Part shown: piece after piece, positions 1 through 64,000 of the stretch
Layout: each line of letters opens with the position of its first letter
Position numbering within the stretch: the stretch's first letter is position 1
Assembly: GCF_003001935.1 (NCBI RefSeq)
Contig: NZ_PVNG01000024.1
Span: 124,001 to 188,000 of the forward strand
DNA from: Nonomuraea fuscirosea
Lineage (GTDB): Bacteria > Actinomycetota > Actinomycetes > Streptosporangiales > Streptosporangiaceae
Length of the DNA stretch: 64,000 bases
Direction of reading: 5' to 3'
The notes under the pieces: model-generated
Told to the model about the DNA's origin: nothing
Database searches by the model: none
What the model saw: only the letters and a program-made list of their open reading frames with translations
Made by a program: the position numbers and the translations under genes

Positions 1-2
1 GC

Positions 3-575
3 CCAGGGCTCGCGTACGCCCTGATCACCAGCTGCGTCGTGCTGGCCGCCGTGGACATCACACTCGTCTACCTGCCGGCCCTGGGCACCGAGCAGGGGCT
101 CACCGCCGGCACGATCGGCCTGCTGCTGACCGTCCGCGGCCTGGCCTCCATGGCCTCCCGGTTCTTCCTCGGCCGCCTGTCCCAGGCGGCCGGGCGGCGC
201 AGGCTCCTCGTCACCAGCACGGTCGCGGCGGCGGTGGCCATGCTGCTCACTCCCCTGCCGATGCCGCTGTGGCTGCTGCTGGGCGTCCTGCTCGTGCTGG
301 GCTTCGGGCTCGGCGTGGGGCAGCCGCTGACCATGTCGTGGCTGGCCGAGTCGGCGCCGCCCGGCCTGCGCGGGCGGGCGATGTCGCTGCGGCTGGTCGG
401 CAACCGCACCGGGCAGATCCTGCTGCCGGGGGCGGCGGGGCTGGTCGCGGCCGGGCTGGGGGCCGGAGGCGTCCTCATGGTCACGGCGCTCGGCCTCGGC
501 TGGGCCGGCGTGGCCGCGCGACGACTCCCCGCGGACGGCGGGAAACATGGCGGGAAACACGGCGGGAAACTCTGA
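3..575 (+). CDS. MFS transporter, C-terminal part (truncated by window start)
   Basis: The reading frame is open from the window edge, so this is the last 190 residues of a longer membrane transporter. Several hydrophobic helices alternate with short basic loops, and a loop of the type RFLGRLSQAAGRRR matches the conserved cytoplasmic loop of the major facilitator superfamily that separates adjacent helices. Substrate cannot be told. The last 12 residues are three near-identical Gly-Gly-Lys blocks encoded by a 12-bp tandem repeat running into the stop codon, which looks like a repeat expansion rather than a functional domain. The true start is outside the window. Confidence 0.8.
   Translation, partial: PGLAYALITSCVVLAAVDITLVYLPALGTEQGLTAGTIGLLLTVRGLASMASRFFLGRLSQAAGRRRLLVTSTVAAAVAMLLTPLPMPLWLLLGVLLVLGFGLGVGQPLTMSWLAESAPPGLRGRAMSLRLVGNRTGQILLPGAAGLVAAGLGAGGVLMVTALGLGWAGVAARRLPADGGKHGGKHGGKL
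537..572 (+). repeat. 12-bp tandem repeat, three copies, at the 3' end of the MFS gene
   Basis: Three consecutive copies of ggcgggaaac plus two variable bases end exactly at the TGA stop (573-575). The period is in frame and encodes a Gly-Gly-Lys-rich tail. Confidence 0.9.
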
Positions 576-634
576 GGACCGGTCGTACGTTGACGCGGTG
601 ACGGGAGATCGCCGGCCTTCTTCGGAGGCGCAGC

Positions 635-904
635 ATGGAAATCACCGGAATCATCTCCGGCCTCATCGTCGGCATCGTGATCGGCGTCCTGGGACGGCTC
701 GTCGTTCCCGGCCGGCAGCGCATCCCGATCTGGCTCACCATCGTGATCGGCGTGGTCGCCGCCCTGATCGGCACCGCGATCGCCGCCGGGCTGGGCGTGG
801 CCGACACGGGAGGCGTCGACTGGATCGAGCTGGTCATCCAGATAGCGCTCGCCGCGCTGGGGGTCTCGCTGACGGCGGGCATGTACGTCAAGCGCCGCGA
901 GTGA
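635..904 (+). CDS. GlsB/YeaQ/YmgE family stress-response membrane protein
   Basis: This 89-residue protein has three predicted membrane segments: residues about 4-25, 33-53 and 66-82. The glycine-rich first helix followed by GRLVVPGRQ is typical of the transglycosylase-associated GlsB/YeaQ/YmgE family, small inner-membrane proteins often induced by stress. No enzymatic residues are evident and the biochemical role of the family is unknown. The ATG at 635 is preceded by ttcggaggcgcagc, which supplies a GGAG ribosome site. It is monocistronic, with a convergent neighbour downstream. Confidence 0.82.
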   Translation: MEITGIISGLIVGIVIGVLGRLVVPGRQRIPIWLTIVIGVVAALIGTAIAAGLGVADTGGVDWIELVIQIALAALGVSLTAGMYVKRRE

Positions 905-1024
905 CCCCGGCCACGGGCGGCGCCCACCGGGCTGGGTGGGGCCGCCGCCCGTGATCGGTGCCGCGCGGTCAAGGGCGCGTGGCGGGCCGGTCAGGTGACG
1001 CGGACGTCGCCGGGCACCCCTCCG

Positions 1025-2083
1025 TCACCAGTCGCCGCCCTCTTCGTCCCCCTCGAAGAACTCCTCCACTACCTCCTCGACGACCTCACCGGCGACGAGC
1101 CCGCCGACCACTCCGGCCGCGCCGGCGGCGGCCACCATGCCGAGGCCGGGACCGCCGTGGTGGCCGTGGTGCCCGTGGCCGTGGTGCCCGTGGCCGTGGT
1201 GCCCGTGGTCGTGGTGCCCGTGGTCGTGGTGCCCGTGGTCGTGGTGCCCGTGGTCGTGGTGCCCGTGGTCGTGGTCGTGGTGACCGTGGTGGCCGTACGA
1301 GGAGCCGGGGTGGCCGTACTGGGAGAGGCCGTCGAGCCAGCGGCCGAGCTCGCCGGCCCAGTCCGTGCGCAGGGCGTCCTCGTGGCTGACGTGGAAGCGG
1401 CCGACGGCGTCGCTCGACGAGTAGCGCCCGCTGCGCTTGTCGGCCTCCAGGACGACGTCAAGACCGGCCGGGTTCGCCACGAAGGTCACCTCGACCTCGC
1501 CGACGACGCCCGCGTACTGCCCTGACGGGTAGAACTCGATCTCCTGGTAGAACGGCAGCTCCTGGTGCACCCCGTACAGCCGCCCCGCCTCCAGGTCGGC
1601 CGACTTGAAGGCGAAGCCGAGCCCGAGGAACGCCTCCAGGATGCGCAGCTGCGACGGCAGCGGCTCGACCGCCACCATGTCGAGGTCGCCCTTGTCGACG
1701 GCCTTGGCGATGGCCAGCTCGGTGCGCACGCCGACCGCCATGCCGGTGAGCGGCTGCCCGCCGATCTCGCTGATCGGCGCCTCCCACGGGACCGGCAGGC
1801 TGAAGCCGATCACGCGGTCCTCGCCCTTGCGCAGCGTGAAGGGGCCGGACACCTGGGCGCGGGAGAACTCGCCGAGCCCGGCCGCCTCGCCGTCGCCGTG
1901 CTCGATCTCGACCCTGGCCACCAGGCCGAGGGTGACGTGCTCGATCTCGGCGTCGAAGTCACCGCCCTTGAGCCGGACCTCGCCCTCCAGCGTGCCGCCC
2001 GGCTGGGTCCGCGGCGTGGACAGCACGGTGTCCACCGAGGGTGCGCCGACACCGAACGCGCCCAGCATCCTTTTGAAGACCAA
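1025..2083 (-). CDS. Spo0M-family sporulation-control protein with His-rich C-terminal tail
   Basis: A 352-residue protein. Residues 1 to about 240 form the arrestin-like Spo0M domain, with the family opening LVFKRMLGAFGVGAPSVDTV and the PGGTLEGEVRLKGG strand pair; Spo0M is a cytoplasmic protein that influences sporulation and morphology. Next come HHGHH/HHDHG repeats from a 15-bp tandem repeat, then a Gly/Ala-rich hydrophobic stretch and an acidic end. I choose the TTG at 2083-2081: it restores the conserved N-terminus, and GGGAG lies nine bases upstream (2093-2097), whereas ATG 2068 has no spaced ribosome site and lies inside the conserved block. The His tail could bind Ni or Zn, but that is inference. 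Monocistronic. Confidence 0.85.
   Translation of the reverse strand: MVFKRMLGAFGVGAPSVDTVLSTPRTQPGGTLEGEVRLKGGDFDAEIEHVTLGLVARVEIEHGDGEAAGLGEFSRAQVSGPFTLRKGEDRVIGFSLPVPWEAPISEIGGQPLTGMAVGVRTELAIAKAVDKGDLDMVAVEPLPSQLRILEAFLGLGFAFKSADLEAGRLYGVHQELPFYQEIEFYPSGQYAGVVGEVEVTFVANPAGLDVVLEADKRSGRYSSSDAVGRFHVSHEDALRTDWAGELGRWLDGLSQYGHPGSSYGHHGHHDHDHGHHDHGHHDHGHHDHGHHDHGHHGHGHHGHGHHGHHGGPGLGMVAAAGAAGVVGGLVAGEVVEEVVEEFFEGDEEGGDW
1171..1275 (-). repeat. 15-bp tandem repeat, seven copies, coding the His-rich tail
   Basis: Seven copies of gcccgtgg(t/c)cgtggt lie head to tail: two carry the c variant (1171-1200) and five the t variant (1201-1275). On the coding strand they give HGHHG or DHGHH pentads. The copies are almost identical at DNA level, so the array is probably recent and length-variable. 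Confidence 0.95.
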
Positions 2084-2139
2084 GGCTCTGTACTCCCTGT
2101 CGAAGATCGTTGTCTGCCGCCGCGTCAACGATCGGCATC

Positions 2140-2157
2140 GGGCCGGAGTTCCGGCCC
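2140..2157 (-). terminator. Candidate terminator hairpin after the glycosidase gene
   Basis: gggccgg-agtt-ccggccc is a perfect 7-bp stem with a 4-base loop, 11 bases past the stop of the minus-strand glycosidase gene. There is no T tract, as is usual for high-GC actinobacterial hairpins. Confidence 0.45.
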
Positions 2158-2168
2158 TCCCCGACAGG

Positions 2169-3554
2169 TCAGCGGCCGCTCCACTTGATCTCGTACGCCT
2201 TGAGCGCGAACTCCTTGCCGTCCACGGTCGTGCTGACCGCCTTGCCGGTCGTGTTGACCAGCAGCAGCTGCTCCGGCTGGGCCAGCACCCTGACCGCGGG
2301 GTCGGAGGAGTCCACGGACTCGATCCGCGCCCCGGCCGGGAACCACTTGGCGAAGCCGGTCATGAGCCGCCCGGTCGGCGTCAGCGCGCCGCCGCGCGGC
2401 TCCCACATGCAGCCCTGGCACGGGCCCTGCTTGGCCTGCGGGTTCCAGTAGAGCGCGGTGGCGGCGCCGCTGCGGGCGAACTCCATCATGGACGCCGCCT
2501 GCACGGCCAGCCGCTTGGGCTCGTCCCACTTGGTGCCGTCCTCGGGCACGAAGTACCACTCCGACCACCAGACCGGCAGGTCGTCGGTCTTCTCGCGCAG
2601 CCACTTGGTGACCGCGCTGAACTTGCTCAGCGCCCCGAACTCGTCGGGCAGCAGCTCGTGCGCGTCGGTGACCGAGGCGCCGTCGACCACGATGAAGTCG
2701 GCGCCCTTCTTGTGCTCGTACCAGTAGTCGAAGGCGTCGAGGACGTTCTGGTTGACCACGCCCCAGTCGCCGCGCAGCTCCGAGTCGCCGCCGTTGTTGC
2801 TGTCGAAGCCGATGTACGGGCCGCCGACCTGCGCGTCGGGACGGGCGGCCTTCACCGCGTCGTAGACCTTGTTGTACATCTGGGTGTAGCCCTTGTAGTC
2901 CGCGGGCTTGGCGTGGTCCTTCCAGAAGCCCTTGAACTCGTTCCACACCATGAAGTACTTGACGTCCTTGTACCGGGTGGCGACCGCGGCCGAGAGCTTG
3001 GCGAAGTCGTCGAAGTGCTCGGGGTAGGGGGCGTCCTCCAGGTGCTCGCCCCAGGCCGACTCCTCCGTGGGACCTTCAGGGCCGCCCTTCATCCAGTCGG
3101 GCGCGCAGCAGAGCGTGATGACCGGGGTGGCCCGCGACTGCCGCATGACACCGATCCGGCTGTCGAGGTCCTCCCAGTAGTACTGACCGGGATACGGCTC
3201 GGGGTTGAGCGCGCCGAAGCCCATGATGTGCTGGTTCTGCAGCATCGGCGTATCGGCGAGGGCGCCCGCGACGGCCTGCTCGAACTCACGCGTGACGTTG
3301 TTGGCGCTGGTGCCCGTGTGGGTGAAGCCCCAGCGGGGCCAGCCCTCCTCCACCGACGGCGCCTTGGCCGCCGGGCTCGCGCTCTCCGTCTCGGGCGCGT
3401 CGGCGCTCTCCGTCGCCGGCGGCGGGGCCCCCTGCTCCGCCTGACCTGTCGCGCCGCAGCTCGCCATGACGACGGCCAGGGCGCTCGCCCCGGCCGCACA
3501 GGCGGTGGCCCTGCCAAACCGCCGCCACCACGATCCCCCGGTTGTCCGTGCCAC
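2169..3554 (-). CDS. Secreted lipoprotein glycoside hydrolase (clan GH-A-like)
   Basis: A 461-residue exported protein. An Arg-rich start, hydrophobic stretch and lipobox VMASC at Cys33 indicate a lipoprotein; residues 38-68 are an Ala/Pro/Ser/Glu linker. The rest looks like a TIM-barrel glycosidase: WNE (Glu206) fits the acid/base at the end of strand 4 and WWSEW (Glu332) the nucleophile on strand 7, as in clan GH-A families such as GH39. A small beta region near the end (from about 410) fits a C-terminal beta domain. The substrate, probably a plant or microbial polysaccharide, is not determined. GTG 3554 is chosen because AGGTGAG sits six bases upstream and the signal peptide starts there. 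The open frame extending further upstream overlaps the esterase gene and is not coding. Confidence 0.75.
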   Translation of the reverse strand: MARTTGGSWWRRFGRATACAAGASALAVVMASCGATGQAEQGAPPPATESADAPETESASPAAKAPSVEEGWPRWGFTHTGTSANNVTREFEQAVAGALADTPMLQNQHIMGFGALNPEPYPGQYYWEDLDSRIGVMRQSRATPVITLCCAPDWMKGGPEGPTEESAWGEHLEDAPYPEHFDDFAKLSAAVATRYKDVKYFMVWNEFKGFWKDHAKPADYKGYTQMYNKVYDAVKAARPDAQVGGPYIGFDSNNGGDSELRGDWGVVNQNVLDAFDYWYEHKKGADFIVVDGASVTDAHELLPDEFGALSKFSAVTKWLREKTDDLPVWWSEWYFVPEDGTKWDEPKRLAVQAASMMEFARSGAATALYWNPQAKQGPCQGCMWEPRGGALTPTGRLMTGFAKWFPAGARIESVDSSDPAVRVLAQPEQLLLVNTTGKAVSTTVDGKEFALKAYEIKWSGR

Positions 3555-3673
3555 CCGATTCTCACCTGATCCCAACGCTGAACATGCCGCTCGTAGCGTT
3601 CCATGGCGGGACCGACAGGGGCACATCGGGGGGAAAGACTCACAGCTAATCGTTATGTACGGGCGGTTGCGGA

Positions 3674-4849
3674 TCAGCGGAACAAGGCGTCCGGGACGGC
3701 GTCGGCGAGCGCCTGGTAACCGGCGGGGTTCAGGTGCAGGTGGTCGCCCCCGTCGTACGCCGCGGCGAGCCGTTCGTGACGGGCCGGGTCGCGGACCGCG
3801 CGGTCGAAGTCGATCACCGCGTCGAAGCGCCCCGACGTGCGGATCCACGCGTTGACCGTCTGACGGGCCGCCTCCCGGTGGCCGAGCGGGTCGTCGTAGG
3901 GGTCGTGGCCGCCGAAGGGCGTGAGCGTGGCCCCGTAGACCAGCAGGCCGCACGCGTGGGTGCGCAGGACGATCTGGTCGAAGGCGGCGATCAGGTCTGC
4001 GGCCGTCCCGGCCTGGGCGGCGGCGGTGGGTTCCGCGGTGCCGAGGTCGTTGACGCCCTCGAAGACCACCAGGCGGCGGGCCCCGCTCTGGGCCAGCACG
4101 TCCCGGTCCAGGCGGGCCAGGGCGCTGGGGCCGAGGCCGTCGTCGAGCACGCGGTTGCCGCCCGCCGCCTGGTTCGCCACGGCCACGTCCGGCCCGAGGC
4201 GGGCGGAGAGCCGGTCGGGCCAGCGGTCGTCGCCGTTGGTGGTGGAGCCTCTGCCGTCGGTCAGCGAGTCGCCGAGCAGGACGACCGTGGCCGTGCCTGG
4301 GCCGGCCCACGCCTCGACGCCGCTGATCAGGTACCAGTGGTCGACGGCGGTGGCGGCGGGCAGGAAGGCGGCGTCCACGTGGTCGCCGGTGGCCAGGTGG
4401 GAGGTGGTGCGCGACCCGGGGTGGGAGGTCAGGGCCGAGGAGCGCTGACCCTCTGACAGGTGGACGGTGACGGTGAGGACGGATCCCGGCGCCAGGTCGG
4501 CCGCCACCGGGTCGGAGACGACGTGCGCGCCCATCGGGACGACGGCGGACGCGCGGCCGGAGAAGGTGACCGGGCGGGAGGAGCCCGGCCGGATGCCGTT
4601 CACGCCCGACGCCCCGTCCAGGGGCAGCGCCACCGCCACGCGGGTGAGGGGCAGGGGCGCACCGCCGAAGGCGTTGGACAGGCGCAGCCGGAAGCGCGGG
4701 CCGCCCGCCGACACCCGTACGGTCTGGCGCAGGGTCGTGTCCGCCAGGACCAGGTCCTCCTTGGCGTACGGCGGGGGCGGCATGTTGCCGGGCTCGGTGA
4801 GCTGCGGCATCGCCGTCCAGGTCGTCACCCAGTGCCCGTTCGAGGTCAT
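3674..4849 (-). CDS. SGNH/GDSL-family esterase
   Basis: A 391-residue protein. Residues about 1-170 form a beta-rich region (TLRQTVRVSAGG, RLRLSNAFG) typical of two-domain actinobacterial GDSL esterases. The hydrolase domain begins with VVLLGDSLTDG (nucleophile Ser195), followed by the oxyanion Gly in NQAAGGN, the GVNDLG block III (Asn267) and DHLHLN near the end carrying the Asp/His pair. It probably deacylates a polysaccharide or small ester. There is no signal peptide. ATG 4849 has GGAGGAG nine bases upstream; the upstream ATG at 4867 would overlap that site. It lies 119 bp upstream of the glycosidase gene on the same strand, so shared expression is possible. Confidence 0.85.
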   Translation of the reverse strand: MTSNGHWVTTWTAMPQLTEPGNMPPPPYAKEDLVLADTTLRQTVRVSAGGPRFRLRLSNAFGGAPLPLTRVAVALPLDGASGVNGIRPGSSRPVTFSGRASAVVPMGAHVVSDPVAADLAPGSVLTVTVHLSEGQRSSALTSHPGSRTTSHLATGDHVDAAFLPAATAVDHWYLISGVEAWAGPGTATVVLLGDSLTDGRGSTTNGDDRWPDRLSARLGPDVAVANQAAGGNRVLDDGLGPSALARLDRDVLAQSGARRLVVFEGVNDLGTAEPTAAAQAGTAADLIAAFDQIVLRTHACGLLVYGATLTPFGGHDPYDDPLGHREAARQTVNAWIRTSGRFDAVIDFDRAVRDPARHERLAAAYDGGDHLHLNPAGYQALADAVPDALFR

Positions 4850-4954
4850 GTGCGGCGGCTCCTCCATCGGTTTCCGGCACGATACCGAACGGGTGCCGTT
4901 CGCTTTTTACCCGTGCTTGTCGATCAAGTCACAGGTTCGGCGGCGCACCCCGCC

Positions 4955-4960
4955 TAGGGT
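4955..4960 (+). promoter_or_regulatory. -10 box TAGGGT of a probable leaderless TetR transcript
   Basis: TAGGGT fits actinobacterial TANNNT; seven bases separate it from the ATG, putting the transcription start at or next to the A. No clear -35 element. Confidence 0.4.
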
Positions 4961-4967
4961 CGCGTCC

Positions 4968-5615
4968 ATGGACTCTCCTCCAGAAGGCGGTGAGCGGCAG
5001 CTGATCCTGCGGGTGGCCACCAGGCTCTACTCCGCGCTCGGCTATGACAACACCTCCGTCGAGCAGATCGCCGACGCCGCCGGAGTGGACCCGGCGGACG
5101 TCAACGCGTGCTTCGCCGGCAAGCAGCAGCTCTATCTGGAGGTCATGGAGCAGGTCCGCGAACTGGTCACGACCACCCTCCAGGCGCGGACGGACGAACT
5201 GGCGGCCGCGCCGCCCGAGGGCCGGGGACAGGCGTTGCACCGGTTCATCGACGCCTACATCGACATGTGCGTGGCCCATCCCGAGGTTCCGGCGCTGTGG
5301 ATGCACCGCTGGCTGTCGGACGCCAGCGACATCTCCGAGGTGGAGACGAGGGACGCCCAGCCGCTGACGCGGTTCATCGTGAACAGCGTGACCCGGCTGG
5401 CCGAGCCGGTGCGGGCGGATCCGCTGCACCTCACGTACACGATGATCTGGTGTGTGCACGGCTTCGTGCTCAGCGGGGTGCTCGACGGCCGCGGGATCAG
5501 GATCGGCATCGACGATTCCGCCCAGCTGGGACGCTTCCGCGCGCACATGCACCAGCTCTTCGGCCGGGCGCTCGGCCTGCCCCCGCTCTCCGGCGAGGTC
5601 TCCGGGGCCACATGA
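4968..5615 (+). CDS. TetR/AcrR family transcriptional regulator
   Basis: A 215-residue DNA-binding regulator. Residues about 10-56 are the TetR helix-turn-helix, with LGYDNTSVEQIADAAGVDPADV and CFAGKQQLYLEVM; the ligand-binding part follows. Effector and targets are unknown. It is divergent from the SGNH esterase gene, 118 bp apart, the usual place for a regulator of a neighbour. The ATG at 4968 has no Shine-Dalgarno sequence but sits seven bases after TAGGGT (4955-4960), consistent with a leaderless transcript. The open frame further upstream lacks the family's conserved sequence. Confidence 0.87.
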   Translation: MDSPPEGGERQLILRVATRLYSALGYDNTSVEQIADAAGVDPADVNACFAGKQQLYLEVMEQVRELVTTTLQARTDELAAAPPEGRGQALHRFIDAYIDMCVAHPEVPALWMHRWLSDASDISEVETRDAQPLTRFIVNSVTRLAEPVRADPLHLTYTMIWCVHGFVLSGVLDGRGIRIGIDDSAQLGRFRAHMHQLFGRALGLPPLSGEVSGAT

Positions 5616-5709
5616 TCGGCCGTATATGCCTTATGCGTGTATTCTGCCCGTATGGGGGGTTTGAGGGGACCGTCCGGCGCCTGCCGCGTGAGCGGGGACT
5701 GGTGAGACG

Positions 5710-7824
5710 GTGCCGGCGAGCGAGGTTGCGGCCCACGGCGCGGCGAACGACTCGTCCCGCCTCGACGAGCTGCTGATCGGCTCCGTCACCGGCACCGGCG
5801 CCCACGTCGGCGCCGTCTACGTCCTCGACAGGAGCGGCAAGCTGCTGCGCATGGTCACCGAGGTCGGCCTGCCCAGCCCGATCGCGCGGTCGTTCGCCCG
5901 GATCAGGATGACCGAGGCGATGCCGATCTCCGTCGCGGTCCGCGAGCAGCGCTTCATCTGGATCACCGGCCGCGAGCACCTGGCCCGCGAGTTCCCCGGT
6001 GTGGCGCTGTCGCTTCCGTACCAGTTCGCGGCGGCCCTGGCCCCGGTCTGCGCCGGTGACACCGTCGTCGGCGGGTTCTTCCTGCTCTGGCCGGCCGGCC
6101 GGGTCACCGAGCTCGATCCCGGCCAGATCGCCGTCATCAGCGACACCTGCGCCCGGCTCGGCGAGCTGATCAAGCGGGCGGCGGAACGCGGCCGGCCCAT
6201 CACCGCCGGGTCCCAGCCGCGGGTCCTCGGGCCGCGCCCCGCCCTGGAGGCGGATCCGAGGGCCGACCTGGTGGCGCTGGAGCTGGTCAACCGGCTGCCC
6301 GAGGGGTTCTGCGGGCTGGACGTGGACGGCTGCGTGACCCTGATCAGCGCGCAGGCCTCCGACCTGCTCGACCTGCGCCCGTCCGACGTGGTCGGCAAAC
6401 GGCTGTGGGAGGTGCTGCCGTGGCTGGGCGATCCCGCGTACGAGGACCGCTACCGCGCCGCGGTCGTGGGCCGCCGGACCACCCGCTTCGTCGCCCGCGA
6501 CCCGGAAGGTCGGCGGCTGACGTTCGAGCTGTGTCCCGGGCTGTCCGGCCTCACCGTACGCATCACTCCGGCCCCGGTGCCGGGCGGCTCCGAGCTCGAA
6601 CCCGCGGAGGGCGTGCCCCCGCCCCGGATGATCGCCGTGCACGACATCCTGCGGCTGGCCACCTCCCTCGCCCGGGCGATGACCGCCCAGGAGGTGATCG
6701 ACCAGGTCGCCGACCACATCATGCCCGTCTACGACATCCAGGCCCTGGCCATCCTCACCGGCAAGGGCGGACGGCTGCGGGTGGTCGCCTCGCGCGGTTA
6801 CAGCCGGCGCGCGGTCGAGGAGTTCGACGAGCGCCGCGCGATCCCGCCGGCCCAGGGGGACGCGCAGACGCCGGCGTTCTTCCGCAGCTGGGAGGAGCTG
6901 CGCGAGACCTACCCCGACGCCGTCCGCTCCGACGACATGAGCGCGTGGGCGTTCCTGCCGCTGATCACGTCGAGCCGGCCCATCGGCACGTGCGTCCTGG
7001 CCTACGACCGGCCGCACGAGTTCAGCATCGACGAGCGGGCCTCGCTCACCGCCCTCGCCGGGCTGATCGCCCAGGCGTTCGAACGGGCCCGCCTCTACGA
7101 CGTCAAGCACCAGCTCGCGCAGTGCCTGCAGTCGAGCCTGCTGCCGCGCACGCTGCCCCGCCTGCCCGGCCTGGACGTGGCGGCCAGGTACGTGCCCGCC
7201 ACCCCCGGCATGGACATCGGCGGCGACTTCTACGACCTGATCCGCCTCAGCGACACCAAGGTCGCCGCCGTCATCGGCGACGTGCAGGGCCACGACGTGA
7301 CCGCGGCGGCCCTCATGGGACAGGTGCGCACCGCCGTCCGCGCCCACGCGACCGCCGGCGCCAGCCCCGGCGAGGTGCTCGCGCACACCAACAGGCTGCT
7401 CACCGAGCTGGCCCCCGACCGCTTCACCAGCTGCCTGTACGTCGCCTTCGACCTGGACCGGCACACGGCGTGCCTGGCCAGCGCGGGCCACCCGCCACCC
7501 GTGCTGGGCCGTCCCGGCGTCCCCGGGCAGGTCGTCGAGACCTCGCCCGGGCTGCTGCTCGGCATCGACCCGGACGCCGAGTACGTCACCGCGGACGTGC
7601 CGCTGCCGCCGGACTCCGTCATGATCCTCTACACCGACGGGCTCATCGAGGAGCCCGGCCTCGACCTGGGCGACTGCATCGCCGCCCTGGCCGCCGGCTT
7701 CACGCCGTCGCCGCGCCGCCCGCTGCACGCGCTGGCCGACTCGCTCATCGCGCAGGCCGGGGTAGAGCGGCGCACGGACGACATCGCGCTGCTGCTCGTC
7801 CGGGACGACCTCGCGCGGGGGTGA
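5710..7824 (+). CDS. GAF-PAS-GAF-SpoIIE protein phosphatase
   Basis: A 704-residue PPM-type serine phosphatase of the RsbU/SpoIIE class, which dephosphorylates anti-anti-sigma proteins in partner-switching cascades. Order: GAF-like sensor (about 10-160), PAS (about 185-285, FCGLDVDGCVTLISAQASDLL), a second GAF (about 310-465), then the phosphatase from about 475, with PGMDIGGDFYDL and IGDVQGHD carrying the metal-binding aspartates and ILYTDGLIEE near the end. No membrane segment, so a cytoplasmic sensor. Start GTG 5710 follows ggtgag. Its partners are not adjacent; the HATPase protein at 45.6 kb is a formal candidate only. Its last 12 codons are duplicated past the stop. Confidence 0.88.
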   Translation: MPASEVAAHGAANDSSRLDELLIGSVTGTGAHVGAVYVLDRSGKLLRMVTEVGLPSPIARSFARIRMTEAMPISVAVREQRFIWITGREHLAREFPGVALSLPYQFAAALAPVCAGDTVVGGFFLLWPAGRVTELDPGQIAVISDTCARLGELIKRAAERGRPITAGSQPRVLGPRPALEADPRADLVALELVNRLPEGFCGLDVDGCVTLISAQASDLLDLRPSDVVGKRLWEVLPWLGDPAYEDRYRAAVVGRRTTRFVARDPEGRRLTFELCPGLSGLTVRITPAPVPGGSELEPAEGVPPPRMIAVHDILRLATSLARAMTAQEVIDQVADHIMPVYDIQALAILTGKGGRLRVVASRGYSRRAVEEFDERRAIPPAQGDAQTPAFFRSWEELRETYPDAVRSDDMSAWAFLPLITSSRPIGTCVLAYDRPHEFSIDERASLTALAGLIAQAFERARLYDVKHQLAQCLQSSLLPRTLPRLPGLDVAARYVPATPGMDIGGDFYDLIRLSDTKVAAVIGDVQGHDVTAAALMGQVRTAVRAHATAGASPGEVLAHTNRLLTELAPDRFTSCLYVAFDLDRHTACLASAGHPPPVLGRPGVPGQVVETSPGLLLGIDPDAEYVTADVPLPPDSVMILYTDGLIEEPGLDLGDCIAALAAGFTPSPRRPLHALADSLIAQAGVERRTDDIALLLVRDDLARG

Positions 7825-7872
7825 CCACCGTACGGGCGGGACGACCTCGCGCGGAGGTGACTACCGCACGGG
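7801..7872 (+). repeat. 36-bp direct duplication across the phosphatase stop codon
   Basis: Positions 7801-7836 and 7837-7872 match at 33 of 36 bases. Each copy carries a TGA in the same register, so the phosphatase 3' end was duplicated; the second copy also overlaps the 3' end of the convergent gene. Confidence 0.92.
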
Positions 7873-8220
7873 CGAGAGACGGAGCACCGCCTTGCTGCCC
7901 GACAGCGACAGGATGCGCACGCCGATGCCGTTGACCGAGCCGGTGGAGCCGCGGCCGAGCACCGCCTGCGACGACACGTACGCCCCCGTGCCGCGCACCT
8001 TGACCGTGCTGGAGTTGAACGCGATGGCCAGCCTGGTGATGCCGAAGCGGGAGCTGACCCGGAACGAGACGCTCTTGGTGAGGGTGAGCTTGCACTTGCC
8101 GTCGTAGCAGGCCCGGAGGTTCGGCTTGGCGGTCGCGGTGGTGGCGGTCGCGTGGGCGGCGACCGGGGTGAGGGCGAGGGACGCGGCCACGGCGAGCGCG
8201 GTGGTGATCTTGGCGAGCAT
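7861..8220 (-). CDS. Small secreted protein of unknown function
   Basis: 119 residues. MLAKITTALAVAASLALTP and AHA form a classical signal peptide with probable cleavage near residue 24. The mature part is beta-rich and has two cysteines close together (ACYDGKC), able to form a disulfide. I do not recognise the family. A ribosome site aaggagg lies just upstream of ATG 8220. It is convergent with the phosphatase gene, and its last codons lie in the duplicated 36-bp sequence, so its C-terminus may be recently altered. Confidence 0.7.
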   Translation of the reverse strand: MLAKITTALAVAASLALTPVAAHATATTATAKPNLRACYDGKCKLTLTKSVSFRVSSRFGITRLAIAFNSSTVKVRGTGAYVSSQAVLGRGSTGSVNGIGVRILSLSGSKAVLRLSPVR

Positions 8221-8341
8221 GATCCTCCTTGCTATCCGGAAATGTCATGAGGTTTTACGGAAATCGAACCCTGGTCAATGGTGCGGCGATCCCTCCGGGA
8301 CCGGTCCCGGCGAAACCCAGCGTGATCGATCTCTCACTCGT

Positions 8342-8347
8342 TAGCCT
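8342..8347 (+). promoter_or_regulatory. -10 box TAGCCT of a probable leaderless kinase transcript
   Basis: TAGCCT is followed by exactly six bases and the GTG start at 8354, with no ribosome-binding site between. Confidence 0.4.
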
Positions 8348-8353
8348 CTTTTC

Positions 8354-10498
8354 GTGCGCTTGATGCAGGGGCGGTCCAGAGCGGGGAAGCTCGCGGCACG
8401 GCGGGGCACGGCCGTGGACGGACGTTACCGGCTGACCCGGCCCCTCGCCCGCGGACTCAGCGGCGAGGTCTGGCTCGCCCGGGATCTGGAGCTGGGCCGC
8501 GACGTCGCGCTCAAACGGGTGGCGGTGGAGGGGGCGGCCGGCCTCGACCGGCTGTGGGCCGAGGCGCGGGCGCTGGCCAGGTTCAGCCATCCGCACGTGG
8601 TCACCCTCCATCACGCCGTGCGCGCGGGCGGGCGGCGCGGGCTCGCGCTGTGGCTGGTGATGGAGCACGTGCCCGGCGGCAGCCTGGAGGGGCGGGGGCC
8701 GCTGCCTCCTGGGGTGGCGGCGCGGATCGGGGCCCAGATCGCGGGCGCGCTGGCGGCCCTGCACGCGGAGGGCATCGTCCACTGCGACATCAAACCGGGC
8801 AACGTGGTCGTCACCGGTGACGGCACGGCCAAGGTGGCCGACTTCGGGGCCGCGTACCGGGTGGGGGGCGCGGAGACGATCACCCCGAACAGCGCCGTCG
8901 GCTACACGCCCGACTACGCCGCGCCCGAGGTGGTGCGAGGGCGGCCGGAGCCGAAGTCGGACGTCTTCTCACTTGGCGCCACGGTGTACGCCCTGGCCAC
9001 CGGCCACCCACCCCGCCGCGGTGCCCTGCCGAGCGACACCACACCACCCGCCGACCCGCCCAACGGCGTGCCCGATGATCCGCCCAGCAGTCCCTCCGGC
9101 AACCCACCCGATGAGCAGACCGGCAGCCCCTCCAGCAACCCGCCTCATGATCCGCCCAGCAGTCCCTCGGGCAACCCGTCTGATCAGCCGTCCAGCAGGC
9201 CGCGCGACCCCGCCGGGGCACTCATCGCGGCGCGTCAGGCGGCCAGGGGCGCCGTCTTCATGGACGCCGACGCCGGGCCGCTGACCGGTGTCCTGGCCGA
9301 GATGCTCCGGCGCGACCCGGGCGACCGGCCCGACGCGGACGAGGCCCGACGGCGGCTGGAGGAACTGGCCGACCCGGCCGCTCCGCTCCCGGCCCTCGAC
9401 GCCGAACCGGCGCCGTCCCGGTCACCGGCCATCGGCTTCGCCCGAATCCCTCACCCGCACGCGACCGGCCGCGAACGAACCGGCCACGAGCGGATCGGCC
9501 GCGACCGGCACCGGCGAAGCGCGGCCGTGCTCGCGATGGTGATCGCCGGGATCACCGTAGCGGCATGGGCCTGGTGGTCCTGGACCCCGGGCCCTCCCCC
9601 GAGCCCCGCGGCCCGTACACAGGACACGCGGCAACCCCTGCACAGCGCGGGCGGGAAGGTCATCGGCGACCCCCGCACCGCCGACCCGTGCGCCCTGCTC
9701 GACCCCGCCTCCCTCGGCCGCTTCGGCGAGACCGAACTCGACTCCGACTACGGCAACTTCGACCGCTGCGACGTCCTCATCGAGCCCGGCGGCGACAGCG
9801 TCGTGGACGTCCGGGTGGACTTCAATCTCGATCCCCCGCCCGAACAGGCGGCCGCGACCGCGAAGACCGGCATCGTCGCGGTCGTGCAGGAGCCGGGCGG
9901 CAGCGACTCGTGCGAACGCTCGCTGGCGCTCTCCGGAGTCACCGACACCACCATCACCGTCACGGCGAAACGGGACGACAAGGGCAAGGCGCCGCTGTGC
10001 GCCATCGCCGACGTCGCCACGACGGACGCCGTCGAGGCGCTCAACCGGGGCCCGATGCCCCGCCGCTCCCCCGCCCTGCCCCCGGAATCCCTGGCCGGCC
10101 TGGACGCCTGCACGCTGCTGCACGCGCGGGACCTCGAGATCATCCCCGGCGTCGACGCCGCCGACCCCGACCACGGCTTCGGCGGCTGGGACTGCGACTG
10201 GGTAAGCACCACCAGCAACCTCGGGCTCGACCTGCGCTTCGACCGGGGCCCGAGGCCGGACGCGGCCGGCGGCACGGCCACCCGCCTCAACGGCCGGCCC
10301 GCCTTCGTCAAACCGGAGGACGAGGGCGACGAGACCTGCCTGGTGCTGATCGTCCACCGCACCTACGCCGACCCGCACGGGCGCACCGCCGCCGAGACGG
10401 TACGCCTGCTGGCGCACGGCTCCCGTCCGGTGCCCCGGCTCTGCGCGATGGCCACCGACCTGGCCAGAGCCGTCTCGACCCGGCTGCCGCGCACGTGA
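8354..10498 (+). CDS. Membrane Ser/Thr protein kinase with low-complexity insert
   Basis: 714 residues from GTG 8354. The kinase domain spans about 23-340: the phosphate loop is degenerate (LARGLSGEVWLARD), with ALKRV lysine, HCDIKPGNVVV catalytic loop, DFGAA metal site and APEVV. Between YALATGHPP and the last helices (RRDPGDRPDADEARRRLEEL) is an unusual insert of about 60 Pro/Ser/Asn/Asp residues, built from a 36-bp repeat. A transmembrane helix follows at about residues 390-410 (AAVLAMVIAGITVAAWAWW), then an extracellular domain of about 290 residues with paired cysteines (DPCALLDPASLG; DACTLLHARDLE), a duplicated sensor-like fold rather than PASTA. It probably senses an external cue; substrate may be the FHA protein next door. 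Confidence 0.86.
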   Translation: MRLMQGRSRAGKLAARRGTAVDGRYRLTRPLARGLSGEVWLARDLELGRDVALKRVAVEGAAGLDRLWAEARALARFSHPHVVTLHHAVRAGGRRGLALWLVMEHVPGGSLEGRGPLPPGVAARIGAQIAGALAALHAEGIVHCDIKPGNVVVTGDGTAKVADFGAAYRVGGAETITPNSAVGYTPDYAAPEVVRGRPEPKSDVFSLGATVYALATGHPPRRGALPSDTTPPADPPNGVPDDPPSSPSGNPPDEQTGSPSSNPPHDPPSSPSGNPSDQPSSRPRDPAGALIAARQAARGAVFMDADAGPLTGVLAEMLRRDPGDRPDADEARRRLEELADPAAPLPALDAEPAPSRSPAIGFARIPHPHATGRERTGHERIGRDRHRRSAAVLAMVIAGITVAAWAWWSWTPGPPPSPAARTQDTRQPLHSAGGKVIGDPRTADPCALLDPASLGRFGETELDSDYGNFDRCDVLIEPGGDSVVDVRVDFNLDPPPEQAAATAKTGIVAVVQEPGGSDSCERSLALSGVTDTTITVTAKRDDKGKAPLCAIADVATTDAVEALNRGPMPRRSPALPPESLAGLDACTLLHARDLEIIPGVDAADPDHGFGGWDCDWVSTTSNLGLDLRFDRGPRPDAAGGTATRLNGRPAFVKPEDEGDETCLVLIVHRTYADPHGRTAAETVRLLAHGSRPVPRLCAMATDLARAVSTRLPRT
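9075..9182 (+). repeat. 36-bp imperfect tandem repeat (three copies) inside the kinase domain
   Basis: Copies begin at 9075, 9111 and 9147; the first and third are the closest. They encode 12-residue blocks such as DDPPSSPSGNPP. Period is in frame. Confidence 0.85.
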
Positions 10499-10514
10499 GA
10501 CACCCACGGGCTCA

Positions 10515-10608
10515 GGAGGTGAAGGGTCCGGGAGATGTTCAGGGAAAGGGCCCGGACCCGCGAGCTCGGGAGGCGAGGGGTCGGGGAGACGTTCAGGGAA
10601 GGGTCCCG
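10515..10608. repeat. 54-bp-period direct repeat between kinase and FHA genes
   Basis: A roughly 40-base G-rich segment starting at 10515 recurs from 10569 with few differences (core gttcaggga). It fills most of the 158-bp gap between the genes. Confidence 0.75.
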
Positions 10609-10656
10609 GAGGCGTTCGGGCAGGCTTGAGGGAGCGACGAAGGAAGGCGGGCGAAC

Positions 10657-11421
10657 ATGAGCGCTCCTGACAGCCTGGCGCGCGGCGTCGCGCCGGCCCC
10701 GCCGGGCACCCTGCACGCGCGTACGGTGCACGGCGGTGTGGAGGTGCGGCCCAGGGCCGGTCTCACCGTCAGGTTCGGCCGGGGCGAGGAGCCCGACGTG
10801 GACGTCTGCGTCGGTGAGGACGACCTGTGGGTGAGCCGCAAGCACGGCGAGCTGACCTTCCGCGAGCGCCGGTGGTGGCTGCGCAACACCGGCCGGCAAC
10901 TGCTCCGGCTGCCCAAGGGGCGGCTGATGCACGCCACGACCGAGGCCGTGCCGCTGGCCGAGGGGTACACGCCGGTGTTCGTGCGCGGGTCGAGTTACCG
11001 CGAGCATCTGGTCGAGCTGTACGTCTCCGGCCACGACGAGGAGCGCTCCCCGCGCCGCCGGGCCGAGACGCTGCCGCCGAAGCGGTGGTCGCTCGACGAC
11101 GAAGAACGGCTGCTGCTGGTCGTGCTGGGCCAGCGTTACCTGCTGTACGAGGAGGGCCCGCGGCCCCTGTCGTACCGGCAGGCGGCCGAGCAGCTGGCCT
11201 ACCTGCGGCCCGGCGCCGACTGGCGGGAGCGCAGGATCGAGAACCGGATCGAGGCCGTACGCAAGCGGCTGCACGCGGGCGGCTTTCCCTACCCGCTGAC
11301 GCACGACAGGAGGGCCGGCGGGCCGTCGGACAACCTGCTGCACAACCTGCTGCGGGGGCTGGTGGACTCCACCACGCTGGTGCCGCCCGACCTGGACCTG
11401 CTGGAGGACGACGGCGGCTGA
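10657..11421 (+). CDS. FHA-domain protein with C-terminal DNA-binding-like region
   Basis: 254 residues. The N-terminal half contains a forkhead-associated phosphothreonine-binding domain: VRFGRGEEPDVDVCVGED, the signature SRKHGELTF (about residues 65-73) and WWLRNTG. The C-terminal half (about 145-225) is helical, with SYRQAAEQLAYL and WRERRIENRIEAVRKRLHAGG, which looks like a helix-turn-helix. A phosphothreonine reader next to a Ser/Thr kinase suggests a phospho-dependent regulator; this pairing is inference. The gene follows the kinase on the same strand after 158 bp of repeats. No membrane segment. Confidence 0.8.
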   Translation: MSAPDSLARGVAPAPPGTLHARTVHGGVEVRPRAGLTVRFGRGEEPDVDVCVGEDDLWVSRKHGELTFRERRWWLRNTGRQLLRLPKGRLMHATTEAVPLAEGYTPVFVRGSSYREHLVELYVSGHDEERSPRRRAETLPPKRWSLDDEERLLLVVLGQRYLLYEEGPRPLSYRQAAEQLAYLRPGADWRERRIENRIEAVRKRLHAGGFPYPLTHDRRAGGPSDNLLHNLLRGLVDSTTLVPPDLDLLEDDGG

Positions 11422-11460
11422 ACGGCCGCTGGAGAACCACGGCCGCAGAACGGTGGCGGA

Positions 11461-11510
11461 CGGACGATGGCCGGAGGGTGACCGGCGGACGATGGCCGGA
11501 AGGTGACCGC
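11461..11510. repeat. 25-bp tandem repeat, two copies
   Basis: 11461-11485 and 11486-11510 are nearly identical (cggacgatggccgga then ggtgacc). They lie between the convergent FHA and response-regulator genes. Confidence 0.85.
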
Positions 11511-11516
11511 CATGGG

Positions 11517-12203
11517 TCAGCGGGGCGGCTCGCGCAGGACGAAACCGGCGCCGCCGGCGGAGTGGAGCATGCGCGGGTGGCCGTCCGACTCCAGCTTGCG
11601 CCGCAGCCCGCCGACGAACGCGTCCACCGGGCTGCCCGTGACCTCGAAGTCGTAGCCCCAGACGCGTTCGAGCAGCAGTTTGCGGGACATCGCCAGGCCG
11701 GCGTTGCGCGCCAGCACCTCCAGCAGGACGAACTCGCGCCGCGTCACCCGCACCTCGCGGCCCTCCAGCGTGACCCGGCGGGCGGCGGGGTCGAGGGTCA
11801 GCGGGCCGACCTCGACGGTGACGGCGGGCGCGGGGGCGATGTGGCGCAGCAGCGCGCGCAGGCGCAGAACCAGCTCGTACAGGTCGAACGGTTTGATCAC
11901 GCAGTCGTCGGCGCCGGCGGCCAGCCCGGCTGCCCGCTCCTCGACCTCGTCCCGTTCGGCGAGGATCAGCACCGGCGCGTGCGTCCCGGCCTCGCGTAAT
12001 CGGGTGCACACCTCGATGCCCGACATGCCGGGCATGGAAACGTCCAGCAGGATCGCGTCAGGAGGAGCGGCTCTGACGCTGTCCAGGGCGAGCGGCCCCG
12101 AGTCGACGGTGTCGACGGCGAAGCCCTCCATGCGCAGGCCACGCCAGAGCGCGCGCTGCAGGGTCTGGTCGTCGTCCACGGCGAGAATCCGGTAGGCGGT
12201 CAT
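11517..12203 (-). CDS. OmpR/PhoB-family response regulator
   Basis: 228 residues. The receiver domain (1 to about 118) has the acidic pair DDD near residue 10, phosphoacceptor Asp in LLDVSMPGMSG and the Lys in VIKPFD. The C-terminal winged helix (about 128-225) matches OmpR/PhoB: VTRREFVLLEVLARNAG and DAFVGGLRRKLE, ending GAGFVLREP. The usual T after strand 4 appears as LILAERD, so the switch Thr/Ser is replaced by Ala. The cognate histidine kinase is not adjacent. ATG 12203. Resembles MprA/TrcR-like regulators more than KdpE, so I do not assign it to the orphan KdpD in this window. Confidence 0.88.
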   Translation of the reverse strand: MTAYRILAVDDDQTLQRALWRGLRMEGFAVDTVDSGPLALDSVRAAPPDAILLDVSMPGMSGIEVCTRLREAGTHAPVLILAERDEVEERAAGLAAGADDCVIKPFDLYELVLRLRALLRHIAPAPAVTVEVGPLTLDPAARRVTLEGREVRVTRREFVLLEVLARNAGLAMSRKLLLERVWGYDFEVTGSPVDAFVGGLRRKLESDGHPRMLHSAGGAGFVLREPPR

Positions 12204-12237
12204 GCGCGTGCTCCTCGTGGTGCTCGCGGCCCCGGAG

Positions 12238-12624
12238 TCAGCGGGCGTCGCGCCGCAACGGGTGGTCGGCCGGGACCTGCACCAGAACGATACGGTGACC
12301 GTCGGGATCGGCGATCCACAACTCGATCAATCCCCAGGGCTCGGTACGGGCCTCGCGCAGCACGGTGACGCCGGCCCGCCGCAGGCGTTCCTCCTCGCGG
12401 GCGACGTCGCGTACCTGCATCCACAGCGACACGCCGGGCCCGGCGCCGTCCGGCGAGCTGCCCGACAGCTCCAGCAGCCCCTGGCCCAGGAAGAAGACCA
12501 CGCCGGGGTGGTCCGGCGGGCCGAACTCGCGGTAGACGGCCAGGCCGAGCGTCTCGGCGTAGAACCGGCGGCTGCGGGCCGGGTCGCGGGGACGCAACAG
12601 CACACGACTGCTCAGCACCTCCAT
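12238..12624 (-). CDS. VOC-superfamily protein (glyoxalase/bleomycin-resistance fold)
   Basis: 128 residues with two beta-alpha-beta-beta-beta modules: SRRFYAETLGLAVYREFG at the start and ELWIADPDGHRIVLVQ at the end are typical of the vicinal oxygen chelate superfamily (lyases, dioxygenases or drug-binding proteins). Function within the superfamily cannot be fixed. Start ATG 12624 follows an aaggggt ribosome site; the longer open frame upstream is a Gly/Arg-rich shadow. It lies 34 bp upstream of the response regulator on the same strand and may be co-transcribed with it. Confidence 0.82.
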   Translation of the reverse strand: MEVLSSRVLLRPRDPARSRRFYAETLGLAVYREFGPPDHPGVVFFLGQGLLELSGSSPDGAGPGVSLWMQVRDVAREEERLRRAGVTVLREARTEPWGLIELWIADPDGHRIVLVQVPADHPLRRDAR

Positions 12625-12741
12625 GCCGGACCCCTTCCCCGCTCGCCCCGGCCCTTCCCCCTCGCCTGGACCCCTTCCCCGCGTCCGGCCGGCCGTCACC
12701 TCGCCCGACCGGCCGGACGCCACCTCAGCGACTCATCCCGC

Positions 12742-12783
12742 CGCCGTCGTCACAGCGCCGTCGTCACAGCGCCGCCGTCACAG
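12742..12783 (-). repeat. 14-bp tandem repeat, three copies, across the secDF stop codon
   Basis: cgccgtcgtcacag twice and cgccgccgtcacag once; the stop codon (12778-12780) is in the last copy, so stop-containing sequence has been multiplied into the 3' flank. Confidence 0.9.
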
Positions 12784-15021
12784 CACCGCCCCCGATCCCG
12801 TACGGACCTTGCGCTCGCGCGGGGCGGCCGGCTGCGGTGGCGGGCGGCGGTCGAAGCGGCCGAGCAGGATCGCCGCGGGCCCGGCCACGAAGGCCGAAGA
12901 GAGCGTGCCCGTCACGATCCCGGCCACCAGCGCCACGGCGAAGTCCCGCAGCGAGTCGCCGCCGAAGAACATGAGCGCGACCAGGATGAACAGCGCCCCG
13001 AGACCGGTGTTGACGGTGCGCGGCATGGTCTGCAGGATCGCGCCGTTCACGGCCGACGCGAACGGCTCACCGCGCCGGGCCGTCCACAGCTCCCTGACCC
13101 GGTCGAACACCACCACCTTGTCGTTGACCGAGTAGCCGACGACCGTCAGCATCGCGGCCAGGAACACGCCGTCGATCGGCTTGCCCAGCCAGGCGAACAG
13201 CCCGGCCACCACGATCACGTCCGCCACCAGCGCCAGCACGGCCGCCGCGCCGAACGTCCACCGGAAGCGCGCGGCCAGGTACACGAGTTGCATGGCCACC
13301 GCCACGCCGAGCGCGATCAGGGCGTTGCGCCGCAGTTCCTCGCCCAGGCTGGGGCCGATGAACTCCTCGCGGGTCTTGGTCACCTCGCCCGCCTGGGCCT
13401 CGAGGGCCTGTTCGATCCTGGCGGCCTCCTCGATGCCGAGGTTCGCGGCGCGTACGGAGACGCCGTCGTCGTTGACCTGCACCACCGCGGCGGGGAACCC
13501 GGCCCGCGACACCGCCTGCCCGGCGGCCTCGGCCGAGATCGGCCTGGACGTGGCGAACTCGACGAGCCGGCCGCCGGTGAACTCGACGCCGAAGTTCAGC
13601 CCGCGCGCGGCCAGCCCGGCGACGGCCACCGCCGCGACCGTGCCCGCGATCGCCAGCCACACCTTTCCCGCCCGCATGAGCTGCGGATTCCTGCGCGTCA
13701 GCCAGGTCCTGACGGCTCCGGGCGAGCCCAGTCCGGACAGGCGCGGCCCGATCCGGCCGATGACGGCGTGCGCGAGCACGCGGGTGATGAGCATGGCCGA
13801 GACGAGCGAGGCCAGCACACCGACCGCCAGCGTGACGCCGAAGCCCTTGACCGGTCCTGAGGCGAGCCAGAACAGCAGCCCGGCGGCGATCAGGGTGGTG
13901 ACGTTGGAGTCGGCGATGGCGCTCCAGGCGTTCCTGAACCCCCGGTCGAGTGCGCTGCGCAGCCCGCGGCGCGGCGACTGCTGGTACTCCTCCCTGGCCC
14001 GCTCGAAGACCAGCACGTTGGCGTCGATGGCCATGCCGATGGCCAGCACGAACCCGGCCAGCCCCGGCAGGGTGAACGTCGCCCCCATCGCGACCAGCGC
14101 CGCGTACGAGAGGGCGCCGTAGCAGAGCAGCGCGATCACCGACAGCAGCCCGGCCAGGCGGTAGACGGCCACGATGAACACGGCGGTGAGGATCAGCCCC
14201 GCGACCGCCGCCTCGGCGCTGGCCTTGATGGCCGCCTCACCGAGCGTCGGGCCGACCGTCCGCTGCTCGACCAGGTCGAGCGGGACCGGCAGGGCGCCGC
14301 CCTTGATGAGCACGGCCAGGTCGCGCGCCTCCTCGTGGGTGAACGAGCCGGTGATGTCGGCGCGCCCGCCCGGGATGCCGGCGCCGCAGGGCACGGACGG
14401 ATCCATCGGCGGCGAGGAGATGATCTCCTTGTCCAGCACGATGGCGACCCGGCGCTGCGGATCGCCCTGCGGATGGCAGGCCGCCTCGCCGGTCAGCTTC
14501 TGCCAGGCCGCGGCGTCGCGGAAGTCGAGGCTCACCCACCAGCCGGGGCCGCGCTGCGGGTCGCTGCTCTCGGCCGCGTCGCTCACCCCGTCGCCGGTGA
14601 TGGCGGCGGGTCCCAGCTTGAGCGGCTGGCCGTTCTCGTCGCGCACCGCCGTGCCGTCGCCCTGCTCGGCGGCGCCGAGCACCGGGTGGAACGCCAGTTG
14701 CGCGGTACGGCCGATGACCTCGGCCGCCTGTCTCGGATCGAGCACTCCTGGCAGCTCGACGATGATCCGCTTCTCTCCTGAGCGGACCAGGGTGGGATCG
14801 ACCACGCCGAGCGCGTCGGCGCGCTGGCGCAGCACGTTGATCGCGCGGTCGGTGGCGGCCGCGTCGGCCTCGACGGTGGGCGAGTCTTTCGTCTCGAAGA
14901 CGAGCTGGGTGCCGCCGCGCAGGTCGAGGCCCAGACGTGGCGCGGCGTTGAAGGTGACGACCAAGGAGATCGCGATGACGGCACACGCCGCCACCGCACG
15001 CCAGAACGGCGCACGGAACAT
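12778..15021 (-). CDS. secDF: Fused protein-export membrane protein SecDF
   Basis: 747 residues in one chain. The SecD half (1 to about 430) has the first helix, the periplasmic domain with GLDLRGGTQLVFE and RIIVELPGV, and a helix cluster with IGMAIDANVLVFERAREE; the SecF half (about 450-740) repeats the plan with GVEFTGGRLVEF and YSVNDKVVVFDRVRE. SecDF uses proton flow to pull secreted proteins through SecYEG. Most actinobacteria have separate secD and secF beside yajC; a fused copy without yajC here is probably a second, paralogous system. ATG 15021 is chosen because GGAGG lies five bases upstream, inside what an upstream GTG start (15033) would translate. Confidence 0.9.
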   Translation of the reverse strand: MFRAPFWRAVAACAVIAISLVVTFNAAPRLGLDLRGGTQLVFETKDSPTVEADAAATDRAINVLRQRADALGVVDPTLVRSGEKRIIVELPGVLDPRQAAEVIGRTAQLAFHPVLGAAEQGDGTAVRDENGQPLKLGPAAITGDGVSDAAESSDPQRGPGWWVSLDFRDAAAWQKLTGEAACHPQGDPQRRVAIVLDKEIISSPPMDPSVPCGAGIPGGRADITGSFTHEEARDLAVLIKGGALPVPLDLVEQRTVGPTLGEAAIKASAEAAVAGLILTAVFIVAVYRLAGLLSVIALLCYGALSYAALVAMGATFTLPGLAGFVLAIGMAIDANVLVFERAREEYQQSPRRGLRSALDRGFRNAWSAIADSNVTTLIAAGLLFWLASGPVKGFGVTLAVGVLASLVSAMLITRVLAHAVIGRIGPRLSGLGSPGAVRTWLTRRNPQLMRAGKVWLAIAGTVAAVAVAGLAARGLNFGVEFTGGRLVEFATSRPISAEAAGQAVSRAGFPAAVVQVNDDGVSVRAANLGIEEAARIEQALEAQAGEVTKTREEFIGPSLGEELRRNALIALGVAVAMQLVYLAARFRWTFGAAAVLALVADVIVVAGLFAWLGKPIDGVFLAAMLTVVGYSVNDKVVVFDRVRELWTARRGEPFASAVNGAILQTMPRTVNTGLGALFILVALMFFGGDSLRDFAVALVAGIVTGTLSSAFVAGPAAILLGRFDRRPPPQPAAPRERKVRTGSGAVL

Positions 15022-15064
15022 GAAAGCCTCCACAGGCTCGGACGTGCGAAAAGAAGGAGAATCC

Positions 15065-15406
15065 TCAGCGCACTGTGGAGGGAGGCGCCCGCGCGGCCGC
15101 CGCGAGCGGGCGGCGGACCACCGGGGCGCGATCGGCCGGGGAGGCGACGACGACGGCCCACGGGGCGTGGAACGCCGGGAGTCCGGCCGCGAGCGCGGCC
15201 GTGGTGCCGGTCGCGCTGCCGGGGCCCGCCCACGCTCTTACCGCCGGGGCCGGTGGCGGAAGCTGCCGTACCCCGGAGTGGTGCTGGTCGGGCCGCCACG
15301 CCTGGGCCTGCGCGACGGTGATCTGCTGAACGGCCTGCGCATGGGCGGCGGGCGGGAGGAACCAGGAGAGGAGGAGCAGGAATGCGGCCGACAGCCGAGT
15401 ACGCAT
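15065..15406 (-). CDS. Small exported protein upstream of secDF
   Basis: 113 residues. MRTRLSAAFLLLLSWFLPPA followed by AHAQA is a clear signal peptide with cleavage after AHA. The mature part is Ala/Pro-rich and has no recognised domain. The ATG has GGAGGAG two bases upstream and a second GGAGG further up. It lies 43 bp upstream of secDF on the same strand and probably heads that operon, so it might be a dedicated client or accessory; that is inference. Translation of the low-complexity C-terminal half is less certain. Confidence 0.6.
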   Translation of the reverse strand: MRTRLSAAFLLLLSWFLPPAAHAQAVQQITVAQAQAWRPDQHHSGVRQLPPPAPAVRAWAGPGSATGTTAALAAGLPAFHAPWAVVVASPADRAPVVRRPLAAAARAPPSTVR

Positions 15407-15557
15407 GGCTCCTCCCTCCTCCGACGATTCACCCTAGCCGCAGGCGTCCGAAAGCGGCGCATCCTCCCAAGAGAGACGAACAGCCGTCACCGCGACGCGT
15501 CGGGAGCGACCGTCACCCCGGCACGGCGGCGGCCCGGTGCCGGAGACCGGACGACCG

Positions 15558-16271
15558 TCACTCCGGCAGGTTCGGGGGTGTGGGCTGGGCACCGGAGGCC
15601 AGCCATCGGGCGCGCCGCTCGATCTCGCCGTCCCACCCGTCGGGCACCACCGTGAAGCGGCCGGCCCGGACCGCGGCCAGGGCATCGGCGGCGACGTCGG
15701 CCGGATCCTCGCCCTCCGGCGACATGCCGCTGCGGACGAGCGCGGGGCACAGCAGCGTCACCCCGATCGGCGTGCCGACCAGCGACAGCGCCGCCTGCTC
15801 GGCGAGCGCGACGACGGCGTGCTTGGAGGCCGCGTACGCGCCACCGGCGGGGAACGTCACCAGCCCCGCCAGCGAGGCCGTGATCAGGATGTGGCCGGGC
15901 CGTCCGCCGGCCAGCATCCTGGGCACGAACGCCCGCAGGCCGTTGCTCACACCACCGGCGTTGACCGCGAACACCCGCGCCCAGTCCTCGGCGCTCACCT
16001 CCCACGGGACGCCGAGGTCGCGGCCGACGATGCCCGCGTTCAGGCAGACGAGGTCGGGCTCGGGCACGGCGGCGGCGAGCGCCTCCATCGAGCCGGCGTC
16101 GGAGACGTCGGCGGCGACGGCGGTCCCGCCCAGCTCGCCGGCGGCCTCGGTGAGGGCCGCGGCGTCGAGGTCGGAGAGCACGACGCTCGCCCCCTCCGCG
16201 ATCAGGTGGGCGGCCAGGGCGCGGCCGATCCCACCGGCGGCCCCGGTGACGACGGCATTCGTGATCTTCAT
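15558..16271 (-). CDS. Short-chain dehydrogenase/reductase (SDR)
   Basis: 237 residues of the classical SDR fold. TGAAGGIGRALA near residue 9 is the nucleotide-binding glycine motif, SDLD about residue 34 ends strand 2 (Asp there favours NAD over NADP), LNAGIVG is the NAG motif, ITASLAG holds the catalytic Ser and GGAYAASKHAVVA the Tyr-x-x-x-Lys pair. The substrate is unknown. Start ATG 16271. The sequence before it carries a 13-bp repeat array that separates it from the next gene upstream. Confidence 0.9.
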   Translation of the reverse strand: MKITNAVVTGAAGGIGRALAAHLIAEGASVVLSDLDAAALTEAAGELGGTAVAADVSDAGSMEALAAAVPEPDLVCLNAGIVGRDLGVPWEVSAEDWARVFAVNAGGVSNGLRAFVPRMLAGGRPGHILITASLAGLVTFPAGGAYAASKHAVVALAEQAALSLVGTPIGVTLLCPALVRSGMSPEGEDPADVAADALAAVRAGRFTVVPDGWDGEIERRARWLASGAQPTPPNLPE

Positions 16272-16304
16272 GTCCTGCTTTCCGCGATGGCCTGATTGGT
16301 GATG

Positions 16305-16352
16305 GCGGTGTGCTGGTGCGGTGTGCTGGTGCGGTGTGCTGGTGCGGTGTGG
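16305..16352. repeat. 13-bp tandem repeat, 3.7 copies
   Basis: gcggtgtgctggt repeats perfectly at 16305, 16318 and 16331, plus a partial copy at 16344. It lies in the 5' leader of the SDR gene. Confidence 0.95.
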
Positions 16353-16461
16353 CTTGAGATGGTGAGGTGGCCCGTGACAGGGTCGCCGCTGCTGGTGGCG
16401 GTGAGCATGGCGACGCTACCTACAACCCCACCATCCCGTCGCCCGGTTTTCGCCGGTCGCG

Positions 16462-17748
16462 TCAGGCCGTGAGGGCCGACAGGCGGTCGATCGCCGCCCG
16501 TTCCGCCTCGTAGATCGCGCTCACCCTGGCGCTCAGCGCGGCGAAGAGCGGACCGGGATCGCCGGCTTCGGCGAGGGAGTCGTTCGCGGCGGCGCGGGCC
16601 GCCCACAGCTCCTCGGCGGCCGGCGCCGCCACCGGCCCGCCCGCCGTTCCGTCCGCCATGACGCTCTCCTTGACGGCGGCCGTCAGCTCCCTGATCCGGG
16701 CGAACTCCGGCACCCGCGCGGGCAGCGCCTCCTCCGCCAGCTCGTGCCAGAGCCCCTGGATCTCCCTGAACCGCGCGGCCGATTCGGCCAGGCCGGGCCG
16801 GTCGAGCAGCGCGGCGGCCTCGTCCAGCGCGTCGGCGAACAGGTCGCGCAGGTTCCCGCCGTCCATGCCGACCGGCTGCGCGCCCTCCCAGATCGACAGC
16901 AGCGCGCCGGCCAGGCCGCGCCGGTCGGCGAAGACCTTGGGCCACGCCTTGGCGTTGCGGGTGTCCACCAGCAGCCGCGCCCACTTGCGCCAGGCCGGCA
17001 GGGAGAAGGAGTCGGACGTGGCGGACAGGTGGGCCACGCAGTCGCGCAGCCCGTCGAGGGCGGCGGCGGCCAGCGTGGCCTCGTCCGGCGGGCCGTCGGG
17101 ACGGAGCACATGCAGGACGTTCCGGTACGAACTCACCCGAGCCCGCGCGGCGTCGAACCGCTCCCGGGGAACGTGGATCGGCGCCCGGCCCCGGTCGTCC
17201 AGGTAGACGCCGTCCTCGTCACGCCGGTAGGCCACCACCGGGTGACCGCCGTACCCGTCGAGCGCGGCGGGCAGGTGCCAGTAGCCCAGATGGTAGCGGT
17301 CGGGCAGCACGATGCAGGGCCGCCCGGCGTCCAGCTCCGTGTCGAGCCTGGTGGCGGCGGCGCGTACGCCGGCGGTGCGGTGCTCCTCGTACGGCACCCC
17401 GAGCCGCCCGAGCGTCTTGGCCATCCAGCGGTCGTGGTACTGCCACTGGTTGCGGAAGCCCAGCACCACGTGGCGGGAGTCGTCGTGGCGGAACTCCCAC
17501 AGGATGTATCCGGCCCCGATGCCGCCGCCCGCCAGGAACACCAGCGGCTCGCTGACGGCGGCCCCCTGGTCGGCCAGCACGGACGCGATGGCGGCGCTGG
17601 ACGGATGCCGTCCGCCCGAGAACCGCCAGCCGCCGTCGGCCGCCACCTCGGCGCGGCCCGCGACGTGCAGGCGGGCCGTCGTGTAACTCTCGCCGGTCTT
17701 GGCCATCCGCGCCCGGACGCGCGCCTTGAGCTGCTTCTTGCTGGTCAT
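16462..17748 (-). CDS. BtrH N-terminal domain / DUF4872 protein
   Basis: 428 residues. After a basic start (TSKKQLKARVRARMAKTGESYTTAR in outline), residues about 45-190 resemble the BtrH N-terminal fold: HPSSAAIASVLADQG, VFLAGGGIGAGYILWEF, RPCIVLPDRYHLGYWHLP and YGGHPVVAYRRDEDGVYLDDRG. This cysteine-protease-like domain is known from BtrH, which transfers an acyl chain from a carrier protein to an aminoglycoside in butirosin biosynthesis. Here the nucleophile Cys position is not obvious near the start (HPSSAA), so a peptidase or acyltransferase role is uncertain. The helical second half fits DUF4872. No biosynthetic genes are adjacent. Confidence 0.75.
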   Translation of the reverse strand: MTSKKQLKARVRARMAKTGESYTTARLHVAGRAEVAADGGWRFSGGRHPSSAAIASVLADQGAAVSEPLVFLAGGGIGAGYILWEFRHDDSRHVVLGFRNQWQYHDRWMAKTLGRLGVPYEEHRTAGVRAAATRLDTELDAGRPCIVLPDRYHLGYWHLPAALDGYGGHPVVAYRRDEDGVYLDDRGRAPIHVPRERFDAARARVSSYRNVLHVLRPDGPPDEATLAAAALDGLRDCVAHLSATSDSFSLPAWRKWARLLVDTRNAKAWPKVFADRRGLAGALLSIWEGAQPVGMDGGNLRDLFADALDEAAALLDRPGLAESAARFREIQGLWHELAEEALPARVPEFARIRELTAAVKESVMADGTAGGPVAAPAAEELWAARAAANDSLAEAGDPGPLFAALSARVSAIYEAERAAIDRLSALTA

Positions 17749-17966
17749 GAACGACTCTTCCCGCGGCCGTCGCCAGGACCCGGCCCACGCCCGCGGCCCG
17801 TGGCGGCCACGAAAGATCGCCGACCGGTCGGAGCGCGGCTCCCGAGGCTCCTCGCGTCCCCTTTGCCTCCGCGCCGGGCGGGCCGCGTGGGAGCCCGCTC
17901 TGGAGGTTCGGCGGGAGAGTGCCGCCGTCCCGTCGGATGCTAGTACAGGACGGCGCGTGCCCGCAC

Positions 17967-18509
17967 CTAGCCCTTGGGGCCGTAGGTCAGGACGACGACG
18001 CCCGAGGTGAACGGGGTCGTCCGCAGCAGCCGGAGGTGGGTGAGGTCGATCAGGCCGCTGAGCAGCCGGTCGCCGCCGCCCGCGAGGACGGGGAACATCC
18101 AGAAGTGGAACTCGTCGACCAGCCCGTGCTCGATGAGGGTGCGGTCGAGCGCGCCGGTGCCGTACTTCAAGATGTTCTGGCCGGGCTGCCGCTTCAGCTC
18201 CGCGACGGCCTCGGCGACGTCGCCCTCGATCAGGTTGCCGTTCCAGGCCTCGGCGCTCTTGAGCGTGGTGGAGGCGACGTACTTCGGCATGCTGTTCATC
18301 TTGTCGGTGTACGCGTCACCGGAGCGGCCCGCCCACGCCTCGGCGAACCCCTCGTACGTCTCCCGGCCCAGCAGCAGCGTGTCCGCCTCGAACAGCAGCT
18401 TCGAGCCGTACTCCTGGTGATCCTCGTCCCAGTAGGGGGCGCCCCAGACGTGCGGGTCGCCGATGACGCCGTCGAGCGTCACGAACGTCGATTCGACGAG
18501 CTTCCTCAT
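17967..18509 (-). CDS. Dihydrofolate-reductase-like (RibD C-terminal domain) protein
   Basis: 180 residues. RKLVESTFVTLDGVIGDPHVW at the start (quoted in part) and the LLGRETYEGFAEAW motif match the RibD-C/DHFR-like reductases common in actinobacteria; these bind NADPH but the substrate is generally unknown. The end, GGDRLLSGLIDLTHLRLL, is the typical last strand region. ATG 18509 has GGAG six bases upstream; the ORF extension above it does not carry family sequence. The serine hydrolase gene ends 76 bp upstream on the same strand. Confidence 0.85.
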   Translation of the reverse strand: MRKLVESTFVTLDGVIGDPHVWGAPYWDEDHQEYGSKLLFEADTLLLGRETYEGFAEAWAGRSGDAYTDKMNSMPKYVASTTLKSAEAWNGNLIEGDVAEAVAELKRQPGQNILKYGTGALDRTLIEHGLVDEFHFWMFPVLAGGGDRLLSGLIDLTHLRLLRTTPFTSGVVVLTYGPKG

Positions 18510-18585
18510 CGCGGTCTCCTTCGTCAGTGCCTCGCTGTCGAGATCACCCTCCCGTACGGCACTTACCGAATCCTTAAGGTGGGGC

Positions 18586-19719
18586 TCAACGGCCTGCGCC
18601 ACCGCTCGTGGGTGCCGCCGCGGTCCGCGCGCGGCAGGCGACGCCCCACGTCAGCGGTTCCATGAGGTCCTCCAGGTTCCACCGCCCTCGCTGGTAGGCG
18701 TGGTTGCTGGCCCAGAAGACCATGACGTCGTCGTCCAGGGATCGCGCGAGGTTCGCCAGCGACCAGGAGTTGCCGCCGTCGTGCCAGGCGATCCGGCCGG
18801 CGTCCGTGTCGGAGATCACCCAGCCGTATCCGTAGGAGTCGTGGGAGTCGGGCACGCGTACCTGCGGGCTGAACATCTTCCGCTTGGCCGTCGCCGACAG
18901 CACGCCGGTGCCGGACAGGGCGCGGTGCCAGCGGAGCAGGTCGCGGGCGGTGGAGAGCATGCCGCCGTTGCCGCGCAGGTTCCAGTACGGGCCGTCCTGC
19001 GCCCACGGGTGGGCGATCGGCCTGCCGTGGGCGGCTCCCCGGTCGTCGTACTCCACCGCGATCCGGGCCGGCTCCCACGTCGGCAGCACGTACCCGGTCC
19101 TGGTCATGCCCGCGGGGGCGAACAGGCGCTCGGCCAGGAAGTTCTCGTAGCCGAGCCCGGAGACCTCCTCGACGATCGCGGCGAGCAGCCCGTAACCCAT
19201 GTTCGAGTAGTGGAACGCCGTGCCGGGAGCCGACTGCGGCTTCGAGGCGAGCGCCCTGGTCAGGAAGTCGTCGCGGGACAGGACGTCGTAGTCGTCGCCG
19301 AGCCCTTCGGCCAGTCCGGCCGTGTGCGTCAGGAGCTGGTGCAGGGTGATCGGCCGTTTGTCCGCGGGAACCTGGCGGAGATGGCGGCCGATCGGGTCGG
19401 TCACGCGCAGCTTGCCCATCATCTCCAGCTTGAGGATCGCGGCCGCGGTGAACTGCTTGGTGATCGACATCACGTCGTACACCGTGTCGCAGCTCGCCCG
19501 GACGCCGGCCGCGCGGTCCGCCAGGCCGAAGCCCTCGCAGTACGCGATCCGGCCGCCGCGGGCGGCCATGACGGTCCCGCTGCCCTCCTTGGGCATGGTG
19601 TCGGCGACGAACACGCCGATCGGGCCCGGGTTCGCCGGGCAGGGAACGTCGCCGTTCCCGCACGCGGTCAGCGCGGTCATGGCGGCGAGGAGCACGCCGC
19701 CCACGCGAAGCCACCTCAT
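18586..19719 (-). CDS. Serine hydrolase lipoprotein (class C beta-lactamase-like)
   Basis: 377 residues. MRWLRVGGVLLAAMTALTAC is a signal peptide with lipobox Cys20, so the enzyme should be membrane-anchored outside the cell. Catalytic motifs of the beta-lactamase/DD-peptidase/esterase EstB family are present: S85-I-T-K88, Y171-S-N173, and HDGG at about 312 in place of the KTG triad. Likely roles are peptidoglycan DD-peptidase or esterase; resistance is not implied. ATG 19719 follows caggaggccga. Upstream gene is divergent (XRE regulator). Confidence 0.87.
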   Translation of the reverse strand: MRWLRVGGVLLAAMTALTACGNGDVPCPANPGPIGVFVADTMPKEGSGTVMAARGGRIAYCEGFGLADRAAGVRASCDTVYDVMSITKQFTAAAILKLEMMGKLRVTDPIGRHLRQVPADKRPITLHQLLTHTAGLAEGLGDDYDVLSRDDFLTRALASKPQSAPGTAFHYSNMGYGLLAAIVEEVSGLGYENFLAERLFAPAGMTRTGYVLPTWEPARIAVEYDDRGAAHGRPIAHPWAQDGPYWNLRGNGGMLSTARDLLRWHRALSGTGVLSATAKRKMFSPQVRVPDSHDSYGYGWVISDTDAGRIAWHDGGNSWSLANLARSLDDDVMVFWASNHAYQRGRWNLEDLMEPLTWGVACRARTAAAPTSGGAGR

Positions 19720-19846
19720 TCGGCCTCCTGAGCGTCGAGGGGGCCACCACCTTGACCACCGGGTCGGGCTCTGATCAACATGTCGAGGTGTCCGAGGTTG
19801 TGCGAGACACCGTACGGCCAGCTCAGAGCATCACCGGAGGATGACC

Positions 19847-20365
19847 ATGACCACCACACCCGCACCGCAACCCCCACCGTCACCAGCCGGGGCCGCCGAT
19901 GCCGTCGCGTTCATGGCCGAGCTGCGGCGGCTGAAGACGTGGGCGGGGCTGAGCTTCCGGCAGCTGGACCGGCGCGCCGCCGCGGCGGGTGACACCCTGC
20001 CCTACTCCACCGCCTCGACCATGCTGGGCAGGGACCGGCTGCCGCGCCCTGAGCTGCTCGTCGCGTTCGTCAAGGCGTGCGGGGTGGAGGGTGACGAGCT
20101 GCGGGTCTGGCAGACCTGCCACGCCGAGATCACCGCGCACCAGGCCGGCCTGTCACGCCCGCCGGCCTCGGACGCCCCTGCTGTCGCCTTCCCGGCCGCG
20201 CTCCCGCCGGCCGCGCGGCGCCCGTTCAGACCCGTGACGGTCATCGCGGCGGCGGCCCTGGTCATCGCGTCGCTGGCCGGAGCCGGCCTCGCCGGTGGAC
20301 TGAGCGACACCTCCGACACCGAGGTGCACGTGCTCGTCGACTCCGCCGGCGGCGCGCTTCATTGA
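19847..20365 (+). CDS. XRE-type helix-turn-helix protein with C-terminal membrane segment
   Basis: 172 residues. Residues about 20-85 form a Cro/CI-type helix-turn-helix (GLSFRQLDRRAAA, PYSTASTMLGRDRLPRPELL, FVKACGV), then a helical piece ending HQAGL, a Pro/Ala linker and one transmembrane helix (about 130-152). This architecture, DNA-binding domain plus single helix, is frequent in actinobacteria and suggests a membrane-tethered regulator. The ATG at 19847 is preferred over 19841 because GGAGG (19836-19840) is then six bases away. Divergent from the serine hydrolase gene, which may be its target. Confidence 0.75.
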   Translation: MTTTPAPQPPPSPAGAADAVAFMAELRRLKTWAGLSFRQLDRRAAAAGDTLPYSTASTMLGRDRLPRPELLVAFVKACGVEGDELRVWQTCHAEITAHQAGLSRPPASDAPAVAFPAALPPAARRPFRPVTVIAAAALVIASLAGAGLAGGLSDTSDTEVHVLVDSAGGALH

Positions 20366-20370
20366 CCCAA

Positions 20371-20408
20371 GTATACGATGTATACATTGACGTGTTTACT
20401 GTGTATAC
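20371..20408. promoter_or_regulatory. Cluster of three GTATAC palindromes upstream of the hydrolase remnant
   Basis: GTATAC occurs at 20371-20376, 20380-20385 and 20403-20408 in an unusually AT-rich 40 bases, with TTGAC-like blocks at 20362 and 20387. The repeated hexamer palindrome suggests a regulator-binding site overlapping a promoter. The regulator is unknown; the upstream XRE protein is the nearest candidate. Confidence 0.45.
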
Positions 20409-20451
20409 GGGGCGCTCCATCCCGGCGGCCGCAGCGGACTGGAGGAGGACA

Positions 20452-20478
20452 CCGTGCGGCGCTCGTGCGAGCGCACGG
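20452..20478 (+). other. Hairpin in the leader of the hydrolase remnant
   Basis: ccgtgc / gcacgg and cgctc / gagcg pair around gtgc, with a small bulge. The gaggagga ribosome site follows at once, so the structure could affect translation. Confidence 0.35.
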
Positions 20479-20493
20479 TGAGGAGGATCTTCG

Positions 20494-21451
20494 ATGGCGT
20501 CCGGCAGTGAGCGGCGGCCCCGGTGGAGACGACGGGCCTGGACCGCGGGCGCGACCGTGCTCCTGATCCTCGTCGCGGCGGCGGGCGCCGGGGCCTGGTA
20601 CGGCAGCGACCAGGGGATCAAGGTCGTCCACTACGGCACGGGCAACACCAGGGTGCTGGCCGTGGAAGGCGATCTGGTGACGCTGGAGCGGACTCCGGAG
20701 ACCGGCAAGCCCGGCACGTACTGGCTGGAGTGGACCGGCGCCTTCTCGATGCTCGGCGACGTCGTCTCCCGCGCTCAGGACCGGGTGACCCGCAAGGTGC
20801 TGCGCGGCCCGGCCCCCTCCGTCGGCACGCCCGGCTACTTCGGCAGCGTTCCGCCCGGCGACCCGGAGGTCGCCTGGGGGATCGGCCACACCGAGATCAT
20901 GGTGCCCACCGAACTCGGGCCCGCGCCGGCCTGGTACGTGCCCGGCGGCATTGACACGTGGGTCGTGGCCGTCCACGGGCAGAGCGGGCGGCGCAAGGCG
21001 GAGCTGAAGATCCTGCCCGTCGTGCACCGGCTCGGGCTGCCCTTCATGGCCATCAGCTATCGCAACGACGAGGGGGCGCCGCCCTCACCCGACGGGCTGC
21101 TGCACCTGAGGGACTCGGAGTGGCGCGACCTCGAGGCCGCCCTGCGCCAGGCGCGGACGATGGGGGCACGACGCTTCATCCTGTACGGCACCTCGATGGG
21201 CGGCCAGATCGCCGGGCAGTTCCTGGCCAGGTCGCCGCTCGCCGGGCTGCCTGCTGATCCACACCGTTCCCGACGCCGACCACGCGCTCCAGGAGGCACG
21301 CGACCTCGTCACCGCCGGCCGCGACCTGGGCTGGCAGATCCAGTTCGAGCCGTTCGCGCAGGGCGGGCACACGGAGGCGTGGAACGTGGACCGCGCCCGT
21401 CACGACCGGCTCGTGCGTGATTTCCTGACCCCGGCCGGGAGCGGCCCGTAG
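20494..21451 (+). pseudogene. Alpha/beta hydrolase with internal deletion and frameshift
   Basis: The start (ATG 20494 behind gaggagga) encodes an N-terminal membrane anchor and an alpha/beta hydrolase up to YGTSMGGQIAGQFLARSPLAG, containing the GxSMG nucleophile elbow. At about 21245 the family sequence jumps to LLIHTVPDADHALQEA in another frame and continues to GGHTEAWNVD, which holds the catalytic His, ending at TAG 21449. Family members carry roughly 60 more residues between these points, including a helix-rich cap and the strand before LLIHT. A deletion with a frame change therefore best explains the gene. The continuous frame-1 reading to 21420 ends in Arg/Pro-rich shadow sequence. Likely nonfunctional. 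Confidence 0.8.
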
Positions 21452-21559
21452 ACCTGCCGGAGCCGGCGGTCGCACGGGATCCGCACGTGACGCGCGCGCC
21501 GAGCCATCAGTGTGATCGGCGAGACTGCGGCGGACTCCACCCGGCGTTGGGCGAGACCC

Positions 21560-22291
21560 TCACTCCTCGGGGCGGCGGGCGAAGAACACGAATTCCCTGC
21601 CCGGCCGGTCGGGAGCGTCCCTGACCTCCTCCAGGACGTATCCGGCTGACGCCAGGTCCGCCTCGACCTCGTCCCGCTCGCGGAAGCGCAGTGTGGAGTC
21701 GGAGGTCAGCACCGCTCCGTCGGAGGCGAACACGCACGTCCACCGGAACGTCACCAGCGGGCCGCTGACGTCGACCAGGTCGAGCCACGACTCCACGACG
21801 CCGGTCCCCGGCACGTCGGTGACCTGGTGTGAATCCTCCCGGTTCCAGTGTTCCCAGGGGCGTCTGGCCGGATCGCGGGTCTCGAACACCAGGTGGCCGC
21901 CCGGCCGCAGTGCCTCCCGGGCTCCGGTCAGCGTGCCGTGCCAGGCGTCCGGCTCGACGACGGCCTGCGCCACGTTCGCCGTCATCGTGGCGAGGTCGGC
22001 CCGCATCGGCGGCAGGGCCGTGGCGTCGCCGTGGATCCAGCGCACGCGGCCGGCGCCCGGCTTGCCCCTGGCGACGTCGAGCGAGGCCGCGGCCGGGTCG
22101 ACGCCGGTCACCTCGATCCCGCGGGCGGCCAGCATCAGCGCGAACGTGCCGGTGCCGCAGCCGATGTCGAGCACGGTACGCGCGCCCAGCTCGGCCGCGA
22201 CGGCCACGTAGACGTCGAGGTCGCTCCTGTCGGGGTCGAGCGGGTCGTACAGGGCGGCCAGCCGGGGATGCTCGAAGATCGCGTCAGCCAT
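21560..22291 (-). CDS. Class I SAM-dependent methyltransferase
   Basis: 243 residues. VLDIGCGTGTFALMLAARG (motif I) and VTGVDPAAASLDVAR (acidic residue binding the SAM ribose) define the Rossmann methyltransferase fold; LRPGGHLVFETRDP is the post-motif strand. It resembles stand-alone small-molecule methyltransferases; the substrate is unknown. ATG 22291 has no Shine-Dalgarno sequence but lies six bases after TAGGTT on the minus strand (22298-22303), suggesting a leaderless transcript. Confidence 0.87.
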   Translation of the reverse strand: MADAIFEHPRLAALYDPLDPDRSDLDVYVAVAAELGARTVLDIGCGTGTFALMLAARGIEVTGVDPAAASLDVARGKPGAGRVRWIHGDATALPPMRADLATMTANVAQAVVEPDAWHGTLTGAREALRPGGHLVFETRDPARRPWEHWNREDSHQVTDVPGTGVVESWLDLVDVSGPLVTFRWTCVFASDGAVLTSDSTLRFRERDEVEADLASAGYVLEEVRDAPDRPGREFVFFARRPEE

Positions 22292-22297
22292 CGGACG

Positions 22298-22303
22298 AAC
22301 CTA
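22298..22303 (-). promoter_or_regulatory. -10 box TAGGTT of a probable leaderless methyltransferase transcript
   Basis: Six bases lie between this TANNNT box and the ATG; no ribosome site is visible. Confidence 0.4.
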
Positions 22304-22433
22304 CCGGCCCGTCGCCTGCCACCTGTGACGGGTCTCCCGGGAATCGGCCCTCCGCCCTCCGCCCGGAAGGATGGCCGTCCGCGACGAGGCAGCCGGTGGA
22401 GGTCCGTCGTGGACGGCGGGCGAGCGCGGCTCG

Positions 22434-23108
22434 TCAGCCGCCTGGGCGGTGCTCGTTCCCCGACACCCAGAGCGCGAGCTGGGTGCGGTCGCGCAGGCCG
22501 AGTTTGCGCAGGCAGCTGGAGATGTGGTTCTTGGCGGTGCCCTCGGTGATGTGCAGCCGCCGGGCGATCTCGCGGTTGGCCGCGCCGGCGGCGACGAGCC
22601 GGGCGATCTCGTACTCGCGCTCGGACAGGCCGCCGGGTGGCCCGTCCGGCTCCGCCGCCGGCGCGGGTGTCTCGCGCAGCGCGCTGACCAGCCGTTCGCC
22701 GGCCACCCCGCCCAGCACGGTCTCGCCGCGCGCCGCCCGCCTGATCGCCGCCACGAGCTCGTCCGGCGGTACGTCCTTGAGCAGGTATCCCTTCGCTCCC
22801 GCCCGCAGGCCGCCGAAGATGTAGTCGTCGTCGTCGAACGTCGTCAGGATCACCGGCGCGACCTCGGGGAACTCGGCCCGCAGCCGGGCGACCAGCTCCA
22901 CGCCGCCCATGCCCGGCATGCGGGCGTCCACGAGCGCGACCTGCGGCCGTTCGCCGTCCGGGATCCGCGCCAGCAGGCTCAGCGCCTCCTCGCCGCCGCC
23001 GGCGGTGGCGGCGATCTCGATGCCCTCCTCGATCTCCAGGAGCTTGCGCAGCCCCTCGCGCATGAGGATGTGATCGTCCACGAGCAGGACACGAACGACG
23101 CCGCCCAT
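22434..23108 (-). CDS. NarL/FixJ-family response regulator
   Basis: 224 residues. Receiver domain about 1-120 with VDDH, phosphoacceptor Asp in LVDARMPGMGG, Thr in ILTTFDDD and Lys in YLLKDVP. The C-terminal LuxR-type helix-turn-helix (about 155-215) reads LSEREYEIARLVAAGAANREI and TEGTAKNHISSCLRKLGL. It activates transcription when phosphorylated by the kinase just upstream. Its ATG overlaps the kinase stop by one base (TGATG), so the two are translationally coupled. Confidence 0.93.
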   Translation of the reverse strand: MGGVVRVLLVDDHILMREGLRKLLEIEEGIEIAATAGGGEEALSLLARIPDGERPQVALVDARMPGMGGVELVARLRAEFPEVAPVILTTFDDDDYIFGGLRAGAKGYLLKDVPPDELVAAIRRAARGETVLGGVAGERLVSALRETPAPAAEPDGPPGGLSEREYEIARLVAAGAANREIARRLHITEGTAKNHISSCLRKLGLRDRTQLALWVSGNEHRPGG

Positions 23109-24406
23109 CAGAGTGGCACCGTCGCCTTGAGGGTGAAGCCCTCGCCCGCGTGGCCGGCGACGTCGAGTGCGCCGCCGACGCCGTGCAGGCGTTCGCGCAG
23201 GCCGCGCAGGCCGAACCCGTTCTCGGTCGCGCCGGGCGCGGCTCCCCTGCCGTCGTCGGTGACGGTCACCTCGACCCGGTCCCGCGTGCAGTCGAGCGCG
23301 ACCTCGATGTGGCGGGCCCGGGAGTGGCGCAGGGCGTTGGTCAGGCCCTCCTGGACGACCCGGTAGCAGACCAGCTCGCGGTTCTCGTCCACGTCGGGCC
23401 AGGTGCCGGTCATGGTGAAGGCGACGCCGGTGTCGTCCGAGCCGAACGACTCGGTCAGGACCCGCAGGGCGGCGGGCCCGTGGAGGCCGTCCATACGCAG
23501 CGGTTTGAGCGCGCGTACCCAGCGGCGGGTGTCGGTCAGCGCCTCCAGCGTCAGCTCGCGCGCCTGGCTCACCTCGTCCCAGGCGGCCTCCGGGCGTACG
23601 GCGCGGTAGCGCTGGGCGTTCTGCAGGCCCACGTTGATGACGGTCAGGTAGTGGCCGACCGAGTCGTGCATGTCCCGCGCCATCCGCGCCCGCTCCTCCG
23701 CCACGGCCAGTTCCCGCGAGCGCGCCGCGTGCCGTTCGAGCTCGGCGTGGGCTTGTCCGAGCTCCCCGTGGGCGCGTTCCAGGTCGGCGTGGGCCTGTTC
23801 GAGGTCGCTGTGGGCTTGTTCGAGGTCGGACAGGAGGCGGCGGGTCTCCTCCGCGCGGCTGTGCGACTGGAACATCGCGATCACGACCAGGAGCAGCACC
23901 AGGCACAGCAGCAGCATGAGCGTGCCGTTGACGGCCGCGCCGACGAGGGTCTGACGCGGGTTGACCGCGCTGATGCCGAAGCCGAGCAGCCCGGCGACGG
24001 CGGTGTAGGTGAGCGCACCGCGCAGGCCGAAGACGACCAGGGCGTTGCCGACCGCCAAGCCCACGATGATCGGGGCGCTGGCCCCGCCGGGCGACAACAG
24101 CGGCAGCGACACGATCAGGAACGCCACGCTCGCCGCCCGGCGTGCCACCGACGCCTCCCTGCGCCAGGGCAGCAGCGGCCACAGAACGGCCGCGAGCAGG
24201 AGTGCCCCGGCCCCCGTCCAGGAGATCACCGCGTACAGCGCGCGGTCGCCCGGCGGCACCTGGTCGATCATCGGCAGGGCGCCGGCCAGGACCACCGCGC
24301 AGATGCCGGCCGCGGCCCAGAACAGGACGCTGAACACGATGGGCGCGCGCCCGTCGGAGAACCCGACCCAGCGCTCCAGCTCCCGCATCGATCTCGGCTG
24401 CCGCAT
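23108..24406 (-). CDS. Sensor histidine kinase (HisKA_3 type)
   Basis: 432 residues. The first half is membrane-embedded, about six helices (residues 20-190). A coiled coil follows, made of near-perfect heptads (DLEQAHS, DLEQAHA, DLERAHG, ELGQAHA). The dimerisation/phosphoacceptor segment ARMARDMHDSVGHYL holds the conserved His, and the ATPase domain has LTNALRHS (N box), VTVTDDGRGA and NGFGLRGLRERL (G boxes). It phosphorylates the downstream NarL-type regulator. The signal is unknown. ATG 24406 lies six bases after TATGCT, and no ribosome site is seen, so I favour a leaderless start there. Confidence 0.87.
   Translation of the reverse strand: MRQPRSMRELERWVGFSDGRAPIVFSVLFWAAAGICAVVLAGALPMIDQVPPGDRALYAVISWTGAGALLLAAVLWPLLPWRREASVARRAASVAFLIVSLPLLSPGGASAPIIVGLAVGNALVVFGLRGALTYTAVAGLLGFGISAVNPRQTLVGAAVNGTLMLLLCLVLLLVVIAMFQSHSRAEETRRLLSDLEQAHSDLEQAHADLERAHGELGQAHAELERHAARSRELAVAEERARMARDMHDSVGHYLTVINVGLQNAQRYRAVRPEAAWDEVSQARELTLEALTDTRRWVRALKPLRMDGLHGPAALRVLTESFGSDDTGVAFTMTGTWPDVDENRELVCYRVVQEGLTNALRHSRARHIEVALDCTRDRVEVTVTDDGRGAAPGATENGFGLRGLRERLHGVGGALDVAGHAGEGFTLKATVPL
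23735..23830 (-). repeat. 21-bp imperfect repeat coding the kinase coiled-coil heptads
   Basis: About four to five copies of a 21-base unit (core gtgggc(c/t)tgttcgaggtc) encode seven-residue blocks of type DLEQAH+1. Confidence 0.7.
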
Positions 24407-24412
24407 AGCCGC

Positions 24413-24418
24413 AGCATA
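24413..24418 (-). promoter_or_regulatory. -10 box TATGCT of a probable leaderless kinase transcript
   Basis: Minus-strand TATGCT is followed by gcggct and ATG 24406. Confidence 0.4.
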
Positions 24419-24573
24419 ATCGCCGCGATCGTGCGGAAAGGAGTGCCGATGGTCATGTTCCGGCGGGTGCCGATCGGCATGGTACGGACGTGACCGGCAG
24501 GTGCCCGATGACGGATGTTCCGCCCTGATCACCGAAACCTACGATCGCAGCACTTCGAGCGATTGGGGACGGT

Positions 24574-25404
24574 ATGAACGTCGGCGGGCAGGCCGGAGGG
24601 TCCGATCAGGAAGGTCGGGACGGGCAGGACCGACGGGACCAGCGGGACGGCCGGGCCTTGGGGGGCGGCCCGGGTCTGTCGGGCGGCCGGGGCCTGTGGG
24701 GCAGCCGGGGCCCGTGGGGCGGGCGGGATTCGCGCGGCGGACGCGACGGACGCGCTCTGTCAGTGGCGCGCATGCCGTGGGCGGGTGTCGTGGTGACCGT
24801 GCTGAGTCTGCTCGCCATGGCCGTCATCGCGTGGGCGCTTTGGGATTCGCTACCGGAGCTGGTGACGACGCAGGAGGCGAGAGGGCGCCGTGGCCGGGTC
24901 CAGGTGCCGCGGATCGTCCTCGCGGGGCTGCTGCCGGCGGCCGTGGTCGCCCTGGCCGTGATCATGGCGGCCGCCTCCGTGGTCGCCGGCCGCCTGCGGG
25001 CCTGGTTGCCGCCCGCGCTCGTCTCCTCGCCACGCGCCCAGGCCGCGTCGACGAACGCCGTCTTCGTGCTGCTGCCGCCGTTCATCACCGTGCTGCACGC
25101 CGGGCTGCTGCTGGAGACGGCCGGTCACCACGTTCCGCTGCCGCAGCTGATCACCGCCGCGTTCGGGCTGCTGATCGCCGGCCTCGGCGGCGTCCTGCCG
25201 CGGCTGCGCCCCGCGCACCCCGACCCCGCCGGGGACCGGGTGCGGCGCGCGGGCGCCGTGGCGATGATGCTGCTGGGCGCAGGCTGCGTGGCCGGCGCCT
25301 TCCTCCTCCCGGCGCTGCCCGTCGCGGTGGCCACGGCATACGCTGGCGGGGGGATCGCCGGGCTGACGATCCTCATCCCGCGGCTGTGGCCGCGCCGCCG
25401 CTGA
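24574..25404 (+). CDS. Polytopic membrane protein, possibly SdpI-like
   Basis: 276 residues. Residues 1 to about 65 are a Gly/Arg/Asp-rich low-complexity region (GGRGLWGSRGPWGGRDSRGG) predicted cytoplasmic. Six hydrophobic segments follow from residue 70. The segment LLIAGLGGVLPRLRPAHPD resembles the helix-loop of SdpI immunity-type proteins, where a similar LPR/K-x-NP signature is found, but the match is weak. Function unknown. ATG 24574 with a gggacgg upstream. It is divergent from the histidine kinase gene (167 bp) and convergent with trkH. Confidence 0.65.
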   Translation: MNVGGQAGGSDQEGRDGQDRRDQRDGRALGGGPGLSGGRGLWGSRGPWGGRDSRGGRDGRALSVARMPWAGVVVTVLSLLAMAVIAWALWDSLPELVTTQEARGRRGRVQVPRIVLAGLLPAAVVALAVIMAAASVVAGRLRAWLPPALVSSPRAQAASTNAVFVLLPPFITVLHAGLLLETAGHHVPLPQLITAAFGLLIAGLGGVLPRLRPAHPDPAGDRVRRAGAVAMMLLGAGCVAGAFLLPALPVAVATAYAGGGIAGLTILIPRLWPRRR

Positions 25405-25425
25405 CCCCGGGCCGGCGGGCGCGGT

Positions 25426-26775
25426 TCAACCGACGATGACGCGTTCCTCGGGCAGTTCGTAGCGGCGGGTCCGTTGCTTCAGCGCGAGCGCCGAGCCCAG
25501 CGTGAGCGGCCCGATGCGGCCGATGAACATCAGCACGCTGAGCAGCACGTGCCCGGCCAGCCCCGTGTCCGCGGTGATGCCCGTGGACAGGCCGTTGGTG
25601 GCGAAGGCCGAGATGATCTCGAAGAGCACGCGATCGAAGCCGTACGGCGTGATGATGAGCATCAGCCAGGTCGCGAACGTCACCACGACGACGCCGAGCA
25701 TGCTGATGGACAGCGCCTGCCGCTGGGTCGCGGCGGGCAGGCGGCGATGGCCGATGTTGACGTGGCTCTCGCCGCGCAGCTCGGACCAGACCATGAACAG
25801 CAGAAAGCCGAGCGTGGTCACCTTGATGCCGCCGGCCGTGCCCGCGCTGCCGCCGCCGACGAACATCAGCACGTCGGTGAGCAGCCACGAGGACGGGTTC
25901 ATCTGGGCGATGTCGAGGGTGTTGAAGCCGCCCGAGCGCGGCATGACGGCGGTGAAGAAGGCCGCCAGCACCTTGTCGCCGTCGTTCAGCGGGCCCATCG
26001 TGGCGGGGTTGCGCCACTCGGTCATCAGGAACGCCAGCGTGCCGCCCGCGATCAGCACCGTGCTCAGGCCCACGGTGATGCGGGTCAGCAGGGACCAGCG
26101 GCGGGGACGGCGCCAGGCGCGCAGCAGTTCGAAGACGACGGGGAAGCCGAGCCCGCCGACGATCACGGCCAGCGCGATCGTGACGCAGATCCACGGATCG
26201 GTGACGTACCGCATCAGGTTGTCCGGCCACAGGGCGAAGCCGGCGTTGTTGAACGCCGACACCGCGTGGAAGGCGCCCAGGTAGGCCGCGCGGCCGAGCG
26301 GCTCGCCGTAGCCGACGGCGAAGCGGCCGGCCAGCACCACGGCGATGACGGCCTCGCAGGTCAGGCTGAACAGCACCACTTTGCGCAGCACGTGCCCCAG
26401 GTCGGAGGCGACCACGGACTTGGTCTCCAGCTGTGCGGACAGGCGGGCGCGCAGGCCCAGCCGGCCGGAGACGATGACCGTGATCACGGTGGCGAGCGTC
26501 ATGATGCCCAGGCCGCCCACCTGGATGAGCAGGGCGATGACGACCTCGCCGAAGATCGACCAGTGGGTCCCGGTGTCGACCACGACCAGGCCCGTCACGC
26601 AGACGGCGGACGTGGCGGTGAACAGCGCGGTGAGCCAGTGGGACGCGTCGCCTTCGGCGGTGGCCTGCGGGGTGGCGAGCAGGAGCGTGCCCACGAGCAC
26701 GGCGGCGCCGAACCCGGCGGCGATGACCACCGTGGGATGCCGGCCGCGTCCCGCCAGGGCGGGGCGGCGCGTCAT
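25426..26775 (-). CDS. TrkH/KtrB-type potassium uptake channel subunit
   Basis: 449 residues with the four membrane-pore-membrane repeats of the Trk/Ktr superfamily. The four selectivity-filter glycines can be placed in SAVCVTGLVV, SAFNNAGFAL, PRSGGFNTLD and SAFATNGLSTGI. GGGSAGTAGGIKVTTL is the flexible intramembrane loop region that gates the pore. It moves K+ (or Na+) across the cell membrane, normally with a cytoplasmic TrkA/KtrA gating ring, which is not encoded nearby. ATG 26775 has GGGAGGT four bases upstream; the longer frame above is noncoding. A second potassium system, kdp, lies at 56-63 kb. Confidence 0.9.
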   Translation of the reverse strand: MTRRPALAGRGRHPTVVIAAGFGAAVLVGTLLLATPQATAEGDASHWLTALFTATSAVCVTGLVVVDTGTHWSIFGEVVIALLIQVGGLGIMTLATVITVIVSGRLGLRARLSAQLETKSVVASDLGHVLRKVVLFSLTCEAVIAVVLAGRFAVGYGEPLGRAAYLGAFHAVSAFNNAGFALWPDNLMRYVTDPWICVTIALAVIVGGLGFPVVFELLRAWRRPRRWSLLTRITVGLSTVLIAGGTLAFLMTEWRNPATMGPLNDGDKVLAAFFTAVMPRSGGFNTLDIAQMNPSSWLLTDVLMFVGGGSAGTAGGIKVTTLGFLLFMVWSELRGESHVNIGHRRLPAATQRQALSISMLGVVVVTFATWLMLIITPYGFDRVLFEIISAFATNGLSTGITADTGLAGHVLLSVLMFIGRIGPLTLGSALALKQRTRRYELPEERVIVG

Positions 26776-27034
26776 CGCACCTCCCGCCGGCCGCACCGGC
26801 CGTCGTCGTCCATCGCAGAGCCTCCGTCGGGCTACCCGGCCAAGGACGCCGCCGACCAGCCTTCCCGGCACACCGGGCCATACCGTAGCGCAGGCTCGGG
26901 AGCCGCCGCCAGCGGTACCACCCCGGTGCCCGGCCGAGGGTGTGACCTGGGGTGACGGATGCAGGCGGGCGGATGGCAGAAGCTTGAGGTGTCCCTGCGG
27001 GCGGCGCGCCCGCGTGCTGGGCTGAAATGGGACC

Positions 27035-27658
27035 ATGTCTGATCTGCTCGACTCGGACCGGCTCCGCCCTGACCGTCCCGGCTCCGACCGTCCCGACTCT
27101 GACCGTCCCGGTTCTGATCTGCTCGGCTCTGATCTGCTCGGACGGGCCCGGGCCGAGCGCGCGGCTCCCGGCGCCGCGCTGGCACAGGACGCGGTGGAGA
27201 TCGTACGGGCGGCGCAGGCCATGGCCGGGCGCTTCGGACGCGGCGGCCGGCTGCTCGCCTTCGGCGCCCCGGCGGACGCGGCGCACGTGGCGGTGGAGTT
27301 CACCCATCCGGTGATCGTGGGCAAGCGCGCGCTGCCTGCGCTCGCGGTGGACGCCGTGCTGCTCCGCACCCTGGGCCGGCCCGAGGACATCGCGCTCGGC
27401 ATCGGCCCGCGTCTCGGCGGCGGAACGGTGCTCGACGGCGGCGATCCGGAGGGCGGCGGGCGTGGGCCGGGTGGTTCGGCCCTGGAGGTGGCGCGCGGGC
27501 TGGGGATGTCGACGGTCGTGCTCACCGGCCCCTCCGGCGGCGTCGCGGCCGATCACGTGCTGCTCGCGCGCGCCGAGGATCCCCTGATCGCCAGGGAACT
27601 GCACGTCACCACCTATCACCTGCTCTGGGAGCTGGTCCACGTGTTCCTGGAGGCCTAG
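27035..27658 (+). CDS. SIS-like protein of the hydrogenase accessory operon
   Basis: 207 residues. Residues 5-36 are repeated acidic/basic pentads (GSDRP, DSDRP, GSDLL) from a 15-bp repeat and are probably disordered. The rest resembles a sugar-isomerase (SIS) Rossmann domain: GGRLLAFGAPADAAHVAVEF and GMSTVVLTGPSGGVAADH, ending TTYHLLWELVHVFLE like GmhA/DiaA proteins. The Ser-Thr sugar-phosphate loop of active isomerases is weak (TGPSGG), so it may not be catalytic. It overlaps the next gene (TAGTG) and is the first of three co-directional genes (SIS, HypC-like, SIS) convergent with the main hyp operon. Role in hydrogenase maturation is inferred from context. Confidence 0.75.
   Translation: MSDLLDSDRLRPDRPGSDRPDSDRPGSDLLGSDLLGRARAERAAPGAALAQDAVEIVRAAQAMAGRFGRGGRLLAFGAPADAAHVAVEFTHPVIVGKRALPALAVDAVLLRTLGRPEDIALGIGPRLGGGTVLDGGDPEGGGRGPGGSALEVARGLGMSTVVLTGPSGGVAADHVLLARAEDPLIARELHVTTYHLLWELVHVFLEA
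27071..27145 (+). repeat. 15-bp tandem repeat, five copies
   Basis: Units start at 27071, 27086, 27101 (gaccgtcccg type) and 27116, 27131 (gatctgctcg type). They encode a pentad repeat at the protein's N-terminus. Confidence 0.9.
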
Positions 27659-27876
27659 TGAACGTTCCCGACGATCCCGCCGACGCCTGCGAGAGCTGCG
27701 TGACCTGCGGTGACGTCGCCGTGCCCGTACGGATCGCGCGGCTGCTGCCCGACGGGCTGGCGCTGGCCGACACCGGCGACGGCATCGAGGAGATCAGTGT
27801 GGCGCTCGTCGCGGCGCGGCCGGGCGACACCGTGCTCGTGCATGCCAAGGAGGCGATCGCGGTGGTGACGCGATGA
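27658..27876 (+). CDS. HypC/HupF-like hydrogenase assembly chaperone, divergent type
   Basis: 72 residues. The chain after residue 20 has HypC features: VPVRIARLLPDGLALADTG, EEISVALVAARPGDTVLVHAKEAIAVV. HypC works with HypD to build the Fe(CN)2CO centre, using a Cys right after the initiator Met. Here the N-terminus is MNVPDDPADACESCVTCGD: Cys2 is missing and a cluster of three cysteines near residues 11-17 replaces it. This may be a specialised HypC or a metal/cluster-binding relative; a canonical HypC is at 30.9 kb. GTG 27658 shares a base with the upstream stop, and its own stop overlaps the next ATG by four bases. Confidence 0.78.
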   Translation: MNVPDDPADACESCVTCGDVAVPVRIARLLPDGLALADTGDGIEEISVALVAARPGDTVLVHAKEAIAVVTR

Positions 27877-28472
27877 CCGGCACGCTGTACCCGTTCCTGC
27901 GCCGCGAGTCTCTGGACCTGACCGCGTCCACGGCGGCCAAGGCGCGCGAGAGCCTGGAGTTGCGGCTGCGCGTCCTGGACGAGCTCGGCCCCGGCCTGTC
28001 GGCGTGCGCGTCGGCCGTGGCGGCGGCGCTGGGCGGAGGCGGGCGGGTGTTCGCCTTCGGCAACGGCGGGAGCGGCACCGACGCCGAGTCCGTGGCGGGG
28101 CTGTTCGTCGAACGGGGTCTGCCGGCGATCTCGCTGGCCTGCGACTGCGCGCTGGTGACGGCGCTCGGCAACGACGTCGGCTTCGAGGTGGTCTTCGCCC
28201 GCCAGCTCACCGCGCTCGGCGGGCCCGGCGATGTGGCGCTGGCGCTGTCCACGAGTGGCGGCTCGGCCAACGTGCTGCGCGGGCTGGCCGAGGCCGGGCG
28301 GCTGGGCATGGTGACGATCGGGTTCGCCGGCTCGGGCGGCGGGCGGCTGGCCGCGGAAGGGCTGGCCGAGCACCTGTTCGTGGTGCCGTCGTCGTCGGTG
28401 CACCGCATCCAGGAGGCCCAGGCGACGCTGTACCACCTGCTCGCCGAACTGGTCGCGGCGCAGACACCGTGA
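27873..28472 (+). CDS. SIS-domain phosphosugar isomerase-like protein (GmhA/DiaA type)
   Basis: 199 residues, close in length to GmhA (sedoheptulose-7-phosphate isomerase) and DiaA. FAFGNGGSGTDAESVAGLF is the GmhA-like glycine loop (GNGGSAxDA), VALALSTSGGSANVL the Ser/Thr phosphate loop (SxSGxSxN), and HRIQEAQATLYHLLAELV the C-terminal helix carrying the conserved Gln/His. All substrate-binding parts seem intact, so an isomerase or sugar-phosphate sensor is likely. Why it sits with hydrogenase genes is not known; such genes recur in actinobacterial hydrogenase clusters to my knowledge. ATG overlaps the upstream stop (ATGA). Confidence 0.82.
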   Translation: MTGTLYPFLRRESLDLTASTAAKARESLELRLRVLDELGPGLSACASAVAAALGGGGRVFAFGNGGSGTDAESVAGLFVERGLPAISLACDCALVTALGNDVGFEVVFARQLTALGGPGDVALALSTSGGSANVLRGLAEAGRLGMVTIGFAGSGGGRLAAEGLAEHLFVVPSSSVHRIQEAQATLYHLLAELVAAQTP

Positions 28473-28589
28473 CGAGGCTCGCCTGGCACGCGGCCGGCGG
28501 CCGGTCGCGCCGCCCGGTCTCCAGCGAACGGGGGACGGCCGGCCGCCCGAGCTCCACGGACGCGCGGTGGTGAATCGCCGGGTGGAATG

Positions 28590-29684
28590 TCAGCAGATGC
28601 GCGGCAGGGGGTCCCCGACCAGGATCTCGACGACGCGGGTGCCGCCGACGGCGGTGCGGAGCAGGACCATGGCGGCGGGCTCCGGGGCTACGGTGCCGAT
28701 GATCGCGGCCTGCTCGCCCAGCGGGTGGGCGCGCAGCGCGTCCAGGGCGCGGGTGGCGTGGTCGCCGTCCACGACAGCCACGAAACGGCCCTCGCAGGCC
28801 ACGTAGAGCGGGTCGAGGCCGAGCAGCTCGCAGACGCCGGTCACCTCCGGGCGTACGGGGATCGCCGCCTCCTCCAGCACCACGGCCACGTTCGAGGCGG
28901 CGGCGACCTCGTTCAGCACCGTGGCCACTCCGCCGCGCGTGGCGTCGCGCAGGGTCCTGACCCGCCCGCCGGGCAGGGCGTCCAGCAGCCCGGCGACGAC
29001 GCCGTGCAGCGGCGCGGTGTCGGAGACGATCGCGGCCTCGATGTCGAAGTCGCCCCTGGCCAGCATGACGGCGGCGCCGTGGGCGCCGATCGGGCCGGAG
29101 ACGAGGACCGCGTCGCCGGGCCGCGCGGCGGCGGACGAGAGCGTGACGGGCCGTTCGATGATGCCGACGCCGGTGGTGGTGATGTAGCAGCCGTCGGCGC
29201 GGCCCCGCTGGACGACCTTGGTGTCGCCGGTGACGATCTCCACCTCGGCGGCGGCAGCCGCGGCGGCCATGGAGGCGGCGATCCTGCGCAGGTCCTCGAC
29301 CGGCAGGCCCTCCTCCAGGATGAACCCGGCCGACAGGTACCGCGGGCGGGCGCCGCACATGGCCAGGTCGTTCACGGTGCCGTTCACGGCCAGGTCGCCG
29401 ATGTCGCCGCCGGGGAAGAACAGCGGGGAGACGACGTACGAGTCGGTGGTGAAGGCGAGGTTGACCCGCACGCCCTCCTCGCCCGCGCCGAGCCGCAGGG
29501 TGGCGCCGTCCTCCAGCGGTTCGAGCAGCGGGTTGCGGAACGCGTCCAGGAAGACGGCCTGCACCAGCGTCTGCGTGGCCCGGCCTCCCGAGCCGTGGGC
29601 GAGCGTGATGCGCTCCTCCCTGACGACCGGCCGGCGCCGCCTGGCCCGCTCGATCCGATCGAGCACCTGCTGTTCCGTGCTCAC
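28590..29684 (-). CDS. hypE: Hydrogenase maturation protein HypE
   Basis: 364 residues. HypE converts a carbamoyl group on its C-terminal Cys into the cyanide ligand of the NiFe site, using ATP. ERITLAHGSGGRATQTLV near the start, LAFTTDSYVVSPLFFPGGDIGDLAVNGT (shown in part) and TLRDATRGGVATVLNE are the PurM-like ATP-binding motifs, and the protein ends PRIC with the reactive cysteine last, as in active HypE. GTG 29684. HypF, which supplies the carbamoyl group, is not in the window. Last gene of the minus-strand hydrogenase operon; convergent with the SIS operon. Confidence 0.95.
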   Translation of the reverse strand: MSTEQQVLDRIERARRRRPVVREERITLAHGSGGRATQTLVQAVFLDAFRNPLLEPLEDGATLRLGAGEEGVRVNLAFTTDSYVVSPLFFPGGDIGDLAVNGTVNDLAMCGARPRYLSAGFILEEGLPVEDLRRIAASMAAAAAAAEVEIVTGDTKVVQRGRADGCYITTTGVGIIERPVTLSSAAARPGDAVLVSGPIGAHGAAVMLARGDFDIEAAIVSDTAPLHGVVAGLLDALPGGRVRTLRDATRGGVATVLNEVAAASNVAVVLEEAAIPVRPEVTGVCELLGLDPLYVACEGRFVAVVDGDHATRALDALRAHPLGEQAAIIGTVAPEPAAMVLLRTAVGGTRVVEILVGDPLPRIC

Positions 29685-29746
29685 GCGCGGCTCACCCTTC
29701 CCTCGCTGCCGGCCACCTGCCGTTCTGCGGTCACGCGCGGCTCACC
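29681..29746 (-). repeat. 16-bp exact direct repeat, 50 bases apart, at the hypE/hypD junction
   Basis: tcacgcgcggctcacc occurs at 29681-29696 (over the hypE start) and 29731-29746 (over the hypD stop), with related flanks, so the junction was partly duplicated. Confidence 0.9.
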
Positions 29747-30876
29747 TCCCGCTCGCCGGCCGGGCCGCGCGTCCTGTCGCGGGTGAAGCGGCCGAAGTTG
29801 TAGTACGCGGCGCAGGCGCCCTCCGAGGAGACCATGCACGTCCCGATCGGCGTCTCCGGCGTGCAGGCGGTGCCGAACACCTTGCACTCCCAGGGCTTGA
29901 GCACGCCCTTCAGCACCTCGCCGCACTGGCACGAGCGCGGGTCGGCGACGCGTATCCCGGGCAGGTCGAAGACGCGCTCGGCGTCGAAGGCCGCGTACTC
30001 CTCGGCCATGGCCAGCGCCGAGTGGGCGATGAAGCCCAGCCCGCGCCACTCGAAGTGCGGCCGCAGCCGCATCACCCGCCCGATCGCCTCCAGCGCGACC
30101 GGGTTGCCCTGCCAGGGCACCACCCGCGCGTACTGGTTCTCCACCTCGCACCGCCCCTCGGCGAGCTGGCCGAGCAGCATGTGCACCGAGGTCAGGATGT
30201 CCACCGGCTCGAAACCCGCCACGACCAGCGGCTTGCGGTAGTCGCGGGCGATGAACGCGTACGGCTCGCAGCCGATCACCGCCGACACGTGGCCGGGGCC
30301 GATGAAGCCGTCCAGCCGCAGGTCCGGCGAGTCGAGAATGGCCTTGATCGCCGGAATGATCATGACGTGGTTGCAGAAGACGGAGAAGTTCGGCACGCCC
30401 TCCGCCGCCGCCCGCAGCACGGTCATCGCGGTGGACGGCGCGGTGGTCTCGAAGCCGATGGCCATGAAGACGACCCGGCGGTCCGGGTTCTCCTTGGCGA
30501 TCTTGAGCGCGTCGAGCGGTGAGTACACCATCCGGATGTCCGCCCCCGCCGCCTTGGCGCCCAGGAAGGATCCGGTGCCGCCGGGCACGCGCAGCAGGTC
30601 GCCGAACGAGGTCATGATCACGCCGGGCTGCCCGGCGATGTGGGTGGCGTCGTCCACCCGGCCCATCGGGATCACGCACACCGGGCAGCCGGGCCCGTGG
30701 ACCAGCGAAACCTCCGGCGGCAGGTGGTCCTCCAGCCCGTGCTTGTAGATGGTGTGCGTGTGGCCGCCGCACACCTCCATGAACGCGTACGTCCGTCCCG
30801 GACGGCACCGTGCCGCGATCCCGGCGGCCAGGGCGCGCGCCCGGTCCGCGTCGCGGTACTCATCGACGAAGCGCAT
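29731..30876 (-). CDS. hypD: Hydrogenase maturation protein HypD
   Basis: 381 residues. HypD is the iron-sulfur scaffold that, with HypC, carries the Fe(CN)2CO unit. Signatures present: MEVCGGHTHTIYKHGLE (catalytic Cys), HGPGCPVCVIP (CxxC), GFETTAPSTAM, and cysteines of the 4Fe-4S site in DPRSCQCGEVLKG, ECKVFG and CMVSSEGACAAYY. ATG 30876 has GGAGG four bases upstream. It follows hypC directly on the same strand with a short gap, consistent with one operon. Confidence 0.96.
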   Translation of the reverse strand: MRFVDEYRDADRARALAAGIAARCRPGRTYAFMEVCGGHTHTIYKHGLEDHLPPEVSLVHGPGCPVCVIPMGRVDDATHIAGQPGVIMTSFGDLLRVPGGTGSFLGAKAAGADIRMVYSPLDALKIAKENPDRRVVFMAIGFETTAPSTAMTVLRAAAEGVPNFSVFCNHVMIIPAIKAILDSPDLRLDGFIGPGHVSAVIGCEPYAFIARDYRKPLVVAGFEPVDILTSVHMLLGQLAEGRCEVENQYARVVPWQGNPVALEAIGRVMRLRPHFEWRGLGFIAHSALAMAEEYAAFDAERVFDLPGIRVADPRSCQCGEVLKGVLKPWECKVFGTACTPETPIGTCMVSSEGACAAYYNFGRFTRDRTRGPAGEREVSRA

Positions 30877-30885
30877 GTGCCCTCC

Positions 30886-31158
30886 TCAGGTGATGTCCGA
30901 CGCGCGCAACGCGTCGATCTCGTCCTCGTACGGCTGCCCGAGCCCTTCCAGGTACGCCAGCACGGCCTGCGCCTCGTCCTCGGAGATCTTGGACAGCGCG
31001 AACCCCACGTGCACGAGGACCCAGTCGCCAGGGTTCAGCTCCTGGCCTTCGAGCAGCCCGATGTTGACGCGTCGCCGTACCCCGCTGACCTCGACCAGGG
31101 CCAGGTCGTCGTGCCCGCCGGCCGGGCCGACCAGCTCACCGGGAATGCCCAGGCACAT
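30886..31158 (-). CDS. hypC: Hydrogenase maturation chaperone HypC (canonical)
   Basis: 90 residues. MCLGIPGELV is the family start with the essential Cys2, then RRRVNIGLLEGQELNPGDWVLVHVGFALSKISEDEA, quoted here only as the typical GDWVLVHVGFAL core. It partners HypD and delivers the Fe(CN)2CO group to the large subunit. The gene starts inside the 3' end of hypA (23-base overlap), so translation is coupled. A second, divergent HypC is at 27.7 kb. Confidence 0.96.
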   Translation of the reverse strand: MCLGIPGELVGPAGGHDDLALVEVSGVRRRVNIGLLEGQELNPGDWVLVHVGFALSKISEDEAQAVLAYLEGLGQPYEDEIDALRASDIT

Positions 31159-31507
31159 CGGCCGCCGTCCCCTCGCCGCCGAACCAGACCGACTCCAGCA
31201 CCAGCTCGTCCCCGCCGCTGACGCTCACGTCGCCGCTGCCGCAGGCCGGGCACGCGGCCAGCGTGTCCATCGACTCCGAGCGCCCGCCGCAGGCCACGCA
31301 CTCGATCGTGGCCGGCACGATGATCAGATCGATCACCGCGTCCTGCGCGGACGTTCCCGCGGCGGCCATGGTGAACGCCTGCCCGAACGCCTCCTCCACG
31401 ACCGCGTGCCTGGCTCCCACGCGTACCCGGGCCGAGGCCACCGGCCGGCCCGCCGCCTGGCTGTGGATCAGATCGACGAGTCCCTCGCACAGCCCGATCT
31501 CGTGCAC
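31136..31507 (-). CDS. hypA: Hydrogenase nickel incorporation protein HypA
   Basis: 123 residues. MHE at the start is the nickel-binding motif (His2) and CVACGG...CPACGS is the four-cysteine zinc site (about residues 74-94). HypA passes nickel to the hydrogenase large subunit, normally with the GTPase HypB, which is not in this window. Start GTG 31507 directly abuts the stop of the upstream microprotein gene; GGAG lies about ten bases upstream, inside that gene. The 3' end overlaps hypC. Confidence 0.95.
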   Translation of the reverse strand: MHEIGLCEGLVDLIHSQAAGRPVASARVRVGARHAVVEEAFGQAFTMAAAGTSAQDAVIDLIIVPATIECVACGGRSESMDTLAACPACGSGDVSVSGGDELVLESVWFGGEGTAADVPGHSR

Positions 31508-31615
31508 CTACATCCGCTCCATCCTGATGTACCGGCGGATCTCCGGCCACTGGTGGACCACGATCGCCGCCAGCCCGCAGAGCAGGAGCAACCGCACCAT
31601 CCGCGATTTCCACAT
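31508..31615 (-). CDS. 35-residue membrane microprotein of the hydrogenase operon (DUF6893-like)
   Basis: A 35-residue reading frame, too short for most ORF tracks, fills the space between the endopeptidase and hypA genes. It opens MWKSRMVRLLLLCGLAA, continues as a single hydrophobic helix, and ends with a basic WPEIRRYIRMERM-type tail. ATG 31615 has GAGGTGA about six bases upstream, and the stop abuts the hypA GTG. Similar one-helix small proteins (DUF6893) accompany this hydrogenase type to my knowledge. A single-pass peptide could anchor or assemble the soluble enzyme at the membrane; that is inference. Confidence 0.72.
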   Translation of the reverse strand: MWKSRMVRLLLLCGLAAIVVHQWPEIRRYIRMERM

Positions 31616-31626
31616 GCCACGTCACC

Positions 31627-32484
31627 TCATCCGTGAGCACGATCGCGGCAGCCCCGTCCGGCGCTTTCCGCAATCATTTCCATAACCAGGGCATTCACCA
31701 GGCTCGCCGCCTCCGGGACGGCGACCTGGACGGGGGCGCTCAGCTCGTACAGCGCCTCGGCCGCGCTTGCCGGCTCGCAGCACACGATCCGGATCAGGCG
31801 GGGCACCGGGCCCAGCTCCGCGGCCAGCCGCAGCACCTTGACCGGGTCCATGCCGTGCGTCTCCAGCGGCTGCCCGCCGCCGCCGGCGGGCGCTCCCGAC
31901 GTTTCCCGCTGTCCGGGGGCCGCGTGCTCTGCCGGCTCTGTGGGCTCTGTGGGGTCGAGGACGGTGAGCGTGCCCGGCGGCTCGCCGCGCGGGGACGCGT
32001 CGACGAGGATCACGGCGTCGTAGTCGCGTTGCAGCGCGTAGACCAGGTCCATGCCGCGGATGCCGAAGTCCACGACGTCGACGCCGGGCGTGCGGGGTGC
32101 GGCCGACAGGTGGCGGGCCACCTCGACGCCGAAGCCGTCGTCGCCCAGGAAGACGTTGCCGATCCCGGCCACCAGGACGCGGCACGCCCGCTCGCCGAGC
32201 GGCTCGATCTCGTCGGCCGCGTAGAAGAAGCGGTGGCCGGGAAGCCGGGCCTCGCCCAGGTCCCTGCCGGGGTCGTCGTCCACGGTGACGGCGAAGTGGA
32301 ACGCGCCCTCCTCGTCCTGCTCGACCGCCTCCACCACGCCCTCCCTGCCCGTCAGGACCAGGTCGAGCACGTCGGCGGTGCCCCTCGGGCGCAGCCGTAC
32401 CCGGCTGCCCGCGCGCACCTCGACCCCGTCCACGACCACCTCGGCGGGGCCGCGCCCCTCCATCCGGGTCCAGAAGTCACCCAT
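31627..32484 (-). CDS. Hydrogenase maturation endopeptidase with N-terminal extension
   Basis: 285 residues. The second half (about 102-275) is the HycI/HupD-type peptidase: VLVAGIGNVFLGDDGFGVEVAR (Asp/Glu nickel ligand), DFGIRGMDLVYAL and LVDASPRGEPPG. It removes the C-terminal tail of the large subunit after nickel insertion. The first 100 residues form an extra domain (GSRVRLRPRGTADVLDLVLTG, GREGVVEAVEQDEEG) resembling a small beta-barrel and typical of proteases in actinobacterial clusters. A Pro/Gly linker with PTEPTEPAEH interrupts the peptidase region. ATG 32484. Confidence 0.9.
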   Translation of the reverse strand: MGDFWTRMEGRGPAEVVVDGVEVRAGSRVRLRPRGTADVLDLVLTGREGVVEAVEQDEEGAFHFAVTVDDDPGRDLGEARLPGHRFFYAADEIEPLGERACRVLVAGIGNVFLGDDGFGVEVARHLSAAPRTPGVDVVDFGIRGMDLVYALQRDYDAVILVDASPRGEPPGTLTVLDPTEPTEPAEHAAPGQRETSGAPAGGGGQPLETHGMDPVKVLRLAAELGPVPRLIRIVCCEPASAAEALYELSAPVQVAVPEAASLVNALVMEMIAESAGRGCRDRAHG

Positions 32485-32514
32485 GTGTCCCTCCCCCTTC
32501 CACCGGCCGGACGC

Positions 32515-33471
32515 TCATCCCGCCGGGCCTCTGCCGCGCCAGGCGCCGCTCAGGCGCATGAGCTCCTCCTGGGTGAGCGCCGCGCAGCGGTCGAGGATCT
32601 CGCGGGCGCGCGGGTCGCCGGCCCGGATCTCCTCCCGTTCCCCGTCGCTCAGCGCCAGCACGCAGAGGGTGAGGAGCTGGTCGATCTCGGTCGCGTCGAA
32701 CAGGTCACCGGGGCTCTCCGGCGCGATCTGCGGCTGGTCGTACAGGATGATCGGCGCCGACAGCACGGTGCGCAGGTCCTCCCCCGCCAGCACCGGCCAC
32801 AGGCCGTCGTTGCGGCAGGTTTCGGCGTGCTCGCGCAGGTCCGGCGGCGGGTCCGTCTGGGAGACGAAACGCCCCTCAGGCGCGTGCAGGACGACGTGCG
32901 CGGACACCAGCGTGCGGGCCATCGTCTCCTCCCGCGTCCCGCCCGGCTGCCACGGCGTGGTGTTGACGACGTCGGCCGTCACCCGGAAGAGCCGCGGCCC
33001 CAGCCGCTCGGCGCGCACCTCGACCTGCCCGCGCAACGCCTCCCACCGGCGCAGCACCCCCGCCCCGAGCTCCTGCCCCGCCTCGCGATCCTCCATCTCC
33101 GCGCGGTCGCCTACCGTGCGTTCCTCGCCCGCCGCGATGTCGATGCGGGCCAGGGCCGGGCCGCCGCCGAGCGTGAGCTCCGGTACGCGTACCTCGCGCT
33201 CGCGGGCCTCCTCGCCCCGACCGGCCGCGCCGATCCTGGCCACGACGTGCAGGAACCGTACCGACACCGCGACGGCGGCGCCGGGATCGGCCTCGACCAG
33301 GCACTCGGTACGGATCCGCGACCGGTCGCCGCACCCCTCCGGATGGACGCCGCCGATCGTCCAGCGGTGCCGGTTCTTCAGCGCGGACTCGCGGTAGGGC
33401 CACAGCAGATAGCCCTCGTAGAGCACCGCCCGCGCGATCCGCCCGACGTGGTCCAGCCCGCCGTCCGTCAT
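32515..33471 (-). CDS. Conserved hydrogenase-cluster protein of unknown function (318 aa)
   Basis: 318 residues, soluble, no signal peptide or membrane segment. The start, GRIARAVLYEGYLLWPYRES and KNRHRWTIGGVHPEG, is distinctive; the middle is beta-rich (VEVRAERLGPRLFRVTADV, RTLVSAHVVLHAPEG) and the C-terminus helical with LTQEELMRLSG. I recognise no characterised domain. Genes like this accompany group 1h hydrogenases in actinobacteria, so a maturation or electron-transfer accessory role is likely but unproven. ATG 33471 lies five bases from the preceding stop, so translation is probably coupled. Confidence 0.75.
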   Translation of the reverse strand: MTDGGLDHVGRIARAVLYEGYLLWPYRESALKNRHRWTIGGVHPEGCGDRSRIRTECLVEADPGAAVAVSVRFLHVVARIGAAGRGEEAREREVRVPELTLGGGPALARIDIAAGEERTVGDRAEMEDREAGQELGAGVLRRWEALRGQVEVRAERLGPRLFRVTADVVNTTPWQPGGTREETMARTLVSAHVVLHAPEGRFVSQTDPPPDLREHAETCRNDGLWPVLAGEDLRTVLSAPIILYDQPQIAPESPGDLFDATEIDQLLTLCVLALSDGEREEIRAGDPRAREILDRCAALTQEELMRLSGAWRGRGPAG

Positions 33472-33475
33472 GACA

Positions 33476-34114
33476 TCAGCCCTTCGCCAGCAGTGAGCGG
33501 ATCACGTCGTCCCAGCCGGGAAGCGTGTGCCGCACCTTGTACGCGTACAGCCGGTCGAACTCCTCCCGGCCCAGCCGGACCCAGGCCCCGCCGGGGAAGT
33601 GGCGTTCCATCAGCTCCCGCCACACCCGCACCGGCATCGAGAAGGCCGCCTCCGCCCGTCTGGGCAGGTGCGCGGCCTGCAGCCGGTCGCCGTCCAGGTA
33701 GAAGACGGTGCCGGTGAACAGGAAGTCCAGTGGCGCCTCGCCGTCCTCCAGGCCGTGGAAGTACTTGGCGGCGGCCACCTCGAAGTCGTATGTGCACGGC
33801 ACGGTGATCCGGGCCTTCGTGCTTGCGGTGAAGGCGGGCACCTGGGTGACGGTCTGCGTCCACAGCAGGCTGGACAGGTTGCGCGACCACTCGTCCGGCG
33901 GGCCGAACAGCTCGGCCAGCCGTTCCTTGTCGCGCTCGCCGTAGCCGCGGCGGGTGGCGTCGATGCGGATCTGGGTGGCGAGCGTGAGCGAGCGGACCTC
34001 GTGCCCGCCGGCGGCGCGCAGGGTCAGCGTGAAGTCGAGGGCGGGCACGGCGGCGGGCGCGGCCGGCTCGACGCCCTCGACCTCGATGCTCAGCTCGGGT
34101 GGCGCGGACGGCAT
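33476..34114 (-). CDS. DUF6084-family hydrogenase-cluster protein
   Basis: 212 residues, soluble. Highly regular beta-strand pattern early (LDFTLTLRAAGGHEVRSLTL, IRIDATRRGYGERDKERLAELF) and an ordered core with SSLLWTQTVTQVPAFTAST, CTYDFEVAAAKYFHGL, LFTGTVFYLDGDRLQ. This fits DUF6084, found with actinobacterial hydrogenases. Biochemical role unknown. Its single conserved Cys sits in PCTYDFE. ATG 34114 is two bases from the upstream stop. Confidence 0.78.
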   Translation of the reverse strand: MPSAPPELSIEVEGVEPAAPAAVPALDFTLTLRAAGGHEVRSLTLATQIRIDATRRGYGERDKERLAELFGPPDEWSRNLSSLLWTQTVTQVPAFTASTKARITVPCTYDFEVAAAKYFHGLEDGEAPLDFLFTGTVFYLDGDRLQAAHLPRRAEAAFSMPVRVWRELMERHFPGGAWVRLGREEFDRLYAYKVRHTLPGWDDVIRSLLAKG

Positions 34115-34115
34115 G

Positions 34116-34334
34116 TCAGGCGGGCGACAGGTTCGGCATGCCCGGGTCGATCGGGTCGTGCTTGCCGGGGTTGATGCCGGTCGAGCGCCTGGCCGTGGAG
34201 CGGCCGTCGGGCAGGTGACCGTCCTGCTTGTCGTAGTTGCCGGTGGAGTTGCCCTCCTTGACGCCCTTGACGTGGGAGGGAGCGTCGGGCTTGACGTCCG
34301 GCCTGCCGGTCCTGATGGGTTTGCGCGCGCTCAT
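34116..34334 (-). CDS. 72-residue hydrophilic protein of the hydrogenase operon
   Basis: 72 residues, very hydrophilic, rich in Lys, Arg, Gly, Pro and Asp (start MSARKPIRTGRPDVKPD; end HDPIDPGMPNLSPA). No predicted secondary-structure-rich core and no cysteines, so probably disordered. The ATG overlaps the stop of DUF5947 (ATGA), and the stop is one base from the DUF6084 start, so it is embedded tightly in the operon. That arrangement and its sharp codon bias support it as a real gene; function unknown. Confidence 0.72.
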   Translation of the reverse strand: MSARKPIRTGRPDVKPDAPSHVKGVKEGNSTGNYDKQDGHLPDGRSTARRSTGINPGKHDPIDPGMPNLSPA

Positions 34335-35050
34335 GCCGGGCTCCTGTCGTCGCTGAGGTCGGTGAAGAAACGGGCGATCCGCTCGCGTACGTCCGGGCCG
34401 CCGGTCAGGCCGCGCCAGTGGGAGCGGACCAGGCCGACGAGCCGGTAGCAGTCGTCGAGCGGGACGATCCAGGCGCCGTGGTCGCGGTCGAGCAGCAGCG
34501 CCTCGACGTCGGGCTCCAGCAGCGCCATGAGCGGGTCGTCCCAGGCCGGGCCCGCCACGGCGCCCGCCGGGCTGGGGTAGTACATGACGCTGCGGCCCGC
34601 GCCCGAGTCGCGTACCAGGAAGACGGTGCGGACGGGCGCGCCGAGGCCGGACCAGGTGAACCCGTCCTGCCGCTCGCGCCGCCGGGGCACCAGACGGTAT
34701 TGGGCGCCGCCGGCCGCGGCGTGGTCGAAGAGCACCTGGCAGGCGCGGCAGGCACAGCACAGCTCGCGGGTGGTCAGGTCGAGCAGGTGCCGATGCCCCT
34801 CGGGCACCGGCTCCCCGCACAACTCACACCGCTCCTCCGAGACCAGCTGATCGGCGTTCCCGGGGGAGGCGGTGGCGGGTGTGGTGGTGCGCCGGCGGCG
34901 GGTGAGGTCGTGCAGGCGCAGGCGGCCGCTCACGGTGCCGCCATCGCGCATCGTGCCGTTCACGGTGCCGCCATCGCGCGTCCTGCCGTTCACGGTGCCG
35001 CCATCGCGCGTGCTGCCGTTCACGGTGCCGCCTCCCGCTGTATCGGTCAC
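34331..35050 (-). CDS. DUF5947-family hydrogenase-cluster protein
   Basis: 239 residues. Residues about 8-47 are a repetitive linker (TVNGxTRDGG) from a 30-bp tandem repeat. The domain follows: RCELCGEPVPEGHRHL and CCACRACQVLF give a probable zinc or cluster site of four or more cysteines (about residues 75-105), then QYRLVPRRR, FTWSGLGAPVRTVFLVRD and VMYYPSPAG. DUF5947 proteins occur with group 1h hydrogenases; I infer a metal-binding assembly role. GTG 35050 overlaps the stop of the NifU-like gene by four bases. Confidence 0.82.
   Translation of the reverse strand: MTDTAGGGTVNGSTRDGGTVNGRTRDGGTVNGTMRDGGTVSGRLRLHDLTRRRRTTTPATASPGNADQLVSEERCELCGEPVPEGHRHLLDLTTRELCCACRACQVLFDHAAAGGAQYRLVPRRRERQDGFTWSGLGAPVRTVFLVRDSGAGRSVMYYPSPAGAVAGPAWDDPLMALLEPDVEALLLDRDHGAWIVPLDDCYRLVGLVRSHWRGLTGGPDVRERIARFFTDLSDDRSPA
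34931..35035 (-). repeat. 30-bp tandem repeat, 3.5 copies, in the DUF5947 gene
   Basis: Units at 34931, 34961, 34991 and a half unit at 35021 are almost identical and in frame, coding TVNG-type decapeptides. Confidence 0.95.
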
Positions 35051-35490
35051 TTCGCCGCCGCCCCGCGTCGTACGGTGAGGCTTTCGACGGGGATCACCGG
35101 CCGCTCGTCCAGCTCGACCTCGACCCGTTCCACCTCGGGTGCCGCCGCGCGCACCGCCCGTTCCACCCCCGCCGTGGCCGAGGAGCGGCAGCCGGAGGCG
35201 CGGACGCGCAGCCTGGCCACGCCGTCCTCCAGGGTCAGCAGCTCGGCCCCCGCCCCGGCCGCCGCCGCCTCCGCGCGGGCATGGGCGGGCAGCGGGTGCA
35301 GGTCGTGCAGGACGAGCAGGTGGGAGACCAGCTCGTCGCCGGCCAGCTCCGCCGCCAGCGGCTCGCCCGCCAGCGCCATCACCCGCGCCAGCCCGTCGCC
35401 GTACAGCTCCAGCAGCTCTCCGACCAGCTCGATCGCGGCCGGCTCGGCCTCGTCGAGCAGGGCCTCGATGCGCTCGATCCGCTCCGTCAT
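35047..35490 (-). CDS. NifU-like domain protein of the hydrogenase cluster
   Basis: 147 residues. N-terminal part is helical (TERIERIEALLDEAEPAAIE), followed by a NifU C-terminal-type scaffold domain: LLTLEDGVARLRVRASGCRSSA and AVRAAAPEVERVEVE. NifU domains hold a cluster with a CxxC pair; here only the second cysteine (GCRSS) is kept, the first being Ser, so it may transfer clusters by dimerising or may have lost that job. In context it would serve the iron-sulfur clusters of the small subunit. ATG 35490 lies 11 bases after the large-subunit stop. Confidence 0.85.
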   Translation of the reverse strand: MTERIERIEALLDEAEPAAIELVGELLELYGDGLARVMALAGEPLAAELAGDELVSHLLVLHDLHPLPAHARAEAAAAGAGAELLTLEDGVARLRVRASGCRSSATAGVERAVRAAAPEVERVEVELDERPVIPVESLTVRRGAAAK

Positions 35491-35501
35491 CGCCCCGCCG
35501 C

Positions 35502-37301
35502 CTATCCGGCCGCGCCGAACGTCGGCGAGTGCACCTGTTGGAGCACCTTCCCGTCGCCCAGGTACATGTGCACCCCGCACGGCAGGCACGGGTCGAAGCT
35601 GCGCACGGTGCGCATGATGTCGATGCCCTTGAACGAGTCGGGCCCGTTCTCCTCGAAGATCGGCAGCCCCTGGACGGCGTCCTCGTACGGACCTGGCGTG
35701 CCGAAGCTGTCACGCGGGCTGGCGTTCCACGGCGTCGGCGGGTACGGGTGGTAGTTCGCGATCTTGCCGTCCCTGATGACCATGTGGTGCGACAGCACCC
35801 CGCGCACGGCCTCGTGGAACCCGCAGCCGATCGCCTCGTCGGGCACGTCGAAGTCGCTGAACACCTGGGTCCGCCCGGCCCTGACCTCGCCCATCGCCTG
35901 CTCGACGAAGTAACACGCCATCGCCGCCGCGTAGGCGACGAAGTAGACCCGGGCCCGGTTGCGCTCGATGGTGTTGGCCCAGCGCGGCACCTTCCACTCG
36001 AAGCTCATCTCCGGCAGGGCCCTGCTCTTGGGCAGGTTGATCTCCACGGAGCCGCCCGTGGCGCGTACGGTGCCGGTGTCGACCAGCCCCGCGAGCGCGG
36101 TCGCCCAGAGCCTGGCCAGCGGGCCGCCGCCGGTGTCGAGCGCGAGGTGGTCGCCGGTGCGGTCGTCGTACCAGCGGGGGCTCATCACCCAGCTGTAGTT
36201 GCCGCCTTCCAGGTCGCGCTTCTGCGGCTTGGGCAGCGTGGTCTGGTTCCACGGGTGACGCTGGTCGACCGGGTTGCCGAGCGGGTCGTGGGTGACGAAC
36301 GTCTCCTCGGACTGCCAGTCGTCGTAGTAGGAGCTGCCGAGCAGGATGCGGATGCCGAGGTTGATGTCGACCAGGTTCGTGGTGAGCAGTTCGCCGTCGA
36401 GGACGATCCCGGGCGTGACGAACATCTTGCGGCCCCAGTCGGCCATGTTCCGGTAGTCGTAGTCGACGGCGGCGGGGTCCTGGAAGGCGCCCCAGCAGCC
36501 GAGCATCACCCGGCGCCGGCCGACCTCCTCGTAGCCGGGCAGCGCCTCGTAGAAGAAGTCGAAGAGGTCGTCGTTCATGGGGACGGCCTTCTTGACGAAG
36601 TCGAGCACGCGCAGCAGCCTGGCCAGGTAGTCGGTGAACACCTGGGGTGTCGCGACGGTGCCGACGCCGCCCGGATAGAGCGTGGACGGGTGCACGTGGC
36701 GCCCCTCCATCAGGCAGCACATCTCCCTGGTGACCCGGCTGACCTGCAGCGCCTCGCGGTAGACGTCGCCCTCGAACGGGTTGAACGCGCGCATGACGTC
36801 GGCGATCGTGCGGTAGCCGTGGATGCGGGCGTTCGGCGCCTCGGTGGTCTCGGCGCGCCGCAGCAGGCTCGGGTTGGTCTGCTTGACCATCTGCTCGCAG
36901 TAGTCGACGAAGACCAGGTTGTCCTGGAAGAGGGTGTGGTCGAACATGTACTCGGCGGCCTCGCCGAGGTTGATGATCCACTCGGCCAGCGGCGGCGGCT
37001 TGACGCCGTACGCCATGTTCTGCGCGTAGATCGAGCAGGTCGCGTGGTTGTCACCGCAGATGCCGCAGATGCGGCTGGTGATGAAGTGCGCGTCGCGCGG
37101 GTCCTTGCCCTTCATGAACACGCTGTAGCCGCGGAACAGCGACGAGGTGCTCCTGCACTCGACCACCTCGCGGTTGTTGAAGTCGATCTTGGTGTAGATG
37201 CCGAGGTTGCCGATGATCCTGGTGATCGGATCCCAGGACATCTCGACCAGTTCGCGCTCTGTACCGGTCTCCTGGCCGCGTCCCGCGGTACGGGTTGTCA
37301 C
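35502..37301 (-). CDS. hhyL: [NiFe]-hydrogenase large subunit, group 1h
   Basis: 599 residues; binds the NiFe(CN)2CO site and oxidises H2. The L1 motif RICGICGDNHATC (residues about 77-89) and L2 motif DPCLPCGVHMY (about 570-580) supply the four nickel-binding cysteines. Twenty-one residues follow the L2 His, a tail that the cluster's endopeptidase would remove. The form of both motifs matches actinobacterial high-affinity enzymes (group 1h, formerly group 5) that scavenge atmospheric H2. GTG 37301 is used; an ATG 20 codons inside (MSWDPITRI) is an alternative because family homology begins near there. Thirteen bases separate it from the small-subunit stop. Confidence 0.96.
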   Translation of the reverse strand: MTTRTAGRGQETGTERELVEMSWDPITRIIGNLGIYTKIDFNNREVVECRSTSSLFRGYSVFMKGKDPRDAHFITSRICGICGDNHATCSIYAQNMAYGVKPPPLAEWIINLGEAAEYMFDHTLFQDNLVFVDYCEQMVKQTNPSLLRRAETTEAPNARIHGYRTIADVMRAFNPFEGDVYREALQVSRVTREMCCLMEGRHVHPSTLYPGGVGTVATPQVFTDYLARLLRVLDFVKKAVPMNDDLFDFFYEALPGYEEVGRRRVMLGCWGAFQDPAAVDYDYRNMADWGRKMFVTPGIVLDGELLTTNLVDINLGIRILLGSSYYDDWQSEETFVTHDPLGNPVDQRHPWNQTTLPKPQKRDLEGGNYSWVMSPRWYDDRTGDHLALDTGGGPLARLWATALAGLVDTGTVRATGGSVEINLPKSRALPEMSFEWKVPRWANTIERNRARVYFVAYAAAMACYFVEQAMGEVRAGRTQVFSDFDVPDEAIGCGFHEAVRGVLSHHMVIRDGKIANYHPYPPTPWNASPRDSFGTPGPYEDAVQGLPIFEENGPDSFKGIDIMRTVRSFDPCLPCGVHMYLGDGKVLQQVHSPTFGAAG

Positions 37302-37314
37302 CTTGCCGTTCCCC

Positions 37315-38349
37315 CTAGTTGCCCCAGCGGGGGTCGTACCCGCTGGTCAGCTTGCGCCCGTTGTGCCGCCACTTCGGCTCCTTGTTGGCCGAGCGGTTGG
37401 TGATGGAGCGGAGCCTGCGGATCAGCGAGCCGTACGTGCCGCTCACCGCCGCCGACACCGATCCGCCGGGGGGTTCGTCCATGAAGGGCATGAACTTGTC
37501 GGGGAAGCCGGGCATCGTGCAGGCGATGCAGACGCCGCCCACGTTGGGGCAGCCCCCGACGCCGTCCATCCAGCCGCGCTTGGTGACGTTGCAGTTGACC
37601 ACCGGGCCCCAGCAGCCGACCCGCACCAGGCATTTGGGCGAGTTGTAGTCGTGCGCGAAGTCGCCCTGCTCGTAGTAGCCGGCCCGGTCGCAGCCCTCGT
37701 GCACGGTCTTGCCGAACAGCCAGGTGGGACGGAGCATCTCGTCCAGCGGGATCGTCGGCGCCAGGCCGGCCGCCTGGTAGAGCAGCCAGGTGAGGGTCTC
37801 CATGAAGTTGTCGGGCTGCACCGGGCAGCCGGGCACGTTCACGATCGGCAGGCCGCCCGCGGAGCGGAAGCCGGAGCCCAGGTAGTCGCCCAGGCCCATG
37901 GCGCCGGTGGGGTTGCCGGCCATGGCGTGGATGCCCCCGTAGGCGGCGCAGGTGCCGATCGCGACCACGGCCCACGCCTTGGGCGCCAGCCGGTCGATCC
38001 ACTCGTTGACGGTGATCGGCTCGCCGGTCACCGGGTCGTTGCCCATGGACGTCCAGAAGCCGTCGCCGTTGATCCGCTCGTTCGGGATCGACCCCTCGAC
38101 GACCAGGATGAACGGCCCCAGCTCGTCCCGGGCGGCCTGGTGGAAGGCGGCCATGAAGGCGTCGCCGACCTCGGTGGCCAGGACCTTGTTGTGCAGGTGC
38201 ACCTTGGGCAGGCCGGGCACGAGGCCGAGCAGCACGTCCTCGATGCTGGGCAGCGTGGCGGCGGTGACGGACACGGTGTCGCCGTCGCAGCTCAGCCCCT
38301 CCGAGGTCCACAGAATGTGCACCTCGTCGAGCGCGGTGGATGTCGTCAT
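37315..38349 (-). CDS. hhyS: [NiFe]-hydrogenase small subunit, group 1h
   Basis: 344 residues; carries three iron-sulfur clusters that take electrons from the active site. No Tat signal, so the enzyme is cytoplasmic. The first motif reads SCDGDTV: Cys21 is followed by Asp24 where other hydrogenases have Cys, matching the three-Cys, one-Asp proximal cluster known from the Ralstonia actinobacterial-type enzyme and linked to oxygen tolerance. IGTCAAYGG and PGCPVQPDN complete it; HEGCDRAGYY, CLVRVGCWGP, NCNVTKRGW and GGCPNVGGVCIACTMPG hold the medial and distal ligands. First gene of the operon; ATG 38349. Confidence 0.96.
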   Translation of the reverse strand: MTTSTALDEVHILWTSEGLSCDGDTVSVTAATLPSIEDVLLGLVPGLPKVHLHNKVLATEVGDAFMAAFHQAARDELGPFILVVEGSIPNERINGDGFWTSMGNDPVTGEPITVNEWIDRLAPKAWAVVAIGTCAAYGGIHAMAGNPTGAMGLGDYLGSGFRSAGGLPIVNVPGCPVQPDNFMETLTWLLYQAAGLAPTIPLDEMLRPTWLFGKTVHEGCDRAGYYEQGDFAHDYNSPKCLVRVGCWGPVVNCNVTKRGWMDGVGGCPNVGGVCIACTMPGFPDKFMPFMDEPPGGSVSAAVSGTYGSLIRRLRSITNRSANKEPKWRHNGRKLTSGYDPRWGN

Positions 38350-38375
38350 GGCCCAACCCCCCGATCGGCCACTCC

Positions 38376-38394
38376 AGGTGATGCTCCATCACCT
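38376..38394. promoter_or_regulatory. Inverted repeat upstream of the hydrogenase operon
   Basis: AGGTGATG-CTC-CATCACCT is a perfect 8-bp inverted repeat with a 3-base spacer, 26 bases upstream of the small-subunit ATG. It could be a regulator operator or a leader hairpin. A direct repeat gtagcgcac (38399-38407 and 38468-38476) also lies in this gap. Confidence 0.55.
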
Positions 38395-38563
38395 CTCCGT
38401 AGCGCACATACCGCTCAGAACGCGCCCGCAAACCCGGAGCCGTAACATGACGCAAGGTGAGCATTCTGTAGCGCACCGTGTCATAACCTGCGCTTGCGCG
38501 AGAAGGCGGGTGCGGGCGGACACTCGAAGTGACCGCCTCATCGCCCGACCGAGGAGGCTCCTC

Positions 38564-38998
38564 GTGCGCGACGGGTTCGAGTCCCGAGAGTCCTGGCCCT
38601 TCGAGTGCCTGCGCTGCCTGTATGTCTGGGAGGAGGACTACCTTGTCCGTCACGTGACCGACGACCACGGCAACGAGGTCGAGGTCTGGCTCAGCGCCGG
38701 AGTGACCGTGCAGCCGCCCTGGTCGGGGATGGCCTGCCCGGCGTGCGGCGCCTACCGCCTGACCTCGTTCCCCGCCCACTACCTCAGCCGGCATCCCGAG
38801 CTGACGGCGGCGCCCGACCCCGCGCCGCTCGCCAGAGCGCCGGTCGTCCCCGCCGGGGACGCGGAGCCGTCGATGACCGCGCCGGTCGTCCGGGTGCCGC
38901 TGCCGCGCCGGATGCTCATCGCACTCGGCGTGCCGGTGATCGCCTTCGCCGGCTACGAGTTCTACCGGTACGTCTTAGCCCCTGTCGGCCATCACTAG
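38564..38998 (+). CDS. Zinc-ribbon-like protein with C-terminal membrane helix
   Basis: 144 residues. FECLRCLYVWEEDY and MACPACGAYRL give two CxxC knuckles (about residues 14-17 and 57-60), a rubredoxin/zinc-ribbon arrangement, with HYLSRHPE after it. Residues about 115-138 (MLIALGVPVIAFAGYEFYRY) form a transmembrane helix. GTG 38564 has GAGGAGG six bases upstream. It is divergent from the hydrogenase operon, 214 bp apart, and might participate in electron transfer or regulation; that is inference. Similar ORFs occur beside group 1h clusters to my knowledge. Confidence 0.72.
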   Translation: MRDGFESRESWPFECLRCLYVWEEDYLVRHVTDDHGNEVEVWLSAGVTVQPPWSGMACPACGAYRLTSFPAHYLSRHPELTAAPDPAPLARAPVVPAGDAEPSMTAPVVRVPLPRRMLIALGVPVIAFAGYEFYRYVLAPVGHH

Positions 38999-39046
38999 CG
39001 CCGGTACGTTTCAGCCCCCCGCCGGCGCGGATCAGCCCTCGTCGGG

Positions 39047-39120
39047 CAGCACCGGCCCGCTGCGGCTGCTCTCAGCGGCCGGGCAGCACCGGCCCGCTGC
39101 GGCTGCTCTCAGCGGCCGGG
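39047..39120 (-). repeat. 37-bp direct duplication across the MFS stop codon
   Basis: 39047-39083 and 39084-39120 are identical; the second includes the MFS stop (39109-39111), so 3'-terminal coding sequence has been copied downstream. Confidence 0.95.
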
Positions 39121-40356
39121 CAGCCCGCGCAGCGAGCGCAGCGGCGAGGCCAGCCCGATCGCGGTGCCGGCCAGCATCAGGCAGGACGTGACGACCAGCG
39201 TGGCCCGCAGGCCGAGCGCAGCGCCCGCGGCACCGCCGAGCAGCGCGCCGAGCGCCTGACCGCCGTAGGCCAGGAACCGCCAGGTGGCGTTGGCCCGGGA
39301 GAGCAGTTCCGGCGCGATCAGGGCCTGGCGGAGGGTCTGCTGGTTGACCCCGTACAGGCTGGGGCCGCTGCCGCGCAGGACCTGTGACACGACCAGGACG
39401 GCCACCGTCACGGCGAACGGGCCGGCCGCGGCGGCGAGCACGAGCCCGGCGGCGGAGGCCAGGCCCATGCCGGCGATGAACGTCGGCCCGGGGCCGAAGC
39501 GATGGGTGACACGGGTGGCCACCAGCGCCCCGGCGATGGAGGCCACGCCGCCGATCGCGACGAGGACACCGATCAGGCTTGCCGACAGCCCCAGGTCGTG
39601 GACCAGATAGAGCACGAGCACGACCGCCTGCGCCTGCCCGGCGAACGCGCCCACGGTGGCGGCCAGGATCACCGCCCGCATGACGCGGTCGGCGAACACC
39701 GCGCGCAGCCCTTCGGCGATGTCGGCCCGCAGGCGCACGGGGCCCCGCTCCCCCGCCACCCGTGGCCGGCCGGCCACGCCGATGCGGGTCTTGAGCAGGG
39801 CGGAGATCGCGAACGAGACCGCGTCGACCGCGATGGCGACCGGAGCGGTCAGCGCCGACACCAGCAGGCCGCCCACCGCCGAGCCGGTGGTGTTCACCGT
39901 GGCGTTGCTCAGCATGAGCGTGCTGTTGGCGGCGAGCAGCCGCTCACGCGGGACCAGCGAAGGGGTGAAGGACTGCGCCGCCACCGACTCGAAGAGCCCG
40001 GCCACCCCGGCCAGCGCCACCACCGCGTACAGGTGCCACATCCGCAGCAGGCCCAGGGCGGCCAGCACGGGCAGCGCCCCGAGCAGCAGCACCCTGACCG
40101 CGTCGGCCAGCACGATCGTGCGCCGGTACGGCAGGCGGTCGACCCACACACCGGCGGGCAGCCCAAGGACGAGGTGCGGTAAGAGGCCCACGGCGCCGAG
40201 CACGCCCATCTCCGTGGCCGAGGCGTCCAGGTACAGCACCGCCGTCAGGGGCAGCGCGACCGTCGTGACGCTCGACCCCAGCAGCGACACGGAGTTGCCC
40301 AGGAACAGCCGGCGGAAGTCGGCGTGCGCGGCCAGCAGCGCCCTGGGCCGGCTCAG
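39109..40356 (-). CDS. MFS transporter (exporter type) with probable CTG start
   Basis: 415 residues, about 12 membrane helices, N-terminus LLSRPRALLAAHADFRRLFL and LGSSVTTVALPLTAVLYL typical of drug-exporter-like MFS proteins; GVWVDRLPYRRTIVLADA is the conserved loop 2-3. Between the kinase stop and the first helix there is no ATG, GTG or TTG in frame. A CTG at 40356-40354 overlaps the kinase TGA as CTGA, exactly like the ATGA/GTGA overlaps elsewhere here, so I take it as a coupled start; an upstream start inside the kinase gene is the alternative. The substrate is unknown; it lies in a row with a kinase and a P450. Confidence 0.78.
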   Translation of the reverse strand: MSRPRALLAAHADFRRLFLGNSVSLLGSSVTTVALPLTAVLYLDASATEMGVLGAVGLLPHLVLGLPAGVWVDRLPYRRTIVLADAVRVLLLGALPVLAALGLLRMWHLYAVVALAGVAGLFESVAAQSFTPSLVPRERLLAANSTLMLSNATVNTTGSAVGGLLVSALTAPVAIAVDAVSFAISALLKTRIGVAGRPRVAGERGPVRLRADIAEGLRAVFADRVMRAVILAATVGAFAGQAQAVVLVLYLVHDLGLSASLIGVLVAIGGVASIAGALVATRVTHRFGPGPTFIAGMGLASAAGLVLAAAAGPFAVTVAVLVVSQVLRGSGPSLYGVNQQTLRQALIAPELLSRANATWRFLAYGGQALGALLGGAAGAALGLRATLVVTSCLMLAGTAIGLASPLRSLRGLPGR

Positions 40357-41147
40357 GAGATGCCCAGCCGGTCGAAGTCCACCAGCAGGTCGGCGGCGTC
40401 GCGGGTGGCGCGGATGGCCGCGGCGTTCGGCTCGTCCACCTCGGCGACCCAGCGCACGGCCTCGTCCGGGGTCTTGCCGAACCGGACGTGCCTGGTGGTC
40501 AGGCGTTCGAGGCGGATCCGGTCGTCGAGGTCGGCGTACCAGACCTCGGTCATCGCCTCCTTCACCCGCCGCCACGGCTCGCCGGGCAGGAGGAGGTAGT
40601 TGCCCTCGCTGACGACGACCCGCGCCCGCGGCGGGACGGGGATGGCACCGGCGATCGGCTGCTCGATCTCGCGGTCGAACGAGGGGGCGTAGACGACGTC
40701 GCCGGTCTCGGCGCGCAGGCGGCGCAGCAGCGCCAGGTAGCCATGGCCGTCGAACGTGTCCACGGCGCCCTTGCGGCCCCGCCGGCCGAGCCGTTCGAGC
40801 TCGACGTCGGCCAGGTGGTAGCCGTCCATCGGCACCCAGACGGCCGGCAGCCCGGCGTCGGTCAGCGCGCCGGCCAGCCAGCCGGCCAGCGTCGACTTGC
40901 CCGCGCCCGGGCAGCCGGCGATGCCGATCAGCACCCGCCCGCCGCCGCGCGCCAGCGCGCGCACCCGGTCGAGCAGCCAGGCAGCACTCCCGTCGGATCC
41001 GGCCGAACGGCTCAAGGCACTCTGGTCGGATCCGGCCGAACGGCTCAAGGCGCTCTCGTCGGGTCCGGCCGAACGGCTCAAGGCGCTCTCGTCGGGTCCG
41101 GCCGGACGGCTGGTGGCGCTCCCGTCGGGTTCCGCTGAACGGCTCAA
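40353..41147 (-). CDS. Nucleoside/pantothenate kinase-like P-loop protein with repeat N-terminus
   Basis: 264 residues from TTG 41147. Residues 1 to about 55 are near-identical 11-residue blocks (type SALSRSAGPDE) from a 33-bp repeat. The kinase part has the P-loop IGIAGCPGAGKST, the switch PMDGYHLADVELERLGRRG and YAPSFDREIEQPI, and VVSEGNYLLLP: a signature of the uridine kinase/pantothenate kinase-like proteins that phosphorylate sugar or vitamin alcohols. RLTTRHVRFGKTPDEAVRWV helix follows. GAGGAA sits five bases before the TTG; an in-frame stop just upstream excludes longer versions. The substrate is not fixed. The stop overlaps the MFS CTG start. Confidence 0.8.
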   Translation of the reverse strand: MSRSAEPDGSATSRPAGPDESALSRSAGPDESALSRSAGSDQSALSRSAGSDGSAAWLLDRVRALARGGGRVLIGIAGCPGAGKSTLAGWLAGALTDAGLPAVWVPMDGYHLADVELERLGRRGRKGAVDTFDGHGYLALLRRLRAETGDVVYAPSFDREIEQPIAGAIPVPPRARVVVSEGNYLLLPGEPWRRVKEAMTEVWYADLDDRIRLERLTTRHVRFGKTPDEAVRWVAEVDEPNAAAIRATRDAADLLVDFDRLGIS

Positions 41148-41156
41148 GGCGCTTCC
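40992..41156 (-). repeat. 33-bp tandem repeat, five copies
   Basis: Units start at 40992, 41025, 41058, 41091 and 41124 (core gtcgg(a/g)tccggccgaacgg). The inner copies are the most alike. They code the N-terminus of the kinase-like protein. Confidence 0.95.
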
Positions 41157-41220
41157 TCGGATCGGGGCCGGGGGTCGGGATCATTATCGCGTGCCCGCGC
41201 CGATCCCGATCCGCCTCCGC

Positions 41221-42429
41221 TCACCAGGTGACGGGCAGCTCGTAGACCCCGTAGACCTGGCCGTCGTGCTTGAACGGGATCTCCTCGATCGGGGCCGCCG
41301 GCGCCAGGGTCGGGATGCGCCGGTAGAGGGTGCCGTAGACGACCTGCAGTTCCAGCCTGGCCAGCGGCTGACCGAGGCACTGGTGCACGCCGAAGCCGAA
41401 GGCCACGTGGCGGCGGGCGTCGCGGCTCACGTCCAGCTCGTCGGGGTCGGGGAACACCTCGGGGTCGCGGTTGGCGATGTCGTTGGGCATGATGATGCCC
41501 TCGCCCGCCCTGATGACCTGGCCGGCGATCTCGATGTCCGCCGTCGCGACCCGGCGCCGGCCGCTGTGGGTGATGTTGAGGTAGCGCAGCAGCTCCTCCA
41601 CCGCGCCCGCGACCAGCTTGGGGTCCTCGCTCTCGCGCAGCACCGCCAGCTGTCCTGGATGCCGCAGCAGCGCGAGGGTGCCGAGCGCGATCATGTTGGC
41701 GGTGGTCTCGTGTCCGGCGATCAGCAGCAGCACGCCCATCTGGGCCGCTTCCCGGCGGGTCAGCTCGCCGGAGCCGACCCGGGCGGCCACCTTGGACAGC
41801 AGGTCGTCGGCCGGGTGCTCGATCTTCTTGCCGACGAGCCCGTCCAGGTACTCGAACAGGCTCCCGAACGCGACCGCGCGCTCCTCAGGGGTGGCGCTGC
41901 GCTTGATGACGGTCTTGCTGTTGTCCTGGAAGAAGCCGTGGTCCGCGTACGGGACCCCGAGCAGCTCGCAGATCACCAGCGACGGCACCGGCAGCGCGAA
42001 CGCCTCCACCAGGTCCACCGGCTTCGGCCCCGCCAGCAGCTCGTCGATCAGCCGGTCCACGATCCGCCGCACGGCCGGCCGCATGCCCTCGACCCGCCTG
42101 ACCGTGAACGCGCCCTGCACCATGCGGCGCAGCCGGGCGTGCTCGGGGTCGTCCATGAGGATGAAGCTGAGCGAGCCCCCGCCGGTGCCGGCGGTGTGGA
42201 TCGGATAGCCGGGCCGGGTGACGTCGGCGCTGACCTGCGGATGGCCGAGCAGCGCCTTCTGCTCGGCGTGCGTGGTGACGAACCACGGCGTGCTGCCGTC
42301 CCACAGCCGCACCTTGGCCAGCGGCCCGTGGCGGCGCAGCTCCCGCAGCTCGGGGGGCGGATCGAACGGGCACGCGGCCGCCCTGACGCCGGGGAACTCC
42401 GGAACCGCCTCGTCCACGGTGACCTTCAT
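41221..42429 (-). CDS. Cytochrome P450 (CYP105-like bacterial class)
   Basis: 402 residues, soluble. I-helix AGHETTANMIALG with oxygen-binding Thr, the ExxR charge pair within EELLRYLN-type helix and adjacent KLVAGAVEELLRY, and the heme loop FGFGVHQCLGQPLARLEL with the axial Cys. The sequence FDPPPELRELRRHGPLAKVRL and WDGSTPWFVTTHAEQKALLG is the usual N-terminus of Streptomyces-type P450s that hydroxylate natural products or xenobiotics using external ferredoxin. No ferredoxin gene is adjacent. ATG 42429 is preceded by AAGGAAGGG. Confidence 0.93.
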   Translation of the reverse strand: MKVTVDEAVPEFPGVRAAACPFDPPPELRELRRHGPLAKVRLWDGSTPWFVTTHAEQKALLGHPQVSADVTRPGYPIHTAGTGGGSLSFILMDDPEHARLRRMVQGAFTVRRVEGMRPAVRRIVDRLIDELLAGPKPVDLVEAFALPVPSLVICELLGVPYADHGFFQDNSKTVIKRSATPEERAVAFGSLFEYLDGLVGKKIEHPADDLLSKVAARVGSGELTRREAAQMGVLLLIAGHETTANMIALGTLALLRHPGQLAVLRESEDPKLVAGAVEELLRYLNITHSGRRRVATADIEIAGQVIRAGEGIIMPNDIANRDPEVFPDPDELDVSRDARRHVAFGFGVHQCLGQPLARLELQVVYGTLYRRIPTLAPAAPIEEIPFKHDGQVYGVYELPVTW

Positions 42430-42531
42430 CGGTGCCCTTCCTTGACCCTCGGCCTGTCTCGCAGTGACGCCATCTGTCGATCTGAGGCGATATCAGCCAA
42501 CCAAGCAGGTCGGACCCAGTCAAGCAAGTGA

Positions 42532-44148
<1,617 letters not shown>

Positions 44149-44697
44149 GCCCACCACCGCCTTCCTGGAACCGCGCCCCGGCCGCCCCGGGGCGCGGTTC
44201 TTCTCATCCCGACGCCCGCGCACCGCCGCGAGGCCGCGGCGATCGTCCGCCGGGAGGGCGGGGGTTTCGGCGCCGTGCGGGACCGAGGCGACCGGCGGCG
44301 CGATGACCGGATTCCGCCGCCACGCGGAGCGGTGACGATCTTCGGCGCGCGGAACGGCTTCCGTCCCGCTCGATCCTTGGAACGATCTTCAACCGGCCGG
44401 AAAAGGCCGCCGGGCCGTGATCAGAGATCACCATTCTGCCACCGAACAACCCTTCTGACCTGGTACGAGACCGGCAGTAAGCTGTCGTTCACCGGCGAAT
44501 TCGATCAACGCCGGACAGATGGCCCCAGACGCGGATCCTTCCCACGATGATTCTGGTAACAAACATTTCCCAAGATAACCGGTCTATCGTGTTGTCATTC
44601 ACTGGAATTGTTGGAACATATGGTTCGAGTCATCGAGTGAGGTCCATAGATCGCATACCGGAAAAAGGGTAGCGGCGAGGGGAAAGGGGCAACGCTC
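44149..44697 (+). other. Long intergenic region with a terminator and an AT-richer leader
   Basis: 549 bases. It begins with the argG terminator; from about 44430 on the GC content falls clearly below the rest of the window (for example ggtaacaaacatttcccaag). No ORF with convincing coding bias, no RNA gene recognised. The last 40 bases hold a G-rich ribosome site (gaggggaaagggg) for the next gene. Confidence 0.6.
44169..44205 (+). terminator. Rho-independent terminator of argG
   Basis: aaccgcgccccgg - ccgcc - ccggggcgcggtt is a perfect 13-bp stem with a 5-base loop, followed by cttctc, 20 bases past the stop. Confidence 0.85.
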
Positions 44698-45531
44698 ATG
44701 CATCAGCGTGCTGTCCGAAACTTGGCCAAGCTCGAAACCACGCAGGCCAGGATCACCCGCCTTTTCGACGCGGCGGCCGGCGGGAAGAACAACTTCCTGG
44801 CCGACAAGGACACGGTGCGCCATTTCGATCAAGCCACCCCCGCCCTGACGAACGCGGCCCGCGCGGTGCTCGAGTTTCTGTCCCGGATGATTCGCCATCT
44901 TGCCACCGTCGAGGGCATCGACCAATTCATGATCGTCGGCAGTGGCATCCCCAGTGGCCTTCCGGCTGGAAATCGGTTACATGATCTGGCCCGCCGTACC
45001 GCCGTCTCGGATCCGCGCGTCCTGTACGTCGAGAACAATCCGATGGTCGTCGCCATGGCTCAGGCCACCATCGAACCGTTCACCGATCTGGTGCGCGTGG
45101 TGGAGGGCGACGCCAGGGAGATCGACGACGTGCTGCGCGACCACGTGGTGCAGACCTTCCTCGACTGGGACCGCCCCATGGCCGTGCTGCTGCTGTCGGC
45201 CTACAGCCTCGACGACGACGAGCACGCCCACTACGTGATCAAGCGCCTGCGGCACACCGCTCCCGCCGACAGCTTCCTCGGCCTGCTGCACACCACGTTC
45301 GACGGCATCCCGCCGGAGCTGCTGCCCGCCATCCGCGACATGCTCACGATGACGCTGCCCCATCTCGCCATCCGTTCCCGCGAGGAGGTGGCGGCTCTGC
45401 TGGAGGGGCTCGACCTGGTGGAGCCCGGTCTGGTGTGGGTGCCCGAGTGGCGTCCAGGCGACGGCGACCTCGCCTGCCGCGACGAGCCCAGCTCGTCCGG
45501 CAACTTCGGCGCCGTGGCCCGCATCCCCTGA
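44698..45531 (+). CDS. DUF574-family SAM-dependent methyltransferase
   Basis: 277 residues. RITRLFDAAAGGKNNFLADK at the start, MIVGSGIPSGLP (atypical motif I), RVLYVENNPMVVAMAQA (SAM ribose-binding) and VVEGDAREIDDVL are the marks of the S-adenosyl methyltransferase family DUF574, abundant in sporulating actinobacteria. The substrate is not known. RBS gaggggaaagggg, ATG 44698. Long AT-richer leader upstream. A histidine-kinase-like ATPase gene follows. Confidence 0.87.
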   Translation: MHQRAVRNLAKLETTQARITRLFDAAAGGKNNFLADKDTVRHFDQATPALTNAARAVLEFLSRMIRHLATVEGIDQFMIVGSGIPSGLPAGNRLHDLARRTAVSDPRVLYVENNPMVVAMAQATIEPFTDLVRVVEGDAREIDDVLRDHVVQTFLDWDRPMAVLLLSAYSLDDDEHAHYVIKRLRHTAPADSFLGLLHTTFDGIPPELLPAIRDMLTMTLPHLAIRSREEVAALLEGLDLVEPGLVWVPEWRPGDGDLACRDEPSSSGNFGAVARIP

Positions 45532-45604
45532 GAATCCGCCCCCTTCCCCGAGAATCTTCCCCTCACGCATTCACAAGAGCGAAGGTGAGCGATTATCGTG
45601 GAAT

Positions 45605-45618
45605 TGGGAGCGCTCCCA
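45605..45618. promoter_or_regulatory. Perfect 14-bp CebR-type operator palindrome
   Basis: TGGGAGCGCTCCCA (16 bp palindromic with its flanking T and A) is the known binding site of CebR, the LacI-family repressor of cello-oligosaccharide use in streptomycetes. It sits 16 bases before the HATPase gene. No cellulose-use gene follows, so the regulator and purpose here are open. Confidence 0.65.
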
Positions 45619-45634
45619 AAAGCCGAGAGATGTG

Positions 45635-46051
45635 ATGCGTATGGCCCTCCAGCCAGGGTCCCTGTCCGCCCCGCCGGTCCGCACGGTGGAATACCTGCTG
45701 CCGTCCGTGCCCGCGGGTGTGGGCGAGGCCCGCTCCCTCGTCCGCTCCGACCTGACCCATTGGGGCCTCACGCACATCATCGACGACTGTCTGCTCATCG
45801 TGAGCGAGCTGGTCACCAACGCCGTCCGCCACGGCGGCTCCGCCTACGCCCTGCGCCTGGAGACCCGTGCGGGCCGGCTCTACGGCGAGGTCTTCGACCC
45901 CGGCGAGGGCATCCCCGCCCAGCGCTCCCCCGGCGTGGACTCGCTCTCGGGCCGGGGGCTGCAGATCGTCGCCGCGATCGCCGACGAGTGGGGGGTCACC
46001 GCGGCCAACGACGGCAAGGTCGTCTGGTTCTCGGTGGACTGCGCCGCCTGA
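45635..46051 (+). CDS. RsbW-like ATP-binding anti-sigma regulator
   Basis: 138 residues. A single GHKL ATPase domain: VGEARSLVRSDLTHWGL, SELVTNAVRHGG (N box), VFDPGEGIPA (G1) and GRGLQIVAAIADEWGV (G2). Such small proteins act as anti-sigma kinases, phosphorylating anti-anti-sigma factors; the SpoIIE-type phosphatase in this window is an opposing enzyme class. No partner sigma or antagonist is adjacent. The start could be GTG 45632, ATG 45635 or ATG 45641; I use 45635 with gagag ahead. The CebR-type palindrome lies just upstream. Confidence 0.8.
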   Translation: MRMALQPGSLSAPPVRTVEYLLPSVPAGVGEARSLVRSDLTHWGLTHIIDDCLLIVSELVTNAVRHGGSAYALRLETRAGRLYGEVFDPGEGIPAQRSPGVDSLSGRGLQIVAAIADEWGVTAANDGKVVWFSVDCAA

Positions 46052-46211
46052 CACCGTCTCAAGCCGCGTCCGCCCCTTGACGCGCTCTCACCCCTCCTGA
46101 CGTCACAAGTGCGCCGAAACCGCCACCTCTGCGTCATTCCGTCCGCACGACCCCTCCGACCTGGTACATCCCACAGGCAATCTCCAGGTAAGCCGGGTAA
46201 TCTCCCTCGGC

Positions 46212-47087
46212 ATGAAGTGGCAGCGCACAATAAACGGCGCGCTGGCCAGGTACACAGGATTCCAGGTCAACCGAGTAGGTAAAGCAGGGCAAGCGGCGGC
46301 AACCCCGGCGAAGGTCCCGGCCAAGCGGCCGGAGACGCCGTTCCGTCCGCCGGCGGATCCCGAGACCGACCGCCTGCTGCGGGCACCGGTGTTCATCATC
46401 TCCCCGGTCCGGTCAGGCTCCACGCTGCTGCGGGCGATGCTCAACGCGCACCCCGACCTGCACGCTCCCCATGAGCTGCACGTGCGCCGGTTGCGGGTGG
46501 AATTCGATACCTCGCTGGCCGAGAGGGCGATGTCCGCCCTCGGACACACCAAGGCCGATCTGGAGCATCTGCTCTGGGATCGGGTGCTCCACCGCGAGCT
46601 CGTACGCAGCGGCAAACGTTTCATCGTCGAGAAGACCCCGGCCAACGCGTTCGCCTACGAACGCCTGTCCGCCTGCTGGCCGGACGCCCGGTTCGTCTTC
46701 CTGCTGCGTCACCCCGCCTCGATCGCGACCTCCTGGCACGAGGCCAGCCCCGACAAGCGCACTCCAGAGGAGGCCGCGGCGGACGCGCTGCGTTACATGA
46801 AGGCCGTGCAGCGGGCCCGCACCGCGCTGCCCGGCCTGACCGTGCGCTACGAGGAGCTGACCGCGGAACCGGAGCGGATCTCCCGCGGCATCTGCGACTT
46901 CCTCGGCCTGCCCTGGGCTCCCGAGCTGCTGTCCTACGGCAGACCCGAGGTGGTGACCAAGGGCCTGGGCGACTGGAAGGACAAGATCCAGTCGGGCACC
47001 GTGCAACGGGGCCGCGACCTGCCCCGGGCGGAGGAGATCCCCGACGGGCTCAAGGCCATGTGCCGGACCTGGGAGTACCTCTCGTGA
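46212..47087 (+). CDS. Sulfotransferase family protein
   Basis: 291 residues. IISPVRSGSTLLRAMLNAHP is the 5'-phosphosulfate binding loop of PAPS-dependent sulfotransferases, and LLRHPASIATSWHEA holds the Arg/Ser that bind the 3'-phosphate. RYEELTAEPERISRGICDFLGL is the usual late motif. It sulfates an unknown acceptor, perhaps a sugar or glycolipid made by the following glycosyltransferase. The stop overlaps that gene's GTG (GTGA). ATG 46212 stands eight bases behind TAATCT, possibly a leaderless start. Confidence 0.85.
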   Translation: MKWQRTINGALARYTGFQVNRVGKAGQAAATPAKVPAKRPETPFRPPADPETDRLLRAPVFIISPVRSGSTLLRAMLNAHPDLHAPHELHVRRLRVEFDTSLAERAMSALGHTKADLEHLLWDRVLHRELVRSGKRFIVEKTPANAFAYERLSACWPDARFVFLLRHPASIATSWHEASPDKRTPEEAAADALRYMKAVQRARTALPGLTVRYEELTAEPERISRGICDFLGLPWAPELLSYGRPEVVTKGLGDWKDKIQSGTVQRGRDLPRAEEIPDGLKAMCRTWEYLS

Positions 47088-48253
47088 AGATCCGCTACAT
47101 GCTGCTGCACGCGTACGGGATGGGCGGCACCATCCGCACCGTGGTCAACCAGGCGCATGCCATGGCCGAGGCGGGCCACGACGTGGAGATCGTCAGCGTG
47201 GTCCGCCGCCGCGACGAGCCGCAGTTCGCCATCGACCCGCGGGTCCGGCTGTCGGCGCTGGTGGACCAGCGCGACGGCGTCGTCCAGGACTCGCTGGCCA
47301 GGAAGGTGTGGCGGCGCGCCCGCGGCAAGATCGTCCCGTACGGCGAGTTCGCCGCCGAGTACTTCACCGAGCGCGTGGAGGGTGCGGTCATCGACTACGT
47401 CTCCTCCCTCGGCGACGGCGTCCTCGTCACCACGCGCCCGGCGCTCAACCTGATCTCGGCCCGCCGCACGCCGGCGAGCGTGATCCGGGTCGCCCAGGAG
47501 CACATGAACCTGGCCTCCTACCACGAGGCCGTACGCGAGCAGATCGCCCGCCACTACGGCCGCTTCGACACCATCGCCGTGCTGACCGAGACCAGCCGCA
47601 AGGAGTACACCGGCCTCCTCCCCGGAACGCCGGTGGTGCGCATCCCGAACGCGGTGCACATGGACGACCGCGAGCACAGCCGGCAGCAGAACCCCGTCGT
47701 GATCGCCGTCGGCAGGTTGGTGCCCCAGAAGGGCTTCGACATGCTGATCACCGCCTTCGAGACGGTCGCCCGCGAACATCCCGGGTGGAAGCTGCGCATC
47801 TTCGGCACCGGCCCGTCGAAGGAGCGGTTGCAGGCCCGCATCGACGAGGCCGGGCTGGGGAAACGCGTCCGGCTGATGGGCCGCAGCAACCGCATCCACG
47901 ACGAGCTGGCCAAGGCGTCCGTCTACGCGCTCAGCTCGCGGATCGAGGGGCTGCCGATGGCGATGATCGAGGCCATGGGTCACGCCCTGCCGATCGTCGC
48001 TTTCGACTGCCCGACCGGGCCCGCCGACGTGCTGACGCCTGGCAAGGACGGGGTGCTGGTGCCGCCGCGCGACACCGACGCCCTGGCCGCCGCGCTCGGC
48101 GACGTGATCGCCGACCGTGACCTGCGGGTGCGGATGGGGGCCGCCGCCGCGGAGACGGCCTTCTCCTACACCCCGCAGGTCGTGATGCCGCTCTGGGAGG
48201 AGCTGTTCGCGTCGCTGGAGCACGGGCGCGCGAACGGCTCGAAGGCGGGCTGA
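47084..48253 (+). CDS. GT4-family glycosyltransferase
   Basis: 389 residues. KIRYMLLHAYGMGGTIRTVVNQA is the first strand and glycine loop (partly quoted), VVIAVGRLVPQKGFDMLITA starts the second Rossmann domain, and LSSRIEGLPMAMIEAMGHALP contains the E-x7-E motif of retaining glycosyltransferase family 4. It transfers a sugar from a nucleotide-sugar to a lipid, polymer or metabolite. GTG 47084 overlaps the sulfotransferase stop by four bases, with GGAG upstream, so both make one operon, ending at the palindromic terminator. Confidence 0.9.
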   Translation: MKIRYMLLHAYGMGGTIRTVVNQAHAMAEAGHDVEIVSVVRRRDEPQFAIDPRVRLSALVDQRDGVVQDSLARKVWRRARGKIVPYGEFAAEYFTERVEGAVIDYVSSLGDGVLVTTRPALNLISARRTPASVIRVAQEHMNLASYHEAVREQIARHYGRFDTIAVLTETSRKEYTGLLPGTPVVRIPNAVHMDDREHSRQQNPVVIAVGRLVPQKGFDMLITAFETVAREHPGWKLRIFGTGPSKERLQARIDEAGLGKRVRLMGRSNRIHDELAKASVYALSSRIEGLPMAMIEAMGHALPIVAFDCPTGPADVLTPGKDGVLVPPRDTDALAAALGDVIADRDLRVRMGAAAAETAFSYTPQVVMPLWEELFASLEHGRANGSKAG

Positions 48254-48258
48254 CCTCG

Positions 48259-48278
48259 GCTGAACCGGCCGGTTCAGC
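48259..48278. terminator. Bidirectional terminator between convergent genes
   Basis: GCTGAACCGGCCGGTTCAGC is a perfect 20-base palindrome, between the glycosyltransferase stop and the MltG stop; a further copy of its right half follows. Confidence 0.75.
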
Positions 48279-48286
48279 CGGCCGGT

Positions 48287-49189
48287 TCAGCGCTCGGCGC
48301 GTTCGACGAGGTCCGCGTACTCCGCCTCGGAGGTGGCGTACTTCAGGGCGCCGGTCTTCGGATCGACGGCGACGAAGTACAGCCAGGGCCCCTGGGCGGG
48401 GTGCAGGGCCGCTTTGAGCGCCGCCGTCCCGGGAGACAGGATCGGACCGGGAGGCAGGCCGCGATGCCGGTAGGTGTTGTACGGCGTCCGCTGCTTGACG
48501 TCCTTCAGGGTCGCCCGGGTGCCGTACTCGCCGAGCCCGTACAGGAGCGGGCTGTCGATCTGCAGATACATGCCGCGATCCAGGCGGTTGCGGATGACGC
48601 GCGCCACCTTGGGCATGTCGGCCTCGGTGGGCGACTCCGCCTGCACGATGCTGGCGATGACGACGAGGTCGAGGGGCGCGGGCCGGGCGTCCAGGCCGAG
48701 CCTGGCGGACTCCGTGCGGAAGCGGGCCACCATCGCGGCGAGGAGCTGCTCGGGGGTGGTGGCGTCGGTGTACTCGTACGTGCCCGGATGGGCGAAGCCC
48801 TCCAGCCGGCCCTCGGCGTAGAGGGGCAGGCCCAGCGCCCGGCCGTCCCGCGCGGCCCGTTCGAAGGACTCGCGCGGTCTGCCGGTCACCCGGGCGAGCC
48901 GGCCGAGCAGGTCGGCGAGACGGATCCCCTCCTGGACGGTGAACCGGTCCGGCCGCGGTCGCGGCTGCCCGGCCGCCGGCGGGGCCGGCCGGTCCGGCTC
49001 CGACAGGGTCCGGACCGCGACGGTGCCGCCCGCCGCCAGCACCACGACGGCGGCCGCGGCGGCCAGGGCGACACCCCGCCGGTGCGCGCGGGGCGGGGGC
49101 AGCGTGCGCAGGAACCGCTCGGGGTGCGGTGGCCGCTCCTCGTCCGCCAGTTCGGCGAGGGTCTCGCGGAGCAGGTCCTCGACGTTCAT
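48287..49189 (-). CDS. MltG-type lytic transglycosylase fused to a sigma-factor partner-like N-terminus
   Basis: 300 residues. Residues 1-40 are hydrophilic (MNVEDLLRETLAELADEERP) with HPERFLRTLPPP, like membrane partners of SigE-family factors; one helix follows (about 41-58). The outer part (about 80-297) has the YceG/MltG fold: TVQEGIRLADLLGRL, EGFAHPGTYEY, LVVIASIVQAES with catalytic Glu185, and TPYNTYRHRGLPPGPILSPG. MltG cleaves nascent glycan strands. Actinobacterial MltG usually sits near aroE; here the gene is coupled (ATGA) to the sigma factor, suggesting a sigma-controlled or sigma-regulating cell-wall enzyme. Confidence 0.85.
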   Translation of the reverse strand: MNVEDLLRETLAELADEERPPHPERFLRTLPPPRAHRRGVALAAAAAVVVLAAGGTVAVRTLSEPDRPAPPAAGQPRPRPDRFTVQEGIRLADLLGRLARVTGRPRESFERAARDGRALGLPLYAEGRLEGFAHPGTYEYTDATTPEQLLAAMVARFRTESARLGLDARPAPLDLVVIASIVQAESPTEADMPKVARVIRNRLDRGMYLQIDSPLLYGLGEYGTRATLKDVKQRTPYNTYRHRGLPPGPILSPGTAALKAALHPAQGPWLYFVAVDPKTGALKYATSEAEYADLVERAER

Positions 49190-49698
49190 CGCAACTCCCT
49201 GACAGTGTTCAGCTCGGGGGCGGACTGCTTCAGCCGCTCCAGCGAGCGGTAGATCTGGCTGCGGACCGAGCCCACCCGCACACCCAGCAGGCGGGCGATC
49301 TCGGTCTCCGACATGTCCTCGAAGTAGCGCAGCACGAGCATGGTCCGCTGCCGCGGTGTCAGCCTGGCCAGCGCCGCCCGCATGGTCAGGCGCAGGTCGG
49401 CGCTGTCGGCGTGCCCGTCGCGCGGCACGTCGGGCTGCTCGGCGGTGCTCAGCTCGACGATCTTGGCGCGGCGCCGCCACCGGCTCACTTGTTCGTGGTA
49501 CATGGCGCGCCGGACGTAACCCTCGATGGCCGCCGGGTCCCGCAGGCCGCGCCAGCGCGCGGCCGTCCTGGCCAGAGCCGACTGCACCAGGTCCTCGGCG
49601 GCGTGCCGGTCTCCGGTCAGCAGGTACGCGGTGCGGAACAGCGCCCCCGACCTGTCGATGATGAACTGCCGGAAGTGCGCCGCAAATCCTGGATCCAC
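49186..49698 (-). CDS. SigE-family ECF RNA polymerase sigma factor
   Basis: 170 residues. Region 2 (AHFRQFIIDRSGALFRTAYL, DRHAAEDLVQSALARTAARW) and region 4 (ALARLTPRQRTMLVLRYFED, MSETEIARLLGVRVGSVRS) are present with the SigE-family spacing of Streptomyces-type ECF factors. It directs transcription of an unknown regulon. The start is GTG 49698 with GAGGAGG just before it. Its stop overlaps the ATG of the MltG-like gene (ATGA), so the two are co-translated. Confidence 0.93.
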   Translation of the reverse strand: MDPGFAAHFRQFIIDRSGALFRTAYLLTGDRHAAEDLVQSALARTAARWRGLRDPAAIEGYVRRAMYHEQVSRWRRRAKIVELSTAEQPDVPRDGHADSADLRLTMRAALARLTPRQRTMLVLRYFEDMSETEIARLLGVRVGSVRSQIYRSLERLKQSAPELNTVRELR

Positions 49699-49773
49699 CC
49701 GGTCCTCCTCACGATGTCACCGGCAAGGACGCGGCTGGACGGCGAAACTATGCCTCCTGCGGGATATGTCCGC

Positions 49774-51411
<1,638 letters not shown>

Positions 51412-51752
51412 GGCGAGAGACCTCGTACGGGTACGCGGGCGCGCTACGGCGATCGCCCGGTGACGGAACCCCGATGAGCGGGGGCGGGGACGGTGGAACG
51501 ACGGCATGGCCCGCGCGGCGGCGGCATGGATGCGCCCGCCGGGGCCGGTCATCTTCCGGTATCACCCGGAGATGTCGTCGTCACCTGCCATGTCGGCTCT
51601 CCCGTGTACGTGATCAGAGGCGCTCGATCGAGACGTGCGCAAGCGCGGCAACGGCACTCGATCAAAAGCGCATACCACCATAGCAGCCGCATTCGCCCCA
51701 CCCCTCCCGTTAACGGGATGGCAGGACCTTAAAGGTTCGGTAAATTGCCGGG
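51412..51752. other. 341-bp divergent intergenic region between abc-f and acyltransferase genes
   Basis: Holds the ABC-F leader (minus) and the acyltransferase promoter (plus). cccgttaacggg (51705-51716) is a 12-base palindrome, and ATG-started short frames exist on the minus strand but I cannot show that any is a regulatory leader peptide. The segment 51640-51750 is AT-richer than its surroundings. Confidence 0.5.
51741..51746 (+). promoter_or_regulatory. -10 box TAAATT of a probable leaderless acyltransferase transcript
   Basis: Six bases separate it from GTG 51753, with no Shine-Dalgarno sequence in between. Confidence 0.35.
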
Positions 51753-52973
51753 GTGACCCCCGCCGCGCACGATTCCTCACTCGCGTCTGCCCGCCCGCGC
51801 CTGGCCTGGCTGGACGCCCTGCGGGGGATCGCGGCGCTCGCGGTGCTCGCCGAGCATCTGTTACAGGCCGTCATGCCCTCGCTGCGCCCCTACTGGTGCA
51901 ATCTGGGCATCTACGGCGTGCTGGTGTTCTTCCTGGTCAGCGGGTACATCATTCCGTTCTCGCTGGAGCGGCGGGGTGATCTGCGGGCGTTCTGGATATC
52001 CCGCGCCTTCCGCCTGTATCCGCTCTATCTGGCGGTCATCGTCCTGACCCTCGCGCTGTCGTGGTGGATCCCGGTGCGGGAGGCCGTCCCCCGTGATCTG
52101 ACGGCCGTGGCCGCGCATCTCACCATGCTGACCGATGTGGTGGGCGTGGCCGCGGTGGTCGATCCGATGTGGACGCTGTCGTACGAGATGGTGTTCTACC
52201 TCGTGGCCGCCGCCATGTACGCGGCCGGCGTGCACGCGCGCGGCGGGGTGGCCGCGCTGCTGTTCGCCGCCGGCGCGATGGTGGCGGGGCTGGTGCTGTC
52301 GGGCCCGCCGATGGCCGGCGACTGGCCCGTGTGGGTGTCGAGCGCCGGCTTCGCCGCCGGCCTGGCCTGCGTGCTCGCGCGGCGGGCCGCGATGGCCGCG
52401 ACCTGCGCGCTGGGCGCGGGGGCGGTCGTGCTGCTGTTCGTCAGCGGGCGCACGCCCTGGTTCGGCGCGGCCATGCTGGCGGTCATGTTCATCGGGAACG
52501 CGGTCAACCGGTGGGAACGCGGCACGGGACGGCTCTGGCCCGTCGTGCCCGCCGCCGTCCTGGTCGCGGTGGCGCCGGTGTGGGCGCCGCAGGCCGGATG
52601 GTGGTGGGTGCGGCCCAGCGTGTGGATCACCACGCTCACGCTCACGGCGCTCACCTTCGCCGCCGGCATGGCGCTGCGGGACCGACGGGTGCCGCGGGCG
52701 CTGGCGTGGCTGGGGCTCGTCAGCTACTCGCTCTACCTGACGCACGTCCCCCTGCTGAAGGTGCTCATCGCGGTGGCCGGCGACCTGCGCGCCGCCTCCC
52801 TGCCCGTCCAGGCGATCGCCACGGTGCTCGTCACCGGGGCCGTGCTGGCCGTCAGCTGGGCCACCTACCGGCTCGTCGAGGTGCCCGCGCAGCGGCTGGG
52901 CCGCGCGCTGCTGAGCAGCCGGGAACCGGTCGTCCGCGCGTCCGCGCCGGTCGCAGCGGGGCCCGGATGTTAG
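51753..52973 (+). CDS. Acyltransferase-3 family membrane protein
   Basis: 406 residues, about ten membrane helices. LAWLDALRGIAALAVLAEHL (the R-x-x-A-H region, with the catalytic His in AEHL), FFLVSGYIIPFSLERRG and RAFRLYPLYLAVI are signatures of OafA/NodX-type acyltransferases that add acetyl or other acyl groups to glycans or antibiotics at the membrane. VSYSLYLTHVPLLKVL near the end is typical too. The acceptor is unknown. GTG 51753; probable leaderless transcript. Downstream is a 52-residue membrane protein. Confidence 0.87.
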   Translation: MTPAAHDSSLASARPRLAWLDALRGIAALAVLAEHLLQAVMPSLRPYWCNLGIYGVLVFFLVSGYIIPFSLERRGDLRAFWISRAFRLYPLYLAVIVLTLALSWWIPVREAVPRDLTAVAAHLTMLTDVVGVAAVVDPMWTLSYEMVFYLVAAAMYAAGVHARGGVAALLFAAGAMVAGLVLSGPPMAGDWPVWVSSAGFAAGLACVLARRAAMAATCALGAGAVVLLFVSGRTPWFGAAMLAVMFIGNAVNRWERGTGRLWPVVPAAVLVAVAPVWAPQAGWWWVRPSVWITTLTLTALTFAAGMALRDRRVPRALAWLGLVSYSLYLTHVPLLKVLIAVAGDLRAASLPVQAIATVLVTGAVLAVSWATYRLVEVPAQRLGRALLSSREPVVRASAPVAAGPGC

Positions 52974-52982
52974 CGTCCGCCT

Positions 52983-53141
52983 ATGGTTGTCCCTCCGCCC
53001 GACGACGAGTGCTCGGGGCGGGCCACGCGGCCCACGCTGGGGCGCCGCGTGCTGCTGGTCGTGGGCGCGGTGCTGCTGGTGCTGCTGTCGGTCGCGATGG
53101 GGGCCGCCTCGTTCCTGCTGTCCATCAGAGGGGTGCGGTGA
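52983..53141 (+). CDS. 52-residue single-helix membrane protein
   Basis: 52 residues: hydrophilic start MVVPPPDDECSGRATRP, one transmembrane helix (about 23-47, VLLVVGAVLLVLLSVAMGA), short end SIRGVR. No homology recognised. ATG 52983 lies six bases after TAGCGT with no ribosome site, a leaderless arrangement. Its last 17 bases overlap the 3' end of the convergent methyltransferase. It might belong with the acyltransferase, 9 bp upstream. Modest confidence for so short an ORF. Confidence 0.5.
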   Translation: MVVPPPDDECSGRATRPTLGRRVLLVVGAVLLVLLSVAMGAASFLLSIRGVR

Positions 53142-53778
53142 ACGGGGCCGGGGCGCGACCGTACACCGAGATCCCGTAGGGACGGCCGTTCCCGCGTACG
53201 ACCAGCTCCTCGATCGGGCGCAGCGGCCCCGCCGCTGCGAAGTGGCGGTGCAGCCGCCTGGACTCGGGGAACGGGTGGGAGGCCACCAGCACGCCGCCGG
53301 GCTCCAGCAGGCCCGCCAGCCGCCCCGAGACCAGGCGCAGGCTGCGTGAGCCGCCCACGTAGTAGAGCATCTCGGTGCAGACCACCAGGTCGAACGCGCC
53401 CTGCGGGGCGTGCCTGCGGATGTCCAGGCAAGCGAACCGGGCGGCCGACGCGGCCCGGCCCTCGGCGCTGCGGACGGCCTGCGCCGAGATGTCCACGCCC
53501 AGCGTCTCCGCCGCCGGGTGGGCCTTGGACAGCAGGTCCGTGAAGACGCCCTCGCTGCAGCCGACGTCGAGGATGCGGGCGTAGTCGCGCCGGGGCAGGC
53601 AGCCCAGCAGCGCCGCGTGCCGGTCCAGCTCGTAGCTGTCGCTGGTGTAGCGCCAGGGGTCGGGCCTGCGGTGCCACCAGTCGAAGTAGCGGCGTACCGA
53701 CTTCTGCGCGCCCGCGGCGGGCAGGCGGGACAGCAGGCCGAAGAATGCGCGGTGAAGGGCGTCGCCCGCCTTGGCCAT
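53125..53778 (-). CDS. NodS-like SAM-dependent methyltransferase
   Basis: 217 residues. YTSDSYELDRHAALLGCLP precedes ARILDVGCSEGVFTDLL (motif I), AETLGVDISAQAVRSAEGR (acidic ribose-binding), FDLVVCTEMLYYVGG (motif post I) and LLEPGGVLVASHPFPE. This arrangement with the upstream YE...DRH resembles NodS/thiopurine-like methyltransferases that act on amino-sugars or small compounds. ATG 53778 has aaggagtg three bases upstream. A BlaI-type palindrome lies 38 bp upstream, between it and the divergent blaI gene. Confidence 0.87.
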   Translation of the reverse strand: MAKAGDALHRAFFGLLSRLPAAGAQKSVRRYFDWWHRRPDPWRYTSDSYELDRHAALLGCLPRRDYARILDVGCSEGVFTDLLSKAHPAAETLGVDISAQAVRSAEGRAASAARFACLDIRRHAPQGAFDLVVCTEMLYYVGGSRSLRLVSGRLAGLLEPGGVLVASHPFPESRRLHRHFAAAGPLRPIEELVVRGNGRPYGISVYGRAPAPFTAPL

Positions 53779-53815
53779 GTCACTCCTTGGGTCGCTTTGG
53801 GGCACTCCTTTTCTT

Positions 53816-53833
53816 CTACGACAAATGTCGTAG
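53816..53833. promoter_or_regulatory. Candidate BlaI-family operator
   Basis: CTACGACA-AA-TGTCGTAG: perfect 8-bp arms around a 2-base centre, in the 222-bp gap between the divergent methyltransferase and BlaI genes. Dyads of the form TACGACA-N2-TGTCGTA match BlaI-type actinobacterial operators as I recall them. Confidence 0.65.
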
Positions 53834-54000
53834 CTGCGCGCGGCCTGGTGTGCGACTGTCTGAAGATGCGCACGGCCTGTCGCGTGACTTCCTGGAGACG
53901 CCCACGGCCTGCCACCGGCCCGCCACCGGCCTGCCACCCGATGGAGGATGGGATACGGTTCCGGCAGAGGGGCCGGCGATGGCGATGGAGGTGCGGTTCG

Positions 54001-54363
54001 ATGTCGCGGCGCAAGCTCGGGCAGCTGGAGGCCGAGGTGCTCGCCGTGCTGGCCGGGGCGGACGGGTTCCTGTCGCCCAACGACATCGGTGACCGGCTGG
54101 CCGGCGGGGCCGCGTACACGACGGTGAACACGATCCTGTTCCGCCTGCTGGACAAGAACATGGTCGACCGCGAGAAGCGGGGGCGGGCCTACGTCTACCG
54201 GCTGACCGCCGACGAGCCCGGCCTGGCCGCCGAGCGGATGTTCGGCCACCTGCGGCTGGCGCACAACCCGTCGGCGGTGCTCAGCCAGTTCGTCCACGGC
54301 CTCAACCCCAAGGAGGAGGAGGCCCTGCGCGCGCTGCTCGACGAGACGGAAGGGCAGCGGTGA
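54001..54363 (+). CDS. BlaI/MecI/CopY family repressor
   Basis: 120 residues. RRKLGQLEAEVLAVLAGADGF and PNDIGDRLAGGAAYTTVNTILFRLLDKNMVDREKRGRAYVYRL (in outline) form the winged helix of the family, with the recognition helix in TTVNTILFRLLDK; the rest dimerises, and would be cleaved to relieve repression. ATG 54001 with ggaggtg upstream. Its stop overlaps the M56 peptidase start (GTGA). An operator-like palindrome is 168 bp upstream. Typical BlaI/BlaR1-like pair, though the peptidase lacks a sensor domain. Confidence 0.9.
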   Translation: MSRRKLGQLEAEVLAVLAGADGFLSPNDIGDRLAGGAAYTTVNTILFRLLDKNMVDREKRGRAYVYRLTADEPGLAAERMFGHLRLAHNPSAVLSQFVHGLNPKEEEALRALLDETEGQR

Positions 54364-55226
54364 ACCTGGAGATCTACCTGCCCACCGCGCTGCTGGCGCT
54401 GGGCACCCTGGTCGTCGCGTGGCGGCAGCCCCGCATGCATCCCGCCTGGACGGCGCGGATCCTGATCCTGTTCATCGGCGGCTCCGCGCTGGCCGTGCTC
54501 GGCCTGCTGGCCTTCCTCGTCGTGATGGCCACCGGCGTCTGGACTCCGGCCAAGGCCGCGCTGGCGGGCGGCCTGCTGGCCGACAACGGCCGGGTGCCCC
54601 TGCCCGTGGGGGTGGCGGCGGGGGCGCTGCTGGTCCTCATCGCCGTGGCCGTGACCTGCTCCGCGCTGCGCTGGCGGCGGGAGCTGCGCGAGGCCAGGGC
54701 CGTGGGCACGGGCGTCGTCGCCGACGAACGGCCGTACGCGGTGGCCGTGCCGGGGCACGACGGCGGGGTGATCCTCTCCAGCGGCCTGGTCGGGATGCTG
54801 TCCCGGCGCGAGCTCGAGGTCGTGTTCCGCCACGAGGCCGCCCACCTTGAGCACCGCCACCACCTCTACCTCATGGCCGGCTCCGTCTTCACCCGCGTCT
54901 TCCCCTGCCTGGCCTATCCGTACCGGGCGCTGCGCTACGCACTCGAACGCTGGGCCGACGAGGAGGCCGCCGTCGCGGTCGGCGACCGCGTCCTGACCGC
55001 GCGGACCATCGCCCGGGTCGCCCTGGCCCAGCCTCCCGCCGCCCCGGGCCGGCTCGCCCTCACCGGCTCCCATGTCACGCGCAGGGTCACCGCGCTGCTC
55101 GGACGCACCCCGCCCGACAGCCGCATCGCTGGGCCCGTGCTGTTCGGCGGCGCGTGGATGGCCGCCGGCAGCGCCATCTCCCCCACCGTCACCCATCACG
55201 TCAACCTCGTCCTGGTGCTGCTGTGA
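54360..55226 (+). CDS. M56-family membrane metallopeptidase (BlaR1-like, no sensor domain)
   Basis: 288 residues. Helices about 3-22, 37-57, 80-100, and late ones, around a cytoplasmic zinc protease part with FRHEAAHLEHRHH (HExxH) and the downstream Glu in LERWADEEAA. In BlaR1 this domain cleaves the BlaI repressor; here the outer penicillin-binding domain is missing, as is common in actinobacteria, so the signal is unknown. GTG 54360 overlaps the blaI stop. Ends in the helix PTVTHHVNLVLVLL. Confidence 0.9.
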   Translation: MNLEIYLPTALLALGTLVVAWRQPRMHPAWTARILILFIGGSALAVLGLLAFLVVMATGVWTPAKAALAGGLLADNGRVPLPVGVAAGALLVLIAVAVTCSALRWRRELREARAVGTGVVADERPYAVAVPGHDGGVILSSGLVGMLSRRELEVVFRHEAAHLEHRHHLYLMAGSVFTRVFPCLAYPYRALRYALERWADEEAAVAVGDRVLTARTIARVALAQPPAAPGRLALTGSHVTRRVTALLGRTPPDSRIAGPVLFGGAWMAAGSAISPTVTHHVNLVLVLL

Positions 55227-55343
55227 CGCCTCCGCTCCTGGTCGGAAAACCGCTGTCTCAACGGTGGAGGTGGCGAGTACGGTGTCGCTGTGGCCGCTGA
55301 TCGCGTGCGGCGACGGCTCACGGAGACGGACGCGAAGGAGCCC

Positions 55344-55709
55344 ATGGTGCCAGGCGCTGTGCTGCGAGGCGTGACTCTCGACTGTGCCGACCCGCGGACG
55401 CTGGCGGGCTTCTACGGTGCGCTGACCGGGATGCGGGAACTCTTCGCCGCGGACGAGTTCGTCGCCCTGACCAGCGGCTCCGGCTGTGATCTGGGGTTTC
55501 AGAAGGTCGAGGGATACCGGGCGCCGCAATGGCCTGGCCAGGACGTGCCGCAACAGTTCCACCTGGACTTCCGCGCCGACGACCTTGACGCGATGGAAAA
55601 GCGCGCGCTGGAACTCGGCGCGACCAAACCGGACCATCAGCCCGGCGACGGACGCTGGCGCGTCCTCCTGGACCCGGCCGGCCACCCCTTCTGCCTCACA
55701 CCTTCCTGA
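55344..55709 (+). CDS. VOC-superfamily protein (glyoxalase-like)
   Basis: 121 residues. LRGVTLDCADPRTLAGFYGALTG starts the first module and VLLDPAGHPFCLTPS ends the second; HLDFRADDLDAMEKRALELGA lies between. It fits the glyoxalase-like domain (DUF/VOC type 6) common in actinobacteria with unknown substrates. ATG 55344 has gaaggag three bases upstream; the frame extension before it is not family sequence. Confidence 0.83.
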   Translation: MVPGAVLRGVTLDCADPRTLAGFYGALTGMRELFAADEFVALTSGSGCDLGFQKVEGYRAPQWPGQDVPQQFHLDFRADDLDAMEKRALELGATKPDHQPGDGRWRVLLDPAGHPFCLTPS

Positions 55710-55730
55710 CATCACCCGCGTTGACGGCGC

Positions 55731-55935
55731 TCAGGCCGCGCCCTGCCACTCGCCTCGCAGGATCTCCTCGTAGAGCGTGATCAAGGCCGGACTCGGGTCC
55801 AGGCCCAGGCGCGAACTCCACCACCTCGTCGAGTCACGCGAGCGCCTCGGCATGCCGGCCCTGCCCCGCGAGCGCTTGGACGTCGATCCGCAGGCTCGGC
55901 ACGCCCAGCGCCGGGATCCCCTCCGCAGACCCCTC
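55731..55935 (-). pseudogene. Relic of a transcriptional-activator (BTAD/TPR) C-terminus
   Basis: Minus-strand reading gives RIDVQALAGQGRHAEALA, a TGA, LDEVVEFA, then after a frame change LGLDPSPALITLYEEILRG and a stop at 55731. LGLDPSPAL...EEILRG is the hallmark ending of bacterial transcriptional activator domains (SARP/LAL type). The stop and frameshift show decay. Nothing further upstream is recognisable. Confidence 0.6.
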
Positions 55936-55968
55936 CGCCCGCCGCCCCCGCCGGATCAACCCGCCCGG

Positions 55969-58503
55969 TCAACCGGCGGCGACGGGCAGGCTGAGGGTCA
56001 TGGTGAGCCCTCCTCCTGGCGTCTCCTCGGGGACGAGGGCGCCGCCCATCGCCTCCGTGAGCCCGCGCGACAGGGCCAGGCCGAGCCCCACCCCCGCATG
56101 GTTGTCCCGGTCCCCGAGCCGCTGGAACGGCTGGAAGACCCGGTCGTACGCCTCGGGTGGCAGACCGGGCCCGCGATCGGCGACGCGTACCTCGACCCGC
56201 GCCCCGTGCCGCCCGGCCGTGACGCTCACCCTCTCCCGCGGCGGGCTGTAGCGGACGGCGTTGGACATGAGGTTGACCAGGACCCGCTCCAGCAGCACCG
56301 GGTCGGCCAGGATGTCGGGCAGCCCGGCGGGGACGTCCCACTCGACGCGGTCGCGCACGGGACCCAGGTCGTCGGCGGCGCGTGGGATGATCTCGTCCAG
56401 GGCGACGGGTTCGGACGCGACACCGAGCACGCCGGCCTGCAGGCGGCTCATGTCGAGCAGGTTCGTGACAAGGCGGTCGAGTTTGTCCAGGGATTCGGCG
56501 GCGGTGGCGAGCAGTTCGGCGCGGTCCTGCGGCGACCAGGCGATCTCGGTGCCGCTCAGGCTCTCGACGGCGGCCTTGGCCGAGGCGAGCGGGGTGCGCA
56601 GGTCGTGGCTGACGGCGGCGAGCAGCGCGGTGCGCATCCGGTCGGCCTCGGCCAGTGGGCGGGCTCGTTCCGCCTCCTCCCGCAGGCGTTCCTGGCGCAG
56701 GGCGACGGCGGCCTCGGCGGCGAATGCCTCCAGCACCGTACGGTCGGCGGCCTCCAGCGGCCCGCCCTTGGCGGCCATGATCATATCGTCGTCGATGACC
56801 ACGTCGATGTCGGACCGGCCGGGACAGGTCGCGGGCTCGCCACCGGAGGTGGCCACGATCCGCCAGGCGCCGGGGTCGGCCCGGACGTCCGGCGTGCGGG
56901 CGGCCTCCGGCCGGCGTTCCAGCAGCGTGACCGAGTCCAGACCGAACGTCTCACGCATGCGCGCCAGCAGGGACGGCACGGCGGCCTGGCCGCGCAGCAC
57001 GTGCCCGGCCAGGGTGGACAGCAACTCGGCGTCGGCCCCGGCGCGGGCCGCCTGGCGGGTGCGGCGGGCGGCGAGGTCCACGATCGTGCTCACCGCCGCC
57101 GCCACCGCGACGAACACGACCAGCGCGAACAGGCTCTCCGGGTCGCTGATCGTGAACTCCCCGAGCGGCGGGGTGAAGTACCAGTTGAGCAGCAGCGACC
57201 CGCCCACGGCCGCGGTGATGGCCGGCCACATGCCGCCGGCCAGCGCGACCCCGATGGTCAGGCAGAGGAAGAGCAGGATCTCGCTGGGCAGCGACAGCAC
57301 GTCGCGAAACGGCGACAACGCCAGCGTCAGCAGCGGCATCCCGGCCACCGCAAGCACCCAGCCGCACAGCCGCCGCGTGCGGGTGAGCGCGGCCCGTGAG
57401 CCGGCCCGCCGGCGCCGCCCCTGCCTGGCCTCCTTGTGGCTGATCAGGTGGACGTCGATGGAGCCGGAACGGGCGGTGGTCTCCACCCCGACGCCGCGTG
57501 AGAGGATCTGCGCGAAGCGGCCCCTGCGGGAGGCGCCGAGGACGAGCTGGGTGGCGTTGACGCCGCGGGCGAAGTCGAGCAGCGCCCGGGGGACGTCGTC
57601 GCCGACGACCTGGTGGTAGCTGCCGCCCAGGTTCTCCACCAGGGTGCGCTGGCGGGCCAGGCTGGCCGGGTCGGCCCCGGCGAGCCCGTCGGCGCTGGTG
57701 ACGTGGACGGCCAGCAGGTCGGCCCCCTTGGTCCGGGCCGCGATGCGGGCGGCCCTGCGGACCAGGGTGTCGCCCTCGGGCCCGCCGGCCAGGGCGACCA
57801 CCACGCGCTCGCGGGTCTCCCAGGTTGTGGCGATGCCGTGGTCGGCGCGGTAGCGGTCGAGCTGGTCGTCCACCTCGCCGGCGACCCACAGCAGGGCCAG
57901 CTCGCGCAGCGCGGTCAGGTTGCCGACGCGGAAGTAGTTCGCCAGGGCGGCGTCCACCTTCGCGGAGGCGTACACGTTCCCGTGCGCCATGCGGCGGCGC
58001 AGCGCTTTAGGCGACATGTCCACCAGCTCGACCTGGTCGGCCCCGCGCACCACCTCGTCCGGCACGGTCTCGCGCTGCGGCACGCCCGTGATCTGCTCGA
58101 CGACGTCGTTGACCGACTCCAGGTGCTGGATGTTGACCGTGGAGACGACGTCGATGCCGGCATCGAGGATCTCCTCGACGTCCTGCCAGCGCTTGGCGTT
58201 CTTCGAGCCGGGCACGTTGGTGTGGGCCAGCTCGTCGATCAGCGCCACCCGGGGCCTGCGAGCGATCACCGCCTCGGCGTCCAGTTCGGTGAACGCCACG
58301 CCCCGGTGCGTCACCGTCCGGCGCGGGATCACCTCCAGGCCATCCAGCAGGGCGGCGGTACGGGGGCGGCCGTGAGTCTCGACGAGCCCCACGACCACGT
58401 CCCGGCCTCGTTCGACGGCTCTGCGGCCCTCGCCGAGCATCGCGTACGTCTTGCCGACCCCCGGGGCCGCCCCGAGGTAGACGCGCAGGCGGCCCCGGCT
58501 CAT
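55969..58503 (-). CDS. kdpD: Osmosensitive K+ channel histidine kinase KdpD
   Basis: 844 residues. KdpD N-terminal domain (1-215) with RVYLGAAPGVGKTYAML (Walker A) and RVALIDELAHTNVPGS; USP-like domain (about 235-360); four membrane helices (about 385-480); GAF-like segment; HisKA with ALLAAVSHDLRTPLASAKAAVE (His phosphorylation site) and the ATPase domain (NLMSNAVRYS, VADRGPGLPPEAYDRVF, GVGLGLALSRGLTEAMGG). It senses potassium limitation and phosphorylates KdpE. No kdpE follows, where it usually lies; only a decayed activator relic is next. ATG overlaps the kdpC stop. Confidence 0.94.
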   Translation of the reverse strand: MSRGRLRVYLGAAPGVGKTYAMLGEGRRAVERGRDVVVGLVETHGRPRTAALLDGLEVIPRRTVTHRGVAFTELDAEAVIARRPRVALIDELAHTNVPGSKNAKRWQDVEEILDAGIDVVSTVNIQHLESVNDVVEQITGVPQRETVPDEVVRGADQVELVDMSPKALRRRMAHGNVYASAKVDAALANYFRVGNLTALRELALLWVAGEVDDQLDRYRADHGIATTWETRERVVVALAGGPEGDTLVRRAARIAARTKGADLLAVHVTSADGLAGADPASLARQRTLVENLGGSYHQVVGDDVPRALLDFARGVNATQLVLGASRRGRFAQILSRGVGVETTARSGSIDVHLISHKEARQGRRRRAGSRAALTRTRRLCGWVLAVAGMPLLTLALSPFRDVLSLPSEILLFLCLTIGVALAGGMWPAITAAVGGSLLLNWYFTPPLGEFTISDPESLFALVVFVAVAAAVSTIVDLAARRTRQAARAGADAELLSTLAGHVLRGQAAVPSLLARMRETFGLDSVTLLERRPEAARTPDVRADPGAWRIVATSGGEPATCPGRSDIDVVIDDDMIMAAKGGPLEAADRTVLEAFAAEAAVALRQERLREEAERARPLAEADRMRTALLAAVSHDLRTPLASAKAAVESLSGTEIAWSPQDRAELLATAAESLDKLDRLVTNLLDMSRLQAGVLGVASEPVALDEIIPRAADDLGPVRDRVEWDVPAGLPDILADPVLLERVLVNLMSNAVRYSPPRERVSVTAGRHGARVEVRVADRGPGLPPEAYDRVFQPFQRLGDRDNHAGVGLGLALSRGLTEAMGGALVPEETPGGGLTMTLSLPVAAG

Positions 58504-59327
58504 GACCGGTCGAGCGCCAGGTTGAGTTCGAGCACGTTGACGGCGGGCTCGCCGATGAACCCGAGCACGCGGCCCGCGGTGTGCTCGGCGACCAGCGTCC
58601 GCACCCGTTCGAGGGCGATGCCGCGTTCCCTGGCCACGCGGGGCGCCTGGAGGTCGGCGTAGGCCACGGAGATGTGCGGGTCCAGGCCCGAGCCGCTCGC
58701 CGTCACCGCGTCGGCGGGGACGGCGGGCGCGCCGGCGTCGCCGCGCACGGGGACGGTCCGGCCGGCCGCGTAGTCCACGCCTGGTCGGCCGCACTCGACC
58801 CGCAGCCCCTGGTAGGTGGCGACGAAGGGGACGGTGGGACAGGGCTGGTTGACGCTGACCGCGTGGCCGGGGAAGACCTTCAGCACCGCGCCGGCCCCGC
58901 CGGGCGTGCAGTACGGACGGGCGCCGCTGACGCCCTCCAGCTCCCCGGCCGCCTTGGAGCGGGCGCAGACCCGGGTGAGCAGCGACTGCCTGCCCGGCTC
59001 CCCCGGCCCGGGCAGGATGTCCACGACGTCCTCTGGACCGAGATTGGAGGCGCCGGTGGCGGTCGGGTCGTAGCCGTCGCCGGCGGCCGAGGGACGGGAC
59101 TGGAAATACTTCCCGACCGGCACGCCGCGGGCGTCGGTGAAGGACTGGCCGATGAGGGCGCTGCCGGCGTCCCCGCCGACGAGTGAGCCGTTGGCGGAGC
59201 CGTGGAACAGCACCTGGGCCAGGCCGGTGACGGTCAGTGGATAGATCAGGCCGAGCAGCACCGTCAGTACGGCCACCGCGCGGATCGCGGCGAGGTGCGG
59301 GCGCAGCCAGGCAGGCAGACGTTGCAT
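58500..59327 (-). CDS. kdpC: Potassium-transporting ATPase subunit KdpC
   Basis: 275 residues, longer than the about 200 usual. AVLTVLLGLIYPLTVTGLAQ is the single membrane helix, GSLVGGDAGSALIGQSFTD and YFQSRPSAAGDGYDPTATGASNLGP are signature, and the end has ASGSGLDPHISVAYADLQAPRVA. Between them lies an extra Cys-containing segment of about 100 residues (from SNLGP to VTASGSG), with GARPYCTPGGAGAVLKVFPG. KdpC stabilises KdpB and K+ capture. It follows kdpB with no gap. Confidence 0.92.
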   Translation of the reverse strand: MQRLPAWLRPHLAAIRAVAVLTVLLGLIYPLTVTGLAQVLFHGSANGSLVGGDAGSALIGQSFTDARGVPVGKYFQSRPSAAGDGYDPTATGASNLGPEDVVDILPGPGEPGRQSLLTRVCARSKAAGELEGVSGARPYCTPGGAGAVLKVFPGHAVSVNQPCPTVPFVATYQGLRVECGRPGVDYAAGRTVPVRGDAGAPAVPADAVTASGSGLDPHISVAYADLQAPRVARERGIALERVRTLVAEHTAGRVLGFIGEPAVNVLELNLALDRS

Positions 59328-61424
<2,097 letters not shown>

Positions 61425-61425
61425 G

Positions 61426-63087
61426 TCAGGACAGTCCTTCCGCGATCGGGCCGAGCGCGAGCGCCGGCAGGAAGGTCAGGGCGACGAGGACGACGGTGAC
61501 GCCGACGACCAGGCCGACGAACTGCGGCCGGTGCGTGGGCAGCGTGCCCGCGCCCTCGGGGACGGGCGACTGGCGGGCCAGCGAGCCGGCCAGCGCCAGG
61601 ACCAGGATGATCGGCAGAAACCGGCCGAAGACCATGCACAGGCCGAGCGCCACGTCGTACCACGGGGTGTTGACCGTGAGGCCGGCGAAAGCTGAGCCGT
61701 TGTTGTTGGCGGCGCTGGTGAAGGCGTACAGGATCTCGGACAGGCCGTGCGGGCCCGAGTTGAGCATGCTCGCGCGCCGCTCCGGCGAGCCCATCGCGAA
61801 CGCCGTGCCGATCAGCACCAGCGCCGGGGTGGTCAGGAAGTAGAGCGAGGCCAGCTTGATCTGGCGGGGGCCGATCTTCTTGCCCAGGTACTCGGGGGTG
61901 CGCCCGACCATCAGCCCGGCCACGAAGACCGTGATGACGGCCAGGACGAGCATGCCGTACAGGCCCGCGCCGACGCCGCCCGGGGCGATCTCGCCGAGCA
62001 TCATGTTCGCCATGGTCATCATGCCGCCGAACGGCGTGTAGGAGTCGTGGAAGCTGTTCACGGCGCCGGTGCTGGTGAGCGTGGTCACCGCGCCGAAGGT
62101 GGCGGAGTCGGAGACACCGAAGCGGACCTCCTTGCCCTCCATGGCCGCGCCGACGGCCCGCGGCACGGTCGCGTGGCCGCCGAGTTCGAAGGCGTTGGTG
62201 AGCAGCACGGAGGCCAGCGCCAGCACGCCCATCACGGCGAGGATGGCGTGCCCCTGACGGACCTGCCCGACCATCCGGCCGAACGTCCGCGGCAGCGCGA
62301 ACGGGATCGCCAGGATCAGCAGCAGCTCGAACCAGTTCGTCCAGGTGGCCGGATTCTCGAACGGGTGGGCGGAGTTGGCGTTGTAGAAGCCGCCGCCGTT
62401 GGTGCCCAGCAGCTTGATGACCTCCTGGGAGGCGACCGGGCCGCCGGTGATCGCCTGCGTGCCGCCGGTCAGGGTGCCGACCTCGTGCGTGCCCGACAGG
62501 TTCTGGATCACCCCGCCCGCGACCAGCACCAGCGCGCCGATGAACGCCATCGGCAGCAGCACCCGGACCGTGCCGCGGACCAGGTCCACCCAGAAGTTGC
62601 CGATCGCGCCCGACCGGCTGCGGGCGAAGCCGCGCACCAGCGCGATCGCCACCGCCATGCCGACCGCGGCCGAGACGAAGTTCTGCACGGCCAGGGCGGC
62701 CATCTGGGTCAGGTGGCCCATCGTGGACTCGCCGGAGTAGGACTGCCAGTTGGTGTTGGTGACGAAGCTGACGGCGGTGTTCCAGGCGATGTGGCCGGTG
62801 ACCGGGGGCATGCCCGCGCTCAGCGGGAGCCGGTCCTGGAGGCGCTGGAGTCCGTACACGGCCAGGACGGAAATCACCGAGAACGCGAGCAGGCCGCGCG
62901 CGTAGACCGGCCAGCTCTGCTCGGTGTCGGCCCGCACGGCGAGCAGCCGGTAGAGGCCGCGCTCGGCGGCGTTGTGCCTGGCGCTCGTGTAAACCCGGTA
63001 CAGGTGGTCGCCGAGCGGTCTGTGCAGCAGGGCCACGGCGATGACGAGGGAGGCGACGAAGAGCGCCCCCGCGGCCGTGGCGCTCAT
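61426..63087 (-). CDS. kdpA: Potassium-transporting ATPase channel subunit KdpA
   Basis: 553 residues, ten helices. Selectivity segments [60 protein letters not shown] and [17 protein letters not shown] match the four pore loops of KdpA, which carry potassium. ATG 63087 overlaps the kdpF stop by four bases. Confidence 0.97.
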
Positions 63088-63176
63088 CGGAACCGCTCGG
63101 GGAACAGCAGGGCCGCGACCATGAACGCCGTCAGGGCGACGACGATCACCAGGCCGGTGGCGTTGACCGCGCTCAC
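63084..63176 (-). CDS. kdpF: KdpF, small membrane subunit
   Basis: 30 residues, hydrophobic: [20 protein letters not shown] flanked by basic ERFR. KdpF binds KdpA and stabilises the complex. GTG 63176 overlaps the upstream microprotein stop; stop overlaps the kdpA ATG. Confidence 0.85.
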
Positions 63177-63256
63177 AGGCGCTCCACCGCCTTCACGACG
63201 AGCCCGAAGATCACGAAGATCGCGATCGTCAGAGCGACGAAGATGACGTCGGCCAT
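63173..63256 (-). CDS. 27-residue membrane microprotein at the head of the kdp operon
   Basis: 27 residues: [19 protein letters not shown] then VVKAVERL, a single membrane helix with a basic end, related in size and style to KdpF. ATG 63256 has GGAGTG three bases upstream, the best ribosome site of the operon. Its stop overlaps the kdpF GTG (GTGA). Its place at the operon head and the coupling suggest a real subunit or regulator of Kdp; function unknown. Confidence 0.75.
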
Positions 63257-63402
63257 CTCCACTCCTCGGTTCTGGGAACAGGTGGTCTCCGCTCGGACGA
63301 GCGGGCCAGAAATCCAGCAAAGCCGGGAAATAGCCCTGTTTCACATTCCTTGACGGGTTTCATACGGTTGTGTGGGGATTCTTGACGCCATCCGCACAAG
63401 GC

Positions 63403-63426
63403 TTCACCGGCTGAATGTCCGGTGAA
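63403..63426. promoter_or_regulatory. Inverted repeat in the kdp/SGNH divergent region
   Basis: ttcaccgg - 8 bases - ccggtgaa: perfect 8-bp arms, in the 223-bp gap upstream of the kdp operon. It could bind a dimeric regulator. No c-di-AMP riboswitch consensus was recognised. Confidence 0.5.
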
Positions 63427-63479
63427 TGCCCGCCTGCGTTCCTGTCCCCGCCCGCCGCCGGAGGCGACCATGGACGGCC

Positions 63480-64000
63480 ATGACAGGCAAAAACTGGCTC
63501 CAGCACACTCATCTCGACAAGCTGTACGGCTACCTGCCCGGCATGGCCGAGGCGCTGCCGACGATCTTCGGGCTGAGCCGCGACGAGTACGCCGAGGTCA
63601 TCGCCGAGTACGACGCCCGCGCCGGTGAGGCGGCCGAGGCCCTGCTCGCCGACGGGGAGTTCGCCGCCCGCCTGGCCGCGCTGCCCGTACCCGCCGGGCG
63701 GACGATCCTGGCGATCGGCGACAGCATCACCGACGACCTGCAGTCCTGGGCCGAGATCCTGCGCCATCTGCTCCGCCCGCGCGGCGTGCGCGTGGTGAAC
63801 GGCGGCCTGTCCGCGCACACGACCGCCATGCTGCTGCGGCGCTGGCCGGCCACGCTGGCCGCGGTCCGTCCCGATTGGGTGATCTGCGCGCTCGGCGGCA
63901 ACGACGTCACCCGCATCGGCCCCGAGGCGGCCAAGCCCCAGGTCAGCCTGTCCGAGAGCGTGGCCAACCTGCGGGAGCTGCGGCGCATTGGCGGCGCGGT
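63480..64000 (+). CDS. SGNH/GDSL-family hydrolase, N-terminal part (cut by window end)
   Basis: 173 residues to the window end. An N-terminal helical extension (WLQHTHLDKLYGYLPGMAEA and FGLSRDEYAEVIAEYDARAG) precedes ILAIGDSITDDLQSW, the nucleophile block (Ser in GDS), NGGLSAHTT (oxyanion Gly) and ALGGNDVTRIG (Asn of block III). Typically a lipase/acyl-esterase fold; substrate unknown. ATG 63480 is my choice; ATG 63470 is in the wrong frame. Divergent from kdp. Confidence 0.8.
   Translation, partial: MTGKNWLQHTHLDKLYGYLPGMAEALPTIFGLSRDEYAEVIAEYDARAGEAAEALLADGEFAARLAALPVPAGRTILAIGDSITDDLQSWAEILRHLLRPRGVRVVNGGLSAHTTAMLLRRWPATLAAVRPDWVICALGGNDVTRIGPEAAKPQVSLSESVANLRELRRIGGA

Follow-up and report, generated by a model that had tools for sequence, protein, structure and literature searches.

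A group 1h [NiFe]-hydrogenase locus of Nonomuraea fuscirosea with a putatively split SIS active site and an accessory protein resembling part of DrmA

Group 1h ("actinobacterial") [NiFe]-hydrogenases are a known enzyme type that oxidizes trace H2. A gene block of Nonomuraea fuscirosea sets many further genes beside two hydrogenase subunits, which raises the question of which of them belong to the enzyme and what they may contribute. We analyzed the block within a window of 64,000 nucleotides (contig NZ_PVNG01000024.1, positions 124,001 to 188,000), to which all coordinates refer. The locus is a further instance of an already known hydrogenase cluster type; new are two proposals, one on a pair of SIS proteins and one on a DrmA-like 318-aa protein and its ~95-aa domain. 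The explanation that we favor, and consider probable as a whole, joins the observed gene content, conservation with the enzyme and residue patterns to a 1h hydrogenase with a dedicated set, in which the 318-aa protein, the ~95-aa domain and an endopeptidase would be linked in processing and a heteromeric SIS isomerase would stand near HypCD.

The gene block and its enzyme

The minus strand carries, in this order, genes for the small subunit, the large subunit, a NifU-like protein, DUF5947, a 72-aa protein, DUF6084, the 318-aa protein, the endopeptidase, DUF6893, hypA, hypC, hypD and hypE. A plus-strand series, SIS - HypC-like - SIS (27035-28472), converges on it. Gene calls and family matches agree with the two operons of the original prediction. 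The overlapping starts on which it had relied were found at three of the 12 minus-strand junctions (NifU-like/DUF5947, DUF5947/72 aa and hypA/hypC), the other nine being gaps of 0-46 nt, figures that rest on the start codons chosen in this analysis.

The small subunit (37315..38349, minus; 344 aa, HofK/HhyS type) matched 5aa5_A with E 5e-169, and the large subunit (35502..37301, minus; 599 aa, HofG/HhyL type) matched 5aa5_C with 1077.7 bits; HofK and HofG are nearest to both among solved structures. The large subunit has the motifs RICGICGDNH and DPCLPCGVH and a C-terminal extension beyond the His. The small-subunit motif SCDGD aligns with CDGD of HofK (5aa5) where 1cc1 has CTGC, which confirms the Cys-Asp proximal-cluster motif claimed earlier. 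Asp in place of Cys at this motif is a feature that we take to be a mark of group 1h. Judged from sequence, the block is a group 1h [NiFe]-hydrogenase cluster with HofK/HofG as nearest solved relatives; it would encode an uptake hydrogenase of the HhySL/HofKG type along with the enzyme's own set of maturation and assembly factors.

When compared with the HofKG locus of Cupriavidus necator H16 (pHG1; 5aa5), each subunit could be aligned along almost its entire length, and the order SSU-LSU-NifU-DUF5947-DUF6084-unknown-protease is the same. Unlike the window, pHG1 has hypF and hypB inside the cluster, an unknown protein of 476 aa that bears the ~95-aa domain, and a single complete SIS gene between hypC and hypD, while the 72-aa gene was not detected there. 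In Mycobacterium smegmatis, too, the structural operon of Hhy, a group 1h enzyme, includes a NifU-like gene, as described in passages of PMC6883350.

The hyp genes of the block, all on the minus strand, are hypA (31136..31507), hypC (30886..31158, with the start MCLGIP), hypD (29731..30876) and hypE (28590..29684; AIR synthase-type, C-terminus PRIC). The block had been called complete, which does not hold: hypF lies outside it on another contig (C25), and hypB was not found in the window genome, where two hypB-like matches fell below the hypB cut-off. Both of these candidates scored above the ureG cut-off and were rejected as UreG.

The accessory set, the 318-aa protein and DrmA

The window contains the NifU-like protein, DUF5947, DUF6084 and a member of the PHG069 family, the accessory set that goes with group 1h. 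A locus survey had been named in advance as a test of these genes, and it found them conserved with the enzyme. Among 80 loci gathered with a profile of the 318-aa protein, DUF6084 was present in all 80, DUF5947 in 77, the endopeptidase in 77, the NifU-like protein in 74 and the large subunit in 72; each of the eight loci lacking the large subunit has less than 3 kb of contig upstream. DUF6084 occurred in 24 of 246 genomes of the phylum, 22 of them alongside a large subunit of the 1h type (identity of 65% or more; 28 sampled genomes have one), and DUF5947 in 24 of 246, 23 of them with this subunit. Two well-covered 1h loci (L039 and L040) lack DUF6084, which speaks against a fully dedicated set. 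None of the accessory set was found at nine loci, from seven genomes, of a sister clade at ~42% identity. We leave the group of this clade unnamed because HofG alone among solved structures matched it at E up to 1e-60; an assignment to Huc/group 2a was dropped.

A divergent zinc-ribbon gene had also been counted into the block. It showed no sign of membership, being found in the window alone when 134 further loci, some of which do not reach that side, were searched with a single-sequence profile, and it was rejected as part of the hydrogenase system.

The NifU-like protein (35047..35490, minus; 147 aa) is a short form of the PHG066/HhyE family. It scored 17.3 bits against Pfam NifU, below the cut-off of 27, and was joined to the family by an iterated profile. 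HhyE of M. smegmatis has a CxxC in its NifU domain and two further C-terminal CxxC, and is truncated in some species (part of PMC6883350); the window protein differs from it in having a single Cys where the NifU CxxC would stand. The DUF5947 protein (34331..35050, minus; 239 aa) takes the place of PHG067, by family match and by gene order on pHG1, and its sequence reads CxxC...CxxC. The 72-aa protein (34116..34334, minus) belongs to a conserved family with no Pfam match, and the DUF6893 protein (31508..31615, minus) is 35 aa long, contains a hydrophobic stretch and ends in a conserved Met. The DUF6084 protein (33476..34114, minus; 212 aa) is a predicted beta-sandwich whose model (pLDDT 91) gave generic beta-sandwich matches with near ties (best Z 8.5) and no indication of function. 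A kinship between DUF6084 and the 318-aa protein found no support (hhalign probability 1%). Among the titles and abstracts listed as literature matches, none dealt with the function of DUF6084, DUF5947 or DUF6893.

The 318-aa protein (32515..33471, minus) takes the place of PHG069, and the endopeptidase, a hydrogenase maturation endopeptidase of 285 aa (31627..32484, minus), carries the mobile ~95-aa domain at its N-terminus. This domain occurs once per locus in 105 loci, a count that includes L038 and L091, apparently one contig counted twice: 39 times on the 318-aa homologue, 44 times on the endopeptidase and 22 times free. We therefore tie the 318-aa protein to large-subunit processing. It would act with the ~95-aa domain and the endopeptidase in removing the C-terminal peptide of the large subunit, and the domain common to protein and endopeptidase offers a first testable step for PHG069.

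The NifU-like protein, DUF5947, DUF6084 and DUF6893 would be partners of the 1h enzyme in assembly or electron transfer. Another reading is that the NifU-like, DUF5947, DUF6084 and 318-aa proteins are not maturation factors but belong to the mature enzyme, as its subunits or its electron acceptors. HhyE and HucE have been proposed as electron acceptors, deletion of hhyE in M. smegmatis abolished Hhy staining and lowered H2 uptake 8.4-fold, and PHG067 is likewise named as a proposed acceptor (all in passages of PMC6883350); the CxxC...CxxC pattern of the window's DUF5947 points the same way. Against this, 64 of the 108 loci with a NifU-like match, the window included, lack the CxxC of this protein, and the same cluster binding in all of them is therefore not possible; in addition, the shared domain links the 318-aa protein to the endopeptidase. 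A subunit or acceptor role for the four proteins is possible, though we would lean against it. The deletion phenotype in that part of PMC6883350 and the correspondence of DUF5947 to PHG067 also narrow the original prediction of at least six genes without a known role, which is too strong for these two families. That prediction mentioned neither the complementary SIS residues nor the likeness of the 318-aa protein to DrmA nor the domain that it shares with the endopeptidase.

No Pfam family matched the 318-aa protein at E up to 0.1, but its predicted fold resembles the N-terminal part of DrmA, the helicase of the phage-defense system DISARM. The match, which begins at DrmA residue 149 (149-424 in 7s9v), reached a VIA Z of 10.3 over 168 residues, compared with 6.4 for the best non-DrmA entry, and a Foldseek E of 1.4e-5, the only match under 0.001. 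In sequence, a DrmA profile matched 49 of 60 homologues of the 318-aa protein at the lax limit of E 1 (best 1.5e-11) and, in single scans with a limit of E 0.1, eight of nine homologues, the matches being collinear and confined to the N-terminal part of DrmA; the control family DUF6084 gave no match in 59. These results argue against a generic beta-sandwich match without kinship, which we nevertheless weighed. In its favor, the structural match has 11% sequence identity and a TM-score on the query of 0.32, the profile of the 60 homologues (A2) matched nothing among PDB sequences at E up to 10, not even DrmA of 7s9w, and the actinobacterial samples contained no full-length DrmA for a profile-to-profile comparison. 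A purely generic likeness seems rather unlikely to us.

The DrmA profile hit mostly the helicase part in 197 genomes of the class, where the listed N-terminal matches (G318 and G366) are themselves 318-aa homologues, and 315 genomes of another genus yielded a single match at E up to 1e-12, again to the helicase part. The 318-aa protein differs from DrmA in lacking the tandem RecA helicase domains and in standing in a hydrogenase context; we do not class it as DISARM. The structure paper on DrmA reports, in its passage on the non-helicase part, that no significant structural homologue was found (PMC9142583). If true, a link between this part and a hydrogenase factor would be new to both fields.

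A pair of SIS proteins with complementary residues

SIS1 (27035..27658, plus), whose true start may lie downstream of 27035 in view of its repetitive N-terminus, has kept the Zn ligands His64, Glu68 and His183 and lost the phosphate loops and Gln175. It had no Pfam match at E up to 0.1 and was assigned to the family through its relatives. SIS2 (27873..28472, plus) has kept the phosphate loops and Gln175, with Ser in the position of His64 and Leu in that of Glu68. Between them lies HypC2 (27658..27876, plus), with a HupF_HypC domain above the cut-off and a CxTC instead of the N-terminal Met-Cys of the HypC chaperone.

SIS2 and the Zn-ligand-type profile matched structures of GmhA, the sedoheptulose-7-phosphate isomerase; DiaA was also among the SIS-fold matches. 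In GmhA crystals, Zn is held by H61, E65 and H183 of one monomer and Q175 of its neighbor (according to part of PMC5387315). Because Gln175 comes from the neighboring monomer, a SIS1-SIS2 heterodimer would rebuild one site. Unlike GmhA, SIS1 and SIS2 each have an incomplete site; only the two together supply all four Zn ligands. The genes also differ from those of GmhA in being linked to hyp genes and not to heptose synthesis. Going by these residues, SIS1 and SIS2 have apparently lost complementary parts of one GmhA-type active site. We propose that they would form one heteromeric GmhA-like isomerase, a predicted activity to which SIS1 would give His64, Glu68 and His183 for the Zn site and SIS2 Gln175 and the phosphate-binding loops.

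The same division recurs elsewhere. Two SIS types were present in 40 of 58 SIS-bearing loci and one complete protein in 15; L043 and L083 have the phosphate type only and L063 a fragment. All 40 two-type loci have the Zn-ligand type first and the phosphate type second, fused in one reading frame in 22. At most two of five loop Ser/Thr are left in the 40 first-type domains, and all five are kept, with Gln175, in the 42 second-type domains, every one of which has lost His64. Gln175 is retained in 22 of the 40 first-type domains, which speaks against a clean split. Second-type domains have Asp (21 of 42) or Glu (2 of 42) at the place of Glu68 and Asp at that of His64 (28 of 42), and therefore some second halves might still hold metal. 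Among 20 SIS proteins encoded elsewhere in these genomes, 18 were complete and none was of the Zn-ligand type; H64 was lost in two. In a tree each SIS type formed one clade (supports 100/98 and 100/99). Two changes on this tree, that is one origin, are enough for the pair, and the 40 loci therefore do not represent 40 independent events. The split pair would be related to the single complete SIS of C. necator, other Proteobacteria and some Acidobacteria.

The pair might instead be no enzyme but a DiaA-like regulatory or scaffold heteromer in which fold constraint keeps residues of the old site. This would suit the DiaA matches, the strong divergence of the window's SIS1 away from any Pfam match, and the loss of further site residues in L048 and L157, where both halves are more degenerate and the second has Tyr at His183. 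On the other side, what one half has kept would join with what the other has kept into one site across the interface, all 40 pairs being divided in this way, and drift in a mere scaffold is not expected to keep complementary residues. We thus doubt the scaffold reading and retain the isomerase.

The SIS pair at the hydrogenase locus

In C. necator the SIS gene is flanked by hypC and hypD, and in Methylocystis and Caballeronia it adjoins hypD. Because of the C. necator arrangement and the HypC-like gene between SIS1 and SIS2, the split isomerase would work on or near the HypCD scaffold step; this placement is the weakest part of our explanation and should be read as tentative. It would nonetheless give a concrete partner to test at that step and possibly a part of enzyme assembly. 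Strong Zn-ligand-type matches (at least 140 bits, with a query alignment drawn partly from the same 246 genomes) occurred in 33 of 246 genomes, and 27 of the 33 had some hydrogenase large-subunit match, compared with 99 of 246 overall. M. smegmatis likewise has a gmhA-annotated gene near hyp genes, MSMEG_2706, which a microarray table of PMC5445863 lists with hydrogenase genes. Of the 28 genomes that encode a 1h-type large subunit, 10 had no strong match, and the pair is therefore not needed by the 1h enzyme as such. Among the literature titles and abstracts listed as matches, none concerned a role of SIS or phosphoheptose isomerase in hydrogenase or Hyp function, "SIS domain" being met in a table. 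That the SIS-HypC-SIS genes serve another process such as heptose metabolism and stand here by chance would fit the two further complete-site SIS proteins of the window genome (G000:C1 and C25) and the many 1h loci without a visible SIS gene, but it is very unlikely given the co-occurrence with large subunits, the place of SIS beside hypD in C. necator, Methylocystis and Caballeronia, and MSMEG_2706.

Going further, 1h hydrogenases and their sisters in aerobic soil bacteria might use a dedicated sugar-phosphate isomerase, built of two mutually dependent halves at the HypC-HypD scaffold, that makes or delivers the precursor of the iron-bound CO, or of another small group, without HypX. We offer this as a long shot. 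Among the 28 genomes encoding a 1h-type large subunit, 23 showed no HypX (E up to 1e-15), five have it, 18 have a strong Zn-ligand-type SIS match and two (the window's own and G086) have both, numbers too small and mixed to support SIS as a HypX replacement. The window genome, which has the SIS pair, also encodes a HypX homologue (G000:C6:192653-194314, 47% identity), and may therefore obtain its CO ligand by the aerobic route already known.

The hydrogenase block and its accessory set

Gene calls and family searches confirmed both gene series of the original prediction, the minus-strand run that starts with the small subunit and ends with hypE, and a convergent SIS, HypC-like, SIS run on the plus strand. 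Against the Cupriavidus necator actinobacterial hydrogenase (structure 5aa5), the small subunit aligned with HofK across residues 5-338 (E 5e-169); for the large subunit, HofG scored 1077.7 bits. The predicted Cys-Asp motif was also recovered, CDGD of the small subunit aligning with CTGC of hydrogenase 1cc1. The genome, a 12.18-Mb draft in 93 contigs, yielded one small-subunit and one large-subunit match, and we class the locus as a new group 1h member. Nonomuraea (family Streptosporangiaceae) provided the best named matches of the 318-aa protein (32515-33471, minus strand), among the matches listed, and the rows nearest both SIS proteins in their tree.

The accessory genes, which could have proved unlinked to the hydrogenase, were conserved with the enzyme in surveys of 246 genomes and 80 loci. 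In 28 of the 246 genomes of the phylum sample, a large-subunit match reached 65% identity or more (1h-type, counted by hand, some being fragments). DUF6084 was present in 24 of the 246 (22 of them 1h-type), DUF5947 in 24 (23) and DUF6893 in 22 (17). The two exceptions for DUF6084 (G189 and G216) carry the gene near a contig end. For DUF6893 the exceptions were these two genomes, G150 with the decayed 1h locus L157, G195 with hyp genes and an endopeptidase in a locus (L158) without large subunit, and G214, where a 795-codon frame contains a partial match, probably by chance. Six 1h-type genomes lacked DUF6084; in four of them (G107, G130, G184, G227) the hydrogenase genes were fragmentary or cut off. 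In two well-covered loci without DUF6084 (L039, L040), the 318-aa gene lies upstream of the small subunit. L157 (G150:C1:2940000-2958000), in a one-contig genome, retains hypA, DUF6893, endopeptidase, SIS pair and hyp genes, with the small subunit only as fragments and the large subunit absent. Another decayed 1h locus, L166 (G107:C7), holds weak remnants of both subunits and hypE.

The 80 loci were those of the best 80 of 571 relatives of the 318-aa protein, among the matches listed, whose titles include Actinobacteria, Chloroflexi, Acidobacteria, Verrucomicrobiota, Proteobacteria (e.g. Methylocystis, Caballeronia) and Gemmataceae. These 80 contained DUF6084 (80), DUF5947 (77), endopeptidase (77), NifU-like protein (74), large subunit (72), DUF6893 (57, 39 with at least 30 bits) and the 72-aa protein (48). 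The eight loci without large subunit had less than 3 kb of contig upstream, and all 71 large subunits of at least 300 bits shared the strand of the 318-aa gene. Nine loci from seven genomes of the same phylum (L059-L067) belong to a sister clade with about 42% identity. Small-subunit, endopeptidase-like and NifU-like matches occurred in 8/9 of them and hypD in 4/9, with DUF5947, DUF6084, DUF6893, the 318-aa and the 72-aa protein absent from all nine. HofG was the only solved structure matched by the sister-clade large subunit of L028 at E up to 1e-60. The divergent zinc-ribbon protein, originally counted as part of the system, was seen in the window alone among the loci searched.

Four acidobacterial loci (L106, L117, L147, L150) have a tandem pair of small-subunit matches ahead of a single large subunit, and on a Mycobacterium intracellulare plasmid (NZ_CP012886.2, L033) a nuo (complex I) series comes after a 1h cluster.

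A complementary pair of SIS proteins

All SIS domains scoring 25 bits or more in the loci collected (58 loci, 100 domains) were aligned, and positions were mapped through the alignment to Burkholderia pseudomallei GmhA, a sedoheptulose-7-phosphate isomerase with the zinc ligands H64, E68, Q175 and H183 (PMC5705639). In Neisseria gonorrhoeae GmhA, described as having the identical site, one monomer supplies H61, E65 and H183 and its neighbor supplies Q175 (PMC5387315). Two SIS types occurred together in 40 of the 58 loci, always in the order first type, second type (40/40), and within one stop-free reading frame in 22 of these. The first type (in the window SIS1, 27035-27658, plus strand) retains H64 and E68 in 40/40 and H183 in 38/40, the other two being pieces cut short; Q175 is kept in 22 and replaced by Lys, Arg or Thr in 16. 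No more than two of five Ser/Thr are left in its GNGGS and STSG loops, which we take from the SIS fold to be phosphate-binding. The second type (in the window SIS2, 27873-28472, plus strand) retains all five loop residues and Q175 in 42/42 domains, having lost H64 in all 42 (Asp in 28) and E68 in 40 (Asp in 21). An Asp could still coordinate metal here, which leaves the loss in the fused proteins less clear-cut than that in the window's SIS2 with its Ser and Leu.

We read the observed residues of SIS1 and SIS2 as one composite isomerase-like site in a putative heteromer, whose assembly, activity and place of action we infer. This reading of the pair as complementary is new. In the SIS tree each type forms one clade (support 100/98 and 100/99), and the distribution of types needs just two changes. 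We conclude that the pair arose by one duplication and was kept in step over several phyla; the 40 paired loci are therefore not independent.

A single complete SIS protein was found in 15 of the 58 loci. The second type stood alone in L043 and L083, the latter stopping at the edge of the stretch taken; L063 had only a SIS fragment, and additional site residues were gone in L048 and L157. In L043 (G042:C308), a HypC-like gene precedes the phosphate-type SIS gene, and a Zn-ligand-type partner was not detected.

As a control, 20 SIS proteins were hand-picked from weaker first-type profile matches in the 246 genomes, without regard to their surroundings, and read at the corresponding positions; 18 were complete, two lacked H64 only and none was of the first type. 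The profile, built partly from genomes of the same set, reached 140 bits or more in 33 genomes, 27 of which also had some large-subunit match, vs. 99 of 246 overall. The single SIS gene of C. necator lies between hypC and hypD, SIS adjoins hypD in Methylocystis and Caballeronia, and in a Mycobacterium smegmatis microarray table MSMEG_2706 ("phosphoheptose isomerase gmhA") stands with hydrogenase genes (PMC5445863). In the HypC-like protein encoded between the window's SIS genes (27658-27876, plus strand), CxTC replaces the N-terminal MC. SDRPG/SDLLG repeats at the SIS1 N-terminus (27035-27110) overlap an opposite-strand frame with TrkH, and the start of each gene is tentative.

A domain shared between 318-aa homologs and the endopeptidase

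The C. necator homolog of the 318-aa protein has 476 aa, and many others exceed 400 aa (starts chosen by hand). The extra C-terminal ~95 aa of these long homologs correspond to the N-terminal domain of the window's endopeptidase. A profile of this domain found one copy per locus in 105 loci (L038 and L091, seemingly the same contig, both counted), carried by the 318-aa homolog in 39, by the endopeptidase in 44 and by a free stop-to-stop frame (100-332 codons) in 22. This sharing suggests a joint step of the two proteins. Because the domain is common to both, we lean toward a role of the 318-aa protein in removing the C-terminal peptide of the large subunit, a link to the endopeptidase that is new. 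Together with the SIS pair, it makes parts of 1h maturation testable.

The AlphaFold2 model of the 318-aa protein (60 sequences, pLDDT 80, pTM 0.74) resembled DrmA, the helicase of DISARM phage defense, in Foldseek (E 1.4e-5, TM-score 0.32) and in VIA (Z 10.3, 168 residues, 3.7 A; best non-DrmA entry Z 6.4). With a limit of E 1, the PADLOC DrmA profile matched 49 of 60 homologs, the strongest at 1.5e-11 and the protein of the window at 0.054; it matched 0 of 59 members of the control family DUF6084. Scanned singly, eight of nine homologs matched at E up to 0.1, within profile positions 77-333. Against the link counts that a profile of the 318-aa alignment had no match among PDB sequences. The N-terminal half of DrmA is described as a structural chassis without significant structural homologs (PMC9142583). 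These matches point to a link in fold, not to DISARM membership.

Nickel delivery and the remaining accessory proteins

The original prediction called the block complete, which did not hold. hypF lies on a different contig (C25:147471-149702, 770.5 bits), and hypB was not found in the genome, its two hypB-like matches falling under the hypB cut-off. Both score as UreG (263 and 277 bits, cut-off 204). Nickel would therefore be delivered by HypA with UreG or another factor. The two ureG genes lie apart, on contigs C2 and C4, adjoining frames whose sequence features resemble those of urease subunits. A homolog of HypX, of the CO-ligand route, is located on contig C6.

Among 108 loci with a NifU-like match scoring 40 bits or more, CxxC is present in 44 and missing from 64, one of them the window, which argues against a uniform Fe-S electron-carrier role of the family. 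In M. smegmatis without hhyE no staining of Hhy, its group 1h hydrogenase, was seen, and an assembly role of HhyE is also allowed by the authors (PMC6883350). An assembly role fits the family better than a uniform electron-carrier role.

Conserved genes of such clusters with no assigned role were earlier named HhaABC (PMC6776052) and PHG066-069 (PMC4377017). DUF6084 gave a confident beta-sandwich model without informative structural match. Of 68 DUF6893 matches of at least 30 bits, 67 end in RY...M with Met last, C. necator and Nonomuraea among them; our guess is a membrane anchor or adaptor. The conserved 72-aa family (34116-34334 and relatives) had no Pfam match, and the C-terminal part of the actinobacterial examples listed reads like PIDPxMPNLSPA or PNISPG.
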